In this document: positions 1 to 64,000 of the stretch, in pieces
Layout: every line of letters begins with the position of its first letter
Position numbering within the stretch: position 1 is the stretch's first letter
From: Apostichopus japonicus
Taxonomy: Eukaryota > Echinodermata > Holothuroidea > Aspidochirotida > Stichopodidae
NCBI RefSeq assembly: GCF_037975245.1
Contig: NC_092573.1
Coordinates: 20,994,265 to 21,058,264 of the forward strand
Direction: 5' to 3'
Length of the DNA: 64,000 bases
Program-made: the position numbers and the translations under genes
The notes under the pieces: generated by a model
The model's database searches: none
What the model was told of the DNA's origin: nothing
The model's input: the letters and a program-made list of their open reading frames with translations, nothing else

Positions 1-8
1 TGCACAAC
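1..8 (+). CDS. Possible 3' end of the first basigin-like exon
   Basis: Base 9 begins a consensus donor (GTGAGT). If bases 1-8 are the end of an exon they finish in phase 1, which is what the first certain Ig exon at 22390 needs. The joined reading is Ala-Gln-Leu-Gly-Val-Val, and Ala-Gln would suit the end of a signal peptide. Only eight bases are visible, so this rests on phase and donor only. Confidence 0.25.
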
Positions 9-317
9 GTGAGTAGTACTTAGTGTGCTTGCAAGGCTAGTCAACTGTAGCCTAGGCCAAACTTAAGTTAGTCTAGGCCCGGAATCTGAAGGCTTGATTA
101 GACTAGGGCCCAGTATACCAAGGTTAGCCTAACGTTAGTTGTAGGATGGATATAGCGAAACAATGACAACCATCGCCAAACTTTGCATGGTCTCAATCTC
201 AATCAGCCGTAAAGCTTTTATCTTTCTTCCGGATATGGTTTATTTTTTTCCAATTGCAAAACGTGCCTCATGTAATCTATGGAAGCAACGGTACTAATTT
301 AAAATCCGTAACATTTT

Positions 318-415
318 TTCGACCCTCCTTCCTAACCCCTAACCCTACTTCCTAACCCTACTCCCTAACCCTAATTCCTAACCCTACTCCATAACCCTAC
401 TTCATAACCCCTATC
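318..415 (+). repeat. Degenerate telomere-like CCTAACCCTA tandem repeat
   Basis: About seven imperfect units of 12-13 bp built on CCTAACCCTACT, close to but not the same as the metazoan CCCTAA repeat. It looks like a short interstitial minisatellite and not a true telomere. Confidence 0.6.
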
Positions 416-647
416 CTTATTCTGCCGGTTCGAAGTAAGCAGCTTTCCAATTCATATGACCAGTACGGATTCTAAATTTAGGCCGAAACAACAAAGGATC
501 AGGTGTTAGGTAAATTTGCATTAATCAGCGTGAAGGGTTTATCTCTGAATTAATATTCATTTTCACTGGCTTCTGTTGAATCCTGAAAACTATGGGATTT
601 TTTGGGACATATTTGGTTGTGTTTTTTCATGAAAATTTGATTTGCAG

Positions 648-743
648 GTTGGAAGACTGGTTCATATTCCAAGTGGCATTTAATATGTTTATTTTCACGT
701 TCTTCTCCACTTCATTTCTTCATAGTGGTAAATGGTCAATCCG
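648..743 (+). CDS. Weak candidate phase 1-1 exon of unknown origin
   Basis: A 96-bp segment follows an acceptor (TTGATTTGCAG) and precedes a consensus donor (GTAAGT). One frame is open across it, starting and ending in phase 1, so it could be inserted in frame before the Ig exon at 22390. The translation (ends HFFIVVNGQS) has no Ig hallmark and is only weakly hydrophobic. A second frame is also open, which lowers the weight of the evidence. Confidence 0.15.
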
Positions 744-3700
744 GTAAGTACAATGCACACTGATGTTCGTGTTCTTTTGCCATATGTAAATTTGTTACCC
801 TTATTGAATAAGTTTCAAAATGAATTCTTTACTTTGGTTCTTGACTTTTGTTTCTAATCCATCTTCTAACAATATTGCTTTTTAGAAGAGAATGTTGCCT
901 TGATCAGCATCTTCAGAAGCAGAAAGTACTTAGTAGTTCTATTTGATATTTGAAGAAACATTAGTGTCAACTTCTTACGAGAATGATACAGACATTACCA
1001 AATTGAACAAAAAACTCACTTAGTGTTAGCTTGAAAATTCACTTGATGTCTACTGTTACAGTGGTTATGTCATGTTTTTTTTTTCTGTTGGTGGAAGGAG
1101 GGGGTGGGAAACAAGTATTCCGATTCAAGCAAGTCTCACAATAGGTTGAATTCTACTCTATTGACCAAAATTTGAAGTATGTTTAATAAGCAATGTAAGA
1201 AAGAGTTCTGAAACTTGTTCAAGTGTCAGGGATTGTTGCACTGTGCTGTGATGTCTTCCATCCCTCTATGATTGCTGTAGTTATATCATTTCATTATACT
1301 ACAGTACAGTACATCCCGGTATTTATGTCATTGGTAGAATGGAGGTGGTGGAGCAATGCAAGGTTTGATCCATGGATCAATTGACATGTATAGTATCATC
1401 AGGGCTGTTGTTACAGTATTTTCTGGACCCTCTGATGATCCAAGAAAGCTTATCAGATAGCTAACACAATCCTTTCAAATCTCCTGAGAGGAAAATCAGT
1501 CGATTTACTTACTGGTGTCGTAAATGCACCCATCCAGATGTTCTCATGATTCCATGGCCCATTGTTCTCATTTAAAAGAAAATTAACTGTGCCATCCGAA
1601 CAATCACCGCAAAAATCCAGTGCAAGGGACAACATGCATATAATTCCCAAAAACCAGCTTTATAAATTTCCCCCATTATTTTAATGTTATCGATAAAATG
1701 ATGTGAATCTTGCCCACAAAAATCAATTCAACATTTGTTGGGAGAAAATGTGTATTGTACAGTACACAGCCCTGTTGGTAAAATTTAGTACTTCCACTAT
1801 CCTCTTGTAGTACTGTACATATATACTTATCTCTCTGTAGATGTAGAGTTTTCAAGTTTCTTTATAGCTTTCACTTGTTTCTTATATCTTTATGATACCA
1901 ATTTGTTTTGGTGATGTTGCCTGATGTGTACATGTGTTAAGACATAAATGGTTAGGAACATTTTATTGTGCAGAAACTCCAGTTGCTCTTACTGTAGTTG
2001 TTGGTGTATATATTGTGGTTGTAATCCTGTTTTAACTTTTGAAGAGCATTCCAATAAACTGGAGTAAATATTTTAAAGCAAAGTCATATCAAAATATATA
2101 ATAATAGTACTTATACAAGTATTGGGGTTTAAGTACCTGCAGTAGAGTGCTCAAGCCTACAGTACAACAGTACTGTCTGTTGTACTGTTAAGCACATGCA
2201 GTCAGATTCTAGCTATTTAGTTGTGTCTTAGTTTGATCAAGTACAATATTTTTTTTTTTTATCTTTACTAATAACTTACTGCTTTGGGTAAAATTGAGAT
2301 TCTTAATTGCAATTGCTTTCAACGATTACTGAAAGTCTTGCTAAAAAGATGTTGACGTGTAATGTAAATTATGGCTTTAAATGTAACCAGACTTCATTGA
2401 GCTTTTTGTAGTGTACCTTTCACACTTAACTTGAGCCTGCTGTGCATTTTTGTGCAAGGGAATTGAAAAGCTCTGCAGTTGAATACAAAGCTTTCCAGTT
2501 TCCACCCATTTGGCTGGATTCATGGGTTGTTATAAGACAAGTGGATTAAATCACCAATTTTTGCCCATATGAAAGCATCTGTGTCAGAGTTGTTTACATT
2601 GTGTTCAATAATGGTATGTTTGAAAATTGTTAGGAAGAAAATGATAATATTGTCGCACTTGACTCATACATTTAATATCCTTTGTATAGCAGCACAGCAC
2701 ATATGGCAGTGGTAGAGTACATACAGTGTTATGACATCTAATTATCACACATACAGGGGGTATTACATGTTGAGCATGTGTAATGTACAATGTCTTCAAA
2801 TTTGGTTTGTTGAATTAGTGTCAGCATGGATGTTTCAGTCTTTGAAGGAGTATTATGTCACATGAAACATGAATTGAAACGATTATTATCACTTACAGAT
2901 AATGTAGACCAAACTTGAAACAGTAAAACAAGAACAAAAATATCAAAATTGTATTTTGAGACATTTACACGATTATATTCCACCCATTTACAGTAGCGGA
3001 GTTATACTTTAAACCTAAACGATATGCCGGAAATTAGGGAAATGTTTCCTCGCTTTAAGTTTAATTGCTTCGAGCAGTTTGACTCCCGAACTTTACAAGT
3101 ATATAGTTCTTTCTATTTCTGGTGGAATCTGGTCAAACTGTCTATGACATCACATGACTGAAGGATTGAACTAAAGCACTGAACACAATCAGTGAGGTCG
3201 TCATCCCGCCTATCATTTTAAAGAACGTATAATGTCCTTACTATCCCAAATTCACCGTACACCATCATACAGGTAAATTGGCATTGCTAAATAGTACTAG
3301 TACTAAAGCATGAGGTTAAGTATCAGCTTAGATGCTCTCACTGGGTAATGAAACAACTATGTATAATGCCTCAATCTCATAGGTGGCTTGTATGAAGGAA
3401 CATCTACTGTACACCAGTTCATAAATATTGTGGAAAAGGAGAAAATGTGAGTGTACTTTTATATACAGACCTACTGTACAGTACATACAGATATGTACCG
3501 TACACACATACAGATACACGCACATTATGTCTATAGCGTTAAATATTCAAACCTCAAATTTAGACTTTCTTTAAATCGGTTATCTCAGTCTGATGAACGG
3601 ACCTGTCTGCAGAACCATCAGGGTGAATATAATTTAAACCAGCTCGTGTTTGGCACAAGTGTAGCAGGCCTCTTGATGAGACTTATTTGAAGAAGAAAAA

Positions 3701-6700
3701 ACAGCCAAACTTTCAATTACAGTAGCAATTGAAGAACAAATCTTTGCAATGTCAGCCATTGCTCAGGGTGAGAGAGTCATATGATAAAGTTGGTACAGTA
3801 CATGAATGCCAGAGTACTACTGTATGTATTGGTTCTACAGTACTGCTGCTCTAGATAGCAACATCATCATGTAAATGATTCATAGCATGTGTAACTAACC
3901 TACAGTGTCAGTACAGTTCAATAGACTGTCCCTAATTTGATAGGAATTTTTAAAGTTACTCTGTTTTCTATCATTCGGTTGCTGATTTAATTTTCTAATC
4001 ATTTTTACTAAATTTTTACACTATTACAGACGACTTGGTGAATTTCTCTTTCTCCAACAGGAAATACAGAAACAATTTCCTTGCACACGGTTAGATTGTA
4101 CATGTACTGTGTGCTAGATATTGAAAATGGCACTATGAATTTAGTCTGGAGCAATGATATATATTGTCAAAGCTTTTGATGAGAGCTCTAACATTCCTTC
4201 ATCCATGCTTTTCAGGTATACTGTAAACTGTAATTGTAATTCTGAAATGGTTCTCCAGTGGATTTTGACATTTTACAGATGGCCCCCCAAAAAAGGCACT
4301 TTTTTCTGCCCGTGCAAAATTAAGGTTGCTTTTGTAGTAATTCAAATAAAATGCAAATTGAGAGAATTTTAGCCAGTAAAGTAGATACAGTACAGTATTT
4401 TCATGCAAGCATCTAACGTGTTGAAATTCTAGGTCTGATCACACTGTTTGAATAATTTCCATATAAATGACTTGATCAAATGTTATTCACTGCGAATTCG
4501 TAAAGACTCCTTTGTCTGTCTTAAATATCTTGAACGAATGTTCCCTTAGTGCACTACTATTTATATTGGCAAAAAGAAAGAGATGCTGGCATTTAGCCGA
4601 TAGTTAGCCATGAAAGTTCATAGCATTAACAACTACACAGTCTGCAATCTGCACCAATTTTATCTGCAAAGTGGGCAAAGACTATAGAAATTACTGGACA
4701 GATTTTAAATTGATATAATGAAATTTCAAACTAATTGTTGACTTGAAATGTAGTTTGTATAGTACTATTGACAAACAATTAGTTATTCCAATGAAAAATT
4801 ATTCCAATGAAAAATTTGTTTGTGACAGTAGTGTCTTAGTTCCTGGTAAAGAAGGTTCTTTGTGATGAAAATGCAATCAGTTGCACAGGGTAAGGGGGGG
4901 GGGGGGATGGGGTATGCATAGGGATTCTCAGATTTCCTTTTCTAAATTAACAACCAAACCGATTACCAATTTCTTATCAACATCAACTTTCCTGCAAAAT
5001 GAACAGTGGTGGGAATTGCAGGTAATTTTAATACTGTGATGGAACATATTTAATTTCCGTTCCTTTAATATTAATGATAACTATTGAAAAGGTTGCTGGT
5101 AGCGCTACTGTAGTAAGTTCTGTACTAACAAACTTATCTATTTGCTGAAAGTTAGTCATCAGTAATGTGAGCTACATGTAATTGCTTACAGCAAGCTACT
5201 GTACAGTGTACAGAAGCTACAGTATTATATTTGTGTCTGTCTTTACAGTTCTTGCATTTTCTCTCTTTTTTTTTCTTCTTTTTTTTAAATTCAAAAATTA
5301 AAAGTTGTACTTAAAACACATGATTAAATTATATTGAAGAGATGGTATAAGTTTTGGTATGTTCTGAGCCGAGCTGGTTTAATATCAGATGCACGATAAA
5401 AATTACTGTATGTCATAACCACATTCCACGTGAGTCAATCCTGAAGGTTACTATACTGTGTGTATTGTTGTGCACATGTTCTGTATGATGGCACATGAAG
5501 TTAAAATGTTGTCTGATCCAAGAAGATGCTAATTACTGTATCTGGTAATACGCAAAAGAGCTCTTGTTTAAATTGCAGTTAATGAACTGAAAATTGAAAT
5601 CATTATAAATAAATTCATTATTAAGTATGTCAGTAAATTTCTTTTGCAACTTCTATCTTTTTTATTTTTTATCACACTTGCATTTTGGTGAATTTTGTTC
5701 GTTTCGTAGTGGATAGTCTTTGGGGTAGAATAACAATCTGCTACTACTATCATAGGTATTAACTGTAGCGCTACTAATATGAACTTACTGCTTAATGCTT
5801 ACAACAATAACAAATGCATTGACTGTACAGTGGGATGTTGGTCTGAACGGCAAGGCATGTATTTTAATTATGCCATGGGGAATGCAATAATAACAAGTGT
5901 AACTCTATATAAAATATAAAGGTTTGCAAGTTACATGAACTAACCCTCCTCACTCTATTCATGAATGTCTCAATTTGAACATTCATAACAACACATTATA
6001 ACCTCTTGGTGACATTTAATGTCTTAAAAAGCCCTGAAGGGGAAATCCCGAAACCTGATTTTGGGATGATTGCCCACTTTTCTTTGAACATCATAAGAAA
6101 TCAAAAGAGACAATTTCTTTTTTCTTCAGATACGACAAAGGAAGCACATGTATATAATAAATAATAGATCTATTGAAGCATTTGCAGGGAAAAGTTGAGA
6201 GATCAAATTTTGTGTACTGTACATAGCAGTTTTGGGTGCTGATTTTATTTTTCCTATATACATGTTTCTAATAACTATGTTTCCCATGCTGAAAAATTAC
6301 TACACATTTTTGCTCTTTTTAGCAATTAGACCATTTTCACTTTAGTTTATATAATGGGATACCAGATAGGGTATTCCCTGATTTGGGACAAAATTTGTTA
6401 CTTGTTGGTTGAGACCTCCAAGATGTTCTGCGATAGTATACAGTACTGTATGCCTGGTAGTTTTTTATCTCTGAGTAGTCAATCCTTTGTTATCTTGAAT
6501 ATATATGCAATTTCTATTTCCCCCATATACACAATAGGGCTGCTAACACCAGGGGCCCAACCCCACCTACTCCCCCAGATATTTTTCAGAACAAATGCTT
6601 TCCATCCAGTGCTTCTACAAAACCGAGCATTGGTCGTGATGCATGTACTCTCCCCCCCCCCCCCCCCGTTCCTACCCCTTTGCCAATCTCAAACTTGTCT

Positions 6701-8852
6701 TCAGATACCTGCACTATGAATAAATTCCAAGATATGAATTACTATAGGTAAGACAGAACAACTGTCAAGTGTTTTATATTCTAACTCTAAAGATCTAACC
6801 TATCTAAAGATAAATGAGGCATTTCGCATCCACTTCGTACTGTACGTGGATTGCTTCACTGAATATTTGAACAGTTTGTTAATTGAAAATCAGAATTGTT
6901 CCGATACAATATTCAACTGAAATCATTGTTAATGTCAATGTCATCAACATTTCAACTGGCTATAAAATGAAGTGGAGAATTTAGCTGGTATGTGAATAAC
7001 CAATTTTTCAAAAACTAATACTACTGTATATATGTATGTATGTATGTTTTTAAACTGTTATATGTATTTTGGTGTTTTGCAGTTTTCCAGACAACAGCAT
7101 GAAACAAAGTTGGAGACTCAGAACTGTGTTATTAAAAGCATGTGTTGTTAGTACTGTACAGTACATATGGGGAAGAATCCTGTTTTGACCTTTTTCCATA
7201 GACTTGTTTTTTTTCCCCTGCTGGTTTTGACTTCTCCATGTAACATGGCCTATTTTCACTATACAGAAGAATGTGTGTGTACCCATTTTAATGTTTCATT
7301 TTCTTTCATTTTTGCATTTTTACTATTAAATCTCATTTATATCTAGGACAGGCACAGGTATGGTGGAAACAAACAGTGTACAATGTCAAAGCACATTGTT
7401 AGGGTCTGTGGGTCTCAGAGCTAATGTAAAATCCATGTATCCACTGTGTATCAACATTCCACCCTCTGGGAATCCATGGAGATGGCACGTTCCTTTAGTG
7501 TCGGACCTCACTTAATTCACAGACCCTTCCCCAATGTATTTTCTACACATTCAACAGATTTGGCACATTAGGCTGCAGTACATTTTAGTTGTAAGAACTT
7601 AGCTGCTACGTACAGTAGTGCACAACTAGAAGCAAAACTTGAATTGAGCAGTACTGTGTAGAAATGTATGTATCTTTATACAGTATTAGGAAACCTAGCC
7701 CCCTAATCCTTTGAGCATGGACTTTGACCGTTATAATAGCTTTCAAACTCAAGCAAGAAGAAATGCTGTGGCAGTTGTGAACGTTAGAATGCGAAGGGTC
7801 AAAGGTTACACATAATTAGGCCTGGGGTTGGGTTTTTTTTTTTTTTGGAGAGAGAAGTATGAAATACTTTCCTACTTGGCCTCTTTCTCCTCCTCAAGGC
7901 TGAGACAGAATTGTCATGTGGTCATGCTGAGAGTTAAGGTAAAACTATAAAAATAAATATAATTGCATGCAGGTTTTTTTTGGGCATTTGCCTCAAGTTC
8001 AATAAGTAGAGGCTCGTCATGTCAGGGTGTAAGAGAAAGGTAGTAGTACCAGGAGGGTTATCACAGTTCTCATTCCAAACAGTGTAGTGGTAAATTGTGT
8101 AGAGGGAGAGGAGGGGGGAGGGAGGGGGGAATGGATTGGTAGGAGGAATGATCTCATTATCTCATGATCTCACTTGCATGTATCGATTCTACATGTGTTG
8201 TGTGGATATGAATGAGTTGCCGGGTAGAATCCAATAGGACCAGTACTGAACCTCAGAAATATTTACCTTGGGAAGAGCTTTTGATGTTTAAGTATTATTG
8301 ATAATCTTGAATTATTGTAGCTAATATTTAAAGTTCTGAGTCCTTCTATCCAGCTAACCTTTGATAAATACCCAATGTGGTACACTGCACAGCTCAGACT
8401 TGCATACTGTATGTCCAGATTGCACAAGAAAGGAATAAAGTATTGATCTCAAAGCTTATTTTGTGTTTGGAGCTCATTATGATTGCAACATTAAAGCAAT
8501 AATATGTTAAATGTAATGCAGGGGAAGGGGTTGGAGAAGGGAAGGAAGGGGTGGGAGAAGTATCTTGTTTACTCACCTTATTTATCCAGTGAAAAGTATA
8601 AATTTTCAATCTCGAATTTGTGTTAAAGTTGCTAGTAACATGATTTTTTGGGGAAAAGGAGGAGAAAACATACCATGTTACTTTAAATACACCTAAATCG
8701 GGCAAAAATATTGAAAGGATCCACAAACACTAACATGGTTCCTTTTGTGTAGTTGATCAAATGATAATGGTTATATTACTAACCTTTAAGGAGCACCATA
8801 CATGGATGTAACCAAATAGTTCACCTCTTGTAGTCTAGATATGAGCCTAAAT

Positions 8853-9319
8853 TAAGGTGACCATATTTGCGTGACTGGAATCAGGGACATTTATTGCGTG
8901 ACTGATATGGGGGGAGGGTTTTTTTGGGGGAAATTTGTCAAGTAGCTAAGGTGCTTAGATGTAAAATGGTGATACTTAGAAGCACTTTTTAAATCAATTT
9001 TATTTTCAAAAATGTAGCTTTTTCTTAGATGAAATTTACTTACTTTACGTAAGATTGCTAGTCTAGATTGATCTAGCATACTCCACTTAACACTGGCCCA
9101 CCTGAAATACTGGTTAGTTCCATTCTGCGACTGCAAACTTGACTAAATGTTTATTTTTACAATTATTTTACTAATAATGTGGGATATTTTCGAAATTCCT
9201 GAACATTTTGACGAATCGGGGACATTTTCGGGGACATTTGTTCACCGGGGACAGCACACTGTAATCGGGGACTGTCCCCGATTTTCGGGGACCTTATTTT
9301 CGGGGATCTGGTCACCTTA
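8853..9319 (+). mobile_element. hAT-like non-autonomous DNA transposon (MITE), copy A
   Basis: A 467-bp element with 11-bp terminal inverted repeats, TAAGGTGACCA at the left and its complement TGGTCACCTTA at the right. A perfect 8-bp target-site duplication, GCCTAAAT, lies at 8845-8852 and 9320-9327. Eight-base duplications and a terminus fitting YARNG are known of the hAT superfamily. There is no transposase ORF. The inside has repeated CGGGGAC blocks near the right end. A diverged reverse-orientation copy lies at about 44778-45200. Confidence 0.8.
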
Positions 9320-11069
9320 GCCTAAATGTGAGTTTATTTTGTAAGCACTGTGCATCTTTCAAAAGTACCCAGCTTTAAAAATATGAACAGCAGGATCAAA
9401 CTTCACTATTATGTTACTTTTGAGTCCAACAACAATCTTGAATTCTGTTCATCTTTTCCCCTCCGGCCCCCCCCCCCGGTCATCCCTCCCATCCAAAACA
9501 AGGATAATTTCCTCTGCACAGTTACTAACCATGCGTGCTGCCACAATACTCACAGTGTAAATTATTTTGAAGTTGCTTAAACTATATATATATACACTGA
9601 CATAATGAAACTGACAGAAATGAGTAATGTCACATGTATCACTTGTGGAACAGATCAAAGGACCACTTATACTTATGATCTCAATCTTCAAGATGTTCCT
9701 GTACAAACTGAGATATCAGACCCTCCCTCCACCTCCTTTCCCCCACCCCACTCCTTGAAAACTAGTTGAAAAGGAGTAACGTCGTGTATCATTTGTCGAA
9801 CTGATCAAAAGGCCAAAAATGCTTATGATCCACCATCTTTAAATATGTTCTTGTCAAAACTGAAATGTCATTTATACTTTTAATAACACTTGGTTCCTTA
9901 CTGCATGTATATACACTACATGTGCTACACTTATATAGTGTTGACATGAAAGGTTTGTTCTGTTCAGTGCAAGGTATTTAGCCTAAATGTTTCAAAGAAG
10001 AAATTATTGCAGAATGGTTAAATTTTCATTTCTTTGATTAAATATAGGCTAAGAAAAATATCAATTTGAGAATAATAATGAAAGAGATCTTCTCTCTGTT
10101 TTTTGCCAATGTCATGATTCTACGATCAAATAATGACATCACCAACATGTGATGTTTTCACTTCCTGTCATTATAGAGTTTACAGGAAGTTTATCAGGAT
10201 GTTTGGGTATTTTTCTTCTCTACAGTTGAGTGGAAGTTTCAATTTTCATGAACAAAGGTAACATGGTTTGTTTGGAACTGGAGCTCTATGGCACCTTTTT
10301 GGAGAGTTTCTCCACTGTCTCCAGTCTCATATGACACATTATTTGGAAACAAAGAGCATAATGTACCAACAATCACAAATGGCAAAGTACAGTTTTAGGT
10401 ATAGGAAACTTTATTATCCCATTTTTGTTTTTCAAATATGGATGTTTTATTGCCCAGGGCAGTCTGTCAGCTAAAAGCAGCAGTTTCTGAATCACAGTTT
10501 AGAAAAATGTGTAGGGCTTTAGCTTTTTACATATATCTGTATATTTTTATTTGCTCGATCAACTGCTGTCAATTTTAAAACCAAACTAGGTCATTTGTGA
10601 CAAACTTCTTGCAGTTTAGCGATAAATCATCACACTCAAGATTATGCCTCATGATACGCACAGTAGTTTTTTTGCACAACAGTTTTCTGCACATGGTGTG
10701 CGTTCAGTATTAATATATTGACATATAATGTAAGATTTATTGTACTGCACTGCAAATGTGCATGCGCTGTTCAGTGAGTGTGACTTTATTCATGTTCTGT
10801 GAAGTGCTGTGCTGTGGTAAAGATCCTTTGGCTATAGGATTTGATGTGGCAGTTTTCACACATTACATTATATCATGTATCTCACATGTAGAGTTTGTTT
10901 TCATTGTTACGATGGAGTTGCACCCGATCTTTATTTATTGCGATGAGTAAATAGGGTTTACAGACTTAGGCTTCTAGATACAGCAACAATGACTATTAAG
11001 GTTTGCATACATGTAATTCATTCATTGCATGCATTTCCAGTGTGTCAAAGGTACTCTACATACTGTACC

Positions 11070-11124
11070 AGTAGTAGTAGTAGTAGTATTGGTGGTAGTG
11101 GTAGTAGTAGTGGTAGTGCTGGTG

Positions 11125-11164
<40 letters not shown>

Positions 11165-11176
11165 TAGTAGTAGTAG
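11070..11176 (+). repeat. (GTA/GTG)n microsatellite
   Basis: About 107 bp of GTA repeats broken by GTG triplets. It is open in two plus-strand frames (Ser/Gly-rich and Val-rich), but these readings are repeat artefacts. Confidence 0.9.
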
Positions 11177-14100
11177 AACATTGCTGTTCAATGTGTACAA
11201 CATTTTTAGATTTTTGTTGGTGGATGTAATCTTATAGCTTATACGGTAGTTCGCTAATATTGTGTCATTGTAAATAATTTGAGTACAGTAGTGTTAACTT
11301 ATGGTAGTGTTCATTATTTTAGATGTTTCTGTCGTAAGGTATCATCCATATTATCACAAGCATTTGATTAACTCCCAGCAAACAGGAAGGGTTTAGAGTT
11401 TGAAAATATTAAAACTGATGACATACAGTAAAGTATGTAATTATGTATTCATGTATTGAAAAAATCATTATTTGAATGGAGGGATCCCTGTTACATTATG
11501 TGTTGTATGATCTGATATGATGTGATACATTATATGAGATGTCATATCATATGGTATGCTATGATCATGGTTTATAGTATGATATTAATTATAATAAAAT
11601 TTTATTATAATTTGGTACGGTATGTATATGGACATGGACACTTTGAACAGCAGTCTCTTAAGTTTGTTCTCGATACAGTACTTGATTTTAAATCCCAAAA
11701 TAGTCCACCAGCATCTCTTGTGAAGTTGTTTCTATTTTTTTTAAATTGAAAGCTTTTCACTTTGCTTTAGTAAAATTGAATGTGATTAGTTCTTGGTATA
11801 GACAATTTCAAGATGTGAAGAAGAAATGTTGACAATTGAAACAAAATTTATTAATCACTCATTACTCATACTCCTTACCTTTTGTATATTTGTTGGAGGA
11901 GGTAGAAAAGTTTGAATAATCAAACTCCCAAGTAATGCAGTCTAAAGAACATGATTTCTGAATATTCAGTGAGAATGTACTGTAGATCCATGTTTGTAGC
12001 TATTTCTCAGGGAATAGCTTATCCAGTGTCACCTTGCAAAATGCTATGCCAAATGGGCAAATCGCTATACAAGTGAAAAGATGTATATAGCCGTTCCTTC
12101 AGGACTGCAGGAACCAAAACTGTATTTATACAATAATCTGAGACCAAATTCAGAGACTTTCAAACTTTTTTTTTTTTTTTTTTCCCCATCTCTCTTATTG
12201 ACTCATTTGCATTTATACAAATAGACACGATAATTTTGTGAGTTCTTTAGTATTACAATACAACTCAATCATTGCCTAACAATTTATTATTTTCTTATCT
12301 TTAGTTTTAATAGTACATAACAATATCAATACAGTGCAACCGCAGAGACAAAACGTACAATAATACTATTCAAATAAAACGATTGCGACTTGCACAACGT
12401 TGAGAAGCAAAACACTATGAAGAAGAAAGACAGAGGGACAGAGACTTTCAAACTGCTGCACAAAATTTGAACACTAGTTATATTATTCCCAGGTACTGCA
12501 GGAGTTTCATTTTTGCAACGACTTATAAAATTGTACGGGAAAAAAAGAAAAAAATCATCGAGAGAGCGAATATTTGTCATTCGTTAATTGTTCAATATCG
12601 TACATGTGGACTTGTACATATCATGTTTTAAAACCGATGTAAAAATCAAAAAGGCCTTTAGCTCAAGTAGGCTTACTGTACATGCATATCTCTTTTTATA
12701 TTCATGTGAACATAAATTTATACAGTATATATCAGTTCTAAACACTGCAAATAGTACCAGCAATTCAGTTCTCATTCACAGAATGGGAGGTCATACCAGT
12801 ATGAATTAACACTTTAGGGAGGCTTTACATCGTTTGATGTATATATATACTGTACTACACTTCTTTAGCTAGATAAAGTGAGCATATAGGTACCCGCTGT
12901 GCCTTTATCTTTGTCATTCTTCCGAACAAATCGACCGTACTTTAATATGCGATATCACTGTCAGTTGTTCAATTTAAATTTACAGTACAGTGTGCGCATC
13001 ATGGACAGTGCTTACTTGTATAGATCCCATGTGGTGATCACATTGTGCAACTAAAGGTCACTTAGATATGGGGGGGGGGGAGTTTGATCAATTGTGGAGA
13101 CATACACACTTAAAGGTCTGCTGTATAGACCCTCACTATAGCACGCTGTCATGGACAAGTTTCTTGAGATTACGTAATCGACCTGCCTTGGTCGTATAAT
13201 CATGGAGGTAAAAACAGACCCTCCATGGTATACTGACCTCTTGTCTTGCAATTTGTCTGCAACGCCTGCCACATATTTTTTCCTGTTTGAGGGTCTTTGT
13301 GTGAACGCTGTATGATTAACTACACTGTAGACATGAACATATTTCCACATAGTGTATACACGATGAACCTTATGGTGTTAAGAAGCTATGCAGGCTAATT
13401 GTAGAACCTGAGGTCGATTTACGACCGTGGTACTATAGGTCGATTACGTAATTACAAAACTTTCCTACTGTATCTCTAGCGTGCTATAATTGGAGCAGGG
13501 AGTTGTCCATAACAATTCCCTGATTATAGCCAATAAAGCAGAGCTTTAAGTATGCTGAATGCAACATGGATCATGGTCAACAGTGTGTGTAAAGTACAAT
13601 GAAATATATATATATATATATATGCAATGAAGAATGCTCTTGCTTTTTGTGAAGGTCCATATAAACATGGAACTTCTTCGTGGAATATTGCAAACAATTA
13701 CAGTAAGTTCATACTCTTGTCTCCATCCCTCATATCGGTCAAAAAGATTCTTTTCCGACCCTCCGGCCTTATCCTTAACCACCCTTTGAAATCTGAACTT
13801 CTCATCTTCATCTAGGGTAACCTTCCTGATCCTAAAACATCTTCACCATTTTCTCCTTTCAGTCTAACCCTAATCCTAAGAAACTTCCTTTATTTGTCAT
13901 CTGATCTTGATCTTCATGCAAACATCCCTATAGCAACCCTCCTCAACCTACGTACAGTAAGCAAGGGAGGGCTCTTGAAGGAAACAATGACTTAAACAAA
14001 CAGAACGTGCTATGTCGCTCTTCATGAACTAATTACATGTATACATTTACAGTGCTGTACAGTACCTGATTTTAAGACCCTCCTACAATATAGGCTGTAT

Positions 14101-17100
14101 GCTGTTTACATTAGATGTCCATCATAATCAAAGCTACTGTATACTGTACGTAGATCTATGATGTCATGTGGTTTACTACCAACATATATACTGTACAGCA
14201 CTGTATACTGCATAATACATATGGTATATACCGTATTACCATACAATATCCATTCCCTACAAGAAAGGTTACCCTCACTTATATTCATTTGCCTGAATAC
14301 TGGACTGTACTGTATTTGGAGATAGCATTTGGAGATACAGTAGCTTATCTATAATGCCAGGTACAGTAGAGTAGCTTGCTTGCAGTCTATACCCCAATTT
14401 TTATTATTTTTTGTTTTTTCTCTTCTATTGTCAGTACTATGAAATAAGATCTGTATGATATTCCGTTAGTTTTATGAACCTGGTGATTTTGTTTCAACTG
14501 ATATTGTCATCTGAGCTTGTGAGCTATGAGTTGACTATTGATTGGGGATATATATATTTGATCTCATTCAGTAGCATGATCAAAATGGAGGCCACTTTTT
14601 TAAGGCCAAGAATTACTTTGTCGGCTCTATAGAGCTCTGTATAACGATAGAAAAGCCTGGTTGTAGCAGGATTATATAAACCCGAAACCTTTTGATGGCT
14701 GTCATGTACAGTATATATTAAAGTTGCATTTTTCATCGGTTGGGTCAGTTCTATGTTCCACTCCAACAAAGACATGTCAATTTATTCTAACATAATTGGA
14801 TGACCGCTCAGTGTAAACCGCATGCTCCGACAGTACATCAGGGGGAAATTTGTAACAATTGTCCGAGATGACCAAATTTTTCTTTCCATAGCATTGTGGT
14901 ATACAATATATATATGACAATTGTCTAATGTACAGAATTTTGTTATTAAAATATATATTAAGACACAATGACAAATCGCTATATGGTGACACACGAGATG
15001 TGACATACTGTAAGCTCTGTACAGAGTGATTACAGTTTAGCTACAGTAGTCTATGAAGACAGCCAAACATGATGAACAGGGTCATAAGAAGTATGTTTCA
15101 GTACATAGCAAGATGAAATGAAAAATAGTCAAAGTTTTACACACTTTCATTTAGACATACAGTATATACTGTACCTCTGTATGGAGATCTATTGAAGTTA
15201 AGCTAGTCTATGAAAAAAAGCCAAATTGTAACACATCATGCATTATGACATACAAGTAGTGTACTGGTTTAAGTACCTAGGTTTAAGTACGAAGCAAGAT
15301 GCTATGCAAAATTTTGACAAACGTGCAAAAGATGTACTGTAGGGCAGGTCTTGAACCATGAGTTTACCTTAAGAAACCTTGTACAGAAATGACGAAGATA
15401 AATAGAAAAACAAACAAATTTGAATTTGACTGTTGGTAAAGAAAAATAATGTAACATGCTCATCAACATAGGATAGTATTCATGAGAAAGAGTTGATTAC
15501 TCCAAGATTAATTTTGTTTAGAAATTTGATAAAGTACATACTAACATATGTGTGTTATTCAGTGTAACTCAAATCATGAATGGGTTTAATATTAATACAG
15601 GATTTTTTCAAATCCTCAAGAAATATGCAAAAAATTAAATTATTCCTTTATGACTGTTGTTAGGATCAGGAATAGCTACTGTAGCTCTTTTGATAAAGTT
15701 TGCATGTTAGAATCAATACATAAAAATTCAATCTAATTATCTACAGTACAACACTTTTTATGCAACATAAAATGTTCAATCATCTTTAGCAAGCTCTCAA
15801 GTAGAAAGCAATATCACACACAGATATCCACTCTACTGTTATGACACAGAGAAGTGCCCCCTAACCATTACATTACCATCAACATTTAACACACACCATG
15901 TCAGTGTATATGCCTGCATGTCTAACTAGCATTCATACTGGTCACGACTTAGATTCATCCAAGGATAGACGAAGATCCGCCAGTCAAAAGAGCAGGCAAA
16001 GTTAAATTAGCGTCTCTGCGAAACCTCACACTGATTGGATATCGAACGTGTGTGTGATACTTGGGGTTAGTCTCCTGTGCAAAGAACATGCTTTTTGGCA
16101 TTTGCACAGTTTTCATTGTGGTACTGTTAGATCTAGCATATCATGATTATGGATTTAAAGCTATATATATATATTAATAAATATTTATTATATATCTACA
16201 TATATCAAATTACACTGCGAAGGGAAACAATGAAACAGATAGGTTTCCAGAATGTTAAGTATATGGAACCATATTATTTTAACTCTTTGATAACCTGGAG
16301 TTACATGTCTCAAATTCATAAAACTGCAGATCTGTGAATATTAAAAAATTAAAACAAAATGACATAAAGTATAGACAATCTAACTGTGCATTTTGTTAAT
16401 TGAATTAAATTGTGTATAAATTTACAACTTCCATGTGTGGTACTGGTTTTTTGTTTTGATTAAATTAAAGTTGGAGGACTTCATTATTTCAAGCTAGACT
16501 CTCATGCTGGTGTTTTTTCCCTGCTGTATTAAACTGTACTTACCCTCTTCTAGCATGCAAGATCCTTGGGGCACAAGATGGATCACTTTAATGTGTTTTG
16601 GACTTTTGGTTATATTTGTTTAAATTTTTTGGGACAAAAAGAACATAGGAAACTTTTTGTTTAGTTTCCAAAGCAAACATCACCAATTATATGTCTTTGC
16701 ATACAGTTTTTTTTATAGTAGATCTGCTTAGCTCAATGGCAGACCTATTGAAGTCTACTTTGCTGTTAAAGAATTGGGACAAAGTCCTTGCGATTATATT
16801 TTGTTCAGCTAATTTACTAGCGGGTTACCCATTTCGAGGTACAGTAAGAATAAGATAGCATATTTGTTTTAAAAAACTTGTGAGGTCAGATATTATTCAC
16901 TATGTCATATTTTGTCACTATGTCACAATTAATTCACATATGTCATATTTTTAGTATTTTGTGAAAATTTCGAGAATTTCATAATTTGATTTATTTCCTG
17001 TAGCTTTGGTTAGAATTGGGTGGAAAGTTTAGGACCAGATGGGATTCACTGTTTCACTTGATACAAACTTCTAGCAATGTCATTATGTAGAAGAGACAAT

Positions 17101-19919
17101 GTACCAGCAAATGTTATCACCTTTTGCTTGAAAATTCCATCATGAAAAAAGTCTGTAAAAAAGCTAGCATTCTGTTTCCTCTGCTCTCCCCCAAGGAAAG
17201 AATCTTCAGTTAGAGTAAAATGGTGGGCCATAGAACGACACATTGTGTGGAAGAGAAAGATAACGTTTAGAGAAATTTTGACATGCTTTAGATTACCATT
17301 AAGCAAGACCAAAGGTTGTTGAAACATTTTGTAGGCTACTGTAGTTATCAAGACATTCACAATTTTGAAAGGTACGTTAGTGTTTAGGAGTTTTGCCAAT
17401 GGGTTATCAGTGGCAACCAGAATAATGTATTCTGGGCTCATTGATGCAATATTGATCATGCTGTTATTGAAAGTAAAGGTTCTCCCAACCTTCATGCAAT
17501 GTGCAAGTTTTTTTTTTTTTTGGAAGGGGGGTTGGGTGGGGGGTGGTGTGGGGAATATTGTAAGTAGATGCTTCAGGTAAAGGGGCTGCTAAAAAATTGT
17601 CAAATTGCAAATTCCTATTGAAGGCTGTAGGACCTTCATCCCCCTTTCCTCCCTCACTTTATTAACACGGCTAACATTTAACAATGCCTTACTACTGTAC
17701 CATGGAGTCATTAACCTGACTCTTGTGTATGAGTTGACCATCAAACAGATTGTATACATGTACAGTATATGCTATGGAATGCATTTTAACAAAACAAGTG
17801 ATTCTTCAGCGCAAACTAAGTTGTTTAGTTCTTATAAATGTGTATACTATCGCGAAACATCTGTGACACGTCCCCAGTGAAACTTCAGTCAAAGGTCATC
17901 TGTCTTCTCCACAAATATGCTAGAAAGCCTGCTTTCTGGTCACACACATTTCTGATTTGAGGCTAGCATGCAACATTACTTTACCACTACTGAAGCTGCC
18001 AATTGTAAGCATTTTTCCAAATTCTCAGACACGTTATTGTCTGATGTTAACACGCTTCAAGGTGTCTGTGTGGGGTCGGAACCTTCAGAAAAGTACTTTT
18101 TGATAACAACAATCTCAGATGACCTTTATGTACTGTACTTTTGAGGAAAAAGACAAAAACGAAATCAGCCTTTGTTCACCTAAAGTTAAAAAGATAAAGT
18201 TGAAGCTTACAGTCTTGTACTGTACTGAGGACAAGGCCTTCTCACACGACTTTACAACACTTAAACCCCTGGTCATTCGTAACTTGTCACACCTACCTAT
18301 GTAAGTGTACACAATACAAATTGTCGCTCCCATGACATTCAGTGTGCCACATCTACATCATGTCCTCACGGGGGCACTTGCTGTAGGGGGGGAGGGGGAG
18401 GCAGCTGGGAACCGGTGCATGCAACTACATTTACAGGTCTCAGGTCCCCTGTTACACATCTTGGTGAAGAGAAGCAATCCATGGAGATACAGCAAAGTGC
18501 CATGCCCCAAGGACATAATGTAATGATCTGGCCAGGGCTGGAACCTGTAAATACTTAGATCACAAGTACATCGCCTTTCCATTTGACCAAAATGTTCCAC
18601 CTACAGTAGGCCTGATTGCAGGTGTAACAAGTCTAGTCTATTTCTTGAAATGAGGAAAACCTTGCTGTAGTTTTGTCAGCAAGTCTTGTCAAACATTTTG
18701 AACAAGTACAACATGTACGAGTGTAATATTGATCACACCAAGAGGCCGGGGTAGATTTTCTCAGCAAAGGAAGTTTAATCATGAGCGAGTTCTTTATTAA
18801 ATAACGATTCAAGCCATAACATTTTTGCAACCGGATAATTTTTCATAGTTCTAATAAACTAAAGAGTTTGAGAATTTTCAACATCTTTCAACTCTACTTA
18901 CAGTTCGTTTGAAGTGAGTGAACTATATAGCTAAGTTGCAGTGAAATCTACATCGTCATGCGGTTTTATAACGTCAAACAACTATGAAAAATCTCTCAAA
19001 GCTTTCTTGACTCAGAAAGCAGCTTTAAGTAGATAATTTGCATTGGAAAGTTTTCATGGTCATAACCTGAAATATTTATATATAAACCACCTTTTTTTGT
19101 TGTGGATTTTGGATGGTTTGGTGGGAAGGTTGCAATGCTTTATTCCATTGAATCTCTTTAGAAATGGATTCTGTCTCTTTACAATAGTAGAACTGCTTCA
19201 AAGGAGCTCTTATCTCTGTAAATATGACTAAAAGTTTTGTACTGGAAGCCAGTATGTACAGTACGTTTTTCTCCTAAAATACACGCAACATTCGGAATTA
19301 ATAATGAGTCTCAAAGAAAATTAACTATTTGCATGATAACGATGGTAGTTAGAGGAAGATTTTTGATGATTATTGGAGTGTATACAGTATTTAAACATTG
19401 GCATTGATGGCTGAAGGTTCTGCCAACTCAGTATTGTCATTTACTTATATCCCCTCCCCTCCCCCTCTCCCCTCTACCCTCTCCCCTCTGTAAATGCGCT
19501 CACACGATGTGTTGTTTCAGTGTATTGTTAAGTACAGTAGTGTGCGTCAGGTAAAGTACTAAAGTTGTAGTGTGCATGTTTTGTGGGTGAGTGCGTGAGT
19601 GTATGTTTTAAATTTGATGTTTTCGTTGGTTCTGTCTTTGACATATATATATACGAGGTTTAGTCGATATGAAGGTTTGAAGAAAGGTGTACAAGCAAGA
19701 AGTGTTTTCCGTCGTAAAGCCAAAGATACTATTAACAACCAGATTAAAGCATATATCACAGCAGATTGTAGCAGATTATAGCAGATCCCAGTGCGTATAT
19801 GCATCGAATCATTAAACATCTGCGTTGAATATTCTTTGAAATATTACTGAGTATAAGAAATCTTCATGTATAGAATTTATACCCTTCATTCCACCCCCTT
19901 CCCCAACTGATTTACATAC

Positions 19920-20368
19920 CACCGTGTTCTCATACCATCTTGGTCGTCTCATACCAGCACATATGTTGGTTTGTGGGATTTCTAGAGATTCGCATTTCAC
20001 TACCGATCTGTAGTTATATTCATGATCATTTTGATACAAGTAGGTTCTCATTTTGATTGATGATGGTGAAGATGATGATTGCTGCAGTGGGTGGCCCGAT
20101 ATTACTTTCCCAAATCAATCGACATATATTCTTGCTCAACTTCACGACAGTAAAGATGCCTTTCATCAAACTTCATATATTTACTTTGCGCCTCACTAAC
20201 CTGTTCTACTGTGCCTAGAATGGACTGGTAACCTTTCCACACTGTGCGCCCTCTAGATGACTGGTCAATGCCCTCCCCGATCATTCTACCATCCAAAGTG
20301 CCAGCACCATACGTTTTTTCGACTGGATTCATTTCTACGTAATTCGTTTGGAACGGTGACCAAGGATC
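19920..20368 (-). pseudogene. Decayed or frameshifted coding block, family not recognised
   Basis: Two adjoining minus-strand segments read like protein. The first (20368 down to about 20106) follows an AACTAG acceptor-like site and contains DPWSPFQTNYVEMNPVEK and later KFDERHLYCREVEQEYMSID. It meets a stop at 20102-20104. A one-base frame change there leads into the second segment, containing LYQNDHEYNYRSVVKC and GMRRPRWYENTV, which ends at a consensus donor (GTATGT) at 19919. The gap between the two is too short for an intron, so one exon with a frameshift, or a retrocopy, is more likely than two exons. Residue usage differs from the simple AT-driven ORFs around it. I do not recognise the family; an antisense gene nested in the intron is also possible. 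Confidence 0.3.
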
Positions 20369-20702
20369 CTAGTTTTTTCATCCCATTGGATCCATACTAA
20401 CTTAGATTTTGCATAGAGAGGGATTTTGGGGATCGGTTATCGCCCCCTTTAAAATTGATATACAGTAGTCATCAGTACGGGTAGCAGTTCTGCGAACTGC
20501 TTACGCTAGTTTCCAGCTCTTTTCCCCTTCCATACACTACACGTTTTAGAAACATACCATAGTTATTCTCACTTGTGAGGAGACAGGTAAGCTCGTCACT
20601 GGTAAATATCCAAACCGGTAAGTTTTGAGATTACAAGTATAATGGATTTGAATATATACAAATAGAATTCACCTTGATGCTAGTACTGTTCCTTGGTATG
20701 AG

Positions 20703-21168
20703 CAGTGGCGGAGCTAGGGGTATTGGTCGGGGAGGGGGGGTAAGAATGGTTTGTAGGGGCGCTTGCGATGCTTTTAAGTGGAGCGCCACCACAGGTTGGC
20801 GTGGAGGGTACAGAAATTTTTTGAGTAAAGATACTCCCTTCATTGCCTGAAATGACCCTTTCCAGCACACTGATCATGGAGCGGCGTATAACGTACACTG
20901 CATGCCGACTTTAAGTTTGGTGTTTATTACTATTTCAGCCACTGCGCATCCAAAAATAGATCAAAAACCCTGTACAATTCTTGGAATTAGTTTCGTACAA
21001 TGGAAGTGCCGATAAATCAACTAATGTATAACAAATGTCAATAGGTAGATGAGAGCACAATAAAAAAGTCAATAATCGCAAATAAGACAAAAGTGGTAAA
21101 ATGCTGAATAGGGCGCCAGCAGTCCATTTGAGCCCTCTCCCCCTGACTGTATGGACGCCCCGCCACTG
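20703..21168 (+). mobile_element. hAT-like non-autonomous DNA transposon with perfect 8-bp TSD
   Basis: A 466-bp element. The left end is CAGTGGCGG and the right end CCGCCACTG, an inverted pair. It is flanked by the perfect 8-bp duplication GGTATGAG at 20695-20702 and 21169-21176. Such ends and an 8-bp duplication fit hAT elements. There is no transposase ORF. The inner segment with a GCGCCACCA..GTTGGCG motif recurs near 37004-37303, 48840-49071 and 50130-50299. Confidence 0.85.
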
Positions 21169-22389
21169 GGTATGAGTAACAGACTGATTGATATTACAGT
21201 ACAAAGGTCTAGGTGAAGTACTAGTACGGAATGGTACTTAATCTTGTGCTAGCATCTAGGCTAGATTTCTAAAACGTCTGGTGCATGAGTACAAAAGCAT
21301 ACATCAGTTAGGGCCAGTAAGAGGTTAAAAATATATATATATTGCATTTAGTGCTTTGTTAGTGTTTACACATCTTATTGAAAAAAGATGCTGAACATAG
21401 TGTTCAGAGAGTTCTATCCCTGCACACCTTAAGCTTAATTTGTGTAAATAATAATGTCACCAATGTTTCTAGCATTTGTAGTTCTTTAAAATGATATATC
21501 GCAAGTCGGTAGTTTCAGCCTTTATGTCTCTGCTATGTCCTGTATTGCACTAAGTATGGATAAATTTTATCATGACATTTCCATACAGTAGTCATTCTTG
21601 TTAAGAATGCTTGAATTCTGTTCAAGAATTAACTTGGAGGTTGCTTAATAGGTCCTTGCAAAATAAGCATATTTCCCTTGCTTGTGCAGGCGTAGTTGAT
21701 TTTTCATATGGCCGTTTAGTATTTTCTCCCATGCCATTTGTGTGTGTGTGTGCGTGTTTGTCCATGTGTGAGGGATGGAGGTGGTCAGCGGGATTGGGCA
21801 AGAGTTTTCCTATGCTGGTTATACCAATGTCTTTTGCTATGCTAGATAAATGATATCCTGGCCACTTAGTAAGTAGATTGAGAACTTGTGGCTCAGTTAC
21901 AAGTTGACCCATATGACACATCCCCGCTTTAAAGAGCTGTGGTAAGAGCTTCTGATTCAATACTTAGCCCACAGGCAAATATTAATTCTTTCCCCACAGT
22001 ATGAAGGTGTTTAACGTTGAGTAAAAAAGCCTATTCAGTTTGGTGGAGGTCCGAGGTCATTTGGGAATAACAGGTCAAATCGTGAAAGCCCTTGTAAACG
22101 TGATATTGCAGGAAGGAAAACTTGGACAGATCTTGGACAGATATTTAGTATGTTGATGTATCTATCACAATTTAGTACAGAAAGCCTGTTGTTAAGGTCA
22201 ATGGTCATTCAGGACAGCCTGTGTCATTGTGAATTTATTGTCACATCACACTGCTTTTCACTGTATTACTAAGATCAAGTATGTTGTACATCTCACTATA
22301 CATTACGTCCGATTCATGAAGAAAACTGATCATGTTACATCATCGAAACCACGATGCCTTAGTTTTTGCATTCCGGTTTTATGTTGCAG

Positions 22390-22656
22390 TTGGCGTGGTT
22401 ATTGAGAATGAAAGCCCCATCACAGGTCTGACAGGGGCAGACATAAAGCTCGTGTGCACACCAGATCAGGCAGGAGCAAATTTGACTTGGAGTTTCAAAG
22501 GCGGAGACGCTATCGTCAACAACGATAAGTACGATGTCACAAACACAGCGACCAAGAGCACGTTAATCATTAAAAATGCCCAACTTTCCGACAATGGAGA
22601 GTATTCCTGTAACAGTGCAAGGTCATCAGCCAGGGTGACAGTGAATCTCAGCCTAG
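22390..22656 (+). CDS. BSG: Basigin-like exon: Ig domain 1
   Basis: Acceptor TTTATGTTGCAG, donor GTGAGT, phase 1 to phase 1, 89 codons' worth. It encodes VGVVIENESP..IKLVC..LTWSFKG..NGEYSC, one Ig fold with both Cys and the Trp. Sequons NLT and NLS lie in it. The upstream reading in the same frame (including an ATG at 22332) is intronic. Confidence 0.93.
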
Positions 22657-25600
22657 GTGAGTTACAGATCTTTCAAGGGTGAGTGGGGGGGGGGGGAGGG
22701 GGGGGTGGGGGGTTTGGATGGAAGGTACGAAGATTGGGCAAGGGTGGGTTATATTGTAGGCATGGAGTCACTGCAGCCATACCGAAATAGACAGGGAACA
22801 GTGACCAGTCTTTAATGTAAAGTATACTCACAAATGCAGGGAAAGTCCATCACTGTCATGCTAGAGCTACTGTACTGTATTGATATATATATACATGTAT
22901 GCGTCTTCTCAGATGCCAATATCACCATCGAAGATGTGAAAGGGGGATTTCACCTGGCTAAGGACACTACTATGCAATGTGTAACAGACAACCCAAACAC
23001 AAGTTTGACTTGGAGTAAAAATGGCGAAGACTTAGCGAAAGGGAAAAATGACCTGAACGGCGATGGAGTGGATGATCTAGAGGTCAACGATCAAAATCAG
23101 ATCGTCCTGCTCTCTGCTGATCCAGTCCTTGCCGGAGACTACACCTGCACCGTAGACCTGGGCTCAACAACGAAATCAGTATCGAAGACCATTGCTGGTA
23201 ATGTATATAAACACATAGTCTGCGATGTATCAAAGACCCATATCATCAGTTGTTAGTCTGCTAAAGGCTGGAAAAAATGAAAGGGAGGTAGTGTTTTGAT
23301 TGCAGTTATAAACTGACAGAAAGTTCCATAATTATGCGAAGATGCATCGTTTTACTGTAGGTTATTGGGATCCAAGTAAACACATCTGCGATGTATCAAA
23401 GACCCATGACTCATGTTAGTCTCATGTGAGACTCATGTTAGTCTGCTAAAGGCTGGGAAAATGAAAGGGAGGTAGTGTTTTGATTGCAGTTATAAACTGA
23501 CAGAAAGTTCCATAATTATGTGAAAGATGCATCGTTTTACTGTAGGTTATTGGGATCCAAGTATACACATCTGCGATGTATCAAAGACCCATGACTCATG
23601 TTAGTCTCATGTTAGACTCATGTTAGTCTGCTAAAGGCTGGAAAAAATGAAAGGGAGGTAGTGTTTTGATTGCAGTTATAAACTGACTGAAAGTTCCATA
23701 ATTATGTGAAGGAGCAATGTTTCACTGTAGGTTATTGGGATCCAAGTATACACATCTGCGATGTATCAAAGACCCATGACTCATGTTAGTCTCATGTTAG
23801 ACTCATGTTAGTCTGCTAAAGGCTTGAAAAAATGAAAGGGAGGTAGTGTTTTGATTGCAGTTATAAACTGACAGAAAGTTCCATAGTTATGTGAAGATGC
23901 ATCATATTACTGTAGGTTATTGGGATCCAAGTATACTAATATTTAAAACTATGTATTAACATTTACAAGGAGATACTACGAGTTGTGGTGATATTCCTGG
24001 GTTAATATTCTGTCAATATATTCAAGTTGTTTCTGTCTATCGATTATTTGTTTGAATTCTCTGACAGTGGGGGGGGGAAGGGAAAGAGGGGTTGGCCGGG
24101 AACTAGTTACGAATATTTATGTGTGTTGAATGCTACTAGAAGCATCAGTTAGAACGGATGAATCAGCCTAACTGCATAACTTAAGGATGTATGAACCACA
24201 CATTGGACCTATCCAATGTGTATTTAGTAATTGTGTGTATGTATAGGGAGCTGTACATAGCAAGCCATGCTGGAAGGCTGGAATCAGTTTTCAAGCACCC
24301 TCAAGAGTCACGTAAAGAACAATGTACATTATGACAGTATCATTGAAGAATACACACTGAAGCAGGAATGTTGGAAGATAAGAATAATAATTGAATGGCT
24401 CACCAGCACTTGTAAAATTATGGGTTGTCCTTTAACAGGTGGATAAAGATTGGCCATTCCGTGGAGATTTTCAGCCCAAAAAAAAAGAAGAAAAGAACTG
24501 CAAAAGCGTAAAACCATATCAATAAGTCAGATTTCCATATTATTTATTCCTTGTTACCCGTTCAATTTTGCGACCTTCCGTCCCGAAAACACAGCTCCAC
24601 TTAGTATTGCAGATGACGGCCCTGTCGCCGTAATTTCTAGTATCAGAAAATTATGCAAACTTTGTCCTCTCGTTCGAACTCGTCTTTTTAATTTCAAATC
24701 CGCAGGAGACCTAATCGTCTACGCGCAAAAGTCCATCAAGGTGAGCGAGGGAGAAGACGGCAGCATGGAGTGCCGGGCCACCTCCGTACCCGCCGCTACG
24801 ATCACATGGTTTGTGAACGGGACCAAGGTAACATCCGGCGAAAAGTACGAAGTAAAGACGAAAGATGCGCCAGCAGAGCCGGATATGGTGATCGGTACTC
24901 TGACAGTGATGGACGTCTCCCTGGACGATGGCAGACCCGTCAACTACACCTGCTCTGCCACCAACGGGGTGTACACCGAAGAGGAAGTGGTCATTCTCAG
25001 AATAAGAGGTGGGTTGTGATGTTTCTGCGTCATTTTGGGTTGCATCTGGCCGAAATTGTGACTTAAAAAAAATCCCTTCAGTAGAACAGCCTCTGTGTGT
25101 TCACTTTGTCATCTCCCCACGACCTCAGCACTTATACTCCGCCATAGTAATAGTGAACTGGTAACGTCTCTAATACTGTGCACCCTCGAGGATGGGGGGT
25201 CGACACCCGTCAATAAGGGGTTAATCAACGGTCAAGCGTGCGTTACTCACAGGATTAATGCACGATCGGGGGATAATGCATCCAGCGATAGCATTAACAC
25301 CCGGAGTGCATTAATCCTGTGAGTAACGCACGCTAGACCGTTGATTAACCCCATTCATTCATACACTACCATTTGTGTGGGGGGAAAGTCATAAAACAAA
25401 ATATTTTTGGTTACATATAACCAAAGATTTTTTAAAGTGATGCCCCGTAATTTTACCGTGCATTACTCACAGGATTAACCACAGTCAGCTGACCTGAATG
25501 GACCAATAGGATTTAGGAATCTTTACTAAGTATGAATGAACGACCCTTCCTTCTCATGAATTCTACGACCCAAAGTGCCTAGAAGTAGTTAATAAGAAGG

Positions 25601-27125
25601 TAACTCTTGAAATAATGTTTCTCTCTGTAAATAGTGAATTCAATATTATGAAAGAAAAATGAAAATTGAAATGAATGGCAGTGATGACATCATTCACTCT
25701 GTTGTTGCCAGGTGCATTTGACACAAGTTACAACCAAAAGCAAAATTCATAAAATCTGTGCCGTGCAAAATGCCGATGAGTATGTGGATTGGACAAAGGG
25801 AGACATTTTTATTAATCTGTCATCTTTAGATCGATAAAACTTGCCGCCAAATCTGACCACATAATTACCACTCTAGTATTAAAACCATCCCTCTTTTGGC
25901 AGTAGCTGGGGGAGGTGGAATTGGGGGAATACATTCTGGATACATTTCATTTTCTTACATCCAAAATGGTACAACAATCGCTCTGACGATCCTACTACCT
26001 TTTTTCTTCTCTGTGGGTGTTTCCATCAGATCGACTTGCAGCCCTGTGGCCTTTCATTGGAATCGTATCTGAAGTGATAATTCTGATCATCATCATCCTC
26101 ATACACGAGGCCTGCACCAAGGGCGAAGACATTGGCGAAGTCGAAGACGACGAAGAAGATCATCTCCTGTAAGTCATATTTTCAAATCTTCTTTTCGTAG
26201 CTTTTCTACATACAGTAGCTTTACGACATACAGTAGTACTACCCTGTGATCAGGGAGTTAGCCGTCATCTGTAGGGCTCTCTGCCTCAGAATACAAACAA
26301 TGAAAGAACAACTTTTTTGGAGGTACATAGTGATCTGAAGTCTGTTCTTCACTCACAGAATTGATATATAATAGTGTTCTCTTGCTCAAACTCAAAATAC
26401 AGTGATCGTGGAAAGAGCCAAAAAAATGTCATCACCTACTGGACAGCTAATTGGAAGATCAGACAATCATTAGTTTAGCCAGCTAAGTTGCAAGAAGATA
26501 TTGATGATAGAGGTTTACCAAACAACATATAAAACAAAATTTGATTCACTGGTTGCATGGTTAATAATAACTTCGCTGGTCACAAGGTTAAATCATAACT
26601 TGACTGGTCACTTGGTTAATAATAACTTCGGTGGTGACACGGTTTATGATAACTTCGCTCCGGTCACACAGTTAATGATAACTCCGCTGGTCAGCTGGTT
26701 AATGATAACTTCGCTGGTCACACGGTTAATAAGAGCTTCGCTTCGGTCACACGGTTAATAATAACTTCGCTGGTCACAAGGTTAATGATAACTTCGCTGC
26801 CTACATGGTTAATGATAACTTTGCCGGTCACAGGGTTAATAATAACTTCGCCGGTCACATGGTTAATGATAACTTCGCTGGTCACACCGTTAATAAGAAC
26901 TTCGCTCTGGTCAAACCATTAATAATAACTTCGCTGGTTAGTTGCTTGGTGAAATGCATCAGGTGGCAACAGGCAGATGTTGGTCACGTTGAATAATTTT
27001 CGTTTCTTATTCCGTGCTAATCATATTCTTCATCTCTGCCTCTCTCTCTCAACCACAGGCAGAAGAACAGATCGATAACAAGAGATGGCGAACGGGAGAC
27101 CAGGATGAGAGGAACGAACAATTGA
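22390..27125 (+). CDS. BSG: Basigin/neuroplastin family protein, three Ig domains, type I membrane (5' end missing)
   Basis: Exons 22390-22656, 22913-23197, 24706-25008, 26030-26168 and 27059-27125 join in phase to 352 residues plus stop; the signal-peptide exon is not certain. Each of the first three exons is one Ig domain with the Cys...Trp...Tyr-x-Cys pattern and phase 1 borders. Exon 4 gives LAALWPFIGIVSE, a hydrophobic helix with a buried Glu, then an acidic EVEDDEEDHLL tail. Exon 5 ends RETRMRGTNN. From recalled basigin and neuroplastin sequences, the LWPFLGI..E helix, acidic stretch and Arg-rich Asn-ending tail are family hallmarks. Family members chaperone monocarboxylate transporters and mediate adhesion at the plasma membrane. 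Six N-glycosylation sequons are visible (NLT, NLS, NIT, NTS, NGT, NYT). An invertebrate gene cannot be assigned to basigin or neuroplastin specifically from this reading. Confidence 0.92.
22913..23197 (+). CDS. BSG: Basigin-like exon: Ig domain 2
   Basis: Acceptor CGTCTTCTCAG, donor GTAATG, 285 bp, phase 1 to phase 1. It encodes DANITIEDVKGG..MQCVTDN..SLTWSKNG..AGDYTCTVD. It carries a Gly/Asp-rich insert (NDLNGDGVDDLE) that looks like an extended C'-D loop. Sequons NIT and NTS. Confidence 0.93.
23212..23936 (+). repeat. About 185-bp tandem repeat, four copies, starting beside an exon donor
   Basis: Copies are marked by TGCGATGTATCAAAGACCC at 23221, 23387, 23572 and 23757 (periods 166, 185, 185). 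Later copies carry extra TCATGTTAGTC sub-repeats. The array starts 14 bp after the exon 2 donor and fills the front of the intron. Confidence 0.9.
24706..25008 (+). CDS. BSG: Basigin-like exon: membrane-proximal Ig domain 3
   Basis: Acceptor AAATCCGCAG, donor GTGGGT, 303 bp, phase 1 to phase 1. It encodes DLIVYAQKSIKVSEGEDG..MECRA..ITWFVNGTKV..VNYTCSATNG..VVILRIR. The base composition is visibly more GC-rich than the flanking introns. Sequons NGT and NYT. Confidence 0.94.
25217..25352. repeat. Large perfect-hairpin inverted repeat (foldback element)
   Basis: Two 47-bp arms (25217-25263 and 25306-25352) are reverse complements with one mismatch, separated by a 42-bp loop. The arms start GGGGTTAATCAACGG and contain GTTACTCACAGGATTAA. 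A further partial arm copy lies at about 25458-25482. It lies in the intron before the transmembrane exon. Confidence 0.9.
26030..26168 (+). CDS. BSG: Basigin-like exon: transmembrane helix and acidic juxtamembrane tail
   Basis: Acceptor TGTTTCCATCAG, donor GTAAGT, 139 bp, phase 1 to phase 2. It encodes DRLAALWPFIGIVSE, a run of Ile/Leu, then LIHEACTKGEDIGEVEDDEE. The Glu inside the helix is the conserved family feature known to matter for partner interaction. Confidence 0.95.
26552..26943 (+). repeat. 27-30 bp minisatellite
   Basis: About fourteen degenerate units of the type GGTCACACGGTTAAT followed by AATAACTTCGCT, in the last basigin-like intron. Open frames over it are repeat-driven. 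Confidence 0.9.
27059..27125 (+). CDS. BSG: Basigin-like terminal exon
   Basis: Acceptor CTCAACCACAG. One base completes Leu, then QKNRSITRDGERETRMRGTN-N and TGA at 27123-27125. The Arg-rich, Asn-ending tail parallels the RQRN ending of vertebrate basigin and neuroplastin. Confidence 0.92.
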
Positions 27126-27760
27126 TCAGGGGCTGCCACTAGGCCTCTTGTGAATCATAGTATTGAAGTGTGGGTTGTGTCATGGAAATGGTTCTCGGTG
27201 TGTTTGCAAAAATTATGGTGTAACAAGGGGGGAAAAAATGCAATAATTGTCTGTTTAATATTGAATTAGTTTTCGCTTCTGACTTGTAAGTTTTTGTGGC
27301 TCATAAAAATTTCAAGGAGGAGCAGTGGTTGCTGTTCTATTCATTCCATTGCTTGAAGCTCCCTTAATAATCTCCTTTTGCACACCCCTCCTCACACATG
27401 CTGCCCCACCCCTCCCCCCTTCTTTTTTTCAAAGAAGAGGATCTGACATATATGATAAGCCATTATGTTTTCTCTTGACGAGGGTTTAGAGGTGCCTCTG
27501 AAGTTCATTGTGATTTCCGTCCTCCAGTTTCCCACCCCTCATCTCTACCCCTCCTCAGCCCTCTCCCCTACCCCTACTTTAATCTTACCACCTCATATAC
27601 TAAATAGTATCTCAGGTATCTCAATCCCATTGAGATGAAAGCAATGAAAAGAGATCACTCTTAATGCATCGAATACATGGTTGTCTTGATGGCTTTATTA
27701 GTTATTAGTGCATTCATGTTGTTTGTTATTTACAATAAAATTAACCAATAAGACAATGAT
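27126..27760 (+). other. BSG: Probable 3' UTR of the basigin-like gene
   Basis: Non-coding sequence with C-rich tracts after the stop codon. The first good AATAAA is at 27734-27739; the true cleavage site cannot be seen. Confidence 0.5.
27734..27739 (+). terminator. Candidate polyadenylation signal AATAAA
   Basis: Canonical AATAAA about 610 bp downstream of the basigin-like stop codon, on the coding strand. Confidence 0.45.
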
Positions 27761-28319
27761 GACCATTGTTGCATCCATCATGCTAGCTAGAAAAAAAGCT
27801 ATAATCTCTGTTCATGCATTATTCAGGTGTAAAAAAATTAATTTCAGAGAAGAATTTCAGAGGTTACTTTACATTAGACAAATTCTTTCTCTTCTGCCCT
27901 TTTGTTTTACAAACTCTCACACAAGTTACTTTCACTATGTCTATGGAGTCAAGATATGTGAGAAAAATGTTTTTCCTTTTTCAAAAAATTCAAAGCGAGA
28001 AGGAGCTGATTCCTGTACTTTCCATGTGCTAAAGAAAGTACCCTTGACTCATTGGTAAGTGTACACGTACCCTTGACACATTGGTAATTGTGCAATGCCT
28101 CACGAAATGTCCTGATCGTGTCAGCCTTCTTGGTGCGAGCAATGAATAGTCGATAAAGCATCAAAAAGACTTTGATCTTAATTCATCAATTTCACTCAGT
28201 GAAATTTTCAAAATTTGTTAATTTGTCAACTTGAGATTAAAACTTTGACTGATAAGAAACTAATTCTCATCTAAGGTGCACCTTCTGGTCTATATTGAGC
28301 TCTGCTAAGTTAGAAAGAA

Positions 28320-28626
28320 AGCGATAGATTGCGATAACCGTAGACTCCGTTAGACGGATAACCGTATACCGCGATACGGTAAACTGATAACCACATACTG
28401 TGATACAGTAACCTATATCCGTATACCGGGATACGGTAACCGATAACCGTATACTGTGATACGGTAACCATATACTAATCCCATAACTGTAGACTGTGAT
28501 AACGGTATACTGCGATGCAGTAACCGATAACCGTATATCGCGATACGGTAACCGATAACCGTATACCGCGGTACGGTAACCTGTATACTAATTCCATAAC
28601 CGTAGACTGCGATAACCGTAGATAAC
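28320..28626. repeat. Array of about 28-bp units, each an imperfect palindrome
   Basis: Around ten units based on GATAACCGTATACCGCG followed by ATACGGTAACC. Within each unit CCGTAT pairs with ATACGG around a CCGC core, so each unit can fold as a small hairpin or offer a dyad-symmetric site. Confidence 0.85.
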
Positions 28627-30060
28627 CATTTGAAAAGTCAACCTCCAACAATACTGATTTACTAATTTGGTGCAATTTTGTGTTTATCATTTTTTTGCAT
28701 TGTTTGGAGAAAGAGTAGCATTTGTATATTACTAATAAGGATATTTGCTGTGCATGTGTCGGAAATAATTCTGTTCATAACAAGAGCCATGACTAAAGAG
28801 AAACAACAAGTCATCGATTCCACAGAAAATGCTTGGAAATATCTGCAGTTTTTTTGAAGCCGCCCGATTTAAAAGAGCTCTTCCGAGATACAAGTCGATA
28901 ATGAATCTGTCCGTTTTCACGCGATGCTATGTTGACCACTCATTATGAAAGCAAAACTGTAGCCTTTATGGTTAGACCTATCGTCTACGAACTTTACAAG
29001 CGATGTTTGTATCCTAATCTGTTGTAGTTGAAAAAAAAACTTGCTCAAATATGTATTCCTTGCTCAAATACTGAGATTTTTGTGATACTTACTTTCGATA
29101 ATAGATTCCCCTTAAAAAAAGAAAAAAAACATCCTCGAGAGCTGCTACTGCAAGTTGACCGAGCTTTAGGAATGTGGGGGGTGGGGGTAAATAGTTCTTT
29201 ACTAACTAATTTTTGCCTATGAAGAGAGAAATCTTCCAAACCTATTCTGAACTCTTTTTTTTTTTCTTTCGTTATGCATCAGTTAGCCAGCTCATCTGTT
29301 GGAATGTTAACTTTGTATCAAAGGTCACCATAATTTCTTTCTCTAGATAATGTGATATATATATCTATATATATGTATGTATGACTAAATATTATTGTAG
29401 TTATTGTTTGTCATGTGCTATTGTATACTCCTTCCCTTTCATACCCGTACCACAGATTCAGAAAAATGTTGCGTTCGCGAACCAGTTCGAGTTATATAAA
29501 CGATATGAAGATGGAATTGTTGGTTATAGGCTGGGTCTTAGGAGCCAGATTTTCACACGTTGACTTTATTGCTGTTTTTGATCGATTGATTGTAGTCAAG
29601 GTTTGGGAAGGTTATCACAAAGCATCTCTAGGAGCTTTGCACGATGGATCGTAGACGCTTGACAACTCTCTGTGATTGGTCGTTTGTGACAGCTGCAAGT
29701 CTTCAATAGCCGCAAGTAACGGCTGATAAGTCAAAGATACTTGATGGGGTAGACTGCTTTCTCAGTCAGTTCTGTGGATCTGTGGTATGGGGATGTAGAT
29801 TCCAGACAAAGTTTTCCAGTTTTGTCCATAGCATGAAGAGGCTGGAAGTCAAAATGGTTATAATTTGTTTCTATTTTTTATTGTTTTGTTTATTTCTGCC
29901 ATTGAATTACAATACAATTGAATACATAGTTATTATATAGAGAGATGGTAGCTAATTCTGCTGAACACATGCAAAAATTGGCGAACCATTCCTTGACTAA
30001 AAACAAGAATGTAATCATCAAAGTTCTCACTGTTTCCATTACTGTTTTCTGGAAGCTTTT

Positions 30061-30690
30061 CTTCTCCAAATTAGTCGGTGATAATGAAGAGGGGTTAAAT
30101 GAGATGAGTTTCACTATCTTTGTGAGGTGAGAGGTCTCCTCCTCCAAATTAGTCGGTGATAATGAAGAGGGGTTAAATGAGATGAGTTTCACTATCTTTG
30201 TGAGGTGAGAGGTCTCCTCCTCCAAATTAGTCGGTGATAATGAAGAGGGGTTAAATGAGATGAGGTTTACCATCTTTGTGAGGTGAGAGGTCTCCTCCTC
30301 CAAATTAGTTGGTGATAATGAAGAGAGGTTAAATGAGATGAGTTTATCATCTTTGTGAGATGAGTGGTCTCCTCCTCCAAATTAGTCGGTGATAATGAAG
30401 AGGGGTTAAATGAGATGAGGTTTATCATCTTTGTGAGATGAGTGGTCTCCTCCTCCAAATTAGTTGGTGATAATGAAGAGAGGTTAAATGAGATGAGTTT
30501 ATCATCTTTGTGAGATGAGTGGTCTCCTCCTCCAAATTAGTCGGTGGTAATGAAGAGGGGTTAAATGAGATGAGTTTTACCATCTTTGTGAGGTGAGAGG
30601 TCTCATTCTCCTCCAAATTAGTCTGTGATAATGAAGAGGGGTTAAACAAGATGAGTTTACTATCTTTGTGAAGTGAGAGGCTCAGAAGAA
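30061..30690. repeat. 78-bp minisatellite, about eight copies
   Basis: Units begin GGTCTCCTCCTCCAAATTAG at 30133, 30211, 30289, 30366, 30444, 30521 and 30599, so the period is 77-78 bp. A 78-bp period is 26 codons, and the minus strand stays open over several units (ISFNPSSLSPTNLEEE). The 77-bp units break the frame, which argues against coding. Confidence 0.92.
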
Positions 30691-31516
30691 GACTGTAAAA
30701 ATGACTAGATTAGATCAGGCATGACCATTTTTGAACTGTCTAGCATATTTGGAGATGGTACCTTTGAATCGCTGAAGAGGGTCCCATCGCTGAAGAGGGT
30801 CCCATCGCTGAAAACCCAGTGGACATCAAAGTGTGTTCCTTGAATGAATTACATTTTATCAGAATAACTTTGACAGTGGTCACTGCATAAGTTCTATATT
30901 TGTTAAATTAAACATGTTGATGTCAGGTCTGCTGTTTAAAAACTTCATAGTTAGAAGAAACCAAAGACAAGATGTGCCATTTTGACTCCCAGCCCAATGT
31001 GCGTGTGAAAAAACATGGTGGCAGAGATTTTTTTTTTTTTTTTATGGCGGACAGATACATTGTTCATATATGATATGTAATATTTGGTGTGGGTGGAATA
31101 GATGTCTGTAATTTGAGCTAGTGTTGCATTTAACTGAGCTGTCAGTTAAGCATTCTGTGTTATTGTTTTAAAGTAATTATTCAATGTTTGTTTAAATCAA
31201 TATACTAAGGTCTAATTCAGGAAGAATCAGAGATCATTACTTTGAGGAGTTCTTGAGAAAGAATGGTGGCTAATTAATCGGTTTGCTTTCCAGTCCTTCC
31301 ACCAACCCCCCTCCCCCGTTCTTGCACCCCTGGTGGATTTCACCCATGTGAAAGAAGGTTGAATTTTGTTAGCTTGGTGAACAGATGGAAATGTGAAAAT
31401 GGCAGATGAATGCAGAGAGGAAACTGCAAATAGAGAGGGCCAGAATGGGGGAGGGGGACTATAAAGCTAAAAGCCGTGTGGAGAGATTTGTTTCGCATTC
31501 TATTCCAGATGGTATT

Positions 31517-31594
31517 AAGTATGAATATGCATGTCAAGTATAAATATGCATATTAAGTATGAATCTGCATATTAAGTGTAAATATGCATGTTAT
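31517..31594. repeat. 19-bp tandem repeat, four copies
   Basis: Units AAGTATGAATATGCATATT start at 31517, 31536, 31555 and 31574. Each holds an ATGCAT palindrome. Confidence 0.85.
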
Positions 31595-31657
31595 AATTGG
31601 TTGAGGGTTATTAAACCATAATCATAGTACTCTGGTAGCTGCCGAGAATTTGTCTCG

Positions 31658-31658
<1 letters not shown>

Positions 31659-31732
<74 letters not shown>

Positions 31733-31745
31733 CATATATATATAT
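31659..31745. repeat. (TA)n microsatellite
   Basis: About 87 bp of TA repeat with one ACATACA interruption. Confidence 0.95.
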
Positions 31746-32815
31746 GCTCAACCAAAATTAGCTCACACCTTTGGATAACGTTATCTGTTATATTAGAAGA
31801 AAATAATTGTTCATCTGGATGTTAAATTTACTTCGGAGCTGGGTTTCAACTTGCTGCTGTAATAAAGTATCGTTAAGAGAAAAAAAAAATTCAAGCCATC
31901 AAGTAATATGTTGTATAACTCTGTGTGTATATTGAGATTAAATACAAGTTCATATTTATACCATAATTGCTGTGCATTTTCAAAAAGTGTTAAATGGGTG
32001 ATTGTTAGGGTAGAAAGGGATTGTTTTTATTTTCCTTTTTATGTAATGTTTAAGGTGAATATATTTGAAAATATGTATACTGTTCAAATCATTTCAGTCT
32101 TTTCTTTTCGCTTGTTTATCGTGTATTTCTCTTCTCACTTATTCATGAGCTTAGCTTTCTTTACAGTTGCTTTATGCATATTATAAATTGCCAGATACCT
32201 TACAAAAAAACAAAACGTGCCCAGTCGACAAAAGTGATGAGGAGTGAGTTGGGTTGCACCGATAGTTTGCTTATATGACGGTCTAAAATCTGCCCCCATA
32301 TCCTCAAGATCACACGGTTTCCGCTTAGGTTCTCAATGTAAGGTGACTAAGGCTTGATAGTGGATCACGTTGTTTGCTTTTCGTGTCCAGGCTTTGTCTT
32401 GGGTGAATTTTCTTCGAAAGAACCACAGATTGTAATGGTTATGAGCAGCAAATGCCTTTAAACTGTGTGTGTAGGCCTACGAGAGAAGAAACATATACTG
32501 AAATAACCGAAAACAGGAACGGTTTATGATATCGAGGCTCGTAAAACGATTTCGGTTGGATTCAACCCTCTCTCATCCTCCCCACACCTCACCCCATCTC
32601 TAATTCCATTACGAAATAAATAAATTACTATAAGACGTGTGTTCGTTCGCTTCTCAAATATATATATTGCCATCAGATAATTTCCATATTTGATATTATT
32701 TCGTATAAATCTCAAATGATCATCAAATGTTTATAATTTTAAATTGATGATATGATACAATATGTCAATCGTCTCCTATTGGTTGAAAGTTTTGTCGTAA
32801 GTTTAATTCAATGAT

Positions 32816-39283
<6,468 letters not shown>

Positions 39284-41584
39284 GAGCGTACGTTGTATGA
39301 TGGAACCCCAGACTACGAGCCAATACCACGATGTTCTTATTACATGGCGATCATCCTACATGAACCGTTGCGATGGTCGTTCGAAGTGTCTGTTACAGTG
39401 ACTACTGTATACACGTAACACGAACAAAGCACTAAGATGTCGCTTTGTTTGTAATGTCACAATGAAGATATTGTAGCCATCCTGTTTGTTTCATTCTTCC
39501 CTTTTCAGATCGACTCAACGCGCGCGCAAACTTGTGTAGTATGACTCTGTACTGACTATCGTTCTGGACGATGAAAGGAAATACCATGCGTGATGCGCGC
39601 GCCTATAATTATCAGTGTGTCTACATCATAGAAATTGATTAGTGGTCTACATAATGAATGATACGATGTTATAGCGTAATTGCATGACTGTACGCACGAA
39701 AACTAACCAATGCAAATTCCTGTCTGTTTGCTCTGTATTTCGTACGCACTACGCTTGCTAAGTTACCATAGGCGACGCTTTGTATATTGCATGAGTAAAT
39801 CTGAGGTACAGATATCTTGGGTGAAACACAACGATACCAACGTATGTATGCACGAGGTGAACATTGAACAAATTTTGTTGATGCGTCGCAAAGTTAACGT
39901 GTGGATTGTTTCTGTTGCGCGACGCACACGCTAGTTGCGTAAGGGAAGCATTATTGTGCTAACAAAATACATGAAATAGGTCCACATAACCCTGGTCCTG
40001 ACCAGGTGGACAAGTTAGGTTAACGGGAAATATTTATTATCAAGTTAGTTTATGTTGTTATGGTGTCCATATTGTGGGTTTGTTTGAGCTAAATTCTATT
40101 TTAGCTATGCGTTGATGTACTATTTTCCTTTTTCAATTTCTCTATCTCATTAATTGGAAGGAAACTACGAACTAAAATTACAAATATATTCATGAAATTG
40201 ACAGACAGTTCACAATCTTAAATAGTGTTTAAATTTGATGACTTGCAGCGTAAAAAGATGGCAATTCGTTTTGAATGCAGTACAGCCTCACATTAATACC
40301 GCGCTGCTTGCAACTTTGAAAACCGTTTTGAATTCATAACTGAACGTAGGTTATTCAAATATTCAAAGAACACACTTGATCACATACACACTTAATCATA
40401 TATATAAACGAACTTATTGTGACCTCATTAACACCAAAAGAAAAACACTGCAAGTCCTTTTTTTTTCTTTTTCTTTTAATTAGTTCATTTTAAGTTCGTA
40501 ATAAACAACGACTGCATAGAGACATTTCATTTGCATATCATTTGCATAATATTATCATAAATCGATGAAAGGAGGTTTAGCAAAACAAGTTTGCAGAAAT
40601 ATAGGTATTGCTAACAATGAGTGTCCGTGATAAAAAAAAATTAACATTTCAAAGGGCATTTATTAAAACGTTAATTTAAGAGCAGCTGAACGTTACTTAA
40701 CTTACAAAAAATTGCCACCAGAAAGAAAGGGCGAAAAAGGAAAAGAAAAACGAAGAAGATAACAAGAAAGAAAAAGGAAAATCAGAGCAAAGTAGCACAA
40801 AGCATAACGAAATGAAGTAGCCTGCACATATTCGAAAGGCGGCTTGAAAACACAGAGTGGAGAAATTAACAGACTAACAAAGTCGGCTGTGTCAAATACG
40901 CGTACGGCTAAAATTGCCTTTGCAATCAGTATAAAATCACATACGATACATATTTAACCAGAAATTTCAATCAGGCGTATAACAATAACTTCCTCTTGAA
41001 AAGAAAGTTCTTTTTCTTGAACATTTACGTATAAATAGTGGAAATTGTAAATAACGTCTTAAGTTCACATTGTGTTAAAATGGGTCCAACAGCTTCTAGA
41101 CTCCGTGCAACCAGAGGCTTCATTGAGCTAGTCCAAATATCATCAACTAAAACGGGTCCGACTATTACGCCATGGTTCATAATGAGAAGTCGTTACAATA
41201 GTATGTAAAATAATGCCGGTTTTATGGTGGTTAAACCAAGCCGCACGCATAATCGTTGGGATTTCTCATATTCAGAGATAGACTGGTTCATTCAGCCGTT
41301 TCGTTGAACAGTATTTCAAGAGCTAAGAAAACGAACTTCCCATTGTATTCATACATTATATCAAATTGAAAACCAGCAGTCTTTAGCAAAAATCCGTCTA
41401 AATAATAAAACAGTTTTATTACCCTGAGAAATTTAATTTTTCTTTGTTTTTATCAATTTTGCTATCCCGCAGTTGATGGATTTACATAATCTCGCCATGT
41501 ATTGATATAATTACAGATTACAAATAATACCGTATTTGTTCATCGTGAATGATAGTACCAATATAGTATCTGACTCGGATATAT
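39284..41584. other. Intergenic, HCN promoter side to LMO2 3' flank
   Basis: No supported gene. GC-rich CGCGCG patches near 39518-39525 and 39595-39602 lie upstream of the HCN start and may mark its promoter. The rest is AT-rich and unremarkable; small open frames here look random. Confidence 0.5.
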
Positions 41585-42345
41585 TTCATACCGCGGTGTT
41601 TGCAGTTAACTAGTTGGCAATTTGTCATACCAAGATACCATCTCTTCCTTCTTAATCATATACTGTTTGACTTAAACTAGATACTCATGCCGTAGTGCAC
41701 TGAGGCCGCTGGAGGTTCCACTTGTCATTACAAATCTGTCTTCCATGTACTAGTATAGCCTCCGACACGATCCCTATGTTCCATACCGCGATGTATCAGG
41801 TGTATAGGAATTACTGGCACTTTTCTTCAAACACCATGTGTTACAACCAATAACGATCAAAGGGTAACCTTCACATGTAATCGTTTCGTGCAAATAATAC
41901 TTGCCTCCAACAGTGGTAACAATACCTCATGTTCATACCGCGGTATATCGAGATCGCTGACAGTCTTTATTATACTTCTTTGTATTTGCTTATTCAGTGG
42001 CACGTGATCCTCTTTATAAACTCATTGTAGCTTGTTAATGATATATGTGCAACCGATACTTCATACCGCGATGCAATGAAAATCGCTGACAATTTTGATA
42101 TTCAGTTTGACGACGCCTTGTCGGTATATCAGCCTGTGATCCTAACCATATACAAATCGCTGTTCCTTGTAAATGATATACATGTCTCCGACATGCAACA
42201 GATACCTTCATACCGCGGTGCAATGAAAATCGCTAGAGGAGTTTGATATACCGTTTCGGTTAACCACTCGTCGATATCGGTACGTGGTCTTCACATATGA
42301 TCTTTGTTCCTTGTAAATGGTATTTGTCTCCAACGCAAAAGTGTT
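41585..42345 (-). repeat. Degenerate tandem copies of the LMO2 last coding segment in its 3' flank
   Basis: A marker TTCATACCGCG (plus strand) recurs at 41585, 41932, 42060 and 42207 and as TTCCATACCGCG at 41779, giving periods of roughly 130-190 bp. Between markers, minus-strand segments resemble the LIM2 end coding [17 protein letters not shown]: one keeps ATCATTTACAAGGAACA exactly, another GAGGATCACGTGCC, another TGTTGGAGGCAAGTATTA with ACATGTGAAGG. About five decayed copies follow the intact coding one. Confidence 0.75.
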
Positions 42346-42470
42346 TCTCGCACTCTGAACACTTAAAACATTCCAAGTGATAAACTTGATCAGCTGTCGT
42401 GTTCATAACGAGTTCATAGGCAGGAATCTCCCGTTGGCAAGCTGTACAAATACCACTTGGAACAAACAGC
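42260..42470 (-). CDS. LMO2: LMO2 exon 3: LIM2 and C-terminus
   Basis: Acceptor TTCAATGCAG, 211 bp. Encodes [20 protein letters not shown] to [20 protein letters not shown] and a short VPISTSG tail, with TAA at 42260-42262. Confidence 0.96.
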
Positions 42471-45400
42471 CTGCATTGAAGATAGATAGAACAATGATGT
42501 AACTTTATCATGATAATTGGCTGCTATCATTATAATTAAGTACTAATTAGACGGTAATTTATTCATCCATACTGTATAGATTCATTTCGTTCCTTCATTA
42601 CCATTAATTCACTGCCATTAATCAAAACCACTAATTCATCCGTTAACTCTTTCATTCATTCATTCATCATAAATACATGAATTCATTGACCAATATACTT
42701 TTGTTTAGGCAGTTATATGGATCATAGTAAACGCAATGATTTTTCGTGAGAGCTTTCAGTTTTGTTTTCGAGATATTCGCTTCTAAAACGTGTCCAAATG
42801 CATTGTATTCATTTCACAAGAAATACAACCAAGTCGAGCTGAATCGTGCCCTTACATGTTAATACTTGCACAACGAACACATTGTCCAAAATTAATTTTT
42901 AATAAGACTGACTTTTTATGGCTTATGTTTTTTCGAAAGCAAAACGAAGAAAGACAATAATATTATAACTGTGATTTGTACTTGAACTGTGTTTGCCACA
43001 TTTCTAAAATTGATATATATCATCCTTAAATATTTGTCTCCCTTTTACAAAATTATGTGAACAGAAATAAATGTCTTGGATAGGGAAAAAGTGGGATGAA
43101 AAACTGAACAACATTCCTAAAATTATTAGCAATTAAAGTTTCATAATCCGAGACTTTTTTTCAAACTAATGTTGAACTACAAACTCCAACTGCCATCTTG
43201 ATTAGATCAATAGCCTTGGTGAAGGATTTATGAAGTCCGAACGTAACGAATTGTCGTTTAAAAGTACTTGTATGACCTAAGACATGCGTTAATGATCTCT
43301 CTTTCAGGTCAATTTTGAAAGTGTACGCATGGAATGGCCAATGCTGACCTAGTCATTTACATAATAATCAGTCAAATAACTGTGGCTTCGTGCACTTGAA
43401 AATTAATTTTAATGATTCTTTTTTGTCTAGATAATAGTTTTTTTTAACTTACTAAATTCAACAAAAATCGCACCTACTTTTGAAGGTAATGGATGCCATC
43501 ACTATGGTTCTCTTTCAAAAATTTATAATTTTATACTGAGAACTACATTCATATCACGACGTAAGTGTCGGGATATATTCGGATGATGACGTCATAAAGG
43601 CGCTTCAAATGTTTGCACTTCAAGTAAAAAGTACAGTTTCTTGATTTGTTTTTTCCTTTCTGATTTCTGTCAGTTTTATTTCTTCATAGATTATTATTAG
43701 TTTTACGTGTTGGCGGGATGGATAGAAGTAGAAAATGCGGAATTTAAAAAATAATTCCATAAATAATACATAAAGTAATTTTATACTAGTTGGTCAGATG
43801 GCTACAAAATGACAAAGACAATGGCCTCCACCAAGTTTCAACATGGAATTTCATTCGCAGAGGTGGATGGATTTACGTACTCAATATGAAGTTTAATCAA
43901 GCTGCATTTTTTGGGGAGATATTTTGTTTTCAACTTTAGAAGGGGCATTACATACACTCATAGGCACATTACACACACCACATACCGTTTACGCATACTG
44001 TACAGTGTGCACACGGCATCATGATCGCAAAGTTTCCTTTTGCGTTCGGAATAACATACACAACCCCAGACTTCTCAAACAATGAATGAAAATCATCATA
44101 GCGAAGAACAGAAAAGTAGGCCCCTAAGTCATCTTTCTAGTGTAAAATAGAGGGCGCAGTCTGTTTTAAACTTATACATACCTCAGATAATCTCTCTTAC
44201 AAAGCTTACGCCCAAGTTTGGTATAAAGGTGGCAATCGACCTCTCCAAGCCGACATTGACAAAGGTCACATGAAAGACAGTCCTCGTGCCAGTATTTCTC
44301 CATGGCTCTCAAGAAATAACGATCTCGAATCCACTGTTTACACCCCTGGCACTCCAACATGGACGGGTGGACATTGAGTACCTCGTTGACCGTCTCCCTG
44401 GGATAGAGAAGGAGTTATGACGTCATACATAAGATAAACGCCGAAGCCATTCTTACAATGTTGCATATTCTTCAAAGGGCACATTCGAAAAAAAGTGTGT
44501 TTATAAAGTAAAACTCGAGGGGCGTAACAAGGTCGGAAAAGACGGGTTGAGCTGGTGTATGTGAACGGCGGGTGGGGGGGGGGGGCGGAGCTGGAAGTTT
44601 GGGAACTCCCCGAACTGACTTACAATCGCATATGCAGGTGTATAGAGTAACATAGCTAAATTTGCCTGGTAGGGAAAAGTAAATCTGTGATAGATGTCTG
44701 TGATTTGAATAAAAGTTAATGCGCAAGGTTCAAATTTGTCATGTTAAAACGCACAATGTAGCTTCCGCAATTCCACCTCAGGTGACCAAGTGATGATGAA
44801 CAAGTGTCCCCGAAAATGTCCCCGATTCGTCAAAATGTTCAGGAATTTCGAAAATGTCCCACATTATTAGTAAAATAATTGTAAAAACAAAATTTAGTCA
44901 AGTGTGCAGTCGCAGAACGGAACTAACCAGTATTTCAGGTGGGCCAGTGTAAAGTGGAATATGCTAGATTGATCTAGCCTAGCACTCTTTCGTAAAGTAA
45001 GTAAATTTCATCTAAGAAAAGGCTACATTTTTTAAAATAATTTTGATTTAAAAAGTGCTTCTAAGTATCACCATTTTACATCTAAGCACCTTAGGCACTT
45101 GAAAATTTTCCAAAGGGGAGGGGGACCCCCCCTTAGACCCCTCCCCCATAACAGTCACGCAATAAATGTCCCTGATTCCAGTCAGGCAAATAAGTGAGAA
45201 TGACATAGGCTCGTCGAATGTGCAGCGATTCGCAAAGCTACCGCATAAACTCGAGTACTCGGTCTAGTTCGTTGTTCACTAGATGGAGTACGCAGTGAGG
45301 TAGTACTTATTACATGATTTCCTTCCAAATTGATTACGCGGGCTGCCACCATTCGGAGAGAATTATCGTCAGAAATGGGAGCCCTGTTGATGTTAAATTG

Positions 45401-47129
45401 CTAACCCCTGTCGTCAGTTTTTTTAATAATTAAAACGATCTAAGACCGCAATCATGGTCCTGAACTGAAGCGTGCAGGTGGAGCGGGAAGGGGGGGGGGG
45501 GACTACCACTCTGTACTCCAGCAATAGCTAACAGGAGTCACATGTTTCATCCAATTTAATGTGAAACTAGTTGTGACGAATACCCAGATTTTACTACTAC
45601 TGTGAACGACTCACTGTCTACCACTTTCCGTTCTTGAGACCAACATCCAGATTTTTCACTGACTTTCCCGAACCAATTAGAGGCAGTTTTAGTCGGTTGG
45701 GTAGATCAACCGTCATATATGAAACCACAACACATTTAGAGATATTTATGCCGGTATATAGCTAGGCTGCATGCACGTCGCTGTGCGTGGCTTATTGGCA
45801 CAGCGGGAAGGTGTTAAAACCTCCCTGTTTACAAGGTAGTTCGACTAAATTTAGATTCAACTGCTTAAAATGAGTTACTATACAGATTTTGACATGAAGC
45901 AAGAGAATTATTAAAGCACTTCTATGGTTCAAGGTTGCTGTTTTGATTTTCTCCACAATTTATGTCTTTTACCTTGGTATACATGTACGAACTAAACAGC
46001 TTTATTCTCGCGTTGATTTTTAGTATCATATTTATTTGATTTTAGTATTATGAAAGTATCATTCTGATAAAATAAATCCATAACAATGCATTTCATGAGT
46101 TTGACCAGCTGTTGACTAAACTATTTCAATTTGACAGAAAATTCGAAGTGCGACATAGGTGATCATTTATGTTTTTCATTAACACGATATGGAAAAGTTT
46201 ATAGAATCGAATACAAAAAACATTCACCAACGCTTGTTTAGTGAAAACTAAAGGAAGAGTCTTTTTTATGTTTGATCAATTGTTATCCTATATTTTGAAA
46301 TAATACACCGGCTATAGGTTTAGATAACTAGGCCTATATCGTATATAGGCTACTCTAGGCTATGTCAAACGCATCGTATCTCTGATGAGTTTATTGAGGT
46401 GAGAGGGAAATGAGTGATAACCCCGTCAAATAAATGAAGGGTGAGAATTAAGCAACGTTAGTATTAATCGCTTTTGTAAAGCTCAAACCATTATTTCCGT
46501 CTACTGCTAAAAATCAATACTTAGAAAAAGAGGGCCTTTCCCTACGTACCCCTCTCGGAAATCATGGAGGTGATATTATTGTGTATTATTCATCTTATAC
46601 ATCTTTTTTGTTGCCCGATTAAAACATTTATATAAGAAGGGGGTAACACACCCCCACCCCATTTTGTTTCCCCACCCCATATCTCGCTTCTCCCGCCACT
46701 GTCAGCTGGATAGTATATTTAGGCCTACGACACTCATGTTATCATAATATTCTCATGGAGGTTCCACTACTATATACACTCATAGTGTTATGGTCCTACG
46801 TACCAGGCTACGCAAATTTTCATGCCCGCCGGCTCATGTTTTATCAGTCCATTAGTATTTTTGCAGCTCAATTGTCGGCGACATACAGTGTCTTTGTGTC
46901 TACACATATAACGAATACAAATACCCTAATGGAACCGAGGCAGTACTACATGATTGACACGATATGAACCTTTATAATAGATTATTTTAAAAACAATTCC
47001 ACATTAAAAACACATACACTAACCCAATGCAGGGTTTTACACGATCCGTACTTCCATGTATACATGCTGATCATATAACATGACTTACCCACTCCTGTCA
47101 TCTTTGATAGTATCTGATGTACTTTTCAT
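42260..47129 (-). CDS. LMO2: LIM-only protein of LMO2 type, complete (155 aa)
   Basis: Exons 47129-47089, 44397-44182 and 42470-42260 join in phase to 155 residues; human LMO2 has 158. Two LIM domains fill the protein. LIM1 runs from Cys30: [22 protein letters not shown]2: [19 protein letters not shown], so all eight zinc ligands of each are present. The N-terminus up to the first Cys is 30 residues, the length I recall in human LMO2, and [14 protein letters not shown] parallels its [34 protein letters not shown] favours LMO2 over LMO1/3/4. LMO2 proteins bridge LDB1 and bHLH/GATA factors in the nucleus without binding DNA; in vertebrates this acts in blood and endothelium. The 3' flank carries decayed copies of the last coding segment. 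Confidence 0.95.
42471..44181 (-). other. LMO2 intron 2
   Basis: AT-rich, no supported coding or repeat feature noticed. Confidence 0.6.
44182..44397 (-). CDS. LMO2: LMO2 exon 2: LIM1
   Basis: Acceptor TTCTCTATCCCAG, donor GTATGT, 216 bp, phase 2 to 2. Encodes [19 protein letters not shown] to [11 protein letters not shown], a full LIM1. The coding sequence extends upstream of the ATG at 44360. Confidence 0.96.
44778..45200 (-). mobile_element. hAT-like MITE, copy B (diverged, inverted relative to 8853)
   Basis: Shares most of its length with the reverse complement of 8853-9319, including GATTCGTCAAAATGTTCAGG, GCTAGATTGATCTAGC and CCCTGATTCCAGTCA. The left terminus (TCAGGTGACCA) is nearly intact; the right one is decayed and no duplication is visible, so it is an older copy. 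It lies in LMO2 intron 1. Confidence 0.8.
45201..47088 (-). other. Rest of LMO2 intron 1
   Basis: AT-rich with a few G- or C-runs. No gene or clear repeat seen. Confidence 0.55.
47089..47129 (-). CDS. LMO2: LMO2 exon 1 (start codon exon)
   Basis: ATG at 47127-47129 and donor GTAAGT at 47088. Encodes [13 protein letters not shown] plus two bases, in phase with the LIM1 exon. The frame stays open upstream of the ATG, so the start is chosen by match to LMO2 length. Confidence 0.8.
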
Positions 47130-48279
47130 TTTGATTAAGACTTCCCCGCACAAGCCTGATATACCAGCAGATGTAGGCCGCCTCGCCAAAATGCCAGTAT
47201 ATATATGTATAACACCTGGACGTCCGAATGTTATATAGCACTTTATAGTTTATCCGTCGGCTACAACAAGCTGGACATTGCTCAATTTAGTTATCAAGCT
47301 CAATATCACAAAATAACGGAGGCTCTTTTTAGTTGTTAACTTGACCAGATCTTTACTACATGGTGTATGATAAAGTTGTTCAACACAACCGGACTTGTAA
47401 CTTAGAGTCTAAAACAATCACAGTCACAAAAACTAAATAACTTTCACATTTACTTGAAATTCATTGAAATCTGCCGATGAGTGAAAATCCACGTGTCGCT
47501 CTATGAACAGTAAACAAACCATTTCCTTGATGGCAAACAAGATAAACAACACGGCGAAAGTAATTACAAATTAAATGATCTAGTAATAACAGAAAAGATA
47601 TGGGCGAAAATACGGCGGTTTGTATTATGCTATAAATGATAATAAGAGCCTTCTTAGTCCAACTGAAATGCATGTATAAGCGAACTATATACAGATCAAC
47701 ACAGTAACTTCACACAAAACATGGGTCGTGGATTGCTAAATCTAGCCTTGTCATCTATCACTGTGTGTATGTAATGGTTTATTGTGATTTTCCTAGACTG
47801 TGGAGTGTGCGACCGTCAAACTAATAAGAACATCCTGTTAGTATTCCTAGAAGTTTACCGCATGTGCCTTTTTATAAACCGTTGGTTACTGAGTTCCAGT
47901 TGTCGGTTATTTATCTTCAAAACCAGCTGTGAGGTGCAGGATGTCACAGTCTGCCCCGGGGTTGATTTAGTGACAAAACATCTGCGACAGCTTATCAACG
48001 GACAGACAGTAATGAAATGATCGAGAAATCAAGTAACCAGGGGTAAAGAATATAAACTTGTGCCATGTAATTCCATGTAGTCTGGGTGATAAAAGATGAG
48101 TTCGGGGGAAAGAACTATTATGAATTTGGCAACGAGTGATCTGTTTCACTGATTGGCATTGGCTATTGCCAAAACAATGTGAATGTTATACCAATGCGTG
48201 GGAAGATGTCAAGGGGTTACGGTATATAAATGCTATAACCAGAAATATTATTCGACGTTAGCCTCGATATCGCCGGGGT

Positions 48280-48285
<6 letters not shown>

Positions 48286-48351
<66 letters not shown>
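48286..48351. repeat. (TA)n microsatellite left of the composite element
   Basis: About 66 bp of TA repeat ending directly at a transposon-like terminus at 48352. Confidence 0.95.
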
Positions 48352-48354
<3 letters not shown>

Positions 48355-50296
48355 GTGCGTATCCAGGGGGGGCGTTGGGGGCGCGCGCCCCCCGGGTAAG
48401 GAAAAGAGGAGAGAAAAAAAGAGAAGAAAAAAGGGAAAAGGAGGGGGAAAAAAAGAAAAGGAGGAGAGGAAGGAAGGGAAAAGAAAAAGAAAAAAAGAGG
48501 GGAAAAGGAGAAAGGAGGGAGTAGAAGATAGCCAAGACCTCGGGAAGAGAAAGAGGAACAGTCATAGTTAAAGCGCTGATCCCTATTATATACACAGGTA
48601 GCCAGTGACAGATCAAGGATTACGGAAGGGGTGTGCGCCTCACCCTACCCCTTACTTCGACAACTCCATTTTTGACGTTTCCATTTTCCCTCTCTCACTA
48701 ATGTATCTATATAAATACTAGCCTATATATGGTCTATCATAACGCGTGTGTGTGTATGGACGCCTTAAACAATTGTAGAATTGTGCTATATGGAACCAAC
48801 TGTGGCTGGTCTTGAACTCGACCGAGTCGTCGGGGAACATTTCGGGAAGGGGGCGACCGTCCCCCCCCCCCCGAGCAAATTTTCTTTATGACATCGCTAG
48901 TAATTTCAAAATAGACAATGCTTAGATGCAACTTACAAGGCCTGGGAAGTGTCATTTCCAGCGATCTGGGAGGCATTTTCGGCCAAAAATTTTTCTTGTA
49001 CGCTTCGCGCCAACTCATGGTGGCGCTTCGCTTAGATAGTTTGCCTACAGGCAATTACTCGCTACACGCCTGTTCGAATTTGTAAAGCAAAGAGCAGATA
49101 TAACATCATATCAGTGAGCATTGAAATGCATTTTCCACAATGAACAGCCTCAAAACCTGTCTATGTGTGTAAAACCTGTCAAAGCGTAGGAGCCCAATTG
49201 GATTTGGGGGCTGCAATGACTTGCCCGAAAAAAAAAGCCAAAATTTTTCGCGCAAGAAGCGCGCGTTCAACATATCGATGCCAATATCATATAAGCAGAC
49301 ATCGCTCATTATATTGCATGGCATCGTGTACCGCACGGTCCGTCAAAGTTGCACAGTATACCGCCAAATGCTAATGTAAACAACCAAATATCTTATGTAG
49401 ATGGAGAAAAGCATACAGATCCATTTATGTCAAAACTCTCTTTTACAAAGGTAATGTCGGCCAAGCTTACAACTTTATTTTAATTACCACGGAGATCATT
49501 TTTAAGCTATTCATTGCTATTTATTTTTCTTTCAGTAGGTCTCCGAAAAAAATTGGAAAAAATTTGGTTGCGGGGGGGGGGGGGGGGCTGCAGCCCCCGC
49601 CTCCTACGGGACCTACGCCTATGTGTGTAGTGTTCGGTTTCGATATACCTGATATCGGAAGTATCTCCTATTTTTCTGTTCCTTCAACGAAGTTTTACAA
49701 TAGCCATTATAAGAGGTTGCAATATTTCTACACCAATAAATTAACTGTGTCGGAATTTTCCAAAATTTCCTCACCAACATTATTCATCATACTTTCCTCT
49801 ACTCGTGCAATTTTGACCTGTCTGTTAGGGTTCAAGGAGGTTTTTCTATATTGGTTATCCATAGATTGAATTTTCTGCAACATTATGGGTATGTTTTCAA
49901 GTCATTTTATTCACGAGAAATGTGAATTTTCAAATTCTCAACAAATAATGGGCTTAAAACCTTCAAAAGTGGGGCTTTCGGATATTGTGGGCCGTGACGT
50001 AGAATCACCTACAAAAGCAATGATCCATAGGACATGCAATCAGGTCGAACATGATGTGTGACTGCTGACAATCTTCAAAAAGGTTATGGATGGAAAAAAA
50101 ACTTTTGGGAAATACTTGGTTCTCAGGCAAAAGTGTACATCTGGTCGGTCATTTTCAAGCCCGAGAAGTGCCATTTCCGGTGATCTGGGGGGTATCAAAA
50201 CCAAAAGTTTTCTTGTACGCTCCGCGCCAACCGATGGTGGCGCTCCGCTTAGATAGTAATTCGCGCCCCCCGGGTTAGAAAATCCTGGATACGCGC

Positions 50297-50299
<3 letters not shown>
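48352..50299. mobile_element. Composite non-autonomous transposon inserted in (TA)n
   Basis: Left end CAGGTGCGTATCCAGG at 48352 and right end CTGGATACGCGCCTG at 50285-50299 are inverted partners, each bordered by (TA)n. Inside lie a purine-rich tract (48395-48525), a repeat unit at 48840-49071 shared with 37004-37303, another terminus-like palindrome around 49572-49618, and a related unit at 50130-50299. No transposase ORF. Whether it is one nested element or a cluster cannot be settled here. Confidence 0.6.
48395..48525 (+). repeat. Purine-only (A/G) tract
   Basis: About 130 bp of almost pure GGA/AAAGAGA sequence. Its Lys/Glu/Arg open frame is a composition artefact. Confidence 0.85.

Positions 50300-50341
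<42 letters not shown>
50300..50341. repeat. (TA)n microsatellite right of the composite element
   Basis: 42 bp of TA repeat following the inverted terminus at 50299. Confidence 0.95.
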
Positions 50342-50344
<3 letters not shown>

Positions 50345-50472
50345 GCATAGAATGTTCCAAGTAGAACACGACAGAGTGAAAAAGTATGAAAAAGAGCGTA
50401 ATGTAAATTTTTATTTTTGCAACCAGGAGTACACCTCCTGACGATTTCTAGTAAGCATGAAACTCTGAGTAG

Positions 50473-50476
<4 letters not shown>

Positions 50477-50535
<59 letters not shown>
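50477..50535. repeat. (TA)n microsatellite
   Basis: About 59 bp of TA repeat. Confidence 0.95.
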
Positions 50536-50538
<3 letters not shown>

Positions 50539-50864
50539 TATGATAATTATAATCAGGGAATAGTGTAGGAGGGAGGGGGTTGGGGGGTTGCTTGATCTTG
50601 TTGCCAAAATTAGCCACGGACGTCGAGAGTCTGGTCGGAGACCCTTTTTGGCAGTCTTCAATTCCCCTTGAGTAGGCTATATTAGCTACACATTTAATGA
50701 GAAAAATTAGTTATTCTTCGTCTCATATTTCTCTGTAGCCTTGGCCCAAGCCCGCCCCCGCCCCCCCCCCCCCCTCCACTGCATATATAGAAAGGCAGAA
50801 CTTTGAAGTATGTTATTCGGCTTTAACATTCTTTTCTGTCAGCTTACAATACACTTGTAATTCA

Positions 50865-50919
50865 GCCTCTAAAGAAGATCCTGCTAGGATCGAAACGTCA
50901 GGCCAACTTACTTTTACAC
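50865..50919 (+). mobile_element. Retroelement-type hairpin segment, copy 1
   Basis: Contains the hairpin GATCC-TGCTA-GGATC followed by GAAACGTCAGGCC. A near-identical copy lies at 53820-53874, where a poly-A run follows. Confidence 0.65.
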
Positions 50920-51179
50920 ATCCACTTTACACAGCTAGCTCTCTAGTGGATAAGCAGTTTGCTAACAGTTTTATTTTATTTTTATTTTGAGCTTACAATA
51001 CAGCGAGAAGTTGCTGTTCAGTCGCAACGTCTTTATTTGCGCAGCCAAATAGGGAGCACGTGATATCCAGACTAACCTATTAATAAATTTCCTCAGCTTA
51101 CTTGTCTTGAAATGCTGAAGTAAATCATTCTGATGGATCATGAGAGAAGTATCTTCTTTCGGAGAAGATAGCGGTACCA

Positions 51180-51270
51180 TGCTTTTATACAGAGACTGAC
51201 TTCGGTCAGAGAAACTTTCTCTGACTTCGGTCAGAGAAACTTCGGACAAAGAGACTGACTTCGGTCAGCT
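51180..51270. repeat. Short repeats of CTGACTTCGGTCAG
   Basis: Three copies of GACTTCGGTCAG (two inside CTGACTTCGGTCAG, with TGAC/GTCA pairing around TTCG) and one partial, mixed with AGAGAAACTT units. Each can form a small TTCG-loop hairpin. Confidence 0.75.
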
Positions 51271-53225
51271 TGCGGCTTTGATAATCCAATGAGGCTTCTT
51301 TGTGAGTTCCTGGATCTAACATACATACATCGTTGCCCAGCAACAGTTGGCGAATGAAGAAACCCACCACATCAGGTCGAAAAGGGAACAAAAATATATA
51401 TAAAATAAACAACCTCCATGCACGGTCCCACCCCTGGTCCAACGGAAGGGGGGTTGGTGGGGTGGGGGGGGGGGGTAAATGCATGTATGACTTCCCTCGT
51501 GTGGCTTAATTCGTAACGGTAAGGTTTCCTGGCAGGCGATAAACTCCCTAGCACAGTGAACTGTTCGATGTTATAATCCATAATTAAAAAATAAATAGTT
51601 TACAAGTTACAACTAACAACTGGCACACACAGCGTTTGTACTTGTTTATTTTAGAATACACGTGCACGAAGCAAAAGAAAAGAAACAACAAGAAACTGTT
51701 GCTCATACGAATAAGTTAAAGAGTCTGCAATAAACGAATTGTTACCATTTATCAAACTAATTCATAAGTCAATACGTTTTCATACCTTCAGGACTATTAA
51801 AAACAAAGCAATAGTAATCATATAAAAAACTTTTTAATGGTTAGGAAGGTGATAGCTGGGTACTTATTTCTGATATGAAAATTCAGCAGAACAATTATGT
51901 ACAAGAGAGAGTTACGTACTCTAATAATATTTTATGAATTGTGTGACAAACAAATACAATATATGTTACTTTATTAATTAATATTAATTAAATATAATAG
52001 GCCAAAAATTTGTATTTGCTGGGAGAGTATATGAACTGTACTGTGCGAAACAATGAAATAGAGAGGAGAGGTGCATTTCTCCATCACCATGTCGGGGAAA
52101 TAAAAAAAATAAAAATATTGAAAACCATTTTGCATCATTATGTCTTGTATACAATACATTTAAGTTTTTGCAAATCATCAAAATAGTTGTAATGGGACAG
52201 GGACTTTGCCAGCTAAACTCCTCCTCTTCAAACTCACCATCCCTACCTCCCCCATCTCCCCCTCAACCTGCCCACGAAATGAGAATTTTTTTTGAGGCAA
52301 CAACTTTGAAAATTATTCTTACACCACGCAACCTTCCTGGGCCAAAACGTGACAGTTACACCTATTATCATAATATAGAAGACTTTTCACCTCACGCCAA
52401 CCCCATGATGAAACGTGAAAACTCGGCAACATGTTTGTTTTAAGCGGGTCTAATTGGAGAACTTTAATCAGTACATATTATTCATGACGGCATTGAACCA
52501 TTGAATTGTAATGATTTTGATATTTACATGCAATATATACACTGGTTTTCTTTAAACCCAACTGCAGGTTTGAATTATATTTGATTAAAATTAAAAATAT
52601 TTGTCCATACATCAGCTTAATAACCAATACACTGAACTCTTGACTGAATTTATTCTGTTCATCTTTCAATGACATCTTTTATTCCAAAAAGCATAAAAAT
52701 ATATGATTTAATTCATGGTATCACCCGGTTGACTAGTTTACAGTGGTAACATCATTCACAAAAGTCTGGTATTGGAGTGGGGGGGGGGTAGGGGTGGGAG
52801 TAAATGAAAGCATATTATTCACAATATGAAACAAATTGGGGTGAGGGAAACAGGGTAGGGTTATTCAAAGGGGGAACTTATATTGAATATTTTTCTTGGA
52901 AGAATTCTCTGCACACTGCTTCCATGTACTACGCCCAGTTGAGCATAGCTAAATGTACTATATACAATTAACATGAATTACTTGTTTGACAACCAACAAA
53001 CTTGGATAATTTTCTCAGTTTTAATGAAAAAACAAAATTCCACTTGAGTACTGTATTCATGCTCAGAAATTAATTGTTTGACTCAGAGAGACAAAAACGT
53101 GTTGTCAATGAATTGTTGTTCTGTTCGTCAAGGCGATAAATCGTTAGTACAAGTAATTGTCTTATCCATTATGCAAATAATAGGCACATTGTTTTCTTAA
53201 CGAATGTTTTTTTGAGGTAGCTCTG

Positions 53226-53348
53226 TCACATCCAGGGGTGCTGTTCTAGTTCATAGGGCTTTGGTTCATCCCATTGCTCTTCAATTGGTGTGCTGAATTT
53301 GGAACTCTTCTTGAAAGGATGATTGTATGTCTTCTGTTGAGTGACTCC
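53226..53348 (-). CDS. SPAG8: SPAG8 last exon
   Basis: Acceptor CCTTTCATAG, 123 bp, phase 0. Encodes GVTQQKTYNHPFKKSSKFST, then PIEEQWDEPKPYELEQHPWM and TGA at 53226-53228. Confidence 0.9.
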   Translation of the reverse strand, partial: GVTQQKTYNHPFKKSSKFSTPIEEQWDEPKPYELEQHPWM

Positions 53349-56300
53349 CTATGAAAGGATTAAGAATAAAATCAGAAATTAAGAAAAAACCTGACCTAGT
53401 GGGAATCAGCAGAGAGAGGCTGTGGATGCAATGCCTTCACACCATTCAATCTCATAGGCTCAACATTCAGGAAGGACATGACTAACTTTTCTTCTGTCTC
53501 CCCCCCCTCCTCCCTTTGTCCCCCCCCCCCAATCACTCCTCTTCTCATAGCTCTCTTCCACCCTTTTTGCTCCACACCTTTCTGTCTTTGTCCTTCTCCA
53601 GTTTATTCACTACCCCCTTCCCTTAATCCTCTCTTTGTCTCTCCACTGTTTATCTCCTACCTCTCCTCTTCCTCTGCTGATGGTTTCTTTCTTTCTTCTC
53701 TCCATTCCTTGTCTACTAATCCCATTACATCTATCTCTTTATGGTGTTCACCATGCTCATTAACCTGTCTGTATTCTGTGTGTGTTTTTGTCCCTTCTGT
53801 TACTGTTACTTGTCATTTAGCCTTTGAAGAAGATCCTGCTAGGATCGAAACGTCAGGCCAACTTACTTTTACACAAAAAAAAAAGGTGTAATATCTGTGA
53901 TTATCCGTTGAACAGAGTAAGCAATAAACGGAATTAATTGTGTGCCCCCGAAACTAAGATGGGGGAATAAATAAAATGCACTTGCATGTAACTCACATGT
54001 ATTTTATCTTTATGTGCACTCCAGAATGTGATCGGTTGCTCCGTCTCGACATTGTGTTCATGTTTGGGTGGTGGCAATTCATGTACGAATCCTTCGACGT
54101 TGAAATCGTTTTGTGTCACACTGCAATAGTCTGGTTCTGGTGGTGGGGGGTCAGATTCTGCAAGTACCTCTTGACTGACTTTAGCATACAACATCTTTTC
54201 TAGTAGCTCCCTTTTAGAGCCTGTAAAAAATAAAAGTCAAACTGTAAAGTTACCAAATGACACAAAAATATTCTCCTTTGTTCACCAGTTTCTTTTTAAG
54301 GGCATTTTCAAATGTAGTAAAATTATGGAGTTGGTGCTATTGTGTATAAACTTGGCTAGCTTCCACAGCAGTATATTTTACCACCTTGGCCTTCCATAGT
54401 AATTAAGTGCTATATTCTGTGCTATTTTGACACTATGATACATTAATTGGGACAGGTGGGTGTGGGGACGGGGGGTTGGGGTGTGAGCAGTGGGAGAGGG
54501 AAGCAAGGTCTGCCCAATATCTTCACAGCATTGGTTGTTGTCTAATTTCAACACCCCTGAAATTGATCCAACACCTACTCCCCCCCCCCCCCCAATCTTA
54601 AACCTGGGTGAGTCAAGTCCCTGCTGTAACCGGATAAATTAATAGACAGTGTCAAGTTAGCAAGTCAAGGTTAAAGGAACATACCAGAAAGAGAGCACTG
54701 CTGATATAACACTTTCAGCTGCACAAGTAGAAGAATGAATAAACAATGGAAGTATGATGCAGAAATAAACAATGGAAGGATGATGCAGAACAGATACTAC
54801 TAGAACTTCAAAATAAACTACCACAGAGTACTGTACATTCAATGAACATGTAAGTAGCACTCTTTAGGGTGATCAGTCTCAAGAAACTATAATAATGAAC
54901 TGAACCTCCACTCCATCATAATTAACAATAAATGAAGGCTCTGTTTCTGGTAAAGAAGATTAAAGGACTGTATGAGAAAAAGAGACCACATCAGGGCGTG
55001 ACAGAAAGTGTTTAGGAGATAAGCAAGCTATATGTGGAGAGATAAACAGTTGAGTTCATTAAACAGAGATTGCATAAACAGGATGTTGGAGGAGAGAAAA
55101 AAAGTACCAAGTTGTTAATTAATAACCTAACTTTAGGGACAGGGGTTAATTTGGTGTAAACTTAAGTTCATTCTTTTCAAATTTGACTGTAAAATGTCTC
55201 CAAAAGGGGAAAGATTTTTGACAGTGGTAGAAACATGACTACAGAAATAAGAACAAAAGTGACCATTATTAATTTGTCAGCATGTTTTGGACGCAAAAGT
55301 GAATGTCAGTAACTGACAGCACTGAATGATTTTTAAAAGAATATTTTTCTTCAAAAAGTAGCAACTTAAGTCTTCAGTAAAATGCCAAGCTGTTTCATGG
55401 CACTTTTATAGCAAAGGTGAAAGGAGCAAAGACATTCTTCTGCTAGAATAGTTAGTGATTTGTAACCCATTACTAAACGATGTTTATTTAAAGATTTTAT
55501 ATAATTTAATTAAGCATGACGGTCAAGCCTGCCTATAGGAAAAGTCCTCAAATTCACTCGAGCATGAATAAGTTGTTACTTGATAGCATAAACTACCCCA
55601 TAAACTGCCATTAGGATTCATCCTTGAGCACACCTAAGTAATTGACCAGCCACCTGTATGATTGTAGACACAAGTGATCTAGTGGCCAGCACTACTTTCC
55701 TGTGTGTGATAATACACTGTGTGTTTAATCATGAGTTATGCAGACCATATGTTAGGATATCATCAAATGTTAAAAATCTTCATACCAACTGTTCTAACTC
55801 TAAGTTTTCCTGGTTCACTGTACGAATGCCTGAATGTGCTAGTCTTCTCTGGGTCTGCGCTGGGCTCTGTCGATAAAATACCAGGGTGTCCATCTTTAAA
55901 TTGGACTGTACTATTTGTAACTTGGTCATCACCCTGTGCACCAACTTCCTGTTCAATTTTTAGGTCTTGCACTTGTCTCTGTTAGAAAACAAAGAAAAAG
56001 GAAACTTAAATTTCATGACTTTTCTCAGCCGACCTCAAAACTATATAATAAGAAATGATTGAATATTGATGAAATGTCCAGTATTATTTCAGTTTGGCTA
56101 AACCTACTTCATGCCTGGATGACTTTAGGATGAATTAGTTTGAGAATACAGAAATATATATTATATATTATACAGAAATATATATTATACAGAAATATCA
56201 AACATATCAAAGTTATCTTTAATTGTTGTAGATATTTAAAGAACTTTACACAATCTGTCCAGGTTGTGTTTTTATAACACTTGTAAATCTATAGATGACA

Positions 56301-59059
56301 CGACCTTTGACCTGTCCTACGGTGAGGTTCATCAAAGGTCAGTTCCTCAGACTCGATGGGAACACATACAATAGGTCTTCTCAGTGAAAAATTGATCCTG
56401 TACGTATCCCAAAATGCTGTGCTGAATGGGTGAATTGCTATAAAAGTGCAGAGATGCATGAAAGTTTTTGTATACAGAACCACAGAATTTTATAATAGGC
56501 AAAGTTCATTGCCTTCGTAAGTGCTTTGCAAAAGGTTTAAACTTAATTATTCCCTGCTTCTATGGCCTCAGATGACTTGTTTACAATGTATTACAAATAC
56601 AAATTTGTACCAAGATCAAATGGTGTTTTATTGTTAAAATGAGGTTAAAAGAATATATTTGGGATTAATTGTTAGAATTTAAAAGTTAACAATAACAGTT
56701 AGGAATGCATTGAGGAGGCGACATTATTAAAACGTTTGTAAAAGTGGTTACAATTTGAACTAGCCTAGGATACCTGCTACTACAGACTATTGTGTCTAGC
56801 AGTGCAACTAAGCTCTACGTACACCACCACATGCTAAACAAGCCTATGAATTATTAAAAGCAAGAAAAATGTTGTCTACATGTTTGGTTACAATTTCATT
56901 TTTCACATCGTAGAAAGAAATGTTTAAAGGGTGTGAAGACTCGTGCACAAAGAGACACCTCATGCAGGTAATCTGACCTACTGTAGTTTCGAATGAGGTG
57001 TAACAGAAGTGTTAGACACCACCATCGATCCCAGAAAATACACACACAGCTTGCTACCGTCGGTAATTAGACACTAGTGTCTGTATACAGTCAATACATA
57101 CAGCTATGGTCAATACCCACAACAACACAGTGTATATAGTAGCAATGGACATCTCAGGTCTAATTAAAGATAACAAAGTATCACGATTCATTACTGTCTG
57201 CATTTGGTAGCGACAAGAAGAAAATTTCACTTGCAAGCAATGCGGTTTGAGGTGAGTCTTCAATGCCTCACAATGTTGGTACAATTTAATTTGGCAATGC
57301 TGCAGGGTTGGCATTTTCCCGGGAAAACCTGTTTTTCCCACTAAGCGGTAAAAACCGGGAAAAACTGGTAAATACCAGTAAAAACCGCCTCCGTCTCGAA
57401 AACTAGTATTAATTGTCCATAAAATGCAGGGTCATCAGTAGGCACGATACTGTTTCATGACAGGCATATTTTATTGAATATGGGAGTTTCTTAGCTTCAT
57501 TTTGAGCTATTTTATCACATTCTTATTCTACTTTTTGTGGAAAAAAGAGTATTTTTCGTATTGCACATGTATAGCTATTCTGTCACAATCTCTTTAGCAG
57601 TATGCATTGCCTATTGCCCAAACCATTATAGGTCTACACTGGGACATTCACCCCTCCTAAATTCTTCAGGCCTATTATGTGGCATGAACAGCGGAGGATA
57701 GAACGAAGTGGCGAACCATGGCATCCAAAGCCTCAAAGGGACAAGGAACCATATAATAATATAATATTATGTGCTCAGACAGTTCATTCCATTAATACAG
57801 TAGGCAACAGTCTATTGAGGTGAACTTCAATCCAGGGGGCTCAATAGAAACTGCTTTGAAACTTTGTAAGGCACATGGGCCCAATTAAAGTATTAAACGC
57901 ACAATGGCCCTATGGAGCCATTCACACAACCAAACTGTTTACCTTGATGCAAACATGGTCCAATTATTATACAACTTCATGCATGAGTGATTAAACACTT
58001 TGAGGTGGACAGGTGAGGTGATACTGGGCACTTCCTGTGTATAGGCTAACTGAAGAGGTAGGAGTATCAACAACACAAGTAACTGTTCCAATTGTTACTT
58101 ATTCTCAAATTAGTTGATGTCACAACAGTCACTTAGTACAGTGCCTATAAGCAATATAAGCATAGTACAGTGCCTAGTGCGAAGTGTGAACAGAGTACAA
58201 TTTATCGCAGACATGAAGTGATCGTTCTTGGATGTGAATCATCATTTGGATCTGAGCGGACTAATGTGGCATGTATAATATGACGAACCATAGCCCTAGG
58301 AGGCACCAACAGTTTGATACGAGTCCATTTTCTAGATAATGGAATTATGCATCTCGATAGGAAAATAAAGTTGGTTGATTTGAGCATCCAATATATTATT
58401 TATTTGAATTATTTATAAAAGTCTAATCGGTAAACTCACAAGTTATAGATCATAGCTGTTCTTTGGATGTAACCCAACCCCCTACCATAAGATGCCATTT
58501 TCTTGTAGATTCTATGCTCCTCCACAAGTTCCACATGAGTTTTTAGGAATTCTATATAATTTGAGGTTCTTCCCAGTTTTTCCCACTTATAGGTGGGAAA
58601 AACCTCCCGGTAAAAACCGGTAAAAAACTTGTTTTTACCGGGGCGGTAAAAACCGCCCGGTAAAAACCGGCCAACCCTGCAATGTTGTTACAATTTATAG
58701 AACTGTAGACTTAATAACAGTCCCCACATCAAGAGAGAAATGTTTAGTTTACACTGATAACATTAAACTAATGAACTACTGTACTTAGGCCTATGGGCCT
58801 AGCTATATTAAAATGATAAACATTTTTCTAAAATTTAAGAAGTATGATCTGACCTCAAAATTACTATTATATAGGCCAACATTTTGAAATGTACTGTATA
58901 ATTCGATGATAATACAATGAGTAGCCTAGGCTAAGACTCGGATAGCTAGGGCAACAACATTTGTACAATCATTCTTACCTCTTCTACCCAATTTTCCAAC
59001 AGGCAACGTCCATTTGAGTTATTGACTGTGCGGCATGGATTAAGAGTTATATTTGACAT
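53226..59059 (-). CDS. SPAG8: SPAG8 (sperm-associated antigen 8) orthologue
   Basis: Exons 59089-58979 (ATG at 59059), 55978-55786, 54220-53997 and 53348-53226 join in phase to 206 residues from that ATG. Segments match those I recall from human SPAG8 in order: NGRCLLENWVEER (RGQCLLYNWEEER), GHPGIL (GHRGLL), GSKRELLEKMLYAKVSQEV (GKREAMLEMLLQHQICKEV), EQPITFW (EQPETFW) and PFKKSSKFSTPI (PFRKNCSFSTPV). SPAG8 is a microtubule-associated protein of sperm and ciliary axonemes, reported as a doublet-microtubule inner protein. The long low-complexity N-terminus of the mammalian protein is absent here. The frame is open upstream of the ATG to the acceptor at 59090, so an upstream exon could add residues. 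It is divergent from CCDC112. Confidence 0.87.
53500..53884 (+). mobile_element. Retroelement 3' end with poly-A, copy 2 of the hairpin segment
   Basis: A pyrimidine-rich stretch leads into GAAGATCCTGCTAGGATCGA, AACGTCAGGCC and ACTTACTTTTACAC, then about ten A. This order suggests the 3' end of a reverse-transcribed element. It sits in the last SPAG8 intron. The 137-codon frame over it is Ser/Pro/Leu-rich and not credible as a gene. Confidence 0.6.
53997..54220 (-). CDS. SPAG8: SPAG8 third coding exon
   Basis: Acceptor ATTTTTTACAG, donor GTGAGT, 224 bp, phase 1 to 0. Encodes GSKRELLEKMLYAKVSQEVL, a proline-rich stretch, and EQPITFWSAHKDKIH. Confidence 0.88.
55786..55978 (-). CDS. SPAG8: SPAG8 second coding exon
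   Basis: Acceptor TTTTCTAACAG, donor GTATGA, 193 bp, phase 0 to 1. Encodes RQVQDLKIEQEVGAQGDDQV and FKDGHPGILSTEP, ending VRTV plus one base. The donor choice is fixed by the phase of the next exon. Confidence 0.82.
57303..58679. mobile_element. hAT-like DNA element in SPAG8 intron 1
   Basis: 1377 bp bounded by CAGGGTTGGCA and GGCCAACCCTG, inverted termini. Flanks CAATGCTG (57295-57302) and CAATGTTG (58680-58687) match at seven of eight bases, fitting a hAT-type duplication. Both ends hold dense GGTAAAAACCGG-type subterminal repeats. No long ORF, so non-autonomous. Confidence 0.75.
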
Positions 59060-59089
59060 TGCTGATTCTTGGGCAGCTTCGAAGTAAAT
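58979..59089 (-). CDS. SPAG8: SPAG8 first visible coding exon
   Basis: Acceptor GTTCTTTTAG, donor GTAAGA. From the ATG at 59059 it encodes MSNITLNPCRTVNNSNGRCL and LENWVEE. The presence of an acceptor means a 5' exon lies upstream, probably untranslated. Confidence 0.85.
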
Positions 59090-59483
59090 CTAAAAGAACA
59101 ACAATCAGTGCAAATCTTAGTTAGACTTAAGGCACCAGCAAAGTTAGTACAATCCAATTTTTAGCCCTATTCAACGATCGGCTTACACAACTACGTACAT
59201 TTGCTAGCTAATATTACTAATACAACTTAATACTAGATTGGCATAGTCGATTGCTGTTGCACACCACAGGCGTCTAATGTACACGGTTGCTAAGGTGCAA
59301 TTCAGTTATGAAAATGTATATTATACATGTCAAAGCTTTTGTCCGTTAAAGAAATTATGAAAAGGATTAAAATGTATAATTAAAGGTATTATTTGAAATG
59401 TATGCATTTTTTATCACGACGGAACTGATATTAGAATATTTATTTTACAATTGTTTTTTCTAGAAGCGAAATAGCCTTACAAA
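59090..59483. promoter_or_regulatory. Shared divergent promoter region of SPAG8 and CCDC112
   Basis: The 394 bp between the first visible SPAG8 exon and the CCDC112 start codon must hold both transcription starts (a SPAG8 5' exon may lie here). It includes an RFX-like half-site at 59286-59295. The CCDC112 start itself, AAAATGGCGGCC, also fits a YY1 site. Confidence 0.6.
59286..59295 (+). promoter_or_regulatory. RFX X-box-like half-site GTTGCTAAGG
   Basis: GTTGCTAAGG resembles one arm and the core of the X-box recognised by RFX factors, the main activators of ciliary genes. The second arm (TGCAA) is degenerate. Its place between two ciliary genes supports the call; a motif scan would be needed to weigh it. 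Confidence 0.35.
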
Positions 59484-59531
59484 ATGGCGGCCTCCTGTAA
59501 AAGAGATTCCAGACATTCGTCAACTCGAAAA
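59484..59531 (+). CDS. CCDC112: CCDC112 exon 1
   Basis: Encodes MAASCKRDSRHSSTRK, donor GTATGT, phase 0. The ATG context AAAATGG is favourable. Confidence 0.8.
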
Positions 59532-62500
59532 GTATGTCCGCAATTAAGATAAGCTATTTCCTCTCTTTAAAACTTACAAAATAATAAACCATCAGGCTAA
59601 ACCCAGTATTAAGGACCTTACTAGGTATAACCAAGAGTTTAAGCCTATATAGGCTGGTAATATTACTAAATAGGACTAGGCCTAGCCTAGGCCTATACTC
59701 TAAAGCCTAGTATCAGTCGGCCTAGCCTAACTTGCAATGTAAACAATAACGACTTAAGTTAAAGTAGGCTTAGTAAATTTAGCCTGCCAACAGCTTCATT
59801 CGGCCTGGAGTAAATAACACAAGGCCTAGGCTAAGTATCCAAATTCCTCGTTTTCATCATGAATTTTGGCAAGGAAGGCCAACATCAGTATCAAGTCCAC
59901 AGATTTCTTGAAAAATATGGTGACCTTAATTTAAAGCATTGTAAAATGTTCTAAGAATTTTATCATGTAATACCATTTTATTTACAGGTTCCAAAGACTG
60001 AAAGTGTCTCCAGTAATGGTGACAACATGACAGGCAGAAGTGATACCAAGAAGCCATCATGGGCCACTAAAAGCCCAGAGCAAGTGAAGAAAATAGAATT
60101 ACTTAGAGAAATTGATCAACTGGAAAAACAGTATGAATTATTTTATTATAGATCTATTATGAATTGCATAAATGTATGTACAAAAGCTGCACAGCTATAT
60201 GTTACTTATCAAAAAAGTGTATGCCTATTAATAACACATAAATCGATAGGGTCATTTATTTTTGTTGAATGCCAATAATAAAAGGCAACATTTTGGGGAA
60301 AAATAAAACAAAAGGATTACTGCTGAAAGCAAATCTTCAATTCTTGGTGGTTGTAACATATTTTAAAATTTCCTAAATACTTGAATGATTCATGGTTGTA
60401 TAATGGTTCAGTTATCAGCATATTTGTTTGAACAACCCTTGAAATGCACATATTCCAAGTTACTGTTTTGTTGTTTGCACTCAAAGGATGTTATAAAAAA
60501 AGTTCATTTTTCATGGAAGATGCTGTAAAGAAATATTGTTTGCTAATAATTGTAAGAGTTTTTGTTTTTATACAAAATGAACTAAACTTGACATATTTGT
60601 GATCTGCCTTCAGAATATGTGCAATAGAGAGAGAGAAGGGAACTCATCTGTACGGGAAGCGTAACGACTTCAGAAAAGATTATTGTACTATGGAGGAGCA
60701 AGAGATGAAGATGGTATCCGACAGAAAGACCGAAAGTAACCAAACTTTAGACCTTTACCCTAGCCTAGCAGACTTGAAACTGTATGTTTAGAGCTGGATG
60801 AGTATGAGTGCAACTAGACTTGCCTTTGGTATGAGTTTGAGTCGGTGTACAAGTGAAAGTGCTAAGCACCAGTACACAATCTTGTGGTAGTATCTACCGT
60901 TTGACAGTTATCCAAAGTGCCATGAGCATGAGTAAAAGCAGAAATATAAACCAGGTGGTTGACTGATTGTGTTAGAATCTATACATGAATGCATCTGAAA
61001 CTGAAAAAGAATGTGGTGTATGGTAGACTTTACTTTTGTGCCATTTAGCACAGAGCCAAGCTATGCAAGCTTCAGATGATTGAAGGATGTGTACAGAAAA
61101 ATCAATGTGCAATAGGGTTTATAGCAAATAAGCATGTTTGAAAATATTGCTGGTCATACCTCACACCAAGTTCTGCCAAAAAATAGAAGCATGTTTAATA
61201 CAAGAGTCATAGACAAAATTGTTACCCAGTTTTCAAAGTATTTGAGTTTTATATCTGCTAGGGTTCTAGAATAGTTCCATGATACATTTATTCAAGATAC
61301 TTTATTAAATGCATTTTGTAGTCTGTCTGAGTCAGAGTGTTACCAGAGTAAATTATTACACTTTTTTTTTGCATAATCCCAATTTCCTCATGTTCAATTT
61401 CTTCTCAGAGAGCAGACTGCAGAATCATTTAACTAAACTCCGTCACCAGGTGGACAAATTCCAGTACGAATTGCAAAATGTGAAACCAACCCCTGAATGT
61501 AAGTGTAATGCGGACTGGAATAGTTGATAGCATTCTTGTGAGACTATCTTCTACTTTTAAGCGCTTTTTCTCATCTTCTGTGGCTTAATGTACTCAAAGA
61601 GCGTAAGCTATGTTGGATAGTAGGAGATTCATGGCCCATTGTTAAAGGGTACAGGTCTGTCTTATGTTGAATTCTTCTCATTCATACTTGAAGGGATATT
61701 TCCATTGGTGGCCAGTGGTGACAAATGGAAGAAATTTTTTATTTTTTACACTGCACCATTTTGATTTTAACTCTAGATATGGTTGTACAAATGTAAACTA
61801 TTTTACCAGGTAAAACCAAATCCTTAATTAAGGCTAGTTGATCTGTGATGTCATCATGGCAGATGTTCCTCAATAGGTTTACTTTCCTCTTATAATTTAT
61901 CAATAAATTGTGATACATTAGGAATGCTTGCTGAGTTGCCAATGTTCTCATTTTATAGAATTTCATCAATATGCAAATGTTTTGTAAGAATATTATTTGC
62001 CATATTGGATAAATGGTGTGTATATTATCAAGGAAAACAAATACATTCATACAAAATTTGAAAATAAACTGTAGTTACCAACAGTATTCCTTAAATAATT
62101 CCAAGGGTGTGGGGTGTACTACTCTCATCAATTGATAAGAAGACCCAACTAACTACTTTAATCCCTTGGATGAAGGAATCAGAGACATTGTGCTGCGCCG
62201 ACTTTGAAGTTAGAAATTTTTTGGTAATGAGTAATGAAGTCATTTTCTTTGGTGATTTTAGAATTAATGTAATTCTTATGTTTTTTTTATCACCTCAAAG
62301 TCCTAGAAAAACTGAAGGAGCTGATGGAATCCATTGAGGCTTCTCTAAACAATTTTAAAGAACAGCAGAAAACAATGTGAGTAAACAGTAAGTTAACGTA
62401 TAGGATTTAGATAACAATGGTGGAGAAACGTATCACCAGAATGTCATGAAAATGTTCTCAAATCTTGTGAAGCATGTTTTTACTAAGTTTGAAAATTATG

Positions 62501-64000
62501 CTTGAATATATCTACTTCTCTCTTCCAGTATCACCAGCCGACTCAGCTGCTCTGAAATAAGATACACGAGGATTTTTTTTTATTTTTCACTTCGCAGATA
62601 CGAACAACTGATGCGGGACGAACTTGTCATCTCTCAGGAGGTCGCAGAGTTGGACAAACATTTTGACCTTTGGTCTCAACTACCACCGGTCACCATTCCA
62701 GAAGATAAACCAGCCAAGAAGACCGCAATTAAAAACGGGAAGAAGAGCATCTTAGCAGACATGCCGCCAGAAGTTGCTGCTTTCGAGGTAAGATTTACAT
62801 ATTTTTAAACTTGGCAAACTTCATGGCTTGTCAAAGTTGTAAAGCCGTGTCTAACCTAAATCAAGGTCTTGGTGATAAACTGTGATATTTCTTCGACATT
62901 TGTTGATTTGGCTGTGTAAGTGGAGATCTTCGGAGGTAGACTATGACATGAACGGAGGAGACAAGTAAACAGACAGGTGAGAGAGACGAAAAGAGGAGAG
63001 CAATATATTGACTAGAGTAGTCGCCGTTGTATAACAGAAGATTCTGACAAATCCTTCTCGATATTTGCCTATCTAGTTTTGTCTTTACAAAGTAGCAGAA
63101 CCTGTAAAATATTAAACGAAGTTGACAGAAAACGAGTAAAAAGAAATTTTGGCTAGAGCAGGATTTGATCAAGTTTGTTTATTGGAATGAGGTGTTTAGA
63201 TCTCATAATGGTCGAAGGGTTAATTCTTTCAAAATTTGTTTACAATGTTTCTTCGACCTGTTTCTTCTAAGTAATTTCCTCGAGCTATCACAGTTTTTCA
63301 AAAACAGAGAAATAATTTGTCTGATTACTTTAACAGGGCTGTCAGTTTCTTGTCTTCTCTTGCAGCGGTTCCTGCAGCAGACCGGAGGCCATCGAGGAGG
63401 ATGGGATGAATACGACCACGGAACGTTCATGAGAATCAGAAACAAACATAAGGTAATAAACATACGACCACGGAACGTTCATGAGAATCAGAAACAAACA
63501 TAAGGTAATAAACATTCGACCACGGAACGTTCATGAGAATCAGAAACAAACATAAGGTAATAAACATACGACCACGGAACGTTCATGAGAATCAGAAACA
63601 AACATAAGGTAATAAACATACGACCACGGAACGTTCATGAGAATCAGAAACAAACATAAGGTAATAAACATACGACCACGGAACGTTCATGAGAATCAGA
63701 AACAAACATAAGGTAATAAACATACGACCACGGAACGTTCATGAGAATCAGAAACAAACATAAGGTAATAGACATAACGATAATGTCTATTACGACATCT
63801 ATTACGACGTCTATTACGTCATCACGACATCACGAGAAACGCGTTATTCATTCTCATAATTCAATTCAATTATTACATTCTCAAATGTACACAAAAGTCA
63901 TCACAGATGTTTGGTATGGACACTAGTAAGAGCAAAGTTTTCTTTTTATGTAGCTATTTACCAGGTAAACATCAAGATCATGTCCCCGATGTATCAGAAA
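59484..64000 (+). CDS. CCDC112: CCDC112 coiled-coil protein (3' end beyond window)
   Basis: Exons 59484-59531, 59988-60130, 60614-60735, 61409-61498, 62301-62376, 62598-62787 and 63366-63452 join in phase to 252 residues; an eighth begins about 63954. An in-frame TAG at 59472 supports the ATG. Blocks match the human CCDC112 sequence I recall: EKGTHLYGKRNDFRKDY, LQNHLTKLRH..QNVKPTPEF, FLEKLKELMESIEASLNNFK, IYEQLMRDEL, FLQQTGGHRGGWDEYDHGTF and RIRNKHK, then LPGKHQD. CCDC112 is a coiled-coil protein of the centrosome and ciliary base. The link between exons 7 and 8 does not fit in phase, and a segment present in human (about GKPTFMEEVLE) was not found, so the model is incomplete there. Confidence 0.93.
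59988..60130 (+). CDS. CCDC112: CCDC112 exon 2
   Basis: Acceptor TTATTTACAG, donor GTATGA, 143 bp, phase 0 to 2. Encodes VPKTESVSSNGDNMTGRSDT, then SPEQVKKIELLREIDQLEK. Confidence 0.85.
60614..60735 (+). CDS. CCDC112: CCDC112 exon 3
   Basis: Acceptor CTGCCTTCAG, donor GTAACC, 122 bp, phase 2 to 1. Encodes CAIEREKGTHLYGKRNDFRK and EEQEMKMVSDRKTE, aligned by eye with the human HSHFYNQKSDFR..SRKTE block. Confidence 0.9.
61409..61498 (+). CDS. CCDC112: CCDC112 exon 4
   Basis: Acceptor TTCTTCTCAG, donor GTAAGT, 90 bp, phase 1 to 1. Encodes SRLQNHLTKLRHQVDKFQYE and LQNVKPTPE. Confidence 0.94.
62301..62376 (+). CDS. CCDC112: CCDC112 exon 5
   Basis: Acceptor CACCTCAAAG, donor GTGAGT, 76 bp, phase 1 to 2. 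Encodes FLEKLKELMESIEASLNNFK and EQQKT, a heptad-like helix. Confidence 0.93.
62598..62787 (+). CDS. CCDC112: CCDC112 exon 6
   Basis: Acceptor CACTTCGCAG, donor GTAAGA, 190 bp, phase 2 to 0. Encodes IYEQLMRDELVISQEVAELD, a Lys/Pro-rich linker and ILADMPPEVAAFE. Confidence 0.94.
63366..63452 (+). CDS. CCDC112: CCDC112 exon 7
   Basis: Acceptor TTCTCTTGCAG, donor GTAATA at 63453, 87 bp, phase 0 to 0. Encodes RFLQQTGGHRGGWDEYDHGT and FMRIRNKHK. Its last 42 bases and donor are tandemly repeated downstream. Use of any later donor would run through VINIRPRNVHENQKQT to a stop, so the first donor must be used. Confidence 0.95.
63411..63770 (+). repeat. 52-bp tandem repeat made from an exon end plus splice donor
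   Basis: Donor-like GTAATA recurs at 63453, 63505, 63557, 63609, 63661, 63713 and 63765, exactly every 52 bp. Each unit is the last 42 bases of CCDC112 exon 7 plus 10 bases of intron. Copies are nearly identical, so the array is young or homogenised. No copy carries an acceptor. Confidence 0.97.
63954..64000 (+). CDS. CCDC112: CCDC112 exon 8 (partial, start uncertain)
   Basis: After acceptor TTTTTATGTAG one frame reads YLPGKHQDHVPDVSE, close to the human HLPGKTQDEV block. This start leaves a phase 2 requirement that exon 7 (phase 0) does not meet. A later acceptor at 63964 is the alternative. The exon continues past the window. Confidence 0.65.

Follow-up and report, generated by a model that had tools for sequence, protein, structure and literature searches.

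Decayed tandem copies of the LMO2 coding end behind its stop codon in Apostichopus japonicus

On the minus strand of a 64,000-nucleotide stretch of Apostichopus japonicus contig NC_092573.1 (assembly GCF_037975245.1, positions 20,994,265 to 21,058,264; hereafter the window, to which all coordinates refer), we identified an array in which the final 82 bases of the LMO2 coding sequence, including the stop codon, and 58 bases of the 3' flank are repeated head to tail (Table 1). An initial annotation had proposed that the end of the coding exon was tandemly duplicated into the 3' flank and then decayed, and the alignments, the shuffled controls and the codon-position pattern of the differences all agree with this proposal. 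We consider it very probable that this is a local minisatellite-type array, seeded by a duplication straddling the LMO2 stop codon, whose copies later decayed as non-coding DNA.

Table 1. Features of the LMO2 locus and of the array behind its stop codon (control counts refer to shuffles or window segments that reached the observed score; leave-one-out profiles were searched against the whole window)
Feature	Position	Strand	Evidence
LIM1-coding exon of LMO2 (3' part)	44182..44351	-	Pfam LIM 3e-13
Donor GTATGT of the LIM1 exon	starts 44181	-	sequence reading
Splice acceptor AG of the last LMO2 exon	42471-42472	-	sequence reading
Last coding exon of LMO2 (LIM2)	42260..42470	-	phmmer to LMO2 structures 1e-22, Pfam LIM 7.8e-12
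LMO2 stop TAA	42260-42262	-	sequence reading
U0, original unit: coding 42260-42341 (82) and 58 of flank with marker	42202..42341	-	self-alignment; leave-one-out E 9e-13
U1, first copy; YHLQGT bases retained	42056..42201	-	0/500 shuffles, 0/500 segments; leave-one-out E 3e-13
U2, second copy; EDHVP bases retained	41922..42055	-	0/500 shuffles, 0/500 segments; leave-one-out E 1e-5
U3, third copy; VGGKYYLHETITCEG	41770..41921	-	0/500 shuffles, 0/500 segments; E 0.001 vs exon, leave-one-out 1.6
U4, short, heavily decayed probable copy	41681..41769	-	8/500 shuffles, 2/500 segments
U5, short decayed probable copy, exact marker at its end	41580..41680	-	2/500 shuffles, 0/500 segments; leave-one-out E 0.066
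Marker CGCGGTATGAA of U0	42207..42217	-	exact
Marker of U1	42060..42070	-	exact
Marker of U2	41932..41942	-	exact
Marker of U3	41780..41790	-	one mismatch
Marker of U5	41585..41595	-	exact
AATAAA inside U2	starts 41971	-	sequence reading
AATAAA beyond the array end, candidate poly(A) signal	41415..41420	-	sequence reading
AATAAA further on	40664, 40038	-	sequence reading

The gene was recognised by its two LIM-coding exons. In phmmer searches against solved structures, LMO2/rhombotin-2 was the best match of the LIM2 exon (1e-22), with LMO4 weaker (8e-18), and the LIM1 exon (query 44181-44351) gave 1e-25 for LMO2 versus 2e-17 for LMO4. Both exons, which carry splice sites, are nearest to LMO2 among the solved structures and identify the gene as LMO2, an assignment that does not exclude LMO1 or LMO3, of which neither list contains a structure. 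The next recognised gene downstream, on the same strand and with its start near 39.3 kb, has an Ion_trans_N N-terminus (Pfam), and we take it to be an HCN-type channel.

Self-BLAST of 41200-42700 aligned 42341-42060 with 42201-41932 over 294 columns (68% identity, E 4e-26), so that the blocks do resemble the coding segment, a resemblance on whose absence the proposal would have fallen; the coding bases 42334-42289 also aligned with 41911-41869 in U3 (74%, E 0.001). Used as a query against the whole window, the 83 bases 42341-42259 recovered U1 (E 0.0017), U3 (0.021) and U2 (0.68) on the same strand, with no matches outside the array up to E 10. Wrap-around alignment was also used to score each copy against a profile built from units that precede it (U0 for U1; U0 and U0-U1 for U2; U0-U2 for U3; U0-U3 for the rest), with 500 dinucleotide shuffles and 500 other window segments as controls. 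Leave-one-out profiles clearly recovered U0, U1 and U2, while the recovery of U3 and U5 was weak and partial, and U4 and a further candidate, U6, were unrecovered. Judged from these alignments, U1-U3 are well supported as copies, and U4 and U5 are probable ones. Taken together, the U4-U6 stretch had a score reached by 0/500 shuffles and 0/500 segments; U6 itself (41579-41480) was rejected as a copy, since 166/500 shuffles match its score, as do 101/500 segments, although a weak self-BLAST alignment (E 0.007) spans the U5 marker into it. The next 430 bases (41050-41479) contain no further copies (272/500 shuffles and 223/500 segments reach their score), which places the end of the array where it had been put before.

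The units are direct repeats, head to tail at a single locus, and thus form a tandem array. The blocks resembling the LIM2 coding end had been described as 130-190 bp long; self-BLAST bears out the resemblance, whereas the lengths are in fact 89-152 bp, a spacing of 195 bp concealing two short units. The three peptides named in the same description were all found, one in each of the first three copies, that of U2 in a different frame. Since the marker sits in the original 3' flank, each copy consists of coding end plus flank. Pairwise identity between copies ranges from 37 to 78%, depending on the part of the unit, and in the flank it reaches 78% for U0-U1 and 70% for U0-U2, which, at invertebrate neutral rates, suggests an array age of some tens of millions of years. 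The region 41480-42341 is absent from the output of Tandem Repeats Finder because the copies are too decayed for the level of similarity that it calls, and for this reason we speak of a decayed array.

The exon is the source of the array, since the coding portion of the units is LIM2 sequence, with homology to the LMO2 of other animals. Differences between the exon and U1-U3 are distributed 6/12/19 over codon positions 1, 2 and 3, roughly the 1:1:2 expected with constraint on one side only; the third-position excess is limited to these three copies, and the short alignments of U4 (4/3/3) and U5 (4/1/2) were excluded from the total. At 14 coding sites, two or all three of U1-U3 have the same base and the exon has another. 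Half of these majority differences (7/14) lie at third positions and every one is synonymous, as are the two sites where U1, U2 and U3 are alike and differ from the exon (TAC/TAT and GAC/GAT); the other seven are non-synonymous, and we read them as changes common to the copies and not as changes of the exon. Changes private to one of the three copies are flat over codon positions (9/8/8). The whole pattern is that of an exon under constraint next to copies that decay as non-coding DNA and have the appearance of fossils.

We infer the following mechanism of duplication. A segment of about 140 bp across the LMO2 stop codon would have been duplicated in tandem, the first copy remaining attached to the upstream exon and retaining an intact stop codon, which would make extra copies behind the gene harmless. 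More copies would then have arisen by slippage or unequal exchange and decayed as non-coding DNA, the exon copy remaining under protein-coding constraint. This explanation requires no function for the array as a whole.

Decayed local arrays are a normal product of the sampled genome, in which tandem arrays are common. The sample of 313 kb, made up of 20 stretches of 10 kb, 17 loci of 3 kb picked by a match to the marker, and the window minus the LMO2 locus (62 kb), contained 28 abutting tandem arrays with a period of 60-350 bp, which cover 13.3 kb (4.3% of the sample); the minimum identity is below 75% in 11 of the 28. These 11 include the marker-bearing locus L037, which was rejected as an array, being mostly TA simple repeat with just two copies found. 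What distinguishes the LMO2 array, in kind an ordinary one, is that it runs across a stop codon; by arithmetic, arrays placed blindly would take in a few per cent of all stop codons. Other arrays were also observed in the window. One, with a 185-bp unit and copies about 95% alike (23208-23936, plus strand), starts about 10 bases into an intron that follows an immunoglobulin-like exon, whose end is near 23197; another, at 63410-63776 (52-bp unit, 99% matches, 7.1 copies by Tandem Repeats Finder), looks like a recent expansion. A further one, at 28325-28620, is made of palindrome-like units (CCGTATACCGCGATACGG) and has ATACCGCG in common with the LMO2 marker, an overlap that is probably a coincidence.

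This abundance of tandem arrays, and the presence of ATACCGCG at 28325-28620, are what could be expected if a mobile or satellite repeat family had been inserted behind LMO2, its similarity to the exon being incidental or captured. We regard such an origin as highly improbable: a whole-genome DNA search (671.6 Mb in 35 contigs, very common words being skipped) with 41580-42345 matched the LMO2 locus alone, and the unit profile found nothing else in the window better than E 6.5, so that neither search revealed the copies elsewhere that mark a dispersed transposable or satellite element. The single genomic locus and the LIM2 coding content of the repeated part largely refute this explanation. 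Even less credible, in our judgement, is a role of the copies in making variant LMO2 C-termini, whether as alternative last exons or through translation. The frame of U3 is coding-like, with a 3-base gap relative to the exon, but no frame of 41480-42259 is free of stop codons (11, 12 and 15 in the three), and the flat distribution of copy-specific changes also speaks against translation, as does the start of the unit, 129 bases inside the exon and downstream of the acceptor, owing to which the copies were without a splice acceptor from the beginning.

The AATAAA hexamers at 41971, 41420, 40664 and 40038 mean that the array may lie in the 3' UTR, and we infer from them that its inclusion in the LMO2 3' UTR is plausible. 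As RNA, the array folds no better than its shuffles (z +0.87; 17/20 shuffles at least as stable), and no Rfam family reached its gathering score anywhere in the window; neither result indicates a structured 3' UTR RNA element.

The marker CGCGGTATGAA had been described as ending every block. It does so exactly in four of the six units (U0, U1, U2 and U5), and the description was overstated for U3, with one change, and U4, with four. It is better conserved than the remainder of the unit: column permutations for eight choices of the copies and columns to include give P values of 0.0003-0.038. The marker coincides exactly with the best-conserved 11 columns in five of these choices, and in the remaining three the best window overlaps it; once the unsupported U6 enters, P rises to 0.22. 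A uniform pipeline was applied to 29 arrays (LMO2 and the 28 others), of which 18 with at least three copies were scored and 11 dropped for few copies; the smallest P was that of LMO2 (0.030, followed by 0.137), although four of the other 17 scored arrays were saturated and uninformative and LMO2, with five copies, exceeds most of them. An earlier run with other settings gave 0/3000 for LMO2 and 0.12 to 1 for eight other arrays, five being skipped.

These values are suggestive, not proof, of a short element under constraint in the marker, and they raise the question of whether the array is maintained as a multimerised cis element. According to this explanation, CGCGGTATGAA, which overlaps the palindrome ACCGCGGT in some units, would be bound by an RNA- or DNA-binding protein in the LMO2 3' UTR or in a downstream enhancer, and copy number would tune LMO2 or the neighbouring channel gene, which starts about 2.2 kb further on. 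In a related form, duplication of the gene end would have given rise to a homotypic cluster of CGCGGTATGAA, either within the LMO2 3' UTR or in the DNA downstream of it, and selection would have kept the motif as the coding-derived rest decayed; in such a cluster the marker may have been retained for tens of millions of years. We hold both forms to be unlikely, if less so than the two explanations set out above. In addition to the rank of the LMO2 marker among the scorable arrays and its coincidence or overlap with the best-conserved window in all eight choices, CpG observed/expected is 1.10 in the array (41580-42259), whereas 20 background stretches average 0.62, and a lone one-mismatch marker, CGCGGTATTAA, occurs on the same strand 1.3 kb beyond the array (40293-40303, minus strand). 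Against this, P is modest and depends on the copies included, the LMO2 copy number is above that of most control arrays, the marker was first chosen because it was conspicuous to a reader, U4 is without it, and the RNA fold is not unusual. Nor is the motif enriched: the extended motif within one mismatch has 29 sites genome-wide (3 in the array) versus 27 for the backwards control, and the 11-mer within one mismatch has 2 sites in 200 kb of background versus a mean of 1.65 for shuffled 11-mers, counts on which we rejected the marker as a dispersed or enriched motif. Exact matches to the extended motif are two, both in the LMO2 array, and the 11-mer also appears elsewhere in the same genome-wide list. 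Known binding motifs of the RUNX type and the CGCG box may resemble CGCGGT or CCGCGG, though in part only. Retention of the marker could also be explained by chance, by local gene conversion or by nearness to the duplication junction.

The array, as a probable product of local stop-straddling duplication and decay, has likenesses to known systems. LMO2 (rhombotin-2) is a LIM-only gene, which both LIM exons match here, and the decayed array behind the stop is a feature of this locus. Partial tandem gene duplication of a terminal exon, followed by pseudogenisation, is a known concept, in which a coding fragment is likewise duplicated in tandem and decays as non-coding DNA; in contrast, the LMO2 unit has only 82 coding bases, is without a splice site and is repeated several times in register with flank. 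The human segmental-duplication gene minisatellites treated in PMC2812944 are also head to tail within a gene, with units of tens to hundreds of bases; the variable repeats counted there fall within coding sequence, UTRs or non-coding RNA, and the coding ones have units of up to 228 bp (PMC2812944, Table 2). Unlike these, the LMO2 copies are old, their unit spans the stop, and coding sequence has been carried into the 3' flank; in the main text of that article the terms 'stop codon' and 'last exon' have 0 occurrences. Titles and the beginnings of abstracts yielded no direct precedent for tandem copies of a coding end and stop codon in a 3' UTR, which is not proof of absence.

The LMO2 locus shows, in one genome, purifying selection on an exon beside free decay of its copies, which as internal fossils preserve apparent older codon states of LMO2. 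It also shows how 3' flanks can gain sequence that looks protein-coding but is not, a pitfall for gene prediction. If the marker were functional, a regulatory cluster would have been made here by duplicating a coding end.
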